Shown here one piece after another: positions 1-64,000 of a stretch of 64,000 nucleotides of DNA. The position numbers and the translations under genes were made by a program. How positions within the stretch are numbered: the stretch's first letter is position 1; each line of letters opens with the position of its first letter. The DNA is from Deroplatys truncata (Eukaryota > Arthropoda > Insecta > Mantodea > Mantidae), in NCBI GenBank assembly GCA_030765065.1, contig CM060990.1:667380618-667444617 (forward strand), read 5' to 3'. The notes beneath the pieces were generated by a model, which was given only the letters and a program-made list of their open reading frames with translations, had not been told where the DNA came from and searched no databases.

Positions 1-325
1 ACGTAATTTAATGCTTTGTTTCACTGGACTTCTGAAAAGAAATAAACATTATAGGGATAAAGGGCAATGAAAAAGTTATCATTTCAAAATCAGTGTATTA
101 CCACGAAACGAACAGCCCGAGGCAAATGATAACACAAATAATACACAACGTTCAACAACTCCTACACTGTTGAAGGTTTAGTTGGCGCAATAGGCTTTTT
201 TATTGTTCCATTTATATCCCGCTTTTAACAGCAATGGTCATATCGTCGGAGGTTCACGTTTGGAACATATTGCCTTACCGGCAATTGTATAACTCGTATA
301 CACTTGTTTTGGGATTTCTTTGGGT
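1..325. other. AT-rich stretch, nothing recognised
   Basis: I see no reading frame with a family signature and no clear repeat match elsewhere in the window. It is ordinary AT-rich non-coding DNA. Confidence 0.5.
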
Positions 326-329
326 TTTG

Positions 330-512
330 TATATTAGATCGCTCACACATTCACACTCTCATTCATACTTCGAGACTCTGGGGAGAATAGGGAATAATTT
401 TGGCTAGAGAAAAATTCCCACCCCCAGCCGGGAATCGAATCCGGGACCCCTCGTACAGCAACAATAGACTTCAGTGTGGCCGCAATGCTGAAATGCCTCT
501 TCGTTCCTAAAA
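330..512 (-). repeat. tRNA-headed SINE (family F), partial
   Basis: Read on the minus strand, a B-box-like core (GGATTCGATTCCC) lies near 430-445 behind a tRNA-like head at about 450-510, followed by an AT-rich tail toward 330. A run of C on the minus-strand complement follows the B box. It is not a functional tRNA, because no acceptor stem or anticodon arm can be folded convincingly. No second copy is obvious in the window, so the family assignment is tentative. Confidence 0.45.
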
Positions 513-514
513 AA

Positions 515-1305
515 ATACTCGTCTTTAAGCATTAGTAAATATTTCAGCCACATTTGATGCATACTATAGATCCTCCAGATTAACATATGTGGGCCAACCT
601 GAGAAAATTGTGGAAAATTCTTGAAAATAACGACTTTAGAATATCTGCACGTTATTGAACTTTGGTTCTTGTGGATTAATAGGCGAAGTTATTTTCAGAC
701 AGTTACGCTTTATACACTTGCCACGTGGTCATTTGAATAGAAGTTTTAAAGCTAAAAAGGCCATCCGGTCGTTTTTCTCACAATGCAATTTTCCAACGCA
801 AGCGAATGCTCAAAACGTTCCTTGCGGCGCAAATTTAAACCATATTTATATTTTTACCCCAGAGATCCTTAACTACATAATCGGTAAAATTTCTAGCTGG
901 AATGTTTTAGGAAAGAAAAATTGATTACGTATAGACATTTACTAAAAGAATTGTTTTACCTCTAAAATAAAAAAGCATGAATAAATGATTTATTATAGAG
1001 CAATACTTATTCCATTTACAAATCCTCTTATACCTTTTTTAAAGTGTTATTTCTGGGATGTAAATATAAAGTTTTGTTACAACATTTTAAAGACTCTATC
1101 CTGCAATGAGCTTTTTTTTGTAGCGCAAATAAAAAAAGTAGTTTTTTTCTGAAAAAATATTTCATGCATTTGTCTAAACATTTGGTGGTGGTTAAACTTT
1201 GAAGTTATTTGCTTAAGAAACACAGAATATGAAATTTTCATAGGTGGGTGCCCTTAAACAGTATACTAAATAAAACTACGATATTTTTCGAAGAGCCAAA
1301 CCTAA
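515..1305. other. AT-rich stretch, no gene recognised
   Basis: Short open frames occur (for example near 655-924 plus) but none shows a domain or a plausible protein composition. Several A/T homopolymer runs are present. I find no copy elsewhere in the window. Confidence 0.45.
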
Positions 1306-1311
1306 GCTACA

Positions 1312-1858
1312 CTATGCTATGACCAGGGTATGGGTGGGACATCTCACAACTCGACCCAACGCGGATCTTCTGTGCTTACCATTCCCAGGAGGAACGGACG
1401 AGGTAAAGGAATCGCAGGAGGATACAAGCCGCATGGAGGTCGGCCGACAGAGACGCGCAGTGGTCCCTAACAATTCCAACCTTGACCACCTGATCACAAT
1501 GGCGGGCTGCTCGGAGAAGGCTTCCCTCTGGCGGAGTCGGGTAGAATTCGACCCACCGTAGGCGGCTTAAAGAAGGCTACCGTCTGGCAGGATCGAGAAG
1601 AACTTTCCAATGAGCAAGCATCTAAGCCATCTGTCCGACACCGACCGTCACTGTACAGCCTTGAAGTCCACCTGAAACAGAGACACGAAAGGAGAGTGAA
1701 TGAGGTGACAGAAAATTCGTTGTAGAAGAACTACCGCAGCATTCGGGGAAACGACGAAAAAACCCATGAGTGGTCGGCTCGACGGGAATCGAAGCCGGGA
1801 CCTCCCGAATGCAAGTCTCACACGCTACCGCGGAGCCATCTCTCGGTACTACTAGATA
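1312..1858 (-). repeat. tRNA-headed SINE, family D, near full length
   Basis: On the minus strand the copy begins with a tRNA-like head near 1855 (B-box-like GATTCCC core near 1785-1800), continues through the shared middle ('catgggttttttcg' type motif near 1762) and ends in the family D 3' body, with the conserved segments CTCTGTCGGCC near 1440-1450 and CACCTCATTC near 1700. Other D copies in the window are at about 25262, 31555, 33350, 33790 and 54522. Open frames on both strands are by-products of its GC-rich body. Confidence 0.7.
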
Positions 1859-1869
1859 CTGTAAGAACA

Positions 1870-2820
1870 CTTACGCTGGTTTACATTTTGCGAGTCAAGT
1901 ACATTGAATACGTGAGAGGCGTGGACTGAATTCTGAAGGCTGTCTACTGACTATTCAACAAAATATGGGCGTTGCCACACACCTTTGTATTTCAATTAAA
2001 CTCCTCCCGGTTTAGGACTTTCTCTTAACGCTGACACTTCATTAACTCTCAGAACTCCGTCTCCATGTATCTACCTGAAATTTGCCTGGGTACTCAAATA
2101 AATTACGGATAACCCTTACCATGGACTTCGCTAATAGCTGACTTCAGCCTGAGCCAATAGTTACTGCCTGTCTACAAAAAGCAAGGAACTAAGGGCAGCC
2201 AGATCAAATGGTGGCGGGCGCACCGTAGCGATTTCCTTAACTTTTCCATATAGAACATTTTCTCCCTACTATGCACTCTGTCCTTTTCTCGCCGACAGTT
2301 TCAAGAAAAACTTTCCTGTAAGTCTCTCTCCTCAAAATCATATCCATCACAATCCGAACGCAAAAACCCTAGATCAGGATGGCCGGTCCAACGCAAAATA
2401 AACTCGAATGCGAACCGCAGAAACAATCTCCTGGGCCATTCCCCTTGGTAATTGTTAAATATAATAAAATTTCAATTTTTGTGGGCTTTAAAACGTTTGG
2501 CCTTTATAATTAACTTAATATTATGTTTTTATTGTTTGAATTTAACGCACTAGTCCAAATAGGCAATAATATTTTTAAAGATAATCACTAAAATTTCTTA
2601 TTATATATTTAACGAACCGGTTTGGGTTTTCTATTATCTTTCTACCACTGAATCCCGCCAAAATATATAATGTTACAGATATCAAAATGTAATGTAAATC
2701 TTTAAAACATGCCTATAAGAGTTTTTCTTGTACAACCAAATAACTTGTTTTAAAGCGTATTTATATTCTTCTTTTTAAGACGATTCTCGGAAACTGACAA
2801 AATTTAAATCAAATGAATGA
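1870..2820. other. AT-rich stretch, no gene recognised
   Basis: Non-coding appearance with many stops in all frames. No recognisable repeat family was found apart from the flank of the Tc1 insertion at 2823. Confidence 0.45.
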
Positions 2821-2822
2821 GA

Positions 2823-4064
2823 TACACTATGTGATCAAAAGTATCCGGACATCCCACAAACAATACGTTTCTCATCTTAGGTGCATTGTGCTGCCACCTA
2901 CTGCCTGGTACTCATTATCCGTGACCTCAGTAGTCATTAGACATCGTGAAACAGCAGAATGGGACGCTCCGTGGAACTTACGGACTTCGAACGTGGTCAG
3001 GTGATTGGGTATCACTTGTGTCAGAAGTCTGTACGCGAGATACCCACACTCCTAAACATCCCTAGGCCCACTGTTTCTGATGTGATAGTGAAGTGGAAAC
3101 GTGAAGGGACATGTACAGCACAAAAGCGTACACGCCGACCTCGTATGTTGACTGACAGAGACCGCCGAAATTTGAAGAGGGTCGTAAAGAGTAATAGGCA
3201 GACGTCTATCCAGACCATCACACACGAATTCCAAACTGCAGCAGGATCCACTCCAAGTACTATGACAGTTAGGCGTAAGGTGAGAAACCTTGGATTCTAT
3301 GGTCGAGCGGCTGCTCATAAGTAACACATCACGCAGGAAAATGCCAAACGACGCCTCGCTTGGTGTAAGGAGCGTCAACATTACAAGATTGAACAGTGGC
3401 AAAACGTTGTGTAGAGTGACGAATCACGGTACACAATGTGGCAATGCGATGGCAGGGTGTGGGTATGGCGAATGCCCGGTGAACGTCATCTGCCAGCGTG
3501 TGTAGTGCCAACAGTGAAATTCGGAGGTGGTGGTGTTATGGTGTGGCCGTGTTTTTCCTGAAAGGTCTTGTTGTTTTGCGTGGCACGATCACAGCGCAGA
3601 CCTACATTGATATTTTAAGCACCTTCTTGCTTCCCACTGTTGAAGAGCATTTCGGGGATGGCGATTGCATCTTTCAACACGATCGAGCACCTGTTCATAC
3701 TGCACGGGCTGTGGCAGAGTGGTTACACGACAATAACATCGCTTTAATGGACTGGCCTGCACAGAGTCCTGACTCGAATCCTATAGAACACCTTTGGGAC
3801 GTTTTGGAACGCCGACTTCGTGCCAGGCCTCACCGACCTACTTCGATACCTCTCCTCAGTTCCGCCCTCCGTGAAGAATGGGCTGCCATTCCCCAAGAAA
3901 CTTTCCAGCAGCTGATTGAAAGTATGCCTGCGAGAGTGAACGCTATCATCAAGGCTAAGGGTGGGCCAACACCATATTGACTTCCAGTATTACCGATGGA
4001 GGGCGCCACGAACTTGTACGTCATTTTCAGCCAGGTGTGCGGATACTTTTGATCACGTAGTGTA
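2823..4064 (+). mobile_element. Tc1-like DNA transposon, both inverted ends present, inactive
   Basis: The element is about 1.24 kb and flanked by TA on both sides (2823-2824 and 4063-4064), as expected for Tc1/mariner insertion. The inverted ends carry GTGATCAAAAGTATCCGGA at 2831-2849 and its complement at about 4040-4057. One decayed transposase gene fills the interior. A second copy of the same family lies inverted at 48231-49475, so the two allow a direct comparison. Short ends and a single roughly 340-codon gene fit the family's usual architecture. Confidence 0.92.
2959..3980 (+). pseudogene. Tc1-like transposase (DD34E), frameshifted
   Basis: The N-terminus (from ATG 2959) has the paired-type helix-turn-helix of Tc1 transposases, with FERGQVIG and later VSDVIVKWKREGT. 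A stop follows at about 3322 (RAAAHK). The middle then continues in the same register through a conserved FGGGGVMVW near 3519-3545. A frameshift near 3557-3565 separates it from the C-terminal catalytic part starting KGLVVLRGT. The second aspartate is visible in HDRAPVHTA and the glutamate in NPIEHLWDVLERR, giving a DD34E layout. The first catalytic aspartate lies in a SDES segment following a stop near 3412. At least three disruptions make it non-functional. In life it would cut and paste its own element. Copy 2 lacks some of these lesions. Confidence 0.9.
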
Positions 4065-4261
4065 GCTTTCGCGAGGGATGTTTTCAATATTGCAAAGCCA
4101 CCCCCCCCCCAAAAAAAAAGAATTGCTAGAAAACGAGGTTATGAGTTAAGAGTATAGAGCAGTTCCTTAATACAAAGTCTTGTGTATTGTTCAATAGTTT
4201 AACACCCACAAATCGTTATAATAACATAGTAAAGCACAGAATATAATGGCCCGCCCCCTTA

Positions 4262-4790
4262 CCTGGGGCGTGGCGCCACGGTAACGTGTGCGACTTGAAA
4301 TCGGGAGGTTCCAGGTTCGATCCCCTGGCCCGAGGGTTTTTCGTGGTTTTCCCCGGTCGGCAGGCGAATGCTGGAGTGACTCATCCTCTACCGCGACTCT
4401 CCTGCCTCCTACTTGCCGTACCCATTATCTTCCCTGTCATCTGTTTCAGGGTTGTTGGTCCAGGCGACGGTGTTCGGCGGGTTACGGCTGGGCGGTGACT
4501 GTGCGCTCTTGGAAGTTTCATCCTGACGTCGTTCAGGGACTGCTTTTGGAGGACACCTGGGGGCCCGGGGACCAATAGACTGGGCTCGGGCGGCGTTGGA
4601 ACCGGTCAATCTGGAAACATTAGGGATCCCATCTGCGGTTTCGCCCGTCGTCATCCGGATGTTGTCGCTCTTCAGGTCTCTCCCTTCATTCCCTCCCTCC
4701 TGGGGGTCACGGTAGGAGCAAAGGGGCCGGCTGGCCTGTGTGCAGTGCTCTGCCCCGGTTTCGTGAGCCACCTGTATTTCCTCAAAAAGT
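4262..4790 (+). repeat. tRNA-headed SINE, family C, near full length
   Basis: The head begins GGCGCCACGGTAACG near 4270 and has a B-box-like GGTTCGATCCCC at about 4314-4325. It is followed by the shared middle (TTTCGTGGTTTTCCCC near 4340) and the C-specific body (GGTGTTCGGCGGGTTACGG near 4470, and the CTGGAAACATTAGGGA segment near 4610). It ends near 4780 with GTGAGCCACC. Other C copies end in a short TTTACC repeat; this one has lost most of that tail. GC content is far above the flanks. Confidence 0.78.
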
Positions 4791-4799
4791 CCGAATCAA

Positions 4800-5680
4800 T
4801 TGAATTTTTATTGTTTCTTAAATTGTGGAAAACATTTGTAATAAATCTAAATAATTCATATACTTTTAATGTAAACGAGAAACAGCTACAAACATTTCAA
4901 TTCATTGTGTTGAACAGCTTTTAGAAGATTTCTAACTACGTGAGTAATACATAATTATGCGAGAAATGCCAAAAATATAGAGTTCTCTATATTGGGATAC
5001 AGTATTTTGACAACTAGTTTCCAGATATAGAGATATAAGCTTAAACAGTGTGTTTTTATTTTCATTAAACAAATACTTTCAAACTAGCTTCAATATTCCG
5101 GAAATTTAGAATCGTGTACACTTGTGTTTGAAAGCATTTAGATTAGGGTCAGAAAATTCAATGATGTGTTACGTCATAGTAACGGAACCATTATTGAACC
5201 AATCCTTCTTCCTCATAAATCCTTACCTTCGCAGTATCTTCTTTTCTTCCCTTGCCACCGTCAACTTACCCTTCTCTGTGACTTCGGAGAAAAATGTTGT
5301 GTGGCATCTCAAAGCCACCAGTTGACTGCGCCTGCCTTAGATCAACGTGACGCTTTCCAATTAAATTTATGTCTATATTGAATTTAATGCTGCTGTCCTG
5401 TTGTGGTATGCTTCTAGCATATGTCTAAGTTTGGATATGATTATCTGTCTTCGATAACCTAGGACGACACGTGTTAGCTCTAAACCTCGGTCCGTCGCAG
5501 TAGCATTTCTTCTGTCATGCCTTGTTTCCTGATTAAGACGCTATGATGATTATAGCTATTATTTCAGTGAAACCGCAACGCAGCGTATTTTTTTTAACCC
5601 TGCTATAATCTATAGTATTTTTGGTTTTACAGTTCGACTTAGAATTAGACCGCTGTTTAAAGCTTGATGATTTCATAATA
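4800..5680. other. AT-rich stretch, no gene recognised
   Basis: No domain-bearing frame. A short overlapping pair of frames near 5120-5380 shows no family signature. No repeat copy identified. Confidence 0.4.
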
Positions 5681-5683
5681 CCA

Positions 5684-6180
5684 AGCGAGGTGGCACCATG
5701 GTAAAATGTGAGGCTCGCATTCAGGAGGTCCCAGGTTCGATTTCCGTTGGACGGCCACTCTGACCTTGGGTTTTCTCGCGGTTATCCCATGTCGGTAGGC
5801 GAATGCTTGGGCGGGGGTTCTGTAATGCTGCACATTTTCATTTCCACCATTTCTTTGTTATATTCTAAGGAGGACCAGGCCAGTGGACTGCGAGGTAAGT
5901 GGCGGTGGAATGTGATTAGAGTAACTGTCGGTCCTGGCGTCTGATGTGTGAAGAACCCCCAGCGGGATCTCTGCTTGAAGAGGAGGCTTGTGCTGCCGGA
6001 GTCGGGATTCCATATCTGTGACATTAGGGACCCCGGCTGCGTCCAAGCCTGCCCCCCGGTTCTGGTAGCTCTCTGTGTCGTTGACTTCATCCCTCCATTC
6101 AGGAGGTTCAGTGGGTGCAATAGGTCTCCTATGTGCTTCCGTGCCGAATCCTCCTCCGCGCCTAATCTACTCTCTTCTAC
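5684..6180 (+). repeat. tRNA-headed SINE, variant with divergent 3' body
   Basis: The head (AGCGAGGTGGCACCATGG near 5684-5701, B-box-like GGTTCGATTTCC near 5733) matches the head shared by families C and D. The middle (GGCGAATGCTTGGG near 5800) also matches. After about 5850 the body departs from both families, although a CATTAGGGACCCC segment near 6022 recalls family C. It may be a third body type or a heavily rearranged copy. Long open frames on either strand are by-products of GC richness. Confidence 0.6.
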
Positions 6181-6184
6181 TATA

Positions 6185-7555
6185 CTCGAGGAAGAACAAG
6201 TAACAATGAACACTCCATTCGTTTTAAATTGGGATTTATTTCGTATTTCACGGGTAGCGGATGTACTTCTTAAGAATTGAAACAATTTTGGCCCAAGTGA
6301 CATTTGGAGCTGTTGTAAAACGTTGAAGTCTTAGCGGTCAGCCTTATGGTTGGCGCAAAAAAGGAACACTTGATGAGTGCCTCAATGCGTTAGCAGGAAG
6401 CCGATTCAAAAGTGGCCCTAAATAGCACCTTGAGTATTTAAATTTCTGAGATGCACACCATCTCAGCTTAACCTTGCAACCCTAAGGAAATCCCCGTTTC
6501 AGAGGAGTAGTGTTCGTTGTAAGTAAACCATCTGAAAAGCAGAGTGACTCTGTGGTGATGCCAAAGCAGATGATTTCCAAAAACAATGCTACGCAACCTT
6601 TCTGCAGTTGCTTTGTCTGAATTCCATCACCTGGCTGAGAACGCATACATGTGCCAGTCATTCCTGCTATTACACGTATGGACAAATTGAGTATTATTTA
6701 CAGAAAAGTCGTCAGGTCTAACTAGATGATAGATGACCGACCGTGTCGATATTAGAAATCGACTGATGGAGGGCTAAGTCGTGTACACTATACTTTAGCT
6801 TTTACTTGTAATTACAAACACATTTGTCACTCCAGAAAATACAATGCAATTATCTAAAATAGGTATTTACACGTGTACCTATCCGTTTGTCTATATAACG
6901 GCGTATATGAAGACTGAAGTGGATTGGGGATCCATCCTGCATGAACTACAACTTCTTGGGATGATTGTTGGCAGGTTAGGAAACAAGAAATATGCAACGA
7001 AAATAATACAGTAATGCTTCGTTTCTGCAATTGTTACTCCTTGATTCGTGTCAAAAAACTTTATGTTTATTGTGATGACTGTTTTATATAATGTGTATTG
7101 CAGTTTGAACTAAGTTTGACCTAGGTTACTTCAGAAGTGGATACAGCCCCTTATAGATTTCATGTAGTTCATGCACGATGGAGCCCCAGTCCACTTCATT
7201 CTTCAGGTACACCGTTATATGAACAAACGGGTTCCCTAGAATATGGATCTCTCTCGGTGAAATCATAGCAACGGTCACCTTACCTGAAACTTTTCTGTTT
7301 CTACTTGGGTGTGTATGATGACCATGGTGTATTCTGAGCTGATTCCTTGGCGTACAGACATTGTATCAACATGTGAATAATTTCTGTCAAGCTCTTGGAA
7401 ATTACTCTAGGATCTTTGAGAGGTGCTGTTCATGGAGGTCAATTCGAACATCTATGATGGGGTTTTCCTGTAATGAAAATAAGAGATAGATGGACAGTCA
7501 ATTTGTTTCGAGTCTCATAAGTTGTAACTTCATTTCAGGACAATATTAAATGCCA
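6185..7555. other. non-coding stretch, nothing recognised
   Basis: About 1.4 kb with no frame showing a known motif and no match to the other repeats in this window. It forms the left flank of the hAT-like shell. Confidence 0.4.
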
Positions 7556-7649
7556 AAACTAGTGATGGGAATACCACTGTTTCTCGATACTTTATACCTA
7601 TACTAATTTTTGAGCACCGATACTCGATACTCACTTTATAAAAAAATCT

Positions 7650-8462
7650 GATGTTACACTCACATGACTTTCTCTACTCTTGTACAAACTATTTTTACAA
7701 ACGCTTATTCTCCATATGCTTCATGTTAATCGAGATATCGAGATGTTAATCTTATTGCTAATTTTCTTGTAGATGCAAGGGGAATTGGTAGGCTTTAAGC
7801 GATAGTCAAATATTTTAAGAGGTGGTTGCTATGTGGAGTATTCCATTCTCTTTGCATTACCAGGACAATAACAAAAAGTGTATAATGAATTTCCATTTGA
7901 GAAGTATTGGAAACTTTAAGGGAATAACAAGCAATATCTCGAAAATGGTTCACTCAAAAAAAGTATATGACATGAATTGTACATTTTAACGCGATCTACA
8001 TTTTTTGTGCAGTAAAATTTTGTCTATCTGTTCACAATGAAAAATACTTTTGGTGACATTCCCTGAAAATTCGAGATATACAATTCATTTGCCATAAAAA
8101 TGTCTTAAACTTAATGTATTTTATTCAAAATCGTTAGAGCCATTTTTGAGAAAATAAAAATTTTCCAAAAATTTCCCATGTAAAGGGTAATCTGGGGTGG
8201 GGGATTTTCTTTAAAACCTTCATGTCACATCTATGGAAGATACTGAATCTAAATACCAAGTTTGGTGTTTATCCGACTGTTCATTTCTGAGTTATGCTGT
8301 TCACAGACAGACAGACACACACACGGACATGTTTCCAAAAATGCTTTATATGCATTCAGTACATCTCTGAAGATGTATTTCCTGTGAAATCTCGCTATCG
8401 AATTTTTGGGTGGAATGCAAAACTTCCCCTAATTACTATACGTAGTAGAGAAAGTAAAAACT
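7650..8462. repeat. family X dispersed repeat, long copy
   Basis: One end carries a segment that on the minus strand reads AGAGAAAGTCATGTGAGTG (near 7660-7680). The other end (8440-8455) has TAGTAGAGAAAGTAAAA. Inside is TACCAAGTTTGGTGTTTATC (8258-8277) followed by a CAGACAGACA run. Partial copies occur at about 37735, 38940, 48135, 56030, 57308 and 58170. The paired AGAGAAAGT ends suggest a non-autonomous DNA element, but the superfamily is not clear. Confidence 0.6.
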
Positions 8463-8929
8463 GTAAAGGCGATAGCTTGTTCACTGAATTATATTCTAAT
8501 TAGTAGTTTTATGTGTATAAACGCATGTGACAATTCTGCACTGTATGTTAATTCCGAAATTCTTCCTGTTTAACATTCTCCAACTGGCACCATTTTTTCA
8601 TCCTGATGTCACCGATTATATATCCCCTATTGTTAGTCGATGCCAATGATGATGATAATAATAATGATAACAATAAATATTATTTCTTAGCTTCACATTT
8701 TATGTAACCCTAGTTTGTGCTGAAAACCTTCTTATATAGGATTTTCTATACGTATTATGGAAACTAGTCATACGGTATACCTGTAAGCTAAGCTCTTGAC
8801 CCGACTTTGACTTGTGTAAACACAAACTAACAGATGGAGGGAAAGAACAAATATTTCCAAGTATTATCTCAAGTTTTAAGTTCTGATTTATTTCTGCTGG
8901 ATTCACAGATTTTGGTCACCGGAGTAGGT

Positions 8930-9841
8930 AAATGTATTGACTGAGATTCAGTCACCAAGCCAATCAGGAACGGGGGCTGGGCTTTACGGTAATGGCACCA
9001 AGATTTCTTATAGTCTTGGTACCTTAGCTACAGTTTTCCAGGCTGAGGTTTATGCAATCCTAGCCAGTGTCATGGAAAGCATTAAAAGGAGCTATAAGAA
9101 TAGAAGTGTTCTTATCCTCTCAGACAGTCAAGCTGCTCTTAAAGCACTTGAATCACCATCAATAAAATCAAAGTTCGTCTCAGAATGCCGGGAATCCTTA
9201 ATGACACTGGCTGAACACAATACGGTTCAACTTATGTGGGTGCCAGGACACACAGGCATACTAGGCAATGAGAAAGCAGATGAAGCAGCCAAGATTGGTA
9301 GTGAAATGCCATTTTTTGGTCCGGAGCCTGTACTGGGAGTGTCCTACAGACCAGTGAAACAGGCTATTAAGTGCTGGGCTCGAGCAGAACACAAGAACTA
9401 CTGGAAATCCATTGAGGGTTGCAGACATTCCAAGTTGTTCATTACAGACCTGGATAACAGCCGGGCAAAGTACTTGCGCGGTCTTAGTAGAAGACTTGCA
9501 TGGGCAACAGGATTCATTACAGGACATTGTGCCCTAAAGTTTAATATATACAGAATGGGATTGTTTAACAACCCTATCTGTAGTAGATGTCTAGAAGGAG
9601 ATGAGACTGTTACTCATCTGCTATGTGATTGCCCTGCTCTTGCGAATCAAAGAGCAAGAATTTTTGGCAATCACTTTCCAAAGATAGATGAACTATCGAA
9701 AGCCTCAGTTAGCAGTCTGGTTAAAATCATATCGAGCAACAGACTACTTAACTGATGAAAGGGGGGATGCGCAATAGATCTTAAGGTCGCAGTGCTTGGG
9801 CATAAAACCCACCCCTTTTCAAACTAGAACTAGAACTAGAG
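8930..9841 (+). mobile_element. 5'-truncated RNase H-bearing LINE with AACTAG tail
   Basis: The insertion consists of the open C-terminal coding segment, a short 3' untranslated region with an ACCCACCCC motif near 9809, and a terminal short tandem repeat of AACTAG (9822-9841). Ending in a simple repeat rather than poly(A) is typical of I-group elements. The target duplication is not certain; GTCAC appears near both ends. Confidence 0.75.
8940..9755 (+). pseudogene. LINE ORF2 3' end: RNase H domain and C-terminal zinc motif
   Basis: About 272 residues are open to a TGA at 9753. The RNase H fold is recognisable: AEVYAILASV (the catalytic glutamate strand), ILSDSQAALKAL (second aspartate), then VPGHTGILGNEKADEAAK (histidine and final aspartate). 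The first RNase H strand with TDGS is missing, so the copy starts inside that domain. Beyond it is CSRCLEGDETVTHLLCDCPAL, a C-x2-C-x7-H-x4-C finger typical of the C-terminus of R1/I/Jockey-group LINEs. No ATG near the left edge fits; this is a 5'-truncated insertion, and the reverse transcriptase and endonuclease are absent. The frame itself is unbroken, so this may be a fairly young insertion. Confidence 0.85.
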
Positions 9842-10271
9842 TCACAAAGCCAGGCTATTGCAGAAACGTGATTTAGTGCGTCAGCTAAATCAGCTTCATT
9901 CACAACTCAGTTAACGCTGCATGTTACACGAGTGCCTCTACTTCTCCCCCGTTATTTTGCATGTTTTCATTTAGACACAAGAGTCTATGGAATGTTGCGT
10001 TGATTCACGCACAGGAAATGTAGTCAAGGTCTATCAAGAACTAAAGTACAGCAATTCTTTGGGGACACGCGTGAGGTAATAATGTGAAGTCTCGACTCCT
10101 TTCATTACTTATCTAGCATTACACGCAAAAACTTTCAATAATGCAAAACTTAAAAAAAATTATAACTATCGAAGGCTTATCTCAAAGTATTACACATACT
10201 TCGGTACCACCGAGTATCGAGAATATCGAGGTATCGGCGGTATCGATGTACGAACCATCCCTAACCGAAAC

Positions 10272-10790
10272 GTTTCTTACTGAAACTTACATATTAATTT
10301 TTTGTTTGTACCCATTTGTTAAACTTCAGTATATTTTTTATTCTTCTGGACATCTGATAACAGTGTTTTTATCACAAACTTCACTAGAAACCTTAGCTTG
10401 ATATTGGAGATTAATTATTATCAGAAAGGAGGAGCTCAGACTTAGCCAAAACAACAGGACATCTACTTCTCACGTGTTTGATGTAGGTATACTGAAACAA
10501 AAATAAAACATTTTCATGAAACTAGGTCATTTTACCTATATACTGGAGTATTTTCAACCGGTTTTCACTTACACTCCGTATATGCTTGTGCTGCTGGTAA
10601 AATGCTTTTGCAATGTCATTCTCATCCCAGACCGACTCTACACCAACATTACTGCATAATTTTAACTTATGATCAAGGATACTAATATAATTTAAGGATG
10701 CCTGTTTCAGTAGACCGTAGAGGACTGTCCTTTAGTGTAGTCAACAAAGAGTCACCAAAAATTTAGGTAACGAGACAAACTACTCGGTTT
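10272..10790. other. non-coding stretch
   Basis: AT-rich with no recognised repeat or gene. It lies between the hAT-like shell and a decayed mariner. Confidence 0.4.
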
Positions 10791-10993
10791 ACCTTGAATG
10801 ATGCGACTGGCCGCCACCGGGTTTGACTCGTAGCAGGTGTTGGATTGAATCACCTCGCTCTGCGGTAGAGTAATTGACACACTTACGGCGGATAATGGAT
10901 TTGGAGTTCAGTCTGTTGCGTTTGGTGTGGTGCATAGTGTGAATAACATTAAATGAAGCTGTCTGTTGATTGTGTTCACTGCGTGTAGTTATC

Positions 10994-11345
10994 ATGGTGT
11001 ATACCACAAATCAGCGTGTGATTATTGTGTGAAGATTTGCTCTAGCGAAGTCACGTGTGGACTGTCATCTTGAATGTATACAGAAATTCCCTGATGACAC
11101 CGTTAACCACGATTTATAGGCTGTTAGAAAAATTCAAACTGGATTCGTGTTAGACAAAAAGAAGCAATAGTTTTAATCTAGGAAAAGTTAGGTGAACTGT
11201 CGTAGAAAGAAGTCCAAGAAATATCGCTGCACTTTTATTCCTTGATTTTTATGACAGAATAACTGACTGGCCTGCTCGCTCTTCAGATGTAATTATTATC
11301 TGTAGGGAGTGCTTAAAGATAAAGATTATGCAACAAACCCCAATA
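10994..11345 (+). pseudogene. mariner-like transposase remnant, internally deleted
   Basis: From ATG 10994 the frame reads VYTTNQRVIIV, then after a stop FPDDTV and GFVLDKKK. This is the N-terminal helix-turn-helix region of insect mariner-like transposases, where the pattern FPD..V and TGSVLDKK is common. After a gap the sequence jumps to FYDRITDWPARSSD (about 11247-11290), which resembles the region around the last catalytic aspartate. The intervening catalytic core, roughly 150 codons, is gone. Several in-frame stops are present. The element probably extends to about 11880, where CACCCTGTATA resembles a mariner end. Confidence 0.65.
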
Positions 11346-11885
11346 CGTTCTACGAATTATAAGACAGTAACCGGGGTGCGTCTTCCAATACTTCGATTGC
11401 AGAAATTCCAGAGTTCACTAATGTATGCAACAGGTGCGTCTTGTATACACGCAGAGGTGCATCACTTCGAGCCTTTTATAACGAAAGTTAAGCGTAACAT
11501 AATGTATCGTTTCGCATCGTTAACACTATCTAGGGGAGAAACCGAGTCTCCCGGTATTGTACGACTGGATTCGGGAGGGTGCGGCGAGCTGCCGGTTGCG
11601 TAATTCAAAGAAACCTGGTAGATGGGTAATCAAAGAAATATGTGCAGCCTTTGATATTTACTGCTGTTGTTGGTAATTACGGGATAATTGGCATTCCGAA
11701 GAGTATGCACGGCCCACGGAGGACTTTGCACGAGTGTAAAACTGTATCAAAATGATGTTTTGCATTCTTAACTGTTATGGAATTAAATAAGGGCATTTTC
11801 CTGGATATAGCTCATAGAATTGTTTATACCTTATAATGGTGGCAAAAAGCTTGCACCTAGTTTATTAACACCCTGTATAAACCAA
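11346..11885 (+). mobile_element. probable 3' part of the decayed mariner
   Basis: After the last coding remnant the sequence runs to AACACCCTGTATA (11868-11880), the usual form of an insect mariner terminus next to a TA target. The matching left end was not found, so the extent is approximate. A GC-rich patch at 11530-11600 has no clear assignment. Confidence 0.4.
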
Positions 11886-12059
11886 AAAAAAGTTAACCTT
11901 TATCTACGAGATATGCAGTATTCAACTTTCATAATCTTGCAACTATTTTAAATTAGGGATATACTCTACTTTGCGGGCAACTTTCAAAATAGAAAATGAA
12001 TGATTTTAGAATCTAATGCATAATTCTAAGAACTGTGCCTATTATAGCTCTTCTTTCAA

Positions 12060-12440
12060 GGAGTAGCTGTTTTAGCAGAGATGGCCGCAGCTGCTTAACG
12101 TCTCTGGAATGATGAACTACAATTTTCAGCCCCTGCTCGTAACTACATCGGCAGCCCGATTAACAGTCAGTAACCGGCTGCGACAGATAAAACAGCGCTC
12201 ATCAGGTTGCGCCCTCTCCGCCAGCATAGATTAGCGCTTATGCAGTGTCGACGTCATCATCACCCGGTGTCCCTCGAGCGATGCGCTCAACGAAGAAGAC
12301 AGTGTGTAACAGACTTAGTTCTCGACGACCAGTGAAGGACTTTCTTGAGCTTTGTGTCTGGGAGTGGCCGTCTTCACACTTTTCGGCCTTGTCTAAATTT
12401 ATACACATATTTTTCGGGGTTTGGAGCGGTACTTAAATCT
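12060..12440. other. GC-rich island of unknown nature
   Basis: This block is clearly richer in GC than the flanks and contains several CG dinucleotides (GTGTCGACGTC near 12246, CCTCGAGCGATGCGC near 12272). A 63-codon plus frame begins at 12245 and a second overlaps it from 12345, neither with known motifs. It could be a promoter with a 5' exon, an LTR fragment or a SINE body. No copy was found in this window. Confidence 0.3.
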
Positions 12441-14050
12441 TATCGAAGCGAGTTCATATTGGAATATCACCATTTGCTAAATGTTATGTATTTCAATTGT
12501 AATTTATTAATGTTTCTGGATTTGAATGCGAATATATTCAGTGTTTTTGGGTTGTAAGGATTATTGGTTTTACTTAGAGCCGTATTAAATCTTTACTTCA
12601 TTTCCTTTAACCTTTTGTAGTACAAAGATTATTACTCTGGGGGAATGCTGTATGTTAATGCATTCTAGAATGGACCCAGCATTTTATCTTTTCAGTTAAA
12701 TTTTTTTTAATGAATAATGTGGGACATTCTATGTATTGACTATATTTAAATCGGCTTTGCAAGAATGTTACAGAACGTTAATGTGTCCTTTCGCATGACC
12801 CAGAGCAATAGACTTGCTCATTTCTGCTACCTGGTTTGGTTAGATAGCAAGTGGAAGTGGTATGGAAAAAAATTAAAATAGACTGCACAATCAGAGATTT
12901 TGATATTAAACCAACAGCTTTCTCCAGCTCGTCGACTCAAATGATTCTCGAAATGCTGATTATTCTAGTTAAAGAGCAAAGAGCGTGGAGATGGAAGGAT
13001 GGAATAAACATGCGAACAGAGGGGATGTAGGGGCTTGACAAAAAAGATAGTGAGGAAAGGGGGAGAAGGGGGTGAGGAGGAGAACGAGAGAAGAGAGGAA
13101 AAAAAGGAACAGCAGGCTTGCCAACTTTGAAATGGTAATCCGGCTCAGCAGTAGCTGGAGCTCGCGAGTTAATTCTAGAGAATGGCAGTTGATTACTGTG
13201 AGCTGAAGCAGAATTAGTCTCTGATGTGAAACTCCAGGGTAGTCTGGGTGTGTGAAGAGGAAGGGGAGAACCAAGTGGACCTTCTGAGAGGTTGATATAT
13301 TACCCTAGCATACAAAGCTTCAACTGGCCTCTTCAAGTCCGTCTAGCTTTCGAAAACACACAGAGCTTACCTTATATTCTTTACAGGGCATGGGAATAAC
13401 TGGAGGTTACACGCTGGAGATGGAAAAATATTAACACACACTTATAAAATATTTAAGTTCAGAGATATAAACCTGGAGCTCGCTCAGAAAATGTTTAAGC
13501 TTTGTCTGCGAAAGCGGGCATATTATTTTTATTATAGCTTAACATGTTCTCTTGTGTTCTGGGAACGGATAACGTTAAAATTTAGTTCTCCTCTGCCCTG
13601 CAGTAGAAAATGTATCCTAATTTCTACACTTCATGAGGAAACTTTTTGTCTTTCTGACAGATTGCTTGGTTTCGTGAGCAGGGTTTAGGATCTCGGCGAC
13701 GTTCCTCTCTTGCTTTGGGTCTTTCAATACTGATTCAAGTTCTTCTTATTCACAGAGACTCTAATTTTACTCCCTTCCAAAAATTTTTTCCTAAATCTGC
13801 AATTTGACACAAATCATAAGGGCATTTGGTCTATGGTGTCACAATTAAAACTCTGAAAGCCTTTTTCTCAATATATTTAATTGGAAACTGCAGCATGATT
13901 TTGTCTTGTAGAGAGATAGTAAGTTTTTAATTTTTCATGAATATTTTAATGAGCTTTTCAATGTTACATACATCAAAATTCTATGCTAATGCTACACACG
14001 ATGGAATTCCTAGAGTAGTCTTATTTTTAACGTCAATGTAATTGCTGTGA
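12441..14050. other. non-coding stretch with a purine-rich tract
   Basis: No gene recognised. The notable feature is the purine-rich segment at about 13040-13115 (long G/A runs with few pyrimidines). The remainder is AT-rich and unmatched in the window. Confidence 0.45.
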
Positions 14051-14053
14051 TTA

Positions 14054-14724
14054 TACAGAGTGGTCTCAAACGATTATAGGGGTCTAAACTTATATTTTTT
14101 TCTCTGCGGTACAGAATATAATTTTTAGTTATAACTTAAATTGACAAATTACAAGCGTTCAATATGGGATACATTTGTGACACAGTACATCCAGCCAGTA
14201 CTCCATTTCTTGCCATACTGATGTTAACATATGTGGTGTGATCCTACTGCTGCAATAATCCTACGTCTAAACTCAAGTAGGTAGCAGTGACACCTGTTTT
14301 GGACACCTTCCTCGCTGTTGTTGGACGTGCTAGTTCTCGACTCGCCCGCCGCACAGATTTTTTAGGACTGCGCGCGAGGGCCGTTCTTACTCTCTCCACA
14401 TTCTCAACTGACACGCGCGGTCGTTTTCCTTTACAGAGGCACTCCATCGTTTGGATCTGACTGTACCACCTATGAACGTTGCTACCAAAAGAGGCATTAA
14501 GACCAAATCTTCGCCTATATGCCCGCTGAACTGTAATTACTAAATTATGTTTCGCGAATTCCAAGACACAAAAAGCTTTCTGCACGCAGATGCCATGTTC
14601 TGTTTATTTCGTTACCATGGCTACAACGCAAAGCAGTAAAACCTGCACATACAGAATTCCAACGTTCACAGTTACGTTCACGTTTCAGTTTAAAACCCAT
14701 ATAATCGTTTATGTAAACCCTGTA
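14054..14724 (-). mobile_element. mariner-like element with internal deletion
   Basis: TA flanks both ends (14054-14055, 14723-14724). The inverted ends share TACAG-GTG-type starts followed by AAACGATTATA(G/T)GGGT, visible at 14071-14086 and complementary near 14691-14711. The roughly 670-bp length is about half a full mariner. The coding remnant inside keeps the DNA-binding N-terminus but lacks the catalytic core, so the element could only have moved with help. Confidence 0.8.
14244..14585 (-). pseudogene. mariner-like transposase, N-terminal domain only
   Basis: The 113-codon frame reads QRAYRRRFG, GSNVHRWYSQ and RPRVSVENVERVRTALARSPKKSVRRASREL. These are conserved parts of the paired helix-turn-helix and linker of mariner-like transposases that carry the DUF4817-type N-terminal domain. 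It then runs into about 30 residues that do not match the catalytic domain, and no DDE/DDD residues are present. The sequence between the linker and the C-terminal tail has been deleted. Upstream codons near 14590-14620 may add a few more residues of the same domain. Confidence 0.75.
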
Positions 14725-14729
14725 TAATA

Positions 14730-15255
14730 AAGAAAGTATCATGCAAATCGTATTACACTTATTTTAAGGGAAGATGTAAATTAAGGTCATCAATCATTGG
14801 AAAATGTTGTTTATCTCTATAGGTTTTATATACCTTAATCTTTAATGTTTCTAAGTTTTAAGGGTCAAATTAGTTCATAGATCAGAAATATTTATGGCAA
14901 CATTAACTCAGGAGCAGCATTGAATGAGCTCTCTGATTTTTCAGCACTGTTTTCCAGAAAATATATTTCTGTGTGTCATATAAGTGTTGTTCAGAAACTG
15001 TATCTCATATTGAAATAAAATCATTTTACAATTTTATAGAAACGTATAATATAATTTTGAATATAATTAAGGGTATGAATTGGTAAAAGTCCTAAATCAT
15101 ACATTTTTCAAACAAAGATGTTAATTATTTTTCTAGATTGCACAAGCAGCACAATCCACAATATAACAGTTACATTTTTATGTTTTACTGCCCATGAGAA
15201 ACAATTTTTTATTTATACTCTTATAGTAATTAATTAAAATGTTACACTTTATGGA
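14730..15255. other. AT-rich stretch, nothing recognised
   Basis: No frame or repeat signal was found. Confidence 0.4.
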
Positions 15256-15261
15256 GATATA

Positions 15262-15617
15262 ATTTTTTTATAAAGTCGTCGTCTCTAACGCTCCCCACAT
15301 ATGATCTATGGCCTTCGAGGGTTATCTCATTCCACCAAGTGATGATTGGGCCCATTTCTGAGGTCGAGGTACCCAGAGGGAGGAGTCTGTTACCTCCGAT
15401 GTTAGGGTGATGCTTATTGCGGGGAATGAGAGGACCTACAGCTTTTACCATGGACACCGAATAGCGTTGGCTCTTGGGTATAGTCCACATGAGCAAGTCA
15501 GAGGTAAAGGCGTGGATAGGACCGACTTAAAATAACCATCCCAGAGCCGGGAATCGAACACCGGGACCTCAGAACCAGAGTCAGAAATGAAACCACTGCC
15601 CTACCCCAGCGCCCCAT
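15262..15617 (-). repeat. tRNA-headed SINE (family E), single copy here
   Basis: On the minus strand the head starts near 15617 and has a B-box-like GTTCGATTCCC at about 15548-15558. The body is moderately GC-rich (GGAGGAGTCTG near 15377 on plus) and ends near 15265. No other copy is seen in the window; assignment rests on the tRNA-like head and size. Confidence 0.5.
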
Positions 15618-15833
15618 TTTTATACACAGACGCTCTTGAAAAAACACTTTTCTTAAACTCTGTCAAGTCCATATCCAAAGATCTGGAACAATATAGGTAT
15701 ATATGTATGTTCAAAATTTTATATAATAAGTTCTTTTCTTCATTACTTTTGATTTGTTGTTGAAAGTATGAGGAGAAATGTATAAAAACGGCATCATCTG
15801 GGGATTCTTTAATCCAACAGTATGTATGAAAAA

Positions 15834-16882
15834 TGATACCGTAATTATTGACGGGAAGATATAAATAATTAAAGAAATGATAGTAATAGAAAGAAATAAT
15901 TGCAATAAATAACTTCCGTATATTAAACCAATGTATAATATAATAAGCTTGAGTTGAAAGATTTGTCCGAAGAAAAAGGTAATTAGCAAGTCATGTTAAG
16001 CAAAGTCATTAGTAACAGCGTGACGAGCGAAAGTATTAGCTTAAAGATTCTTGGAATTCAGTTTAGAGTTAAGTTCACTATATTTGGATAGCCATGCAGG
16101 CAGAAACTCTGAAAAAGAGAAATGAAAGGTATTTCTGAGCGTTTAGCCAGGTCCGCATAGCAACAAGGTAACAGATGCACACGTAAACATTGTAAGATTG
16201 ACTCCGCGCAAGATGGGATGTTGGTAGGGGAGTAATTTGTAGGCAGAGCTTGAGTTAAGAAATAGGCGTGCAATTATAATCAGAGACACATTCGTTCGTG
16301 CACACTCTATCCGTGCACATATAAGCCACTCTGGATACTTGTGACCACTCGTGTTATTTTAAGCGCTCAGCGACGCGCTTGTATGAGTAAGATTTCGCGG
16401 CTATCGTGAGGGATTTTGCCGGTAAACATTTTAGCGATTCACCGCAAGTTACGCTTATAGTTTCTTTTATTGCGGAAACAGTTATTTCAAACAGCAAATT
16501 TGATACTGCAGAAAATAGCAGGTATAATAATTGAATTGTTAGTTTCGAGTGTTATAATTCATAATCAGTTTTATTCTTTATTTTCAAATGGTCGGCAAAT
16601 CGCTTCAATACCTGAAGCATTAGATCAATTACGTTTCTCAGTCAATTTAAACTGGTGTTATCTTTTCACACCCGCCCACGCATACCCTGAGAGAAAGATC
16701 TCATAGCTTTATCACTGGAGCAGCTGGCGCACGAGGAAATAGAACGAACTACGAGATAGCGACATCAGAAGCAGGTAAAGTATACTGCCTCAAAAATGCC
16801 GCACTATCGCACGGCTTTAAAAATTCAGATAATGTAGTACGTTATCAAGATTGGCGCCTCATGGTGATGCGATATGTTATCA
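15834..16882 (+). repeat. left LTR of the 15.8-19.8 kb element
   Basis: It matches the right LTR along its length, including ATTGACGGGAAGATATAAA near 15847, TTACGCTTATAG near 16449 and the CCTGAGAGAAAGATCTCATAG region near 16685. It is slightly longer than the right LTR because of small insertions such as GCAACAAGGTAACAGATG near 16159. The two LTRs have diverged noticeably, indicating an old insertion. Confidence 0.85.
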
Positions 16883-17109
16883 AAATTGTCGCACCATTGC
16901 GGCATCAAACACACGTTATCAAACTGGCGCCCCATCGCGGGGCTTCGAAGTGAGGACCTCAGAAGCTGAGGAGGCCACTGGAAATCAAACCCAGTGACCG
17001 ACAGCACGGGAAGGAAGGAAGGCAATTCAAAACGGCGGTAGCTCAGGCTATAAAGATATTCGGCGAGCAAGAGAGAGGAAAGAAGACATCAGCATCAGTA
17101 GACAACATT

Positions 17110-18170
17110 CAGTGCATCAGCAAACAAGGTACCGAGTGTAAATTTATTTATTTATTTCAATGTTATTCATGTAGATGCGGTTAAGGAGCGGATGAATGTT
17201 GGGTAAAAGTAATTTAGTAGAAAGAATGGAAATTCAGGAAGAAGAAAGTAATATAAGGCATGACATTTGTACAGAATGGAGCAACAGAAATGGAAGAGAA
17301 TGGTCGAAATGTGCAAAATAGATTAGAAAGGGAACAGGCAGTAACATAAGTCAGGGAGACAAGGTAAATAATTCAGGAATGGAATGATGTGATTTAATTC
17401 CAGTTATGGAAATGTTAAAAAGTATGAGGGAGAAAGTCAGAAACTGGGGGAAAAGATGGAAAGTAATCATCAGAATTTAGAGGAAAATATGGAGAGTAAC
17501 AATCAGAGGTTAGAAAATAGTCAAAAATGGAAAATAATAATAAAAGCTAGAAAAAGGTCAACAGGAACTAGGACAGAAATTAGAATACCAACAGCAAGTG
17601 TTAGAAGCATTCAAGGATGACATTAGAAGGGAAAAACAATGTTAGGAGTGAAATCAAAGAAAACAGAAAGAGGTTAGGGGAGAAATAGAAAATGTTAGGA
17701 AATAAATTAGCAACGAAATAGAAAAAAATGGAAAGAAAAGTTGTAAATAATATAGTGGGAAATCAGAGATAGATTATAGGAAATTAAGGGAGTAAGCAGC
17801 AAAGAAATTGGAAACAAAGGGAAACGGCAAAGAAAGAAATAAAACAGGCTAGGGAAGCAGCTAGAAAAGAACTAAGAGAAAGTAGGAAATTAAGAGAGGA
17901 AGTAGCAAAGAAATTTGAAACAGAAAGAAAAATAGCAAACAAAGAAATACAGCAGGTTAGGGAAGTAGTTAGAAAAGAATTAGAAAATAGAACAGAAAAA
18001 TGGTAACAGAAAATAGATGAAAGTCTAGGAGAGAATATATAAAAGGGGCAGAAGGAGCCAGAAAAGGGGCAACAGCAACTAGTAAAAAAGTTAGAAAATC
18101 AGCAGCAAGTTTTAGAAGATTCAAGGCGGATTAATTTTGAAGTGAAGTGAAAGAAAATAAAAGAAATCAG
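17110..18170 (+). pseudogene. decayed coiled-coil gag-like gene
   Basis: In shifting frames the interior encodes long runs rich in glutamate, lysine, glutamine, asparagine and arginine, such as ESNHQNLEENMES, REEVAKKFETERKIA and QQVREVVRKEL. The heptad-like spacing of L, V and I residues implies long coiled coils, seen in some insect retroelement gag proteins. Many stops and frameshifts break it (for example near 17330, 17640, 18005). No CCHC zinc knuckle and no pol motif was found. A non-gag coiled-coil protein carried by the element cannot be excluded. Confidence 0.6.
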
Positions 18171-18796
18171 GGAAGAAATCAGAAAGGAAGTTGACTTTTC
18201 TTCGGTCAAGGGGCAGAGTCTCATAGAAATAGAAACTGTGATAAAGATCAGTTAAGTGAGGAAAAATTGGCTAGGATTGCTTTTGAAAGAGTTAAGACAA
18301 AGGCAGAAAAGCGTAGGCCCAAAAGGGAAGAACGAAAGCGTAAATGGGAACCTGGAATAGGTAATAAGTACAAAATTGTAAAAATTAGCCGTAAGCAGAA
18401 CGCAGTGTAGTGAAGTGCAGTGAACTTAACAAAATTAGAATCAGCGCTTCGACCAAAACGATCAAACAAAGACACACAGAAAACCAAATACAAAGAAAAA
18501 GACCCCTGGGAATTTATATAAATTCAGAAAGGAAATTAATAACGTATAGAAAATCGGCTTAGTAAATCTAGTACATAAGGAGTATTGTATTTATGCGCAT
18601 GAAGGGTACTAACTGTAAATAAAAATATTTGTATGTAATCATACATGGTGTAGAAAAATAAATTTGTAAAATATTGTAAGAAAATTGAAAGAGTTGCCGA
18701 CATAGGATCAGATAAATTTAAGGTTAAAATTATATTCGGACAAACGTGTACATTCATTTATTATTATGAATAATAAACGAAAGTAACGGGGCATTT

Positions 18797-19826
18797 TGAT
18801 ACCTTAATTATTGACGGGAAGATATAAATAATTAAATAAAGAAATGATAGTAATATAAGGAAGTAACTGCAATAAATAATTTCCGTATATTATACCAATG
18901 TATAATATAATAAACTTGAGTTCAAAGATTTGTCAGAAGAATAATGTAGTTAGCGAGTCATGTTAAGCAAAGTCATTAGTAACAGCGTGAGGAGCAAAAG
19001 CATTAGCTGAAATGTAATTGGAAGGCAGTTTAGAGCTAGGTTCAGTGCTTTTGAACAATCACGTAGGCAGCAATTCTGAAAAAGAAAAGTGAAAGGTATT
19101 TCTGAGAGTTTAGCCTGGCCTCCATAGCAACAATGGGAATTTTGGTAGGGGAATAATATGTAGGCGAAGCTTGAGTTAAGAAATAGGCGTGTAATTCTAA
19201 TCCGAGATACATTCGTTCGGGCACACATACGTTCCTGCACACATTCGTGCATACATTTCTCACTCTGGATACTTGTGACGACTCGTGTGTTATTTTAAGC
19301 GCCTAGTGACGCGCTTATGTTAAAAAGATTTATCGGCCATCACAAGGGATTTTTCCGGTAAACATTTTAGCGACTCGCGGAAAATTACGCTTATAGTTAG
19401 TTTCTTTTATTGCGGAAACAATAATTATTTCAAACCGTAAAATTATTGCTGAAGAAGTTAGCAGGTATAATACTTCAGTTGTTATAGTTTCGGGTGCTAC
19501 GATTCATAATCAGTTTGATTATTTATTTTCAAATGCTGGGCAATTCGTTTCAATAGCTGAAGCTTTAGATCACATTAAAATTCTTAGTGGATTTAAGCTG
19601 GTGTTAGCCTTTCACACCCACCACGCATACCCTGAGAAAAAGATCTCATAGCTTTACCACTGGAGCAGCTGGTGCACGAGGCAACAGAACGAACTACGAG
19701 GTAACGACATCAGAAGCAGGTGAAGTATACTGCCTCAAAATTATCGCACCATCGGGCGGCTTTAAAAATTCAGATAACGTAGTACGCTATCAAAATTGGT
19801 GCCTCATGGTTGCGCAATACGTTTCA
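18797..19826 (+). repeat. right LTR of the 15.8-19.8 kb element
   Basis: It begins TGATACC after ACGGGGCATT and ends GTTTCA before AAAA. It contains the same internal landmarks as the left copy, with about one difference per few bases in places. Small open frames inside are by-products. Confidence 0.85.
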
Positions 19827-20009
19827 AAAATCAAATCCGAGAAATACACGTTTGAAAGTGTAGCTCTCACAAACTTTAGTGTTTGAAAGGATATTAAGTC
19901 ACGTGGCGTGACTTAAAAACACTGTCACAGAAAAAGGAAAACTGATTGTTAAAATGGAAAGTGAAAGTTTTGACACCAAAAAATACGCTTTTCGAAGTTT
20001 TGGGGAAAT

Positions 20010-20205
20010 ATTCGTCTCAGCATTTTATAAATTTTTAAAACACTTCGGGCCCTGGGCTCGTAACCACTTGTTCACTTCTGATTGGTGCTACTCAGTGTTA
20101 AAGTGCCTACCTCCATGATGACCTTTGAGTCAGAGGAACATGTGAAAATCACTTGGGAAAAGATCTGGTGAATATGGAGGATGCGAGAAAATTTCCCAGT
20201 TGCAT
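20010..20205 (-). pseudogene. mariner transposase C-terminal fragment, left arm
   Basis: On the minus strand this segment carries a TTTTCTCGCATCCTCC block and continues into RHFNTE and VNKWLRAQGPK-like codons, which is the C-terminal part of mariner transposases (W-L-R-x-Q-G-P is typical). It is the inverse of the arm at 20230-20465. It has frameshifts and no N-terminus. Confidence 0.65.
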
Positions 20206-20229
20206 CTTCTGAGCTACGCTTGGGTCAAG

Positions 20230-20561
20230 ATTCAACTTGGAAGTTTTCTCGTGTCCTCCGATTCACCGGAGCTTGCCCCAAGTGATTTTCACATGTTCCT
20301 CCAACTCAAAGGTAAGCACTAAAACACGATGATGAAGTCAAATCAGTGAACAGCTGGTTGCGAGCACTGGGCCCGACGTGGTACAACACTGGCTTGGAAA
20401 AACTTGTGTCACACCCCCAAAAATGCTTGGAAAAACATGTTGACCATGTAGAAAAGTAACAGAAGGATTGTACAATATAAATACAATTAACTCAATATGA
20501 TCAATTGTGTGTAATGTTTTTTATAAAATAGGGAAACTTACTTATTGGACGCCCCTCGTAA
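20230..20561 (+). pseudogene. mariner transposase C-terminal fragment, right arm, with element end
   Basis: The plus strand has the same coding block (TTTTCTCGTGTCCTCC near 20248), then codons for VNSWLRALGP, WYNTGLEKLV and CLEKHVDHVEK ending at a stop near 20458. This matches the mariner C-terminus in order and spacing. The element end TTGGACGCCCCTCGTA lies at 20546-20561. The segment before the catalytic C-terminal region is absent. Confidence 0.7.
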
Positions 20562-20569
20562 GTCTTATT

Positions 20570-21065
20570 TGAAATGTTAAGCATCTACCTTTTAGTGCAT
20601 TTAAGGAAAACTGACTGTGCAAATACAGACTACAGGAGTGCAGACCTATTTCTCCCAATATGAAACTGTAGAAAACAGTATCCCTCCTTCTCCAGCAATG
20701 GTTGGGTTTACAATCATACACTTCCCTTCTGCCATAGTATTATGACTGTCCAGTTTACAACTGTCACTTCACAGTTCTCACTGTCACTGTTTTAATCTAG
20801 TTCGGCTTTCACTGGAACTTCACTTAGTTCACACTGTCACTTCACTAATGTGAACTAGTTCAGTTTCCCTGTCACTTCACTTTCCTTCTTGACGTAGCAG
20901 CCTTTTCTTCCGGACGGTTCACTCGCTGGAGAGTCAAACACAAGACTTCAGCATCTCGCGGAAGCAGCGCTAACTGCACGTCAAAGCAGTCGTCACAAAC
21001 TCGCTAAAAGAACAGCACTTTTCGTCGCAACAGAAACGCACTCACTAACTCTCCTCGTGAGAACA
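20570..21065 (-). other. candidate transcribed leader downstream of the heat-shock promoter
   Basis: Read leftward from the promoter at 21.1 kb, this region is a long leader-like sequence with three copies of GTGAAGTGACAG (complements near 20763, 20842 and 20869). The first ATG opens only six codons. A later one near 20735 opens about 29 codons without recognised homology. No Hsp coding sequence such as a GIDLGTT start is found. It may be the 5' part of a lost heat-shock gene, a non-coding heat-shock transcript, or a transposon leader. Confidence 0.35.
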
Positions 21066-21070
21066 CTCGC

Positions 21071-21119
21071 TTATATAGCCAATGGAATCTTCCACAGAAC
21101 ATTCTAGAACTTTCTGGAC
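21071..21119 (-). promoter_or_regulatory. heat-shock element array with TATA box, minus strand
   Basis: At 21097-21119 the sequence reads GAA-ca-TTC-ta-GAA-ct-TTC-tg-GAC: five nGAAn units in perfect 5-bp phase and alternating orientation. GAATCTTC lies just before it (21085-21092). This is the binding pattern of heat-shock factor trimers. A TATATAAG box on the minus strand lies immediately beside it (21072-21079), placing the start of transcription near 21040-21050 and reading toward lower coordinates. The HSE-TATA distance is short but found in insect heat-shock genes. A further GGAAGATTCC lies upstream at 21153-21162. Confidence 0.7.
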
Positions 21120-21169
21120 ACACGTTCTAGAGGCGGGGGAAGGACACTTTCGGAAGATTCCATGTTGAT

Positions 21170-21955
21170 GCTGGCGAGTCTACTTATCTTTTTTTATCTC
21201 CGACTGCCCGGCGCCGACCTCCCGATAACCTTAAACAATAGTTGCGCCACAGTATCGACACTTTATTTCCGAGCATCTTAAATAAATTTATGGAAGTATC
21301 CAAGAAAACGATTAAGAATTTATTCTAAAACTGCTTGCAGTTTAAAGCAGTTATTCGACGTTTTACTGATTTGGTTTTTTGGCGCTTGCATGGGAAATTT
21401 CAAGGAATCTCTAAAAAAAACGCTCATCGCGAGGAACATTTTAAGTAAATAAGAATACTGGAGAATAAATCATTAAAAGTTGAAATTCAGGATTAAGATA
21501 ACATCATCATTACTTTGATAATTTAATTTACAACAGAGTATGTATGGTATTTTATAAACTTGCAGAACATAAAAATGATATTGGGTTGTATAACTGCAGA
21601 TGCTTGTTTGTTTCTTCCTTTTTGTTTGTTTGTTTCTTCTTTACTTCTTTTTGGGCATGTGATCTAAATTCACATTTTTGTTGAAGGTTTTTCAGCTAAG
21701 TTCAGTGAAGTGATAGGCATTTTGAAGCATACATTTCGAAAACTTCTGATTACGATGTTCTTGAACCACATCTAATTATTATTATTATTATTATTAATAA
21801 TAATAATAATCTCATTTGACACATTTGGAAATATAAGCAATTCATGGTTGACATTCTTATTATAGCCAGGACAAAAAAATGCAACAATACAAATACTTCA
21901 AAAGTCCGAATAATTTGGACTGTTGATAAATATGAAGAAAAAAAATTAAATGCAC
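21170..21955. other. non-coding stretch with a TTA/AAT microsatellite
   Basis: AT-rich DNA. At 21775-21811 a (TTA)n run turns into (AAT)n, making a small perfect palindrome. No gene recognised. Confidence 0.5.
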
Positions 21956-21959
21956 TAAA

Positions 21960-22585
21960 GGTCAAATAAACTGCAGATTTAGTGATAAGGCGGTCAATTC
22001 CTTTAAATACCTCGGGTCCATAGTAAACAATAATAATTCAATAGAAGAAGAAGTAAAACAAAGAGTAATCCAGAGAAATAAAGTATATTTAATGTATAAC
22101 AATTTATTTAAAAGCAAGTTGATATCTTTAAGTGCAAAAATAAAAATCTATAATACAATTATAAGGCCTGTAGTAACATACGGTTGTGAAACCTAGGTGC
22201 TCAAAGAGTCGCAATGGAAAAAGGTTTTAATATTTGAAAGAAAGATTTTGAGAAGAATATACGGACCAATTAAATTTAGAGGACAATGGAGGACTCTGAG
22301 AAATTTAAAAAGCAAACCATCATAAATTTTATAACAGCAGAGAGACTAAAATGGTTTGGACACTTGCATAGAACGCCAGAGGAGAGAACTGTCGAAAGAA
22401 TATATAAATGAAATCCTCTCGGATCCAGATTTGGAGGCAGACCTAAAGACAGGTTTTAATATAAATAGAGATCTGAAAAACATGCTTGAACTGGATGGAA
22501 CTGACCAACGATCGTACAGAATGGAAGAAAGTTGTAGAGAAGGCCAAATGAAGTTGTAGTATCTATTACGAAGAAGAAGTAAATC
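21960..22585 (+). pseudogene. RTE-type LINE, C-terminal part of reverse transcriptase ORF
   Basis: Translation gives FKYLGSIVN, then RPVVTYGCET followed by a stop where tryptophan is expected, then LIFERKILRRIYGP and, in another frame, RLKWFGHLHRTPEERTVERIY and GRPKDRF. These motifs, in this order, are the thumb and C-terminal tail shared by RTE/Craft-type arthropod LINEs. Frameshifts near 22300 and 22400 and stops make it inactive. It ends near 22585 in a short GAAGAA-type repeat, in keeping with RTE tails. The 5' part is missing. Confidence 0.8.
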
Positions 22586-22589
22586 ATGG

Positions 22590-23635
22590 TTGTGATTATA
22601 TCGTGGATTAATATGCATTAAAATGTCCAAACTATAGATGTAATTATGCACTTAAACTCTTTAAAACATACAATTAAATATGTAAAAATGTTAAATTATT
22701 GGCTTGGATACACATTACAGAGAACAATATTTTACGAAGGTCTTCAGCAGTGTTTTAAATGATAAGACAAATTTCTGCATAACATTGAAGCAAATCACCG
22801 TAAGGGAGAAATAGAGAGAGAGAGAGAGAAAACAAAGTATTCAAGTATTATTAGTAAGAGTTGTTTATGGGCGTATATTTACGCTTAATTGCAGCCATCT
22901 TTAATGGCTTTTGCTTTGATACATATTAAAGTAAGGTATAAGGTTTTTCAAAGTTTCTGTTTTGATGGAAACCGTATTTCAGCTCGCATAAAGTGGTATT
23001 TTGGAAAAGCAGGTTGAGTATCGCAATCTCTGACAGAAAAAATTAAAATAAACAGCTCTTAATAATGGGTAACCTCATAGATAGATTAAAAAATCCTTTG
23101 TGTAAATAATAAAAACGACAATGCATTACACTAACAAAAGTTTGTCTTAACTCACATTATATAGGGTGATTCAGAATTCCTATTATATAATGCTGGTAGT
23201 AGTAAATCTATTTATCTATAATACTAATAAGTTGAAACACTACTCTGTATAATTACTCTATGTCTTATACTCACTTCTTCACTTTTCCTATTAATTTCCC
23301 ATGTTCACTCACTTTCATGGAAACACCTACTTTATTGCAATATACTTTAACTTTTCCATTATTGCAGCCCTTTTTATCTCAATAAATTCACCCCCCGTCC
23401 TTCATTTCTTATGTTCAAGCATTATGCGGTCTGCATCCTCCTTCCCCTCGCACACTGGACAAGCACCTTCTTGAAAATAATTTCTTAGTTCTCTAAATTT
23501 CTATACACCTGTCCTTATTCATTCCATCCTTTTGCTTCTTTGTTAAGGCGAGAATAAATGGTGAAAATTGTAAAAAAAGACATTTTAAATTTTTGTACCG
23601 TTTTATTTACTGGAATTTCTTCTTTAATTTGGTAT
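22590..23635. other. AT-rich stretch with one possible mariner end
   Basis: A TATAGGGTGATTCAGAATTCC sequence begins at 23161 and resembles an insect mariner terminus next to TA, but no partner end or coding remnant was found beside it. An (AG)n run lies at 22813-22830. Confidence 0.4.
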
Positions 23636-23638
23636 GTA

Positions 23639-24911
23639 TTGAGTGATTTATGAAGAACTGAGACAATTATTTCTTTAATTATTTCAAAACGAGTTATGCT
23701 AGCGACAACTTATTATACCTGAAATGCAGAGGAATTTTGGGAGATTATTTACCTCTATAGCAAATGTTGAAAATGTTCTCCATAAGGCATAACTCAACAC
23801 AGCATTCCATGTTACTGGGCACACTGTTATCAATAGCTTGAATCTCCTGTGTAATGTTGTGTTTCAGATCGTCCAATGTCTGGGGACGTGTGGCATAAAC
23901 CCTGTCTTTTAAGTAACCCCATAGAAGGAAGCCCGGCGATGTCAAATCCGGAGATCTCGGTGGCCACAGGTTCTTGGAAATTATCCGGTCGTCAAAGAAA
24001 CTTGCAATTAGTGCCATGGATTCATTTGATGTATGACATGTAGCGCCGTCCTGCTGAAAATATCCTTGACTCAGCTCTACATCGTCTAGTTGCTCAGTAA
24101 ACTCCATGAAAATCCGTTGGTACTCTGCAGTGTTCATATTGTTTAAAAACAAAATTGGTCCCACTATTCTCTGTGCGGATATTGCGCAACAAACTCCGAT
24201 TTTAACCGGATGCATAGGTGCATAGCCGGATAAATGGAACCATACTTCATCTGTGAGCCATGTGATGGACAATATGGCAGGATTTTGCACAATGAAGCCA
24301 GAAACCAACAATAATAATCCAGTCGTCTATCCTTATCTGGTTCCTGTAACTGATGGACAGGATCCTATACAGCTTTAGGCCTGTACTTTTCACAGCTCTC
24401 TGACACAATGAGTAGCTGTACCCTGTCTCCTCCGACAAACGTCTTAATGATTTTTTGGGTGACTGATCCAGTCGTGCTCTTACGTCAACAACAACCGTGG
24501 GAAGCCTAGATGAACGAGTTTGGCCTTTTTCACTCACCATAGATCCAGTTGTTTCCAATTTGTTTACCAGTCTCAGTATTGTGTTTCTTTGGGGAGGATT
24601 CCGAACACCAAGTTCTCTCTGGTATGCCCTTTGAGTAGCTGTAATTGAATTCGTAATCCAGTATTTCTTTACAACGAAGAGTCATTTAATGTGTACTCCA
24701 TTTTCACGTTGACTAGAACAAAATCTCAAAAACAGTTGCCGACAATAAAACTAATAATTTCAAATTAAGCATGAACATCTGCGCATCTAGTGACAGGCAA
24801 TCGAAACTGCAGAGCATTCTGCTTAATTTGGTGCTAACATTGGGGCATTGAGTGAATTTCGAACAGAATAATTAAAGAAAGAAATGTGTCAGTTCTTCAT
24901 AAAGCACCCTG
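23639..24911 (-). mobile_element. mariner-like element with both ends
   Basis: Inverted ends of about 40 bp pair 23641-23685 with 24862-24907: the left reads TTTATGAAGAACTGAGACA, and the right gives the complementary TTTATGAAGAACTGACACA. Each is followed by TTCTTTCTTTAATTATT-like sequence. One broken transposase gene spans most of the interior. The length of about 1.27 kb is typical. Confidence 0.85.
23745..24701 (-). pseudogene. mariner-like transposase, frameshifted
   Basis: The gene starts at ATG 24701 (MEYTLND). Early codons carry frameshifts, then LETTGSMVSEKGQ and VRARLDQSPKKSLRRLSEETG give the N-terminal helix-turn-helix and linker. After another frameshift near 24260 come TWLTDEVWFHLSG (first aspartate), FQQDGATCHTSNESM (second) and WPPRSPDLTSPGFLLWGYLKDRVY (third acidic region). 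The triad looks like that of the DUF4817-bearing mariner group. The C-terminus has LDDLKHNITQEI as expected, but the codons after CCVELCLMEN are followed by a changed tail. At least two frameshifts make it non-functional. Confidence 0.88.
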
Positions 24912-24914
24912 GGA

Positions 24915-25255
24915 AAGAATCACCAAAGTTGGACCATTGCCTAAGTTGGACCTCCCTCATAGTTCTCTATGTGCTAGTAATTTAAACCGTCTGGTTGGCT
25001 CTGCTACGTTGTCAAGTACACGTAAACCAACGGTCAGTCGGCTATAGCCAGAGAAGAAGAATAGTTGCCATTATTGTGTACTCATCGAATTGTTGCGCTA
25101 CAAGCCATAACGCACTGTATGGAGTACGGGTACGTAAAATTAAAGTATGCGTTATATTTTATCATAACTCAGTACCGGTCTTGCCAGTGTTTTCTATATG
25201 TAGACGTAACATTGTACTCTTACGGACTAGGGACTGGACTGGACTAGTGAACGGA
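24915..25255. other. non-coding stretch
   Basis: Short overlapping plus frames without recognised motifs. The composition lies between the flanking repeats and the AT-rich background. Confidence 0.35.
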
Positions 25256-25261
25256 GGGGAC

Positions 25262-25625
25262 ACCTAGCACAACAACCCTCAAGGGATCTTTTGTGAAGAC
25301 ACCCCCGGGAGGAACGGATGAGGTGAGGCAACCGCTGCAGAGCGAAGCCGGCGAAAGTGGACAGAGGCGCGCAGAGTTCCCTAACGTTCTAGGCTTGACC
25401 ACCCGGCCACGCTAGGGCCGCTCGGAGACGTCCCTCTAGTTGGACCGGAAAAACATTTCCAAAGTGAAAGCCTCCCAGCCATCTACCCGACACCGACCGA
25501 ACCACAACCCCGGAGTCAACTTGAAACATGAAAGGGAAATGAAATGGGATGAAATAGGGAGAGAGAATACACCGCTCCAGCAATCGTTTTTGTCAACCAG
25601 GGAAAATCACGAAAAGCCAATGATC
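25262..25625 (-). repeat. tRNA-headed SINE, family D, 5'-truncated
   Basis: It contains the D landmarks GGAGGAACGGATGAGG (25310-25325), GACAGAGGCGCGCAGAG (25359-25375) and the GTCAACCAGGGAAAATCACG segment at 25593-25612. The tRNA-like head is missing; the copy stops near 25625 where another SINE fragment begins. Confidence 0.65.
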
Positions 25626-25627
25626 TG

Positions 25628-25765
25628 AGTGAGTGGCCTCGTGTAGTGGTTACCATGCTAGCCTCGGTTAGAAAAGACGCGGGGTTTGAACTGCGGACCG
25701 TTCACGAATCCGCGCCTTAAAATCCTTAGCCACCCGTGTGGATTGAGACGATTTTGAAATTGGGT
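25628..25765 (+). repeat. SINE B head fragment
   Basis: CGTGTAGTGGTTACCATGC at 25640-25658 matches the head of SINE B copies at 45113 and 63651. The B-box-like region is degraded. The fragment ends within a C-rich segment near 25760. Confidence 0.6.
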
Positions 25766-25769
25766 AACC

Positions 25770-26280
25770 TGAAAACGAAATCCCCCCTAGAATACCTAAT
25801 TTTAAAATATTCGAGAAAATGATATAGCTTATGCCCGTTTGAAAGAATATGGCTTTTCAATAGTTAAAGAGTTATCAAAATTATTTGAGCGATCTTTAGA
25901 TTATGCTTTACACACGCACATATGCTAATTTTCCCTCTTTAGAACATTGGTACAGACATATATAATTATTATAGCCGATGCTAAACACATTTAATAGTCT
26001 GTGTGCTTTAACATTTTGTATATAAAATTAACACAAATGAAGAAAACACTAAATTATAAAAATAATAAGGTACAGTTAACCATTACTTTTGTTCAGTAAT
26101 AAACTAATAGCCTTTTGAATTAATTTTAACACAGTTTTATCACGAGATTATGGTTTTTCACAATCACCTCCGACGTATCTACTTTCCTCATACGTATTTC
26201 GTTATAGTTGTTTGTCAATTTGCCACTGTGCAGCACAAAACTGAAGGATTTTCACCCGCGATATCATTGTTTGGTTGCGA
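25770..26280. other. AT-rich stretch, nothing recognised
   Basis: No gene or repeat detected. Confidence 0.4.
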
Positions 26281-26286
26281 ATATAT

Positions 26287-26472
26287 GCCGGCTCTCGCAG
26301 CCGTGGTCGCTGGGGTGTATAGCTCTGGCGCTCCGCCAAGCTGAGGGTTTCGGGTTCGATTCCCTGGGCATGGGTGTTTCTGAGTTGTGTAATTGCGTAA
26401 ATAAGCGGTAACGAAAAGAGTAAAAACACAGTATCATAAACTGGGTAAAACAAGGGAACTTAAAAAAAAAAT
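26287..26472 (+). repeat. tRNA-headed SINE, family A
   Basis: Begins GCCGGCTCTCGCAGCCGTGG, has CTCCGCCAAGCTGAGGG and a B-box-like GGTTCGATTCCC (26352-26363), then ends AAGGGAACTT plus poly(A). It is one of four A copies (others 37522, 51290 and 52402). The head is tRNA-like but not a working tRNA. Confidence 0.85.
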
Positions 26473-26525
26473 TACACCAAGCTTAAAACTAAACTAGTAG
26501 CAACTTGTTGCCTGGTCTGAACACA

Positions 26526-27075
26526 TACAGGGTGTATAATTAAAGAAACATTAATAACTCAAAAGCATACGTTCAAATAAGACGGTTGGTAGATTGAAAA
26601 GAGCAGGCTTGCAAGTTTTACTTCATTGTTGTGAACAGAATCACACATGCGCGGGTTTCCCTCAAATGCCTACCATCAGACACTCTACGCTTGGCATGTT
26701 TACCTGCATTGGATAACAAACTTCCCGTTTCTCTGAGCTGCCTATCCCATTTCATTATTGACATGTAAGTGGAAACGGTTGCCCTCGCTCAGAAGTTGTA
26801 CTCACGACAAAAGCGACGTTCCACACGTTTCACAGACTTTTGTTCTGTTAATGATTACACACAAAGCACCTTTTGCTGTGGCGTCTACTCGCAAATGTTA
26901 CCCAATGAAAGGTTATCAAGTTAAATCGTCCGCGCATAAGCGAACCATCTCACAACCATAGAGTAGAGTTTTCAGGCCGCTCTTTTCAATGGTATACCAA
27001 CCGTTTCTCAGCTAAACTTGAATGTTGAAGTTATTAATACTTATTTTATTGTACATATAAGTGGAACACCCTGTA
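26526..27075 (-). mobile_element. non-autonomous mariner-derived element
   Basis: Flanked by TA on both sides with ends CAGGGTGT (26528) and AACACCCTG (27065-27073). On the minus strand a decayed segment encodes RQLRETGSLLSNAGKH and RRVSDGRHLRETRAC, resembling the DNA-binding linker of mariner transposases. Catalytic motifs are absent. At 550 bp it is a deletion derivative. Confidence 0.7.
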
Positions 27076-27196
27076 CTGGTTATCGTATTTTATCTAGTTG
27101 TGCTATTAAAAGCAAAACTCAACTCATTTATATTTCATGGAAGTTAATCGTTAAGTAGTTTATGGATGAATAGAGATAGATTTTTACAATAAACTT

Positions 27197-27901
27197 TGAA
27201 AGGGGATATACTATACATATATATGAATTGTACATATGAAAGGGGATATACTATACATATATAAGAATTGTACAGTAAGAATATAATTCACCAAGAAACA
27301 TGTTAAAATATTCAACATCTGACATCTGTACAGAGCAAATTGTAAGAAACGGGCGAGCTAGCAAATTCCAGGTAAAGCATAATTCTTAATAGAGCCACCT
27401 TTCACCAAGCCAACGAGCAGGGAACAGGTAACGGTCAGGAGAAATAGAAAGAGACAGATAGCGAAAAGAAAGAGACGGAGATATGGAACCGGCTTCACAA
27501 CGCGCAAGGGTGACGCGTAAGCGCACGAATTTGGAGCAACATATTTTCATACATGTTAAGGTAACGCGGTCTCAGGACCAATGAGAAACGTCGTTACACT
27601 TTTAAACGCAGAGGTGAGCGTCACTAGGCTCAGGTATATAAGGGCAAACAAAACCCCAGATTACCCACTCTCTCTGTTCTCTTCTAGAATATCATCGGTA
27701 CGAAGTGTTACGCTCTTAGCGACAGATGCACGTGTGTGTGCATAAGGGTGGGAGTGCGTGTGCAGATAGTTAGGCTCCTGACTTATTTAAAGTGTGGGAT
27801 TAGAATAATGGAAAAGGCTAGCCGCCCATAAATATTTAAATTGTTAATAAACTATACTGATTAAAGGAAATGCAGTTTATTTTTAATTTGCCTGACCCAC
27901 A
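27197..27901 (+). repeat. LTR, family L2, with duplicated 5' end
   Basis: The LTR starts TGAAAGGGGATATA and ends GCCTGACCCACA. It contains the promoter-like GGTATATAAGGGC at 27634-27646 and an AATAAA signal at 27846-27851. The first about 40 bp are tandemly duplicated (27197-27236 and 27237-27276). Homologous copies lie at 49476-49979 and 53697-54351. No internal coding region follows, so it appears to be a solo LTR or a remnant. Confidence 0.75.
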
Positions 27902-28180
27902 ATATCCTGAGAACCAAGAGTTAGATATAAGTAGGAAAAAGTTAGGAATGGAAAACGCAACAGCCGACGAGCATCCATAGCCGAGGAACAACACTGCAGC
28001 AGATAGCATCAACCCAAGGACCGACATTTCTCGCTACAAATAGAGTACAGCAACCGTTTCCCGCTACAACTTCACTGCTCATATTTTTTCTTTTTCTATT
28101 GAGAACATATTTAAAAGTGTCTTTACTTCATCGTCAGCTGGCACCGACTTTCGTGACTTTCATTTTCCTCAGGTGGCGGA
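27902..28180. other. short non-coding flank of LTR L2
   Basis: The first bases (ATCCTGAGAA) match the sequence after the other L2 copies, so a little internal region may be retained. Otherwise nothing recognised. Confidence 0.4.
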
Positions 28181-28184
28181 TGTA

Positions 28185-28560
28185 TTTATTTTGTGATCAA
28201 GCTTTCTTCAATAGATGTATAGAAGTTGATTAAATTCTCTTTGTGCTTGTGCATGAAAGGTTTTTCCCAAGTTGATAGAGCTACTGATCTGTCATTTTGT
28301 TTTATTAATTTTGCCTCTATTCTTAGTTCATGACCTTTTTCCTAAAGGTGTGCTATGATGAAAGGTTTACTTACCCGTTTGATTTTGCATTCCTGAACTG
28401 CTCCTTTCATCTGGTTTCAAGGCTATGTTTATTCCGTCCAATGCAGAACTTTTCACAGTCCATACAATGATCTTGTAGATACCTGACTTTTATGTTCAGA
28501 GATTCTCTGTCTTTGTAATTTATTTGGTCAATGATCCAATATTTAAATTGTTCTTTGGTA
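28185..28560 (-). pseudogene. Penelope-like element, GIY-YIG endonuclease remnant
   Basis: On the minus strand DCEKFCIGRNKHSLETR, a stop, then KEQFRNAKS gives the degenerate core of a GIY-YIG nuclease: YIGQT is changed to CIGRN, followed by the R..EH-type helix. In a shifted frame it continues SKPFIIAHL, a stop, EKGHELRIEAKL and TWEKPFMHKHKENLIN, which keeps the spacing of the C-terminal acidic residue in Penelope-like proteins. The reverse transcriptase upstream is absent. The enzyme nicks DNA for retrotransposition; this copy is dead. Confidence 0.65.
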
Positions 28561-28702
28561 TCAATTCTATATGTAATGTAATATTTATTTCTGCATTATT
28601 ACAATAATACAATAAAGCTTACATCTAAAACTTGTGTTTAGTACACCAGTTTTCTAGCTCCCCCATATTTAGCCCCTAGGCTGTATATATGGGATAAAGC
28701 AA

Positions 28703-29600
28703 CTATACCATCTCTCCACTTTCCAAACTATGCCCGTTCTGCTGTACCTTTCTTAAGCTCCTTATCCAATTATCCCTTGTGTTGCCTAAAAATGTCCTCA
28801 TCATTTTAATTGTTTCTACTTTTGCGCTTTCCAACATTCTTAATGCTACTGCTTCTTTGTTTAAGTTGTCCCATTTTTTGTTCCATATAACCTCTCTCCA
28901 CCTTTTAACCTTATCACATTCTATTAGACAATGAAAAGTACTACCCGATTCATCACACATAATACATATCCCCGAACAATTATATCCATTCCTTTTTAAA
29001 AATATTACTCCTGTGCGCATCCACGCAAGTCCTATTCTACCAAATTTATTGCATATATCTACATACTTCTCCCTTCCCCAATTTCTTTTAACTGATTTAT
29101 ACAAGATCAATGATCTTTTATCCTCAAAAGTAGCCCAAATCTCTTGTTTCTCGATATCTTCCACCCTCAATCTCACTTCTTTCCAAAGCCCACTGTTATT
29201 ATATTTATCTAATAGGAAAATATTCCTCATGCCAATTTCTTTTAGCACATTTCCCATCTCCCCTAACCAACACTCTTCTCCTAAGACAGCTTTTTGAAAC
29301 TGTATACATTCTTTTAATATATTACTATCTTCTAAATTTAAACATCTACACTAATACTTCAAAATTCTTTCCACTATTATACCTTTTCTCCCTATCCTTC
29401 CTAGCTCTGCCAGTGCTACAGCCCTTGGTGGACTCTTGGGTAAACCCAGAACTACTCTACAAAACATTCTATGGACTATATCAATCTTAATCCATCCCAT
29501 ATTTCTATTCCATATAACATTTTTGACTCCACTACTCAATTCTATATTGCAGTCCTTGAGTGTTTTCTGGAATTTTTCTTTTTTTCCAAGAGTTATCTTT
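28703..29600 (-). pseudogene. LINE ORF C-terminus with HC zinc motif
   Basis: A 184-codon open segment (29257-28703) contains KRNWGREKYVDICNKFGRIGLAWMRTG and CIMCDESGSTFHCLIECDKVKRWR, the C-x2-C-x7-H-x4-C finger at the end of many non-LTR retrotransposon ORFs. Upstream in the same strand is KIDIVHRMFCRVVLGLPKSPPRAVALAELGR (29491-29399), a post-RT thumb motif. A stop near 29345 separates the two. Polymerase and endonuclease domains are missing. The clade is not certain. Confidence 0.75.
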
Positions 29601-29604
29601 TAAC

Positions 29605-29955
29605 TACTTTGGTTTATTAAAATTCTTTACTTCTTAATCCACAAGCTTTTTTGTACCCACTGCCTATTGGATCGCAGCCTTCCACTTTAATACAATTGTC
29701 TGTGTGTTTTCTGAATACGTCGAACTCTAATTTGTTCATTTTCTTGATAATATTTAAGCCCAAGAGTGATAGACAATAAGTAGAATACAGTTTCTATTTG
29801 ATGTTTTGCTCTTGTATGTTTAAAAACTTCCATATATCGATTGAAGAAAGCTTGACCACAAAACACATACATTATATTCTAAAGAAGAACGGATATCGTG
29901 GTAGTTGGAACCAGGTGATTATCAAAGAAAAAACTTTTAAACACTTCTGGATAAA
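29605..29955. other. non-coding stretch, possible second Penelope-like tail
   Basis: ATCGATTGAAGAAAGCTTGA near 29837-29856 on plus matches the end of the Penelope-like relic read on minus at about 28200 (ATTGAAGAAAGCTTGATCAC), so a short inverted copy of that 3' end may lie here. No coding motif is strong enough to call. Confidence 0.35.
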
Positions 29956-29959
29956 AATT

Positions 29960-30013
29960 AAATTGAGTTTTATTTTTGGACGCTTTGTAAATTATTCTTA
30001 GCGTTCCATCCTA
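29960..30013 (-). repeat. SINE B 3' fragment
   Basis: On minus it reads GGAACGC...AGCGTCC..AAAATAAAACTCAAT, the 3' end of SINE B. The mariner at 30014 is inserted where other SINE B copies continue GGGACGCTAAG. The right half of the SINE is not found beyond the mariner. Confidence 0.7.
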
Positions 30014-31190
30014 TACAGGGTGAATCACCTAAAACTTCCACCGCAAATATTTCGAAAATGGAAAGTGCTATTGATGTGCAGTTTTCACAGCTTGATTGGT
30101 AGTCAGGGGCTTGTACATTTATCCTATAAACAGACTTTAATAATACTTAGAAAGTGTATTTTTGAGCAAACATACAATTTTTTAAATGGGACAATGCCTA
30201 GTTACATCAACAGAATAAAGGTAAGGTAAATTAGAATATAAATGGTCTTTGTTGCAGGATTCTAGTGCAAGTGTTTTACGAGAAATCGTATTTTGAAAAG
30301 TTTCCACCCCGACAATTGTTTGTCCCATTCAACCTGCTTAGTTGCTAGGTACGATGTTGTTATGTTTGTTTGCATTGTGTTTTCTGTTCATTGATTGCAT
30401 TGCGACTTTCTGGTCAGTCAGTTTGTGACAGTTCAAGCAGTAAGTCGTGAGTGGAAGATGGGGTTTACTAATGCAGAAAAAGCCGACATGCTCATGGTGT
30501 ATGGAGAGTGTAGGAGGAATGCAGTTCGTTCCTGTACGGTGTATGCGGAAACGTATCCCAATAGACGTCAACCATCTCGGCAATTATTTATCAACCTCTT
30601 CAACCAATTACGTGAAAATGGTACTGTATACATAGAAAACGTAACAGAAACAAACAAGTGACTGGAGAAGAGGCAGAAATTAATGTTTTGGCTGCCGTTG
30701 CAGTAGATCCGCAAATTAGCTTCCGGACAATCGCATGTGAAAGTGGCATAAGTCAGGAAAGTGTACTGCGAATTCTCTATCGACGTAGGTTGCATCCCTA
30801 TCACATCTCTCTCCATCAAGAGCTGCATGGAAACGATTTTGAGAATCGTGTTAATTTTTGTACATGGGCATTAAGGCATGATACTCCAGATTCATCATGT
30901 ATCTTGTTTAGTGATGAGGCAACATTTACTAATCATGGCCAGGTAAACCGCAGAAACATGCACTATTGGTCTGTTGACAATCCGCGTTGGCTTCGTCCGG
31001 TGAAACGTCAGCGTCCATGGAGTTTAAACGTGTGGTGTGGGATAGTGAACCATCAGCTCATAGGCCCTTTGTTCATAGAAGGAACAATGAACTCGAACAA
31101 GTATCGCCGGGTTACTTTTGGATGGAAATGATAATACTGGTAGTAACGTTTCGTGTTAAAATCCGCCTCAATTTATAAAACTTAATTTTT
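30014..31190 (+). mobile_element. mariner-like element, 3'-truncated
   Basis: The left end is TA followed by CAGGGTGAATCACC, a mariner-type terminus. A broken transposase starts at 30458. The coding region stops matching after NSNKYRR near 31113, and no right inverted end is seen, so the 3' third has been lost. Confidence 0.75.
30458..31131 (+). pseudogene. mariner-like transposase, frameshifted and truncated
   Basis: Starts MGFTNAEKADMLMVYGECRRNA, with NRRQPSRQLFINLFNQLRENG completing the N-terminal DUF4817-type domain. A frameshift near 30640-30660 leads into VTGEEAEINVLAAVAVDPQ and ISFRTIACESGISQESVLRIL, the second helix-turn-helix. The first catalytic aspartate is in CILFSDEATFTNHG; WSLNVWCGIVNHQLIGPLFIEGTMNSNKYRR follows. 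The second and third catalytic residues are missing because the gene is cut off. Apart from the single frameshift the retained frame is clean, which suggests a relatively recent copy. Confidence 0.9.
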
Positions 31191-31194
31191 CTGA

Positions 31195-31550
31195 TTCATT
31201 CTATGGTGCCAAATGACATCTATGGTCTCATAAGTGCTAACGCCTGGTATTATATAAATATCTTTATTATTACGGGTTAGGTTAATCTGAGATATTACTT
31301 TGCATACAAAAAATGCAGTATATCATTTATTGTTTTTGATAACAAATGCTTGTAGGATTTAACTAAACTGACTTTACATACAGGTGGCCTCCAGCCATTG
31401 ACACCTAAACGTTTGTTGCCCGCGCTATTTAGGACCTCATCATGCTGCCCACACACACGTAGCTTGCTACTGTTAAATAATGTTAGCGCTTTCAGCATAT
31501 TAGCACCGGGCTTAGTTTGTTAGGCTTTGGGATAGTACACGGAGCTCCAA
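31195..31550. other. non-coding stretch
   Basis: AT-rich, then a segment near 31380-31500 with a 67-codon minus frame of no recognised family. Nothing else seen. Confidence 0.35.
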
Positions 31551-31554
31551 CCGG

Positions 31555-32155
31555 TGGAGCAGAGCGCATCCTACAGTTAGGTCCATTGTCTCTTACAGAC
31601 ACATCCGGGAGGAAAGGCGGGAGTCCTGAAGGGCTACCAGTTCCGGAAAGTGGTGCGAGCTAAGCGAAGGCGGGGCCCCAACATTTCCAGATTGTGCCTA
31701 TGCTGATGCCGGCACTAGGCCTTTCATGATGGGCCATTTCCCACAGAGCACCCGAAAGGCGCCCCCGCAGGGTGCTCACCAAGATAGTGCTTGTCTTTTA
31801 ATAGAACAACTTGACATATTCTCTTCGAAAGTTGAGGATAGGGCATCTCCTTTAGAGAGCGTCCAACAGGCTGTCCAACCGAACTGCCGCCAGGGAGAAA
31901 ATCTTTCCGCAGAGAAAATTACACCCCCACCGCAACACACCAACTCTCACTGTTACATCCAGTAACGTGAAAACAGAATGAGAAGCAAATGAAACAAAAC
32001 GAAATAAGGGACAGGAACATTCTTGGTAGTGTACGAGTATGCTTTTAATCAGGCATTCACCTGCAGATCTGAAAACCACGAAGAAATCTAGCCTGTGTGA
32101 CCAGTTCAAAGGGAATCGATCTCAGGACCTCGCTAATATGAGCTATAGAGGTTAT
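31555..32155 (-). repeat. tRNA-headed SINE, family D-like, divergent
   Basis: A GGGAATCGATCTCAGGACC segment at 32112-32130 is the minus-strand B-box/head region. The shared middle (CAGGCATTCACCTGCAGA near 32050) and D-like body (CATCCGGGAGGAAAGG near 31602) follow in order toward lower coordinates. Divergence is higher than in other D copies and the 3' body has extra sequence. Confidence 0.55.
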
Positions 32156-32169
32156 AATGTCATCTGTTT

Positions 32170-33340
32170 GATAGACGTAGAACCAAAACACGCAATTTAG
32201 AGTGGTTTTATGATAAAGGACAATTATTTTCAAGTAATACATTCTGGGTTGCATAAAATTACGCTGAAGGATAATGGAGTTTAAAGAACGGAGGGGACTT
32301 AAAGTGATAAAAAAGTAGACACGTGCTGATAGACGAATAGTTAGGGTTGAAACAGTCTGTATAGTTTGGAGACACCGTGCTGGTGGGTCAATGCTGAAGT
32401 ATTCTTACCAATGCAGTGCCCACAGTGCGGTCACAGTTGCAGCTGTATCAGACAGGATGTCTCCGGCATAAGTAAAGGACGAATCGAACCGAAGGAAATG
32501 GAGTAAGGGAAGAGCTTAGGAAACCCGATATTCATTGCCGTAGCATTGATCGTAGCGCGGACATGATCCTCTCAATTGCCCCTTCCCCCATCAGTCTCGG
32601 GGCACATCTGCGTCTCTGAGGCCACCGACGGACACTCGTTTTACTCACCCTTACTTCCCCCGCGTCGTCGTCACCCTCTAGGGGGTGGTACAAGTTGCAC
32701 CCCTTTCCAAAACCTCTCAAACGCAGTAGCGGCCATCAGTTGGCCCAGATCCCATAGGGAACCCCCCTAATTCCAAACGAAAGAGGTTTCTCTTCAACCC
32801 TCCATTGACGACACAGCGCAGAAAAAAAAGCCGAACAGATAGGGAAAAGAAGAAAAAATAGAAAAAGAAGTGGAAGCAGGCAAATTGATGCTATCCAGAT
32901 CCGTGATAAATTTTTCTATCTTCTATTTTAAAGGTTGCTTAGGGACTGAGGGAAACCGATTTTGGTGTTGTTAAAGGGAAAGCTTTCACCGGAGCGCAGG
33001 TGTTAGCGTTAATTACTCAGTTTTAGTCGTAAATGTCTTGAGAAGAAAGGAATTGATGTTGAGTAACGAACACAAATGGTGAAGAGTAGTTGTCGAGTAA
33101 TGAACGAAAATGGTAAGGGCTGGGTTTTATGTTACTGAAAGGTAAGAAAACTTGGAGAAGTAACAACAACAAAGAATATGGGATTTCTCAAATGCTTGAT
33201 AAAGACTTTGAAGGGAATACTTTCACTCTGTTCTTTAAGTTTTTGGTAGCAAGCAGTCGATAACGTTAGCTATATTACTTCATGGTCAGCTTAGTCCACA
33301 CTCTTCACATTTATTTACAAGGGTAATGTGTATTCCAAAA
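32170..33340. other. unassigned stretch with a GC-rich block
   Basis: A GC-rich block at about 32400-32770 may be another repeat body, with CCCCTAATTCC near 32763 at its edge, but no second copy was found. The rest is AT-rich without genes. Confidence 0.35.
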
Positions 33341-33349
33341 TGGTGGGAA

Positions 33350-33785
33350 CGTATAAACAAGGCAATAGCCGCGAATGCTGACCTTTTGTGTTTACCGCCC
33401 CCAGGAGGAGAGAAGAGGTGAAGGAACCGCAGGAGACTATAGGCCATAGGCAGGCTGACAGAGACGCGCAGAGGTCACTAACGATTGCAAGCTTGATGGC
33501 CCGGTCACACCGGTAGGTTGTTCAGACAAGACTTCCCTCTTGCGGAACCCGGGAGAACTCGACCCACTTAAGGCGGCTCAGGGAAGGCTACCATCTGGCA
33601 AGGCCGAGAAGAAGTTTCGACACCCACCAATATTGTACAGCGCTTAAGCCTATCTGAAACATGAAAGGGGAAGGGAAATGACAGGCAATTTATGGCAAAA
33701 GAGAAACACCGCAGCATTCATCTTGCCAACAAAGGGAAAACCACGAACAACCCATGGTGAGTGGCCAAACCCCATATAGGTTACA
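33350..33785 (-). repeat. tRNA-headed SINE, family D, upstream copy of a tandem pair
   Basis: Landmarks GGAGGAGAGAAGAGGTGAAGG (in two parts near 33403-33423), ACAGAGACGCGCAGAGGTC (33459-33477) and AACAAAGGGAAAACCACG (33730-33747). The tRNA-like head near 33770 is degraded. It is followed directly by another D copy. Confidence 0.7.
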
Positions 33786-33789
33786 CGTT

Positions 33790-34290
33790 ATACAACGAAG
33801 AGGAACACTTCACGCACTGCTACTTACTATTGTGGCTACCAGCCCCCAGAGTGAATTGAAGGAACCACAGGAAGCTACAGGCCGCAGGTAGACAGACCAC
33901 AGAGACGCGCGGAAGTCCCTAACAGTTCCAGGCTCGAAGACCGGTTCCACTGTTTGAGCTGCCTAGAAAGGCGATGAACGACCCGTCGACCAAACAGCCC
34001 TCCAGTACACAAAGAGTACACTTTTCTTTGTCTAAGCATCCGCACCAACTGTCCGGCACCGCTATACACCACGAAATCTAGAATCACATCTCAAAGATGA
34101 ACAGCAAACAGATTGAAAGTGAAATTACAGAAAGGGAATCGTGGAAGATAAGAAACCACCCCAGCATTGGCCTACCGACCAGGGAAAACCACGAAGAACC
34201 TAAGGTCAGAGTGGTCGGTCAACGGGAATCGAACCCGGAACCTCCGAATGTGAGTGTCGCTCGTTACATCTTGCTTGGTCTTCTTAAGGC
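33790..34290 (-). repeat. tRNA-headed SINE, family D, second copy of a tandem pair
   Basis: On minus it has the head with a GGGAATCGAACCCGG B-box complement at 34225-34239, middle GACCAGGGAAAACCACGAAG near 34178-34197, then the D body with GCGATGAACGACCCG (33971-33985), matching the copy at 54522. Both copies have the same orientation and lie edge to edge. Confidence 0.75.
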
Positions 34291-34429
34291 ATGCGGAACT
34301 TCATATTGCGTGAATGGGGCCGAGTGTCGGTGTTGTTATCAAATACAAAGGAGCGGAAATATTGGAGGTGTAATTTCCTTATTGATATCACAAAACTCGC
34401 AAGCTGCGAAATGAGGAACTAGATAAAAA

Positions 34430-34706
34430 AATTCAGGACACCAAGCATCAATGCTTTTTAGTACGTGTGCAGATTGTTCCTATAAACTTTATTTTTTAGC
34501 GTTTAGCGATCCCGTTGTTCCAAATTGATTGACCAAACATCTCACAGTGTCTCTACCGGAACTGGATAACCAGAAAATTGCTGCTGAAATCGTCTACACA
34601 CCTGTCTACATGATTAAGTTTTCACGTATGTATCGTACATAAAAATACGCTGTTCAAGCGTGAATTTGTTGGCAGGCGTTTCCGTGGACTAATAAGAGAA
34701 TAACAT
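34430..34706 (-). pseudogene. mariner-like transposase N-terminal remnant
   Basis: Read on minus from ATG 34706: MLFSY, a stop, STETPANKFTLEQRIFMYDTYVKT, a stop, SCRQVCRRFQQQFSGYPVPV, a stop and NLEQRDR. The order matches the N-terminal helix-turn-helix of DUF4817-type transposases. At least four in-frame stops are present and no catalytic region follows, so only the 5' quarter survives. It is distinct from the other mariners here. Confidence 0.65.
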
Positions 34707-34789
34707 TCCTAAGGAAATTACACACAACACACGTATTATCAAGTACTTCATAACACGAAGACAAAGCAATGACTGAGACAGCTCACAGC

Positions 34790-35225
34790 TGATAAACGTA
34801 CCCTTAAAACGTTCTGCGCCTCTTCTGCGCCGTGGTGTAATACCGAGATCGCTGCCGTCTCGGCCGGTACGCGTATAAGGCGGTTGTGGCCTTGGCGTAA
34901 TACGAAGGCACTGTATATATTTGGTTTTATTGCGCTAAATTAAAAATATTCTGCAGTACTCATTGCATGTGTTACTAATATTCGTGAGTAAATAATGCGG
35001 GAGTTACGGAACGGAAAACCCCACAGTGTAATATATATATATATATATATATATATAAGTCTGTTGTCTCCCCTTAAGGACAAAGGCCTCCCTGTTGAGG
35101 GGTAAAGCTCTTTTACATATCTCTCACGGTGAGCTACTCCGTAAGAAGTAATCGTGGGCCATGGACATTTTGTCTGTTACACTGCCTGTTTTGTGTCTAT
35201 GTAATGTACTGTTACACTATCTGAT
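34790..35225. other. non-coding stretch with TA microsatellite
   Basis: A (TA)14 run lies at 35029-35057. A GC-rich patch at 34830-34890 is unassigned. No gene seen. Confidence 0.5.
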
Positions 35226-35228
35226 ATA

Positions 35229-36600
35229 TACACTGATGTGCAAAACCTAAGGATGAGATGGGTCAAGTAGCATAACCAATAAACTACTTGGTGGAAGTAG
35301 ATGAAGGTGCGGGAGCATGTAGATAGAGGTCTCTCACACGTACACAGAAAGTTGGACGTCACATGGCGTGAGTATAGCGAGCCTATAGTGCCAAATGGTC
35401 TGGTCCCGCAACACGAGGCAGTTGATGAAACAGGACGAGGCGGTGTGTGGCAATTAGTGAGCTTTTACGGTGCACTGTATGGTGTTCTTCATTGCAACAT
35501 GGCCCATAGACACCATTTGGATGACTTCACACGGGGAAGAATCATCAGAAAACTGGAAGAAGGGCAAAGTGTGACGAGTGTTGCTCAGGAGTTTGAAATT
35601 GGTCACAGCATTTTTTCACGTGCATGGGGAACCTTCCAAACCACAGGCACTGCTGTCCCAAGGAGAGGTGGTGGTCGACCACGCTCAACTATAGCAGCAG
35701 ATGACCGCTACATTGTGCAACAGGCAAGAAGGGATCCACGCTAAACAGCGGGTGCAATTGCAACCACATTTAACAAGACAGACAGACACGCAATCTCACG
35801 ATACACAGTGCCACGGTGACTACACAGAGGTGGTCTCTTTGCCCGATGGTCAGTACGTTGTGTTCCATTGACATCCGCACATCGGCGGCACCGTTTGCGA
35901 TGGTCCCAAGAGCATCAAAATTGGATCAACCAGAAATGGGGTCGCGTGCTCTTCTCGGATGAGAGCAGATTCAGTCTAAGTAGTGATTCTCTGGCGAGAG
36001 ATGGGAACACGTAATGAACCTAGGAACATCCTTGAACATGATCGTTTTGGTGGTCCAGGTGTTATGGTTTGGGGAGGCATAGTGTTGCATTGGCGCACCG
36101 ACCTCCAAATCTTTGAACACGGTACGCTCACTGGTCAACGTTATTGTGATACTGTACTTCTTTCCCATGTATGTCTTTTCAGGGGTGCAGTCGGCCCTGA
36201 CTTCATTTTTATGGATGACAATGCGCGACCGCATCGAACAGCGCAGGTGGAGGATCTCTTGGAACGAGAGGATATTTGGCGAATGGACTGGCCTGCCCGT
36301 TCCCCTGATTTAAATCCCATCGAACACGTGTGGGATGTTTTGGGAAAACGCATTGTAGCACATCCACATGCGCCAACGACCATCCAACAGTTGTCAACAG
36401 CGCTGGTGGAGGAATGGAACGCCGTATCACAAGAACTGCTTACCAACCTTGTGGCCAGCATGGGAGCACCAAAGCAATCATTGCTGTCCGTGGTGATCAT
36501 ACACCCTTTTAAGCACCATTTATCTGTTTCTGTAAATCTAGAGAGCTATCATATGACGTATTGGCTTTAGTGTAGCTTATGGTCTATGAATAAAAGTGGC
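35229..36600 (+). mobile_element. Tc1-like element, left end present, right end unclear
   Basis: TA at 35229-35230 is followed by CACTGATGTGCAAAACC, the terminus of a common Tc1-like group. One decayed transposase occupies 35499-36490. The complementary right end was not found; the boundary at about 36600 is approximate. Confidence 0.75.
35499..36490 (+). pseudogene. Tc1-like transposase, frameshifted
   Basis: MAHRHHLDDFTRGRIIRKLEEGQSVTSVAQEF opens the N-terminal helix-turn-helix; GGGRPRSTIAADDRYI follows, then a stop at about 35742 (DPR, stop). Continuing codons give TAGAIATTFN and a WGRVLFSDESRFS segment with the first catalytic aspartate near 35958. In the next frame come FGGPGVMVWGGI, FIFMDDNARPHRTA (second aspartate) and WPARSPDLNPIEHVWDVLGKR (glutamate). 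It is a DD34E Tc1 enzyme of a different subfamily from that at 2959. Frameshifts and stops near 35742, 35818 and 35985 inactivate it. Confidence 0.88.
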
Positions 36601-36771
36601 ATTTCTGTTCGTCTCATTGCATATTTGGTTTAGTTGCCTACTATAGCATACCGTAGCAGTTCCCTCTATGTATGATTCAAGTTTCATCGAGCTATGTTAC
36701 TTGACAGTGTCACATGAAAGCTATAGAAATATAAATAGGACAATAAAACCTAAAACATCCTTAAAATAAAG

Positions 36772-36995
36772 CCCGCCGTAATGGTTCGGGGATTGCGTGT
36801 CTGCCTCACAGTCAAGAGCTGCCGAGTTCGAACCCTGGTTAGGGTGAGTTAATAGGATAAGGCATTTTTCGGGTTTCTTCTTATTCGGAAAAGACGAATG
36901 TCGTATAAATCTACGCTCTAAGAACCCCTGGCTCGTTTGAATATCATTTCACCCATTTCATTCATCCTCTGATATGACCTACCAGGTAAAAAGGT
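36772..36995 (+). repeat. tRNA-headed SINE (family G), single copy
   Basis: The head CCCGCCGTAATGGTTCGGGG leads to a B-box-like GAGTTCGAACCCTGG at 36824-36838, then an AT-rich body with CATTTCACCCATTTCATTC near 36945-36963. No second copy in this window. Confidence 0.5.
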
Positions 36996-36999
36996 ATTA

Positions 37000-37515
37000 A
37001 TCGTGGAAGCGTATTACTGTGTACTTTATCAGAATAAAACTGCATAATTATTGAACGCAAAACTTAGAAATATCACAGAAATTTATTATAATAAAAACAT
37101 AACTATGGTAAATCAGAAACAATGCCAAATTAATTAGGTTTGGTTATTGTAGTGAACTTTAGCTTAGTATAAAAATCTCTCTTAGAGTAAGTCTACATAA
37201 CATTGGGAAAACTATTTTTGGTGGACTTTTCCCAATCATGTTACACAGTAAACAGCATTTTAAAATAAATAGAGCCTAATTAACAATAATCTAGTTAAAA
37301 GGAACTAATTAAACCATTATTTGTATTCGCTGAATTCGAAGGCGAATCTCCGCAATCCAAACTATCCTTTACATGAAACATTTTTCGAAAATTCTGATTT
37401 TTTCAAAACGGCTCTAACGATTTTGATTAAAATCCTGAATTTTCAAATACTTACAGTTTTTCAAGGGAAAATTCCTATTTCTTCTTGGAATGAACAGAAT
37501 TATTTCAAAGCCAAT
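37000..37515. other. AT-rich stretch
   Basis: Contains a small imperfect hairpin, CATTGGGAAAA at 37201 against TTTTCCCAATCATG at 37228. No gene. Confidence 0.4.
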
Positions 37516-37521
37516 ACATTG

Positions 37522-37692
37522 TGCCGGCCCTCGAAACCGTGGTCGCTGGAGCGTATGGCTTCAGCGCTCCGCCAAGCTGCGGGTCGCGGGTTCGAGTCCC
37601 GCCATGGGCATGGGTGTTTGTGTGTATTTGTAACGTAACGTAAACAGTAAAAACAGTAATGATAAACTGGGTAAACAAGGGAACTTAAAAAA
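37522..37692 (+). repeat. tRNA-headed SINE, family A
   Basis: TGCCGGCCCTCGAAACCGTG head, B-box-like GGGTTCGAGTCCCGCC (37588-37603), GGCATGGGTGTTTGTGTG and the terminal AAGGGAACTT plus A-run. It matches the copies at 26287, 51290 and 52402. Confidence 0.88.
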
Positions 37693-37734
37693 ATACATTG
37701 CGATTCGCTCTTAAAAGATTTGGCTATCGCTTAA

Positions 37735-37920
37735 AGCCCTCTTACCGTATTGTCCTTATTCCCTTGTACCTACAAGTAAATATGCAGTAAAGCAATTTCT
37801 GCAAACGTTTATCTTACATTAACGTGAAGTAAATAAAAAAATAAGCTTTTGTAATAATAGTTTGTGGAATAATGTGTAGAGAAACTCATGAGAATGTAAC
37901 ACTTTTTTTGTTAAGATGTT
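37735..37920. repeat. family X fragment
   Basis: Contains GTGTAGAGAAACTCATGAGAATGTAAC near the right edge (split at 37874), matching the conserved end of the family X copies at 7650 and 58250. It lies 50 bases after a SINE A. Confidence 0.5.
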
Positions 37921-38605
37921 TTTAACTTCCTTTGAAATGTGTTACTACGTAATATTTTTAATTCATTTGATAGTTTGCTATAGAAATTTTTTCTCCTTGT
38001 GAGGTCCTGTGTATTCTTTTTATTTGAGTTTTCTTTATAATAGTTATTTGCATAATTGAACTGCACTTATGGCTATCTTATATATGTACTGCATTCTTAC
38101 TTGCAATAAACATAATTATTTTACATATACACAACGAGAAATTGGTTAACGTTTCAACTTTGACAAAAATGTCTGTATTATTTACATTAAATATACATCT
38201 TACACATTTCTTCTGCGGTCCAGTAACCTGTTTACATTTGTCATACATGAGCTGCCACACATCTTAATTGCATATTGAAGATGTGGGTGAATAGAAATAA
38301 CTATTTTTAAATAATTCGAATAGATGTTTTGCCACATTTCTCAATAAATATAAGTACTAAAATTTTGCATATTTGTTCAACATGGAATTTAAATTACATA
38401 TCTTCGTCTACAATTACTTCCAGAAATTTCGTGCTCTCCAATTGCTCAATATATTGTTTATTTTTTCACATTTAGAATTTAATGTTTAGACATATTATTT
38501 TGGTGTCGAAACATAATTGCTTTCTTTTCTTTTGCGGACTTATTGTTAGGTTGTTGTGTTTTAAGCAAAAATATGTTTGTGTCTTCCTTTGGAACTCATA
38601 TGCCA
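37921..38605. other. AT-rich stretch, nothing recognised
   Basis: No gene or repeat match was found. Confidence 0.4.
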
Positions 38606-38608
38606 ATG

Positions 38609-38949
38609 GTAAAGGTAAAGGTACGAATTAACGGAGGGGGGGCAGAAGACGGGCAGAGCACCGCACGCAGGCCAGTCGGACCCTTGTGCTGGTGACCACC
38701 GAGAGGTTGGGTGGAGGGGAGAGACCCGAAGGGTGACCAGGCGGGGTCCCTAACGTTCCCAAGGGCATCCGACGGCACCCGAGCCCGCCCACAAGCCACT
38801 AGCTTCCTGCGGGGGCCCCCGAGACGGAGCCCACTAAGAGGAGAGACCTAATTGAACAGACGCTGCAGCGACGCCAGGAAAGATACCTCTACAGTGCGCA
38901 AGCAATCTTCCAGCCGCAACCCACCGAACACCTTCGTCTGGTCCTACAA
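38609..38949 (-). repeat. SINE C, 5'-truncated
   Basis: On minus it ends in GTACCTTTACCTTTACC (complement at 38609-38624), the TTTACC tail of family C, and extends through GGAACGTTAGGGACC (38748-38762) and GGTGTTCGGTGGGTTGCGG (38917-38935). It stops at the GTTGTAGGACC point near 38949; the tRNA head and middle are missing. Confidence 0.8.
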
Positions 38950-39135
38950 CTTTTGACTATCGTTATCCCCTTTGTATCTATAACTAAATGTGTAATGTAG
39001 CTATTTCCGGAAAGGTATATCTCAATTATAATTAAGTAGAGAGGAAAATAAAAACTTTCGTAAGAATAATTTGTATATCCACTAATAAGCGATACAGGGT
39101 AGAGAAAGTTACACATCTGATTTTTTTTTAGTGTT
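38945..39135. repeat. family X fragment
   Basis: GTATCTATAACTAAATGTG at 38970-38988 and GATACAGGGTAGAGAAAGTT at 39089-39108 match the family X copies at 57308 and 57905. The SINE C fragment appears inserted at its left edge. Confidence 0.55.
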
Positions 39136-39139
39136 TAAC

Positions 39140-39545
39140 GCCATAGTTACAACATACGGCACCACAGACGGTGGACAGTGATGATGTATGAAATGAAATA
39201 ATATTTGGAAAAAGAAGCCTGTGAAGGAAACGTTCTCGGCATTTGCCAGTTGTGAGAACCTAGGAAAACCTGGATGTAAACTCAGTGAGGTAGGACGGTA
39301 CTGGTGGATTTGAAACGTGTACCTCCCCTTCTCTAGTCTGTGCCTTAATGACCTCGACGCCAGTAAAATGTTGATGGTGATAGACGTGTTTCGCTTATCA
39401 CTCTTATTGTGCTAGCGTAATGAGTAGTTGATATTTTTGTTTCATCACATCACCATGAAGTAGTTTGTAACTTTACGTTATTTGCACCACGCTTTGGGTA
39501 TCAATTTGAAGTAGGTTGTATTGAAGGAGTTGTATTATAGTTCTA
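39140..39545. other. flank of L1, partly L1-related
   Basis: Bases about 39485-39545, read on minus, continue the L1 repeat beyond its CA end in the same way as 42335-42430 (TTCAAATTG..CCCAAA.CGTGG). The rest is unassigned. Confidence 0.45.
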
Positions 39546-39546
39546 C

Positions 39547-40427
39547 TGTTGGGGAGCCGAACTTGAAGTAATTGCAACCGCACGTATGCTAAAAAATTTC
39601 CGGTAGCCTTCACTCCAAATGTACTTTCCGGTGGCCTTTGCCCCAAATGTTTAAAAATATTAACCTTGTAATTTGACTGTTTCTTTAAATATTATATACT
39701 TATGATTCCCTCGGCTGCGTCAGTATTATTGTTAGAGACATGTTTCTCTTTGCAGGGTTGCGGTGCGACTGAAGAATGTAGGCTTACACAGATTATAGTT
39801 TTACTTCACTCCTTTTATTAATGCTTGACACGATTTTAATAACACTTCACTGATATAGAGAGCTGTGAGTTTCTTTTGTTAACTGTTAAATTCTCAGTCC
39901 CATGCACTTTTTAACACGTAAACTATTTTTGTCTCACACAAAATACATATTAAATTTCTCGAGGACACATCTCGCGTCAGGAACACTGTCTTCAAGCAAC
40001 GCGTCCAGTTATGAGCACTGTCTACAAGCAACTGACTTAGTTTCTACCACCTAAATTTGTAAATTTCTGTATTTTAAGTCTCTGATTGCCTATTCCTAAT
40101 CCAATACAATAGTTTTATTTAACTAAAGCTTTTTCTGGTTGTTGAATGGCTATTTTATAAACTGTCACAAAAATTACATTATTGTTACTCCAAGTAGTAT
40201 TGTTAGCAACTTTTAACCTATTATTCTCACAGCTCCTACATTATTAAATTACGTAATACATTCAAATAACGTTATTACATTTATATAATATTATAAACAT
40301 ATACAATGACTGTAATATACACTTTTTATATATTGTTACATACACATATTGCTTTAAGGCGGGCTGTTATTGAATTTATATTATATAATTTGACTGAAAT
40401 CTTGTAAGTGTTAAAAATACTGCCTCA
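39547..40427 (-). repeat. L1 LTR-like repeat, inverted copy
   Basis: Minus-strand copy of an approximately 0.88-kb unit that starts TGAGGCAGTATTTTTA and ends CTCCCCAACA. Shared landmarks include CAGCCCGCCTTAAAGC (complement at 40355-40370), AGTGAAGTGTTATT and ACTGACGCAGCCGAGG (complement near 39711). The TG..CA ends, an AATAAAAG signal and the internal promoter-like region suggest a solo LTR. It faces the copy at 41438. Confidence 0.7.
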
Positions 40428-41437
40428 ACCAGAAACTAAGAGCAGGATTCGCCACTAATAAGAGCCAAGTTTGGGGCCCGGCGAGCGATATTCACTGGGC
40501 TCCAATTACCTAAAGTTGTCAAGTACCCGAGCGTAGACGCACCACTCCAGGGATGAACCTGTAACTCAAGAACACAGAACAGAGGGAGTGTCTTTCAAGA
40601 AACATCTGTTTGCATTAACCCACCTCCACAAGCGATGTTGCCATAGAAGGCAAAATACCGGTTTTTCCGAACTCAGGATACGCTGTCACTACATAATCAG
40701 TAAATGATTGCCACAATGTCATTACATGTAAAAGGAGGCGCGATAGTCCAAATTTAATTATATCTACAAATAATTTTAATTAAGGGAAGAATAAAATCTC
40801 TATACTCCCAATGTTCAACCTGCTAAATTCATTCAGACAGAAGCTATTTGTCAAACTGATACTTTGCAGGATGTAGATGCATGTCTTCTAAGTACACTGA
40901 TCTACTTTTATCCAGTAAGTTTGTTTATTGAGGATACCCATCTGTGAAAGAAGGCCAAAACATTGTCAAAATTCATAAATATGGATTTTAGTGTTATCAA
41001 ACATTACAGACCTACTTCAGTCCCATGTAGATTTTATAACTGAAGGACCCTTTAAAGCATGTCATATAGTGATTAAAATGTCTGAATGTGAGCCTAAATT
41101 CCTATTAAATTGTACTAATTCCGTTTCAAAATATGGAATAGAAATGACTTCAAAGCGTGAGATTGTTGCGCATGTGCTGTTGTGTAAGAGTTTTATGGTC
41201 CCAATTTGTCATTAATGAATGTGGATCCCTCGTGAATGGACGCGAATGTTGCTCGTGTGCTGTGAAGTGAAAACAAAAATATTTAAATAGCTACTAATGA
41301 ACAAGAATCAAGCTGGCACCAGCAGTGCGTTCCAATGAAAGGGCAAAGACCAGCAACAGAGCCAAATGTAAGCAGAATGTCTAAATCACAACAGTTGACA
41401 CCTGGATGCCGTAGACATACAATATGTTTGTGTACTG
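40428..41437. other. spacer between inverted L1 copies
   Basis: About 1 kb with no recognised gene. Near 40470-40510 a GC-rich patch (GGGGCCCGGCGAGCG) stands out from the AT-rich surroundings. Confidence 0.4.
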
Positions 41438-42334
41438 TGTGGCAGTATTTTTTACACTTAAATGATTTCAGTCAAATTATATAATATAAAATATAATAAC
41501 AGCCCACCTTAAAGCAATATGTGAATGTAACAATATATAAAAAGTGTATATTACAGTCATTGTATATGTTTATATTATTGTATACATGTGTAATAATGTT
41601 ATGTGAATGTATTACGTAAATTAATAATGTAGGAGCTGTGAGAATAATAGGTTAAAAGTTGCTAACAATGAGGTAACAATGAGATAACCTTGAGGCAGTA
41701 ATGAATTTGAAAGTTTAACAATACTACTTGTAATTCTTGGAAGCAATAATGTAATTTTTGTGATAGTTTATAAAATAGCCAATCGACAACCAGAAGAAGC
41801 TTTAGTTAAATGAAGGTATTCTATTGGACTAGGAATAGCCAATCAGAAATTGAAATACAGAAATTTATAAATTTAGGCGGTGGAAATCAAGTCCGTTGCT
41901 TGTAGACAGCGCTCATAACTGGACGCGTTGGTTGCATACAGTGTTCCTAACCGGACGCGAGATGTGTCCTCGAGAAATTTAATACGTATTTTGTGTAACA
42001 AACATAGTTTACGTGTTTAAAAAGTGCAAGTATTTAATAAAATAATCTTACAGCTCTTAATATCAGTGAAGTGTTACTTAAATCGTGTCAAGAATTAATA
42101 AAAAGGAGTGAATAAAAAATTAAAATCTGTGTAAGTCTACATTCTTCAGCCGCACCACGCCTTGCAAAGAAATCCATGTCTCTAGCAATAATACTGACGC
42201 AGCCGAGGCAAACATAAATATATAATATTTAAAGAAACAGTCAAATTACAAAGCTAATATTTTTAAACCTACGAAACGAAGGCTACCGGGTACCATACGT
42301 GCGGTTGCAACTACTTCAAGTTCGATCCCCAACA
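41438..42334 (+). repeat. L1 LTR-like repeat, direct copy
   Basis: Plus-strand copy with the same landmarks as 39547-40427. It continues past its CA end into TTGGCTCCCAAAACGTGGGG at 42400-42419, which resembles a primer binding site and the start of an internal region. Confidence 0.7.
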
Positions 42335-42484
42335 GTCTAAATATAATACATCTTCAAACTGACTTTTCATACGTAGCAGCAACAAACCTTCTTCAAATTG
42401 GCTCCCAAAACGTGGGGCTAATAAAGAAAACGTAAAAACGATCTACTTCAACTGTATACTACTCGTGTTTTAGAGCACTATACA
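42335..42484 (+). other. internal-like extension of L1
   Basis: Shared with the sequences after the copies at 39547 (minus) and 46188. It contains repeated (A)CTTCAA..T(C/G)GG-type motifs, described under findings. Confidence 0.45.
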
Positions 42485-42842
42485 TATAGGGTGGACCATT
42501 TAAGTTGAGACTGTACAATATCTCCAAAACTAAGCGTTGTAAAAATAAACGTCTTTAATAAACGTTGCTTGATATTATGGGAGAAAGTAAGTGCTATTAG
42601 TAGTGGTTTATTTGGAGAACGTTGTGATGGTCATTTTCCGGTCAATTTAATTTGACCCTAATTGTAGGTTCCCATTTAAAAAAAAATAATTTGACGCTAA
42701 AATGATCATCATAACGTCCTCCAAACAAAATACGACTAATCGCATTTACTTTCCCCATAATATCTGCAAACTTTTATTAATGACATTTCTTTCTACAACG
42801 GTTAGTTTTGGAAATATTCTAGTCTCAACTTAAATGGTCCAC

Positions 42843-42848
<6 letters not shown>
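42485..42848. mobile_element. MITE M1 with long inverted repeats
   Basis: A 364-bp palindromic element with about 170-bp arms. It starts TATAGGGTGGACCATTTAAG and ends with the complementary ATGGTCCACTCTGTA, TA on both sides. Copies at 55150 and 58462 share both arms. No coding capacity; ends resemble Tc1/mariner termini. Confidence 0.88.

Positions 42849-42874
<26 letters not shown>
42847..42874. repeat. TA microsatellite
   Basis: A (TA)n run of about 14 units directly abuts the right end of MITE M1 and may have grown from its TA target. Confidence 0.85.
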
Positions 42875-42879
<5 letters not shown>

Positions 42880-43151
42880 CATTATAAAATATAACTTATT
42901 TTTGTCTATGTAGTGAATATAGGCTATAGTGATTGTTAATAAAATAAATAATAGATTCATGTTCCTTATTCTGGAATATTTTGCATATATTGGGACAACA
43001 TAAATGACACGTTTTTATACCATATTTTGGAACGATGGTAGTAGTAAAGAAGGAAAAGTATTTCTTATATAAAAGTGAACAAACCATTCAAAAGAGGCCT
43101 AAGGAACCTTCAAATACTAAATTAGTTACAGGGGAGCAGAAAAAGACGAAG

Positions 43152-43430
43152 CAATAATTGAGTTTTATTTATGGACGCTCTTTAACTACTTTGTTCCTTA
43201 ACGTCCCATTCTATTTTGGGCATGAAATACCGGTAATTTTGCTCAGAGGCCTGTCTATAAAGCTTGGGCTTCTTTTATGTGTGTAAATCGACGACACGGG
43301 ACCGCCGGCTTTACTTCCATTCAGAAGGAAGCCATGCTAAGGATTTTTATGCCCGAAAAATCCATTGCCCTCCGCCGAGTTTGAACCCGCGACTTCGGGA
43401 ACTAGAGGCTAGAATGGTAAAAGATGAAGC
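43152..43430 (-). repeat. SINE B, head partly lost
   Basis: On minus it ends GAGCGTCCATAAATAAAACT (complement 43163-43182) and carries GGGACCGCCGGCTTTACTTCC on plus near 43299. The B-box-like GTTTGAACCCGCGAC lies at 43379-43393. The first bases of the head are degraded. Confidence 0.8.
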
Positions 43431-43439
43431 AGAGCCTGT

Positions 43440-43945
43440 ATATACACTAAATGCCTTTTAAATAGCATTAATTCAGAAACAGTGTTATTTTTGTTGTCGT
43501 TTTTAAACTCTCTTTTCTCGGGTTTTCATTTGTCAGCACATTCTCATTTTTAAATTGTTCCACACGATGTTTATCAATGGAATTTTGTATACCTTCTTGT
43601 AAATAACAGTATAAAAATGAGATGAAATATTAACATGATTAGTTGTGATTTAACTATAAATTATTAATTTTTCCCAAAATATTTGCATCATGTAGAGCAA
43701 TATTTTAAAACATTAAAAAAAAGTAATTAAACTTGAACTATGCTAGAAATGTGCATGAAATATCCTTTACATAGTATATATTAAACCCTCATTGGCGTAT
43801 TAAGATTACAAATGAATCGACCTGTAATTATCAATTTTTTAAGTTTCACAGATTTAAGAAATACGGAATTATTTTCTTAATTATACTTTTAATTAATATT
43901 TATCATCAATAATGTTTTTAAAAATAAACAAAGCGTAGAAAACAC
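43440..43945. other. AT-rich stretch
   Basis: No gene or repeat recognised. Confidence 0.4.
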
Positions 43946-43949
43946 AAAA

Positions 43950-44275
43950 GTGGAAGTACAACAGCACTTAGAGGTTATTTTTATGATCTTAAAATTTAGT
44001 TTTGGTGTTTCTGAGAAAACACATTATTTATACCAGAAAATGTCATTCATATAAAAAGCCGTTCAAAGCAAAAATGCAGAAAACTAACTGGCTTACATTT
44101 GCAAAGGAACAAACCACATGGCTTAAGCTCACAGAAGCTTCCACACTTAACAGTAGCACCAATTTGCAGAGCAACATTTTCCCAATACGATGGGCTACAG
44201 TTAACCACTACATTCCAAAAGGTATAGCAGTTATGTTTTTTTTTTCTTTTTCTGTGAAGTGGGGTAGAATTCCTG
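43950..44275. repeat. family Y dispersed repeat
   Basis: ACAACAGCACTTAGAGGTT at 43960-43978 and TTTCTGAGAAAAC near 44008 recur at 50645-50760, and a complementary fragment occurs near 61925-61955. It is AT-rich and non-coding. Confidence 0.55.
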
Positions 44276-44277
44276 TA

Positions 44278-44790
44278 CAATTCATGGGTTTTTCGTGGTT
44301 TCCCGGGGTCGACAGACGAATGCTGTGGCGTTTCATCTTCTACCACCTCTTTCCTTCCTCTCATTTGTTGTACCCATCAGCTTTATTGTCATCTGTTTCA
44401 GGGTTGTAGGACCAGGCGACGGTGTTCGGCGGGTTGCGGCTGGACGGTGGCTTGCGCTTTGTAAAACGTTTTTCCCTGGCGTCGCTGCGGTACCGCTCAG
44501 TTAGGTCTCTCCTCAGCGTGGGGCTACGCTTCGGGGGATCCTGGAGATTGGTGGCGTGAGCAAGGACCGTGCGGCGGCGGATGCGTTCTATCTGGAAACG
44601 TTAGGGACCCCGTCCATGCTTGCGCCCGTCGGCATCCGGATGTGGTCGCCCTTCGGCTCTCTCCCCATATCCTTCCTTCCCAAGGGTCTTGTTGGAAACA
44701 TAAAAGACCGACTGGCGTGCGTGCGGTGCTCTGCCCTGGTTCCGGGGGCCCCTTTCGTGATACGTACCTTTTAACTTTACCTTTATTCCT
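44278..44790 (+). repeat. SINE C, head truncated
   Basis: Starts at CATGGGTTTTTCGTGGTTTC, skipping the tRNA-like head, then has the full C body: GGTGTTCGGCGGGTTGCGGC (44419-44438), CTGGAAACGTTAGGGACCCC (44591-44610). It ends in ACCTTTTAACTTTACC near 44766-44781. Confidence 0.8.
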
Positions 44791-44849
44791 GTACAATTTA
44801 GCAGATCTAGTACAATTTTAAAACTCTTAGGATTAATAATTTTATAAAC

Positions 44850-44910
44850 ACATGATAGATGGGCTGAAGTTTACCACTTTAATCAAAGTGCGTATGAGTT
44901 ATGGATTTTT
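44850..44910 (+). repeat. family Z, left half, split by SINE C
   Basis: GGGCTGAAGTTTACCACTTT (44863-44882) parallels 55030 (GGACTGAAGTTTACCTCTCT). It ends with the target duplication ATGGATTTTT at 44901-44910. Confidence 0.7.
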
Positions 44911-45112
44911 GACTGAGCGAAGTGGCGCCGCGGTAACGTGTGCGACTCGCATTCGGGAGACCCCTGGTTCGATCTCCGGCGACCGCCTACTCTGTCCAAT
45001 GAGTTTTTCATGGTGGCGCAATGGGGTGGTTCATCTTCTACCACGACTTTCCTACGCCTCATTTCCTGTACCCTCATCTTCCGTGCTATCTGTTTCAGGG
45101 TTGTGGGAGGGG

Positions 45113-45393
45113 TGTCATCCTCCGTGGTGTAGTGGTTACCATGCTAGCCTCTAGTTCCCGAGGTCGCGGGTTCATACCCGACGGAGGGCGATGGATATTT
45201 TCGGGCGTAAAATCCTTAGCATGGCTTCCTTCGGAAGGGAAGTAAAGCCGGTGGTCCCATGTCGTAGATTTACGGCACGTAAAACAACCTCAAGCCTGAT
45301 AAAGAGGCGTCTGAGTCAAATTACCGGTCTTTCACACCCCATATAGAATGGGACGCTAAGGACCACAGCAATTAAAGAGCGTCCATAAAAAAA
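45113..45393 (+). repeat. SINE B inside SINE C (first)
   Basis: Begins GTCATCCTCCGTGGTG, with B-box-like GCGGGTTCATACCC near 45166, CCTCAAGCCTGATAAAGAGG (45288-45307), and ends GAGCGTCCATAAAAAAA. GTTGTGG (45100-45106) and GTTGTAG (45394-45400) are the probable target duplication. Confidence 0.88.
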
Positions 45394-45640
45394 GTTGTAG
45401 AACCAGGCGGAGGTTGCGGCTGGGTGATGGATGCCCATTCTGTAGAGGTTTCTTTCCTGGCGTCATTGCGTAACTTCTTAGGACCAGTCTCCGGGTGCTC
45501 TTGGGCAGGGCTCGGGCGGCGGCGGCGGCGGCGGTTGCGTTTTATCTGGAAGCGTTAGGGACACCGCACATGCTAGCGCCCGTCGTCATTCGGATCTGGT
45601 CGAACTTCGAGTCTCTCCCCTCAACCCTCCCCTCTCAGGT

Positions 45641-45937
45641 TGTCATCCTCCGTGATCTAGGGGTATCATACTAGCTTCTAGTTCCCGAGGTCGCGGGTTA
45701 AAACTCGGCGGAGGACGATAGGGTATTTATTTTCGGACGTAAAAATCCTTAGCATGTCTTCCTTCGGAAGGGAAGTAAAGCCGGTGGTCCCATGTGGTAG
45801 ATTTATGGCACGTATAAGAACCTCAAGCCTGATAAAGAGACCTCAGAGCAAAATTTCCGGTCTTTCACGCCCAATACAGAATGACACGCTAAGAACCATA
45901 GTAGTTAAAGAGCGTCCATAAATAAAACTCAATTATT
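45641..45937 (+). repeat. SINE B inside SINE C (second)
   Basis: Same landmarks as the first copy: CCTCCGTGATCTAGGGG head, CCTCAAGCCTGATAAAGAGA (45821-45840) and tail CATAAATAAAACTCAATTATT. CCTCCC-containing sequence flanks both sides. Confidence 0.88.
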
Positions 45938-45998
45938 TCCTCCCTGCTAGGGGTGATGGTAGAAGCAAAAAGGGCCGTTATGGTCCACCTTTACCTTT

Positions 45999-46187
45999 AT
46001 GGATTTTTCTATGAAGTGGTGCAGTATATACAGTACAAAATGGCAGATGCAGTGACAGTTTAGAAGTATAGTTAATAAACTATATATAATTAAAGAGGAA
46101 ATTTAAATTCATAAAACTGCACAAAAAACTAAAAATGATATTTTTATTAGTTTTCGCAACTTTATCTCGCCTTAAAACATTAAAATT
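45999..46187 (+). repeat. family Z, right half
   Basis: Begins with the second duplication and continues GAAGTGGTGCAGTATATACAG, ATTAAAGAGGAAATTTAAATT (46093-46113) and GCACAAAAAACTAAAAATG, all found in the copy around 55080-55870. Its right end is interrupted by L1 at 46188. Confidence 0.7.
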
Positions 46188-47059
46188 AGAGGCTGTATTT
46201 TTAACACTTAAATGATTTCAGTCTAATTATATAATATGTAAATTCAATAACAGCCCGCCTTGAAACAATATATGTATGTAATGATTTGTAAAATGTATGT
46301 AACAATCATTGCATATGCTTATATTATTGTAAACATGTTCAATAATGTTATGTGAATGCATTACGTAATTTAATAATGTAGGAGCTGTGAGAATAATAAG
46401 CTAAAAGTTGCTAACTGTGAGGTAACAATGAGGCAACCTTGAGGCAATAATGAATAAGAAAGTTTAACAGTACTACTAGTGATTCTTGGAGTAACAATAA
46501 CGTAATTTTAGTGACAGTTTATAAAATAGCCAATCAACAACCAGAAAAAGCTTTAGTTAAATGAAGGTATTCTGTTGGAGTAGGAATAGACAATCAGAGA
46601 CTTGAAATACAGAAATTTACAAGTTTAGACGGTTGAAATCAATTCAGTTGCCTGCAGACAGTGCTCATAACTGGATGCGTTGCTTGTGCGTCCTCGAGAG
46701 ATTTAATACGTATTCGTGTGAAACGAAAAATAAGTTTACGTGTTAAAAAGTGTAATTAATTAATAAAAAGAATCTCACAGCTCTCTATATCAGTGAAGTG
46801 CTATTTAAATCGTATCAAGTATTAATAAAAGAAGTGAAGTAAAATTATAATCTGTGTAACCCTACATTTTTAGTCGTACCAAAACCCTGCTAAGCGAAAC
46901 GTGTCTAATGAATACTGACGCAGCCGAGGCAAACATAAATATAATATTTAAAGAAACAGTTAAATTACAAAGTTAATATTTTTAAACTTAGGGCGAAGGC
47001 TACCGGAAACTGGTTACTATACGTGCGGTTGCAACTATTACAAGTTCGGCTCCCCAACA
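46188..47059 (+). repeat. L1 LTR-like repeat, third copy
   Basis: Landmarks GGCTGTATTTTTAACACTTA (46191-46210), AACAGCCCGCCTTGAAAC, ACTGACGCAGCCGAGGC (46914-46930), ends GGCTCCCCAACA. The extension TACGTAGCAGCAACAAACC (about 47081-47100) matches that after the 41438 copy. Confidence 0.75.
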
Positions 47060-47101
47060 GTCGAAATATAACGACTTTCCATACGTAGCAGCAACAAACC
47101 A

Positions 47102-48130
47102 TTCTCAAATTTATTATTAAACAAAATCTGTGTTTTTCAGGATTTTCAACAGTTTTCGCAGGTTCTTCCCCTTAAGCTGACACACACAATAAGTGTGCTA
47201 TTATATTGATTTCGATCAATTTAACACGAGATAATATAGCATCTCTTGTACCTTCGTCACAAATTACAGCTGAGAAAGTTAGATATTACTTTCTTTACAG
47301 TTAGTGATATAGCATCATTATAATCACCATTAAGATATTTTACAGCTTCTCTTGCAAATGGTGATCAGGGTTTTTTCCTAGTGAATGCAACTTTATGGCG
47401 GAAGAAGAGAGAAAACTCTTTTACATTTCGACCAAATGAAGAAGAGACAACGGACACAAAACAATAATACTGGTTTTTTGCTGAATAAGTAGTGCTGTTT
47501 AAAGCCCTTGCCTTGTCGCTTCATGTTCGAATTGACAAGTAGATTAAGGCACGATGGAAGGATTCGATGTAAGCCCAGTTATAAAAAAGGCTTTAAAAGA
47601 AGCTTCCTGGCAAGGACTTAGGGTAGGAAGGGTTATCTTCTTAAGACGCTGTAGGAAATAACGTTGCAAGGAGGGATACCACCCTAAGGAGAACGTGATA
47701 ATACCGCCAGATGGGGAGTTAAGGGGTTGTAAGCGCCTCCCCTTCCCTAGTCTAATGTACCATGCGAAAGGCACTTGCTTGTCAGGCCTATAGAGACCAT
47801 CGTCAATACTCATTAACACTGTATCGTAGACCTTATAGTAACTGTTAACTACTCACGTGACAGTGTGTTCCCTTCCCTCCCCCGCATGTTAATGTGTTTT
47901 GTTTTCATCGTAGTTTATTTGCTACCGGGGTGCACCAGGAGGAAGACGAACCCATCCCACGTTCCGTCAGAAATTTTCACTGAACAACACAAAGCTTTCA
48001 ATTTAGTAACATGCAGATAAATTTAATTATTCTTTAAATATTTATTACTGATAAGCAAAAAATACCGGTATGATTTCAAACTGGCAACACCGCAATATTT
48101 GTGTAATGCAAGAAAGCTGTTGTTACTGTT
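47102..48130. other. non-coding stretch
   Basis: No gene. A 91-codon minus frame at 47544-47819 lacks recognised motifs. Confidence 0.35.
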
Positions 48131-48134
48131 CGGA

Positions 48135-48230
48135 ATTCCTTAAAAGAAAAATCTGATGTGATACATTCACATGAACTTCTCTACCCTCTGTCCCTTATTA
48201 ACATACACACACACACACACACACACACAT
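48135..48230. repeat. family X end fragment and CA microsatellite
   Basis: ATCTGATGTGATACATTCACATGAACTTC-type sequence (48151-48179) is the family X end in reverse; it is followed by an (AC)n run at 48205-48229. Confidence 0.6.
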
Positions 48231-49475
48231 ATATGCGTGATCAAAAGTATCCGGACACCTGGCTGAAAATGACGTACAAGTTCGTGGCGCCCTCCATCGG
48301 TAATGCTGGAAGTCAATATGGTGTTGGCCCAACCTTAGCCTTGACGACAGCGTTCACTCTCGCAGGCATACTTTCAATCAGATGCTGGAAGGTTTCTTGA
48401 GGAATGGCAGCCCATTCTTCACGGAGTGCGGAACTGAGGAGGGGTATCGATGTAGGTCGGTGGGGCCTGGCACGAAATCTGCGTTCCAAAACATCCCAAA
48501 AGTGTTCTATAGGATTCAACTCAGGACTCTGTGCAAGCCAGTCCATTACAGGGGTGTTATTGTCGTGTAACCACTCCGCCACAACCTGTGCAGTATGAAC
48601 AGGTGCTCGATCGTTTTGAAAGATGCACTCGCCATTCCCGAATTGCTCTTCAACAGTGGGAAGCAAGAAGGTGCTTAAAATATCAATGTAGGTCTGCGCT
48701 GTGATCGTGCCACGCAAAACAACAAGGGGTGCTAGCCCCCTCCAGGAAAAACACGACCACACCATAACACCACCACCTCCGAATTTCACTGTTGGCACTA
48801 CACACGCTGGCAGATGACGTTCACCGGGCATTCGCCATACCCACACCCTGCCATCGGATCGCCACATTCTGTTCCGTGATTCGTCACTCCACACAACGTT
48901 TTGTCACTGTTCAATCGTGTATGTTGACGCTCCATACAACAAGCAAGGTGTTGTTTGGCATTTCCTGCATGATGTGTGGTTTATGAGCAGTCGCTCGACC
49001 ATGGAATCCAAGGTTTCTCACCTCACGCCTAACTGCCATAGTACTTGGAGTGGATCCTGATGCAGTTGGAATTTCTGTGTGATGGTCTGGATAGATGTCT
49101 GCCTATTACTCTTTACGATCCTCTTCAAATGTCGGCGGTCTCTGTCACTCAACAGACGAGGTCGGTCTGTACGCTTTTGTGCTGTACATGTCCCTTCACG
49201 TTTCCACTTCACTATCACATCAGAAACAGTGAACCTAGGGATGTTTAGGAGTGTGGAAATCTCGCGTACGGACTTCTGACACAAGTGACACCCAATCACC
49301 TGGCCACGTTCGAAGTCCGTGAGTTCCACGGAGCATCCCATTCTGGTGTTTCACGATGTCTAATGACTACTGAGGTCGCGGATAATGAATACCAGGCAGT
49401 AGGTGGCAGCACAATGCACCTAAGATGTAAAACGTAGTTTGTGAGGTGTCCGGATACTTTTGATCACATAGTGTA
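48231..49475 (-). mobile_element. Tc1-like transposon, second copy (inverted)
   Basis: GTGATCAAAAGTATCCGGACA at the left (48238-48258) and its complement at 49449-49468 mark the inverted ends; TA lies at the right edge (49474-49475). The left edge is blurred by the adjacent (AC)n/(TA)n repeat. It is the same family as 2823-4064, in opposite orientation. Confidence 0.92.
48313..49341 (-). pseudogene. Tc1-like transposase (DD34E), frameshifted
   Basis: From ATG 49341: MGCSVELTDFERGQVIGCHLCQKSVREI with the same helix-turn-helix as copy 1. A frameshift near 49070 breaks the linker. The catalytic part is continuous from 48894: [13 protein letters not shown] (first aspartate), [37 protein letters not shown] (second aspartate) and [18 protein letters not shown] (glutamate), ending VGPTPY. 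This copy lacks the deletion near FSWRGLAP present in copy 1, so each retains segments the other lost. Confidence 0.9.
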
Positions 49476-49979
49476 CGTATAAATCAATATCCAAACAAGA
49501 ATTGTACATAATATAATTCAGCAAGAAAGACGTTAGAATGCTTAGCAGCCAAGACATGTACAAAGCAGATTGTAACTTAGATAAGTAAGGGACGGGCGAG
49601 CTAGCTAATTCAAGGTAAACGTAATTCTAGGTAGAGTTCACCTCCTTTCACCAAGTTAATGAGCATAGAACTTAAAGGAATAAAAATATTAAGTTTGCGT
49701 GTGCGAAAAGTTTTGGAGAAGGGGAAAGAGGTCTCTCTCCTTGATTTTACTCCCACGATTTAATGTGAGTCAGGCGGAATATTTAGTGCGTGTATGTCGG
49801 TGGAAATATATGTGTGATGCAATTAGATAGAATTCACAGTAGCGGGAAGATTAAATGTACAGCTTTTGTATCATTTTATTGTTAAGTAAGGGAAGGTTGC
49901 TAGCTGTTTAATAGATATTATATTTGAATAAATTAAGCTGTTTAAGGGAAAGTCAATTTGTTATTTGCCTTCACCTACA
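49476..49979 (+). repeat. LTR family L2, 5'-truncated by Tc1 insertion
   Basis: ATAAATCAATATCCAAACAAG (49479-49499) and GGGACGGGCGAGCTAGCTAA (49590-49609) match the copy at 53697. It ends CTTCACCTACA, then AAAATCCTGAGA. The first 45 or so bases are missing because the Tc1 element abuts it at a TA. The middle (49690-49900) is shorter than in the other copies. Confidence 0.72.
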
Positions 49980-50640
49980 TAAAATCCTGAGAAATATTGT
50001 TACCTGCTGGGCAGAGACCTAAAAGTTCACATGAAAATTAAATTAATTTTTAGTACCCGGCACGTACTTTGGGGGGACGTATACTCACTTGGCTGGGGAA
50101 GACCGAAACGTGGTGTGGAAGTTAAAAGGAAGGCGTGGGTTTTTCACTGTACAAAATCCATAACACAAATCTACTTACCTAATCCTAGCTTTACTTCCCA
50201 ACCTTTCCTACATTATTAAATATTAAAGGTGAAGGGAAATGTCCACCGATCCAAAAGCCGGCTTGTACACGCGATCCGCTTCTCACGGAATCCTAACTAA
50301 GACAGACGCTATATCCCCACTACTCGTGGCTAGCAAAGCTACTATCAGCCAGGAGTGATGTAAACAACAATGTGTCTGGTAATGACAATGTAGAACAATA
50401 ATATGTCTGGCACAATGACGATGTAAACCCAAAATTATTGATACGTCACAATATCAAGTTAGCTAGCTAGGATAGGAATTTTTCCTCAGCTCTACGACAA
50501 GTAGTCCGGCAGAGAACTTCAAAGGAACTTCGAAGATCCGAGACAGCATCTAGGTGAGATAGTACTGGTACTCACGTGCCAGTCCTTACTTCCTCCGCTT
50601 CAGATTATTTCTTTTAAAAAGCAACAAACAATGTTATCAC
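49980..50640. other. non-coding stretch after L2
   Basis: The first about 60 bases could be L2 internal region. The rest is unassigned; no gene motifs. Confidence 0.35.
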
Positions 50641-50644
50641 CAAA

Positions 50645-50847
50645 ATAGACTCACAACAGCACTTAGAGGTTGCTTTTATCATTCTAAAATTTAATTTAGT
50701 CATCTTCACTACTTTCTGAGAAAACGGGTGTTTTATGCCGGAAAATGACACTCACAGAAAAAGTTGTTCAAACAAAAATGGAAATAAATTCATATATATT
50801 TTCAAAGAATGAAATCACATGACTCGAGTACACGGAAACTGCCATAC
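50645..50847. repeat. family Y dispersed repeat, second copy
   Basis: ACAACAGCACTTAGAGGTTG at 50653-50672, TTTCTGAGAAAACGGG and ATGCCGGAAAATGACACTCA parallel 43960-44060. It ends at the left TTAA of the 50.85-54.5 kb element. Confidence 0.55.
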
Positions 50848-51289
50848 TTAAAGGAGGACCGAACTAAAAATCCAGGTGTCTATTTTATGTAATATTCTAC
50901 AAGATCGTGGATTGTGCATAATAATGGTAAAAACCGGAGCAATGTACGGCTTAGCGTTCAGGAAGTGCAGGGTATTTTTTCACACTGGCAGTGCACTGTG
51001 GTGACGTCATACGACTGACCATCATTCTTGAATCGTGTATCTCCTGCCGCAGCAGCTGATCAGTTATAGCGTTAAGTTTCAACAGGAACGTGTAGACACT
51101 GTAGTGTTTTGAATATCCATGCATTAAAATTACACTTCTTTGAACTCGTCTCATTATTTACACAGTTTATTATTTTTTTCACCTTTTTCCCACAAAGGTA
51201 ATCAAAACTTCCTTTTCCTGCTTATTAAGTTTAATTTTCTGGAGTGAGGCAATATTACAAGTATGTCACTAAGGTCGGTAACCACCAAG

Positions 51290-51503
51290 CGGGCCGGCCC
51301 TCGTAGCCGTGGTCGCTGGAGTGGTCGCTCCGGCGCTCCGCCAAGCTGAGGGTCGCGGGTTCGAGTCCCGCTTCGGGCATGGGTGTTTGTGTTTGTGTGT
51401 GTGTATGTGTGTTGCGGAGATAAGCGCTATAAAACAGAAAAACACAGTAGTATAATCTGGGAACGACAAGGGAACTTTAAAAAAAAAAAAAAAAAAAAAG
51501 CGG
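51290..51503 (+). repeat. tRNA-headed SINE, family A
   Basis: GGGCCGGCCCTCGTAGCCGT head, CTCCGCCAAGCTGAGGGTCG, GGGTTCGAGTCCCGC (51357-51371), ending AAGGGAACTT and a 20-base poly(A). The next SINE begins directly after the A-run. Confidence 0.9.
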
Positions 51504-52030
51504 GATGGCTCTGGCGGTTACGTCTGTGGACCGCATTCAGGAGGTCCCAGGATCGATCACGGCGACCGCCCACTCTGGCTCATGTGTTTTTCGTAGGTTC
51601 CCCGGGTCACCAGGTGAATGCTGAGGTGGTTCATCTTCTACCACGACTCTCCTTCCTCTCATTTCCTGGTCCTACAACCCTGAAACAGATGACGGTGTTC
51701 GGCGCGTTGCGGCTGGGCGGTGACTTGCGCTCTATCAAGATTTCTTCCATGGCGTCGCTGTGGTACCGCTCAGTTAGGTCTCTCCTCAGCGTGTGGCTCC
51801 ACTCCGGGGGACCGTACGGGGGACCGTACGGCGACGGATGCGCTCCCTCTGGAAACGTTAGGTACCCTGTCCATGCTTGCGCCCGTCGGCATCCGAATCT
51901 GGTCGCCCTTCGGGTCTCTCCTCTCATCTTCCCTCCCAGGGGTCACGTTGGAAACAAAAGGGCCGACTGGACTACTTGCGGTGCTCTGCCCAGGGCCCCT
52001 CCGTGATAGTATCTTTACCTTTACCTTTTA
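51504..52030 (+). repeat. SINE C, full length, abutting SINE A
   Basis: Head with GGTCCCAGGATCGATCACGG (51543-51562), middle TTCATCTTCTACCACGACTC, body GGTGTTCGGCGCGTTGCGGC (51687-51706), GGAAACGTTAGGTACCC, and terminal ATCTTTACCTTTACC. A 207-codon open frame covers most of it but is a by-product of its base composition. Confidence 0.85.
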
Positions 52031-52400
52031 CGGTAGGTCCTGGTACAACATACTTGTATTGAAACTTGTGCCCATTTACTTCACTCACTATTTGTGTTAC
52101 AAGGTTTTGTCTTCACTTAGAATCTTCAGGCGATTTAGAATATTCCACGGAACTGCCCACTGTTTTTCTTCTCTTGGGGAAAATTGTGATTTAGAGCATC
52201 TACCACTGATCTCACACACATATCTAGAAATGAAAAATGTGTTGGTTTTGGAACTCACTCATTGTGATGGGATTCAGGGCTCCGTGTATGATTAAAATGA
52301 TTGATATGCGTAACGTCACTTTAAAATCTTACATTATTTATGATACAGCACAAGGCAGTGTATTCTGTGGCATTCATGCATAGCCAGTTTGTGTTTTTAA
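52031..52400. other. AT-rich interior of the TTAA element
   Basis: No recognised motif. Confidence 0.35.
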
Positions 52401-52401
52401 G

Positions 52402-52606
52402 TTTTTTTTTTAAGTTCCCTTGTTTTGCCCAGTTTATGATTACTGTATTTTTACTACTTTCGTTACCGCTTATTACCGCAATTACACAACACACAGACAC
52501 ACACAAACACAAAAACCCATGCCCATGGCGGGACTCGAACCCGCGACCCTCAGCTGGGCGGAGCGCCGGAGCTATGCGTTCCAGTGACCACGGCTACGAG
52601 GGCCGG
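52402..52606 (-). repeat. tRNA-headed SINE, family A, inverted
   Basis: Poly(T) and AAGTTCCCTTG at 52407-52425, then GGCGGGACTCGAACCCGCG at 52527-52545 (B-box complement) and CACGGCTACGAGGGCCGGC at 52589-52607. It faces the A copy at 51290. Confidence 0.88.
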
Positions 52607-52609
52607 CGC

Positions 52610-53160
52610 TTCTTCGCTCAACACATCATACGTGTGACAAATACTGAATAGCGCAAGGAGAGCATTTACACATACAAAATAAAAGAATATCTTCTGGACA
52701 TACCTGTATATTTTCCTCAAATATTCTTACGGTTTATAATCTTCATTATTTACAGGTGAAGGGTTTCACTCCTCATCACTCAAACTGTGGTTCACTTTAA
52801 CGCCGTTTATAGCACTAAAACTTTCAGTTTCCTAATTCGCGGTATATTTCAACATCAATCTTCAACTCCACGTGTAAAGACTCAGAAACTAGTGTAACTT
52901 CACTTTCCTGGTGAGAATTTCCTACTGAATTAACGAATAGCTGTAACATTTACTTTCTTTTAAGAAAATTTGAATTTATTTTTTCTGGGAGGTTTTTCTT
53001 CTAGTCCTTCTAAAAGTTTCGAAGGCTTTTGAATTTCACGTTCTTCACTTTTTTATTTTTATAACGTCCGACTCTTTAAAGCCACTTTATCTGAAATTAA
53101 TTCTATATATTCTAGCATTTTTCATCGGCACAAAGTATTTTCATTTCGTAGCATCAACCC
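52610..53160. other. AT-rich interior of the TTAA element
   Basis: No gene or repeat match. Confidence 0.35.
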
Positions 53161-53164
53161 AATT

Positions 53165-53640
53165 TTGTAAAGAGGGATGGATGAGGGGAGAGACCTGAAG
53201 GGTGACCAGATCCGGATGCCGACGAGAGCATGGACGGGGTTCCTAACGTTTCCAGAGACAACGCATCCGACGCAGCACGGTCCTTGCCCACAAGCCACCA
53301 AGCTCCAGGGTCCCCTGGAGCGGAGCTCCACGCTGAGGAGGGACCTAACTGAGCGGTATCGCAGCGACGCCAGGGAAGAAACTTTTACAGGGCGCAAGCC
53401 ACCGCCCAGCCGCAACCCGCCGAACACCGTCGCCTGGTCCTACAACCCTGAAACAGATGACAAGGAAGATGGGTACAGGAAATGAGAGGAAGGAGAGTTG
53501 TGGTAGAAGATGAACCATCTTAGCATTTGCTTGGCGACCTGGGGAAAGCAGAAAAAACCCATAGGTCGACGGGGATCGATCCCGGAACCTCCCGAATGCG
53601 GGCCATAGACGCATCCGACTGAGTCATCGCGCTCGGTGCT
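53165..53640 (-). repeat. SINE C, inverted, full length
   Basis: Complement of the head at 53575-53640 (GGGATCGATCCCGGAACC at 53569-53586), middle near 53490, body CCGCAACCCGCCGAACACCG (53413-53432) and GAACGTT-type segment near 53240. The tail at about 53170 is short. Confidence 0.83.
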
Positions 53641-53696
53641 CATTTATTGTACACATGTCAATTCTTATCTCTACCAGGAAATGAGTAATAACCAAC

Positions 53697-54351
53697 TGAA
53701 AGGGGATATACCGTACCATATACATGTAGATATATACATATAAATCAATATCAAACAAGAATTATACATAATAATATAATTCAGCAAGAAAGATGTTAGA
53801 AGATTTAGCAGCCAAGAAATGTACAAAGCAGATTGTAACTTAGATAAGTAAGGGACGGGCGAGCTAGCTAATTCCAGGTAGAAGGTAATTCTAGGTAGAG
53901 CCCACCACCTTTTACCAAGCTAATATAGAAAGGAAAGAGACAGACATATTGAATCTGCTTCCGCGCGCGTCACAGGGACGCGTGTGCGAAAAGTTTTGAA
54001 GCAGAATATTTTCATACATATAAGGTAACGCGGTCTGAGGACCAATTAGAAATGTCGTTACATTTTGAGGCGTGAAGGTGAACGTCACTAGGTTTGGGTA
54101 TAAAAGGGGAAAGAAAGCCCCAGATTTCCACTCTCTTATAGAATCTCGTCGACACACAGTGATACTCTCTGGACGACGGATGCACGTGTGTGCATATGGG
54201 TGGGAAGCGTGTGCAGTTAGATAGGCTCCTAATTTACTATTATGGTGGGAATTGTTGAAGATGGGAAAATATAGCCTCCCATAAGTATTTATTTGATAAT
54301 AAACCACATTTTTAAGGGAAATGCAGTGTATTTTAATTTGCCTCACCTACA
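53697..54351 (+). repeat. LTR family L2, near full length
   Basis: TGAAAGGGGATATACC start, GGGTATAAAAGGGG promoter-like box (54105-54119), AATAAACC near 54297, CCTCACCTACA end. 655 bp long. It contains one copy of the 5' segment that is duplicated in the 27197 copy. Confidence 0.78.
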
Positions 54352-54521
54352 AAAACCTGAGATCAGCCTTATGACGTCACCGCGAGGCGAGAATTAAATG
54401 TAAAAGTGCTTCCAGAATGAAAACGAGAGGTTGTAGCACGATGCGGTTTTCAACGATGTGTTCAGAATTGCTCAGAAGTCTTCAAAACTTTAGTTCAGTC
54501 CTCCTTTAACAATAAAAGCGA

Positions 54522-54985
54522 GCGAGGTGGAGCCGCGGTAACGTATGCAACATTCGGGAGTTCCCGAGTTTGAAACACGGTGACCGCCCACTCTGACCCA
54601 TGGATTTTTCTTAGTTTCCCCGGGGTCGGCAGGCGAATGCTGGGGTGGTTTCTTCTCTACCACGATTTCCTTTCCATCATTTCCCTTCTCATCTTTCAGG
54701 TGCGCTTCTAGGTTTCATGGTGTATGGCGGTGCCGAACACCAGAGGGCTGCTTGATTGGTGGGTCGTTCATCGCCCTCTCTTGGCTGCTCCAGCAGTGGG
54801 AAAGGTCTGAGAGCAAATAAATGTTAGGGACTTCCGCGCGTCTCTGTAGTTATCTTCCTATGACCTGTAGCCTCCTGTTGTTCCTTCACCTCATCCCTTC
54901 CTCGTGAGGGGAGGTAGCGACAATAGATCTGTGCAGGTCGCAGCGCGTGAGGTTTGCCCCTGCGTTGAATCACCCCCGCCGCTTA
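54522..54985 (+). repeat. tRNA-headed SINE, family D, direct
   Basis: GCGAGGTGGAGCCGCGG head, degraded B box near 54568, TTTCCCCGGGGTCGGCAGGC (54614-54633), D body with GGTCGTTCATCGCCCTCTC (54762-54780), TTCCGCGCGTCTCTG and ACCTCATCCCTTCCTC. It inserted at the right edge of the TTAA element. Confidence 0.8.
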
Positions 54986-55014
54986 ACAATAACACCAACG
55001 TATAGAGAATAACG

Positions 55015-55149
55015 TCGTCCCCTATAAGATGGACTGAAGTTTACCTCTCTACTCCAAAGTGTGTGGGAGGTCTGATTTTTCTCAGAGAAGTGCAGTATTC
55101 ACGGTATAAAATGGTACAAGCAATACCATTTTAAAATATATATTTAATA
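55015..55149 (+). repeat. family Z, left part, split by MITE M1
   Basis: GGACTGAAGTTTACCTCTC and GAAGTGCAGTATTCACGG align with 44863 and 46013. It lacks the SINE C found in the other copy, giving the empty-site sequence TCTGATTTTTCTC at 55070. Confidence 0.7.
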
Positions 55150-55787
55150 TACAGGACGGACCATTTAATTTGAGGCTGTAAAATGTATCGAAAACTAAGC
55201 GTTGTAGAAAAAATGTCTTGAATAAAAATGGCTTGATATTATGGGGCAAAGTAAATGCCATTACTCGTGTTTTGTTTGGAGGACAATATATGATGGTCAT
55301 TTTAGGGTCAATTTAATTTTTTAAATCGGAATCTACATTTTGTATGCTGTTTTCTCATTAGAAAATGGTTTATAAAAAGCTGCTATTTGGTAATGAGGAA
55401 TAAGGAAACAAAATAAAAAATGTTGGTTCGCAATTAAGAAACCTAACTTGACCCTCAAATGACCATCCATGGATGGTTCAACCATTCATTGCGCTCTTCG
55501 TACACAGTCATTCAGAATTTTCGTTGTTATTTACGTTGGTGTAAGAACAATTGCAAAATGCTGTATACAAATGTTGTTTAGTTTTTAATAAGAATTGAGA
55601 AAAAACATAAAAGAGGTAGGTTCCCGTTTAAAAAAAATTAAAATATACCCTAAAATGACATTCACAACGTCCTTCAGGTAAAACACGACTAATGGCATTT
55701 ATTTTTCCACATAATATCAAACAACTTTTATTAAAGACTTAGTTTTGGAGATATTGTACAGTCTCAACTTAAATGGCCCTCCCTGTA
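55150..55787. mobile_element. MITE M1, long form
   Basis: TACAGGACGGACCATTTAAT and ATGGCCCTCCCTGTA ends with TA flanks. The arms match 42485 and 58462, but an extra about 270 bp of central sequence is present (55335-55610). It may represent a less deleted ancestor. No coding motif. Confidence 0.82.
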
Positions 55788-55945
55788 TAAGTATTGTTCC
55801 TAATATGATAAAATGTATATCAAATTAAAGAGCAAATTCTAATTAATAACACTACACAAAGAACTAAAAATGTAATTTTTTATAATTTCCCTCATTTAAA
55901 TACACAGGAAAACGTTAAAAATAATGCACTTACGTTTAAACATTA
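55788..55945 (+). repeat. family Z, right part
   Basis: TATCAAATTAAAGAGCAAATT and CACAAAGAACTAAAAATGTA match 46088-46140 and (inverted) 58400-58460. Confidence 0.6.
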
Positions 55946-56029
55946 AAGGAAAACAAAAATGAAGGTCTTAAGTACTCTGAAACAATAATAGGAGAATTAG
56001 TGTATCACATGGGAATAAAGCATCAGAAA

Positions 56030-56790
56030 TCAAAGGAAAAAATTCTGATGTGTTACTACCACATGACCTTCAATACCCACTATCGTTTATTTTTATGTAG
56101 CTTTACAAATTATTCTTACAAATACTTAATTTCCTATCTATTTCATGTTAATTGAGTTAAACCTTTGCAAAAATACTGCCATTACACACTTCCTTGCCGG
56201 AAGAATGGGACTAGATGAAACACAATCGATAGTTGGATATTTAAAAGCAAGTGGCTATATGCTGATTGTAAATTGCATACTCCCTCCATGATATCGCGAG
56301 AAACAACTGAACAACGACAGCACTTTAAGAAAATGACAAAGTACTGAACAATTTAAACCTATAATGATGGATATCTCGGGAATGGCTAATGCCACAAAAA
56401 GTTATTTGAAATAAATTGTGTGTTTTCAAGAGTTCTGCATATTTTGCGTAGTAAACCTTTGTACATCTCTTAGGATTAACCATTAAACAACAATTTTAAA
56501 AATTCTTTCCGAGTGAAGAGAGTTTCACAGGTTATTTCCAGAAGTTCAAGATGTACGTTTTATTTGCCATGCAAATGTCTTAGCTATATGATATTTTAAT
56601 TAAAATGGTTAAACCCATTATTAAGAATATCAAACATTTCGAAAATGTTCCATGTATGGGTAGTTTGGGGGAGATTTTATTGAAAATGCTCCTGTTGCAA
56701 CTTTGGAAACACTAAACTTAAATTCCAAGTTTGGTATTTATCAAATATTTCGTTTTTGTGTTATTTGGTCACACACACACACAGATAAAG
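56030..56790. repeat. family X, long copy
   Basis: Begins AATTCTGATGTGTTACTACC (56041-56060), has TTCCAAGTTTGGTATTTATC (56723-56742) and a CACACACACACA run at the right end. It parallels 7650-8320 throughout, with different small indels. Confidence 0.65.
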
Positions 56791-57305
56791 GTAAGAGTAC
56801 GTGTTACTGAGGGGCCCTGAAACAGGGGCAGAGCACCACAGGTAGGCAGGAAGGGCCCTCTTTGTTTCTAACGTGACCTCTGGGAGGGAGGGGTGAGGGA
56901 AGATAAAGATCGAACCAGATCCCGATGACGACGGTCGCAAGCATGCACGTTTCCAGATAGAACGCACCCGACTCTACCCGACCCCATCCAAGAGTCCCTA
57001 AACCGTGGTGGCCCCCCCTGTCTGGGGCCCACTTCGAAAGCAGTTCCCGACTGACGCCGCAGAAGAAATCTCCATAAAGCTCACCTCCCCCGCACAGGTT
57101 CAACCCCCGAACACTGTCGCGTGGTCCAACAGTCCTGAAACAGTTGACAAGAAAGATCATGGGTACGGAAATGAGGGGACAGGAGAGTCGTGATACAAGA
57201 TGAACCACTCCAGTATTCGTCTGCCGACCTGAGGAAACCATGAAAAACCCATGGACCGTTACCAGGGATCGAAACCGGGACTTCCGGAATGCGAGTCGCA
57301 CGCCG
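56787..57305 (-). repeat. SINE C, inverted
   Basis: TTTACC tail complement AAAGGTAAG at 56787, GCACGTTTCCAGATAGAAC near 56946, body TTCAACCCCCGAACACTGTC (57100-57119), GTAGGAC-equivalent near 57128 and head with GGGATCGAAACCGGGAC at 57267-57283. It lies within or next to a family X unit. Confidence 0.75.
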
Positions 57306-57307
57306 TT

Positions 57308-57396
57308 CCGTTTATATCTATAACGAGATGTGTAGTGCAGTTATTTCTGCAAGGGTTTATTTGGATTAAAATGTAGTAGATATAAAAATAAGCTTT
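57308..57396. repeat. family X, left half, split by SINE
   Basis: ATATCTATAACGAGATGTGT parallels 38968. It ends with the duplication AAAATAAGCTTT at 57385-57396. Confidence 0.65.
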
Positions 57397-57892
57397 GGAT
57401 TGGATTAACTACGGAGGAGACACAGCACCGATCCAGAGTGGATATTGTACCTACGCCCCACGAAGAGGCGTCCCCGGGAGGGAGCAGGAGGTGGGATGAC
57501 AGGGTCCCTAAGTTTCCGGATAGGGATACCCCGACAGACCGGGAACCCCGCTCCACACAGAGGGGGTTCAATGCACCTCAAAGGGGTTCGGATAACCCGA
57601 CAGCCAGCCGAAGACCGAGGAACAAAGTCACAAAGAACATCCTTTTCCCCTGTCACGCTGCACCGAAACACCACCGCCGACACTTCCGACCCTGAAAGAG
57701 ACCAATGGGATGAAAGATGAATGAAATGAAGAATGGAACGAAATGGAGGGACAGAAAATTCGGGAGATGTAAGAAAGCACTCCAGGATTCGCCTGACGAC
57801 CCGGGAAAAGCCCGAAAAAAACCGTGGATCAGAGTGGGCGGTCACCGGGGATCGATCCCGGGATCTCCCAAATGCGGTTCATCCCGCTCGGT
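57397..57892 (-). repeat. tRNA-headed SINE (family D' with AATCC tail), with target duplication
   Basis: On minus: head at about 57840-57892 with a B-box complement GGGATCGATCCCGGGATC (57848-57865), shared middle GACGACCCGGGAAAAGCCCG (57793-57812), then a body distinct from D and a tail of AATCCAATCC (complement at 57397-57406). It is flanked by a perfect 12-bp duplication AAAATAAGCTTT (57385-57396, 57893-57904). Confidence 0.85.
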
Positions 57893-57975
57893 AAAATAAG
57901 CTTTAGTTAACTAGTTTGTATACCCACTAATAAACGATAGAGGGTGGAGAAAGTCATGTGAATGTATCAGATTTT
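57893..57975. repeat. family X, right half
   Basis: Starts with the second AAAATAAGCTTT and continues to GAGAAAGTCATGTGAATGTA (57948-57967), the conserved family X end. Confidence 0.65.
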
Positions 57976-58169
57976 TTTAAGTACTTTCTCAATTCAGTTG
58001 TTTCTTGTGTTTGTTATGGAAAGAGTGTGAAATTTCATGATCAGTATATAGCACCTCACTTTTAAACATCCGATTATCGATTCGGTTTCCTGCAATCCAC
58101 TTGTACCTAAAATGACATGTTTAATGAAACTATTAAAGATAAAAAAAATATAAAGAATGCTAAAGATTT

Positions 58170-58400
58170 AGATTAAGTATAAAGTATAATAAACTTTCAC
58201 AAAAATAGTTGTAGAAGCTATATAAAACAAACGATAGCGAAGAGAGAAAGTCATGTGAATGTAACACAAAGTATTTTTAAAAGAGCTTCAGAAGATATGA
58301 GAGCGTCCACTTCTGGTGAAATCGAAGTTTTGGGTGGAACATAATACTGCTTATACCTACCATAGTTACGCGATAGAGAAAGTATATAGATATTTTCCAA
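58170..58400. repeat. family X fragment
   Basis: GAGAAAGTCATGTGAATGTAAC at 58245-58266, TTCAGAAGATATGAGAGCG and GTTTTGGGTGGAACATAATA parallel 8370-8440, including the terminal GATAGAGAAAGTA. Confidence 0.6.
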
Positions 58401-58461
58401 AAACTCAAATTTTTAGTTTTCTATGTAGTCTGAAAAATTTAATTTCCTCTTTAATTTGATA

Positions 58462-58827
58462 TACAGGATGGACCATTTAAGTTGAGACTGTACAAGATAT
58501 CCACAACTAAACGTTGTAGAAATAAATGCCCTTAATAAAAGTTGCTTGATGTAATGGTAGAAACTAAATAACATTTGTCGTGTTTTTTTGGAGGACGTTA
58601 TGATAGTCATTTTAGAGTCAATTTATTATTTTTAAAATGGGAATATACAATTAGTATCAAATTAAATTGACCCTAAAATGACCATCATAGCGTCCTCCAA
58701 ATAAAACAGGACTAATGGCATTTAGTTTTCCCCATAATATCAAGCAACTTTTATCAAAGGCATTTCTTTCTACAACGCTTGGTTTTAGAGATATTGTACA
58801 CTCTCAGCTTAAATGGTTCACCCTGTA
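58462..58827. mobile_element. MITE M1, third copy
   Basis: 366 bp, TACAGGATGGACCATTTAAG and AAATGGTTCACCCTGTA ends with TA on both sides. Arms of about 165 bp pair along most of the length. Confidence 0.88.
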
Positions 58828-58829
58828 TA

Positions 58830-59598
58830 TTTTGTATATCTTATCATTGTAGGCATATTACTTATATTTTAAACATCTATTTTTAAAATTTGCGTTTGCC
58901 ATTTTGTAATCAAAATTTTGCACCACTTCAGGAACAAAATAATAATTGCTATACTCTTTTGAACACAGAAGTACGAGGGGTGTTTTAAATGTAAGGTCCG
59001 TTTTGCAATAAAGTACGAACTACTAAATACTCTCCAATAGTTTATTTTTCTACCCAAGGCATCAATGCTTACACTACTTTTTCTACCAGTTATCAATGTT
59101 TTTCGAACATTTGTCTTGGCACAGCATACGCTGTTTGCAACCTCGTCACAGACTTCCACCGCCAGTTCATCTAGGAAACGTATAGCTGTTTCTGAAGTTA
59201 AACCTTTCTGTATTGAAAATGATATCTGATAATCTCTTAGAGAACATTTGCGCGGCTCATGTAGGAAAGTTTCTTGAAGGACATAAATAATGAGTCGTCT
59301 GTTTTGGCTAACATCACAGTAACTTGCAGATTCACTATTGTTTCCTTTCAGCTACTCTGTGATAAAAGATCTGACTTCCGGACCACTAGTTTCAATTCCC
59401 ATCCCCTGAAACCAGCAATACCAATAATGCAATTTCTTCTACCATGGAATTTTAGACACAGATGAAATCATCTTAGAAGCTATTGGATTGTTTTATGGAC
59501 TGGTGGTGAGCTCTTATTATAAGGAGCCACTAAACTTTATTCTACACAAGAATGAGAATTTAATTGATTGTGAAAACTGCGTGGAAATAAAGCTTATG
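58830..59598. other. unassigned, one possible transposon end
   Basis: GAGGGGTGTTTTAAATGTAAG (58975-58995) resembles a mariner-type end. A minus frame of 96 codons (58869-59159) includes VANSVCCAKTNVRKTLITGRK and GRKINYWRVFSSSYFIAKRTL, of no family I can name. No partner end found. Confidence 0.35.
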
Positions 59599-59599
59599 T

Positions 59600-60883
59600 A
59601 GAGGGTTGTTCGCAATCTATGGAAACAAACTTAAGACTCCCTTACATTATGAAAAACCACGCCTCCACCAGAAGTGATGTCCTATGTGGCAGCTTTTAGC
59701 TTGAACTATCAAGCTGCAGCACGACTTTCACTGGAGCAAACTGCTACGAATACAGGAACGTCCAGTTTATTCCATTCCTCCTGGCAGCTTTCCAGAGACC
59801 ATCCAAAGTTTGCGGCGGTCTACCTCCAAGGGCTACTTTCAGTAACCCAAATGCACAAAACTCCATCAGTGATGCATCAGATGACTTAACACGGATGTCG
59901 CTGAAAGGTCTGGAATGTATTCCCATTTTCTCTCTCTCTATGTTCTCCATAAATTTGTAGCTTAAAGCAGCCGTATGGCTTGATGCCTTATTCTGATGTG
60001 GCCAGACTTTATTTACATCTGCACCATAGAGAGCAGGGATTTCTGTATGGAAAATTGGTATCAGGACGTTAGTCTGATAATATGCCGAGCTGTTTTTCAC
60101 ATTATTATGTACAAGACGAGTGGTTAATTTGCGATTGTAACTCTACCTTGCTATTACCATGAAACCGCTGGGAAAGGTTTCGTTAGTTTCCTTATATCAA
60201 CCTTCAAGTTTTTTTTCTCCCCTTGGACGGTAATATATAGGTCAGGGTTTATTGCAGTCACTTAGATAAACATATGCCTCATCTATAAAGACAACAAACA
60301 TCCACTTTTCACCAGCTAGGTATCTTCATACAGCTTTCTGTTGTTAGTGGCAAGTTCTGCAATGCGTTTAGGCAACAACTTATATCCCCGGCTCTTATGG
60401 CACTTTTCTAGATTCAAATCCTGGTTGATTATGGTATTCACAGTAGTAACAGAGATCCCTAATTACAATGAAATGGTCCTCTGAGTTGCAGGATTTGGTC
60501 CAGAGGCATGGACCTTCACCTTCCAAATTATCTCCGGGGCGCGACAGGTGACCAGTCGTGGATTTCCCTGTTTCTTGTCCTTTGGAATAAGTCTGATGTG
60601 GCCTTGCCTTTTTTGTTGAGTGCACATGAGATCACTTTCTTGGATATGGTAAAATCATGCCTTTTGCACTGCTTAATAATCTTAGAATACAAGTATTTTG
60701 CATCGGAAAAAGCAATAATGTGCCGTTATCAGAATCTGACGCCATTTGATGCAGCAAGAACAAGAGCACACAACACAGTGATACACTCATACTGCTGAAC
60801 TTTCATTTGGGTCCACGTGTTTCAGCGCGGAGTTATTGTCCTCGTCTGGTATTGTTACCATAGATCGTGAACAACCCTCCGTA
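59600..60883 (-). mobile_element. Tc1/mariner-superfamily element with both ends
   Basis: TA-flanked inverted ends: GAGGGTTGTTCGCAATCTATGG at the left and, complemented, GAGGGTTGTTCACGATCTATGG at the right. The 1.28-kb length and single decayed minus-strand gene fit the superfamily. Confidence 0.82.
59640..60830 (-). pseudogene. Tc1/mariner-superfamily transposase, many stops
   Basis: On minus, CHLSRPG-type codons and an HTH-like region near 60395-60625 precede YLAGEKWMFVVFIDEAYVYLSDCNKP (first catalytic aspartate near 60280). Then comes YNRKLTTRLVHNNVKNSSAYYQTNVLIPIF, HQNKASSHTAALSYKFM (the second aspartate replaced by asparagine) and DIRVKSSDASLMEFCAFGLLKVAL, which matches the conserved SPDASPMDFCAFG signature of one arthropod group. 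Stops and frameshifts occur throughout, including near 60110, 60240 and 60390. It is unrelated in detail to the other mariners here. Confidence 0.8.
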
Positions 60884-61030
60884 TGACATGAATAGAATGG
60901 AATAATATATTAGTTAGCCAAAACATTTGGTAGTTCTTATTTAATTGCATAACGGATCCCACTTTAAAAACATGACTTGTACATTTCTACTCGTCTTTAA
61001 GGGAAGCTTTTCTCTGCCACTTCTAAATAT

Positions 61031-61773
61031 TGTCGCGAACATGATTCGGCGACGTGGGGGGATAGCTATTTGAGGGTGGTAAAAGGAAGGCAGATTGTAG
61101 AGCAATGATAACAACGGGACTTAAATTAAGCTAATATATTAAGAAAGATTAAGTAATTTGTTGGTTGCGCATGTTTGGTTTACAAAGGTGGCGTTTGTAA
61201 TATATTCCATTAGTCCTGGCCAATGTTATTCTGATTATGGGGTTACTAATACAAAGCCTTACCTTAAGAAATGTGCCATGGTTTGTCTAGGCGAGGTAAG
61301 ACATGAAGTGGTCGAAGTAGTAGCCGGTCGAGCCCGGAGCGACGCCTCAAGACGCACACAACAATGTAGAGGTTCCCCCGACGGTCAAAGACCAGACGGT
61401 CGGGTCTACAGTCCCTTTAATAGATTTAGCGGCGTCCCGGAGGGGCATTCCAACATGGTGGCCTTTCTCCCAATATGGAAAACCAACGCCCTGATAGTGG
61501 GTAGACTTAGCCAATCAGCACCGAATGTTTAAATGTTCTAGAATATCCGGTGCGAATGTGCACGTAGACCAACGGAAGTTGGTGGCATCAAAAGATCCAC
61601 TAGGAGTGCCATCGGAAGAGGCTAGTCACTTCCATCCTTTACTTAATTAGCTTATAACAAAGCTTGCATTTTTCCAAGAATCAAATCCCAATAAAGTCAG
61701 ATTAATTAAATTTAATTAATAAAATATTACTAAAACAATATAAGTTAAACTCTCGCCCATGACACATGCGACA
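61031..61773 (+). repeat. solo LTR with 4-bp target duplication
   Basis: Starts TGTCGCGAACATG and ends ACATGCGACA, so the ends pair as TGTCGC/GCGACA. ATAT flanks both sides (61027-61030, 61774-61777). An AATAAAG polyadenylation signal lies at 61690-61696. No second copy or internal domain is in the window, so recombination between LTRs probably removed the body. The 124-codon frame inside is not a gene I recognise. Confidence 0.8.
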
Positions 61774-61817
61774 ATATGGCAGTTTCCATACGTCTAAGCA
61801 ATCTGATTTTTGCTTTG

Positions 61818-61819
<2 letters not shown>

Positions 61820-61868
<49 letters not shown>
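61820..61868. repeat. AT microsatellite
   Basis: A pure (AT)n run of about 24 units. Confidence 0.95.
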
Positions 61869-61873
<5 letters not shown>

Positions 61874-62023
61874 GTATTTCTCCATTTTTATTATGAACAT
61901 TGTTTTCTCTAAATTATATATTCTGGTATAAATGACACGTTTTCTCAGGAAGTGTTGAAGATAGGTAAATGAAATTGTGTTATTGATTTACTTTATTGTT
62001 AGCAGTTATGTTAGTTATGTTTT

Positions 62024-62820
62024 TGAGGCGGTATTTTTAACACTTAAATGATTTCAGTCAAATTATATAATATAAAATTCAATAACAGCCCGCCTTAAAG
62101 CAATATGTGTATAATATAATATATAAAATGTATATAACAGTCATTGTGTTAATGTTTATATTATTATGCACATGTTCAATAATGTTATGTGAATGTATTA
62201 CGTAATTTAATAATGTAGGACCTGTGAGAATAATAGGTTAAAAGTTGCTAAAAATGAGGTAACCTTGAGGCAATAATGAATTAGAAAGTTTAATAATTCT
62301 ACTGGTAATTCTTGGAGCAGCAATAATGTAATTTTTGAGATATTTTATAAATAGCCAATCAACAATAAGAAAAAAAGCTTAATTTAAATAAAAGTATTCT
62401 ATTGGAGTAGGATTAGCCAATCAGAAACTGAAGTGGAGCAAAATTTACAAATTCAGAGGTCAGTTGCTTGTTGATACGTATTCAGTGTTAGACAAAATTA
62501 GTTTACGCGTTAGAAAGTGCTAGTAATTAATAAATAATCTCACAGCTCTCTCTATATCAGTGAAGTGTTATTTAAATCGTGTCAAGAATTAATAAAAGGA
62601 GTGAAGTAAAAATTATAATCTGTGTAAGTCTACATTCTTAGCCGCACCACTCTCTGGAAAGAAATTCTGGTCTCGAACAATAATACTGACGCAGCCGAGG
62701 CAAACATAAATATATAATATTTAAAGAAACAGTCAAATTACAGAGTCAATATTTTTAAACGTGGGGCGAAGGCTACCGGAACTTTATACCATACGTGCGG
62801 TTGCAACTACTTCAAGTTCG
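62024..62820 (+). repeat. L1 LTR-like repeat, fourth copy
   Basis: Begins TGAGGCGGTATTTTTAACAC, carries AACAGCCCGCCTTAAAGC (62083-62100), TACTGACGCAGCCGAGGC and ends ACTACTTCAAGTTCG, stopping before the GGCTCCCCAACA of other copies. Confidence 0.75.
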
Positions 62821-62824
62821 CATA

Positions 62825-63645
62825 CAAATAGATCAGTGAACTAGGAATCTACTTTCAGTAAAAATTTCAGGCTGATGTTTTCAATAACTCTGAGGTAATG
62901 GGTCCTGAAATTAGCAAATTTAGTATTGATGAGTTAGGGCTTGTAGTCTTCCCTTAAACGACTTTAACATGGCAGAAGAGGATTAAGTATACGCGATTCT
63001 GAACCAATAAAGCAACGTATTGAAGTTGTTTAAAAATAGACAGACGCTTGTGTGCCAATCTGTTAGCCAGAAACAAAAACTGAATGTCTCACAGCGGAGC
63101 CTATGCATTGTCTTCTTGTTGATTTTATTTTTTCTTCACTCCACCTATCGTAGTTCTTGTTTTATGCTTGAGTGTGTTAAGCTCCCCCGCACACTGATTC
63201 CATTTTTCTGGCGTCGCTGCCTTCAGCCTGTTGGTAATCCTGCTATCATAGTCGACCTCATTACGATGCAAATGCCGCATCGCCTTTTCCTTGAGAGCTT
63301 CTCCTCGCTGGCTTTTTTTCTTTCCCATACTACCCTCCTCTTCTCTGCTTACCTACTATCTCGTCTCCTTCTTATTTTAAATTCGCCTCATCAAACTAAA
63401 TGCCTTTATTTTACAACCCTCTTTACCTCCTCTGCTTTCTTCCTACATTATGCTAAAGCTATTCGCTTTGTACATTTCTCAGATTTCACGAAGGGAAGAC
63501 GAGGGGGTTTAAAAAATATTCTGAAACAGGCTCTCTTAATTCTGAGATTTGCGTCATAGCTGGAAGCAGGATAAAGTACCTTAAGCCTTGTAAACAACCT
63601 AGTCTGCACAGATATGCGTTTGTTTATTTTATACGATTAATGGTA
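62825..63645. other. unassigned, longest clean frame of the region
   Basis: A 179-codon plus frame (63020-63559) is leucine/serine-rich and lacks motifs. The opposite strand (63328-63125) encodes a K/E-rich 67-residue stretch with MRHLHRNEVDYDSRITNRLK that looks more protein-like, although stops flank it. Neither can be assigned; either may be chance. Confidence 0.25.
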
Positions 63646-63650
63646 CACCA

Positions 63651-63905
63651 GTCGTCCTCCATGGTGTAGTGGTTACCATGCTGGTCTCTAGTTCCTGAGG
63701 TCGCGGGTTCAAACGGGATTTTTTCGGGCGTAAGAATCCTTAGTTGGCTTCCTTAGGGAGGGAAATTTACGGCACGTAAAAGAACCTCAAGCCTGATGAA
63801 GAGGCATCTGAGCAAAGTTACTGGTCTTTCACGCCCAATATACGAGAATAGAGCGCTAAGAACTACATCAGTTAAAGAGCGTCTATGAATGAAATTTAAT
63901 TTAAT
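63651..63905 (+). repeat. SINE B, near full length
   Basis: GTCGTCCTCCATGGTGTAGTGG head, GGTCGCGGGTTCAAACGGG, CCTCAAGCCTGATGAAGAGG (63788-63807), and GAGCGTCTATGAATGAAAT end. Part of the middle (the GTGGTCCCATG segment of other copies) is deleted. Confidence 0.85.
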
Positions 63906-64000
63906 TAAATTTAATGCTTCATCAAGTATAAAAGCACATAACTAACAGAGAATAAATTATCTAAATAAAGGGGTAAAATCTTGTAGAATAACAGTTTTAA

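Follow-up and report, generated by a model that had tools for sequence, protein, structure and literature searches.

The window, meaning the whole 64-kb stretch of Deroplatys truncata DNA analysed here, is packed with repeats, and at 20741–21251 its minus strand carries a heat-shock-type promoter followed by a leader-like region. Promoter and leader together are one solo LTR, belonging to a family of LTR retrotransposons that is both old and dispersed. The features at the locus are as follows.

21252–21255, minus strand: upstream target-site duplication, ATAC
20741–21251, minus strand: solo LTR of 511 bp, TGTGGC...GTCATA, delimited by sibling copies and the flanking duplication
21142–21161, minus strand: degenerate distal HSE, GGAAT CTTCC GAAAG TGTCC, which in several siblings reads AGAAT CTTCT GGAAG TTTCT
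21096–21115, minus strand: proximal HSE of four perfect alternating units
21084–21093, minus strand: extra HSE dimer, GGAAG ATTCC, 2 bp out of phase
21079–21083, minus strand: reverse CCAAT box, ATTGG
21070–21077, minus strand: TATA box, TATATAAG
21043–21048, minus strand: initiator-like TTAGTG, with a predicted +1 at 21046
20741–21046, minus strand: R-U5 (the "leader"), ~306 nt, with three GTGAAGTGACAG repeats
20737–20740, minus strand: downstream target-site duplication, ATAC
19830–20558, no strand assigned: mariner-like debris outside the LTR, with no Pfam match

The proximal HSE reads AGAAA GTTCT AGAAT GTTCT on the minus strand (21115–21096) and is the single perfect 4-unit run in the window, compared with 0.025 such runs expected per 64 kb in a first-order Markov simulation. 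None of 150 simulated strands had a 4-unit run placed at most 70 bp upstream of a TATA box, but this control is lenient because the simulated strands hold fewer TATA boxes (56 each) than the real ones (141 and 127). A sequence-only reading of this DNA had described five nGAAn units in perfect phase. Four of them are indeed perfect, but the fifth, TGTCC (21120–21116), is not; the five units together hold 14 of 15 core letters, and this relaxed score is also attained at window position 603. After the proximal HSE come the dimer GGAAG ATTCC (21093–21084), 2 bp out of phase, the reverse CCAAT box ATTGG, and then TATATAAG at 21077–21070, so that the TATA box said to adjoin the HSE array on the minus strand is in place. 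The initiator A within TTAGTG would fall at 21046, at a distance of 31 nt from the T of the TATA box, and by the general spacing rule for TATA boxes and initiators this A is the predicted +1. The window copy retains the 4-unit HSE, the reverse CCAAT box and the TATA box, and has lost the distal HSE.

On the minus strand the LTR runs from 21251 to 20741 and has the perfect 4-bp target duplication ATAC on both sides; its ends are TG...TA, one change at the end from the TG...CA type. The leader-like region reported downstream of the promoter corresponds to the R-U5 part of the LTR, but its predicted length is ~306 nt and not ~400. Its three exact repeats were confirmed: GTGAAGTGACAG occurs exactly three times (20880, 20845 and 20772), together with one degenerate copy. 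AATAAA is absent from the window LTR and one ATTAAA is present (20796). The leader RNA did not fold better than shuffled sequences (z −1.13), no Rfam family was found at the gathering threshold, a pattern scan of viral contigs gave 0 matches, and a literature search on the letters of the repeat returned unrelated titles only.

The earlier reading had placed mariner debris where a gene would begin. The leader ends at the LTR boundary at 20741, and the debris (19830–20558), mariner-like by its motifs, lies outside it. A mariner-like transposase tail is seen at 20041–20380 as an inverted pair of pieces that are 72% identical. Adjoining this debris is a second LTR-type element made of two direct 1.0-kb repeats, 80% identical (15834–16885 and 18797–19829), with lysine/glutamate-rich repeats in its interior. 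The window also holds two inverted Tc1-like copies, 92% identical (2823–4057 and 48236–49475), which seem to be far more recent than the LTR family. A protein search for the host group gave named relatives that were largely arthropod (a termite, beetles, mosquitoes and a spider), along with many metagenome proteins.

A search of the entire genome (4.29 Gb, 818 contigs) with a 596-bp query gave at least 40 scored places, and promoter-only and leader-only DNA queries each again gave at least 40, the window's own place being included in every case; the 8309 first-look candidates of the 596-bp query are unconfirmed and are not a copy count. The dispersed copies are 75–83% identical, and eight aligned loci, with the window's among them, have in common a unit of ~500–580 bp that mostly starts with TGTGAC and ends with GTCACA. 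The leader of a mobile element, one of the options originally offered, is what the locus holds, as promoter and leader make up one solo LTR.

LTR ends were sought in 62 copies (36 + 26, window's included), of which 34 had recognisable TG..A ends within the length filter and 28 were dropped for unclear ends or length. Perfect 4-bp direct duplications flank 13 of the 34, the window copy included (shuffled mean 6.07; 2 of 2000 shuffles as high), and non-palindromic ones flank five (1.66 on average after shuffling, with 20 of 2000 shuffles as high). Inverted 4-bp flanks, GTAT/ATAC, were seen in one copy of the 34. For an earlier set of 20 copies, 15 of them informative, the letters matched 36 direct versus 30 inverted. 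The duplication test is weak on its own because ATAT is palindromic.

Some copies have further peculiarities. The downstream flanks of L019 and L031 are alike over 856 bp at 77%, and the upstream flanks of L010 and L025 over 479 bp at 90%; both stretches differ from the retrotransposon interior described below and are probably other repeats. At L046 (C16:678036912), L022 and L034 the GTGAAGTGACAG end of the LTR is expanded into tandem arrays with units of roughly 113, 75 and 57 bp, as if U5 were seeding satellite DNA. Mean CpG in the siblings is 0.96 inside the LTR versus 0.74 and 0.76 in the flanks, with just 23 of 36 siblings above both flanks; a CpG peak as the mark of a living promoter was rejected because the siblings have it too.

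The promoter was also examined in 30 loci found with the leader alone; four were already in the set and were dropped, leaving 26 leader-selected copies. The promoter block was present in 25 of the 26. At least three perfect alternating HSE units were found in 14 of these 25 and in 0 of 50 control segments, in which the longest run was 1 unit in 49 and 2 in one. Six of the 25 copies had a longest perfect run of 4 units, eight one of 3 and eleven one of 2, and the 11 of 25 without a run above 2 units speak against a heat role; two separate runs of at least three units were seen in just 5 of 25. The recurrent forms among the leader-selected copies are AGAAT CTTCT GGAAG TTTCT for the distal and GTTCT AGAAT GTTCT for the proximal HSE. 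The window's fourth proximal unit, AGAAA, recurs in one of the 25, for which AGATA is the usual form (16/25); copies retrieved for their resemblance to the window promoter have AGAAA more often. The commonest base at HSE core positions has a frequency of 0.92 versus 0.857 outside the HSE and TATA box (16 of 5000 random sets as high). That the HSE cores are slightly better kept across copies is suggestive only, because alignment to the window block may bias this comparison. The predicted heat-shock promoter, with HSEs, reverse CCAAT box and TATA box in U3, is a property of the family.

One copy, L070 at C22, was extended as L077 and has, in order, an LTR, a primer-binding site (PBS), Integrase_H2C2, a purine tract and an LTR. 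The first LTR lies at 218–797 and the second starts at 2122 or 2124; the two are 73.6% identical over the aligned part, and HSE runs are present in both. They differ by K of about 0.33, with gaps counted as differences, and the family is therefore old. Directly after the first LTR comes CTGGTGTCAGGAGTGGGAT, a primer-binding-site-like stretch, and GAGCAGGGAGCTG lies between the interior and the second LTR. The 1.3-kb interior contains a coiled-coil-like stretch (by eye) and Integrase_H2C2 at E 1.5e-7, over the curated Pfam cut-off; the stop-free pieces scanned gave this domain alone and no RT domain. On its own, Integrase_H2C2 cannot distinguish Ty3/Gypsy from certain other LTR groups.

The L077 interior was then compared with the flanks of all 62 copies, covered for most of them over 1–1.5 kb each side. 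It adjoins four: L070 on the downstream side, this being its own 5' LTR, and L014, L054 and L061 on the upstream side. It is found over its whole length in L014 (73%) and in pieces in L054 and L061, the three interiors being 69–75% identical to L077 over the main stretches, with GGGAGCTG or GGTAGCTG abutting the LTR in each. The remaining 58 of the 62 have no L077 interior in the flanks covered, bar one 20-bp match, and most sampled copies therefore look solo. No second LTR was seen in three 9.4-kb neighbourhoods, which are not proven solo because they reach only ~1.4 kb to one side. L045 has the layout of L077, with the promoter part missing; ~950 of its internal bases align with L070 at 70%, and Pfam found nothing over the cut-off in its pieces. 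This layout and alignment suggest that the element spread with the shortened interior, in a non-autonomous form.

Exact matches to the PBS complement AATCCCACTCCTGACA number 268 in the genome, versus 0 for the reversed control, and the PBS reverse complement, ATCCCACTCCTGACACCA, is a candidate match to the 3' end of a tRNA-Leu. Four of the 268 places were inspected and contained no tRNA gene; by eye, all four are bordered on one side by a stretch resembling the start of the interior, and at least three (L085–L087) on the other side by one resembling an LTR end, at least three of the four thus reading as PBS junctions of this family. Two places on C16, picked by eye, have an integrase fragment on the same strand as an LTR match and 276 bp upstream of it. 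The fragment and LTR at these places (C16:18306763 and C16:18389598) are duplicated 83 kb apart and look like one duplication. The longest open frame among the 150 integrase matches listed is 250 aa, so there is no intact autonomous partner among them. Fifteen of the 150 fall within 1.7 Mb (C15:96383980–98010143) at 56–59% identity, with two TGA stops each and, in three, also a TAG; this cluster suggests that a segment with a single copy of the element was amplified.

We also searched for a gene that the promoter could have served. A Pfam scan of 135 minus-strand stop-to-stop ORFs of at least 38 aa below 21060 gave no Hsp domain and one weak unrelated match, in agreement with the earlier statement that no Hsp coding sequence lies behind the promoter. 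A further scan, covering 206 of 251 other stop-to-stop ORFs of at least 58 aa (115 plus, 91 minus), returned mobile-element and DNA-binding domains and isolated weak unrelated matches (e.g., Vts1, K-cyclin_vir_C, NucS_C, Comm and EF-Ts_N). No chaperone appeared among the 135 + 206 window ORFs scanned, and the reading of the locus as an hsp exon was rejected on this ground.

The genome's own hsp70 genes were used for comparison through their five best matches, one of which has an internal stop. The 1.2 kb upstream of these five showed no homology to the LTR (best blastn E 0.11); capture of an own hsp70 promoter was rejected since these regions are unrelated to the LTR, and the proposed check for the leader next to an hsp gene was likewise negative there. 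A 3-unit HSE run is present in three of the five upstream regions. In L078 and L080 it lies upstream of a TATA box, as in the LTR, whereas in L081 there is no close TATA box, and L079 and L082 have no run of three. Unlike these promoters, the LTR has neither the hsp70 leader nor the gene, and shares no sequence homology with them.

Three other explanations of the locus were weighed. It could have been adopted by the host, for a heat-induced non-coding RNA or as the promoter of a distant minus-strand exon; the persistence of four perfect HSE units, TATA box and initiator in an old copy would agree with this, as would the slightly better kept HSE cores, but these parts are retained in the siblings as well, the CpG signal is shared across the family, and no conserved host-gene protein domain was found within 20 kb downstream, which makes adoption quite improbable. 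We give very little credence to an orphan hsp promoter, in which a chaperone gene, either lost or duplicated, would have left behind its 5' end, severed by mobile-element insertions. The HSE array, TATA box and leader do resemble an insect hsp promoter, yet both belong to a repeat that is dispersed, has the ends of an LTR and is flanked by target duplications, four sampled copies are joined to one retrotransposon interior, and the hsp70 upstream regions described above are without homology; this option of the sequence-only reading is not supported. A cut-and-paste DNA transposon or MITE, its target making ATAT mimic a 4-bp duplication, would suit the inverted ends TGTGAC/GTCACA, the palindromic ATAT and the copy with inverted GTAT/ATAC flanks, but is very improbable given five non-palindromic direct duplications against that one, and is largely excluded by the two-LTR loci; in L077 two direct copies enclose a PBS and an integrase domain, and the same interior lies beside three more copies.

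Ty1/Copia elements make a 5-bp duplication and have a Copia-type integrase. The family described here has 4-bp duplications and an Integrase_H2C2 domain, and because of this duplication length and integrase type we place it outside the superfamily of ONSEN, a Ty1/Copia element of plants. In its promoter, nevertheless, it resembles ONSEN/ATCOPIA78 of Arabidopsis, COPIA37, TERESTRA and ROMANIAT5, for which clustered nGAAn in the LTR and heat-driven transcription are described (PMC5059998). ONSEN LTRs have four nGAAn motifs, and the 4P class, with at least four adjacent units, is the strongest (same source); the window's proximal HSE fits this class, and of the ONSEN-like arrangement of at least 3–4 adjacent nGAAn in an LTR promoter the window has 4 units and 14 of 25 leader-selected siblings 3 or 4. 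Unlike ONSEN, this is a probably Ty3/Gypsy-type, non-autonomous family of an insect genome with TATA and CCAAT boxes beside the HSE. In A. thaliana, functional HREs are kept in 0 of 16 fragments or solo LTRs (PMC5059998), whereas here 14 of 25 leader-selected copies have 3–4 perfect units, judged by sequence alone.

Among animals, Caenorhabditis Helitrons are described as spreading HSEs, with HSF binding and heat response shown (PMC6927752). Our family is similar in being a mobile element that spreads HSF sites, here predicted ones, in an animal genome, and differs in being an LTR element known from sequence rather than a DNA transposon with demonstrated binding and response. Drosophila copia and gypsy are likewise insect elements whose LTRs have a predicted HSF site, but one per LTR is listed for them (Table 5, PMC10745035), compared with multi-unit HSEs beside a TATA box here. 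HSE rules in flies are given in PMC2871787 and the hsp70 promoter layout in PMC4336284, while PMC9780303 tabulates plant LTRs under heat. Among the titles and abstract openings listed in literature searches, there was no insect LTR family whose promoter holds a multi-unit HSE.

Taken together, the window copy is very probably a solo LTR of an old HSE-bearing family whose elements would have been HSF-driven, non-autonomous and of Ty3/Gypsy type, with spread tied to heat; a design working like that of ONSEN is likely. Under heat, HSF trimers would have bound the HSEs of the LTR and RNA would have started at the initiator, with R-U5 as its leader. This RNA would have been packaged and reverse-transcribed by the proteins of an autonomous Ty3/Gypsy relative, the family would have spread in bursts tied to heat stress, and later LTR-LTR recombination would have left solo LTRs such as the window copy. 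Even now, heat may induce a short minus-strand transcript from the window copy, though the search turned up no gene that it could drive, and this copy may be the source of a heat-induced non-coding RNA, another of the options first proposed.

Plants provide the best-documented cases of heat-driven LTR elements. The present locus carries a caution, as a perfect HSE-TATA promoter without a gene behind it may be a solo LTR. It is unlikely, in our estimation, that the dispersed solo LTRs act as an HSF-binding network, with mass heat transcripts, HSF titration, heat control of nearby genes and genome-wide rewiring; if this were true, an element family would have rewired the heat-shock response genome-wide. 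With an animal family that has a full predicted heat-shock promoter in many copies, heat-driven transposition bursts in a giant genome become testable, and so does the question of whether genes next to such LTRs come under heat control through them.
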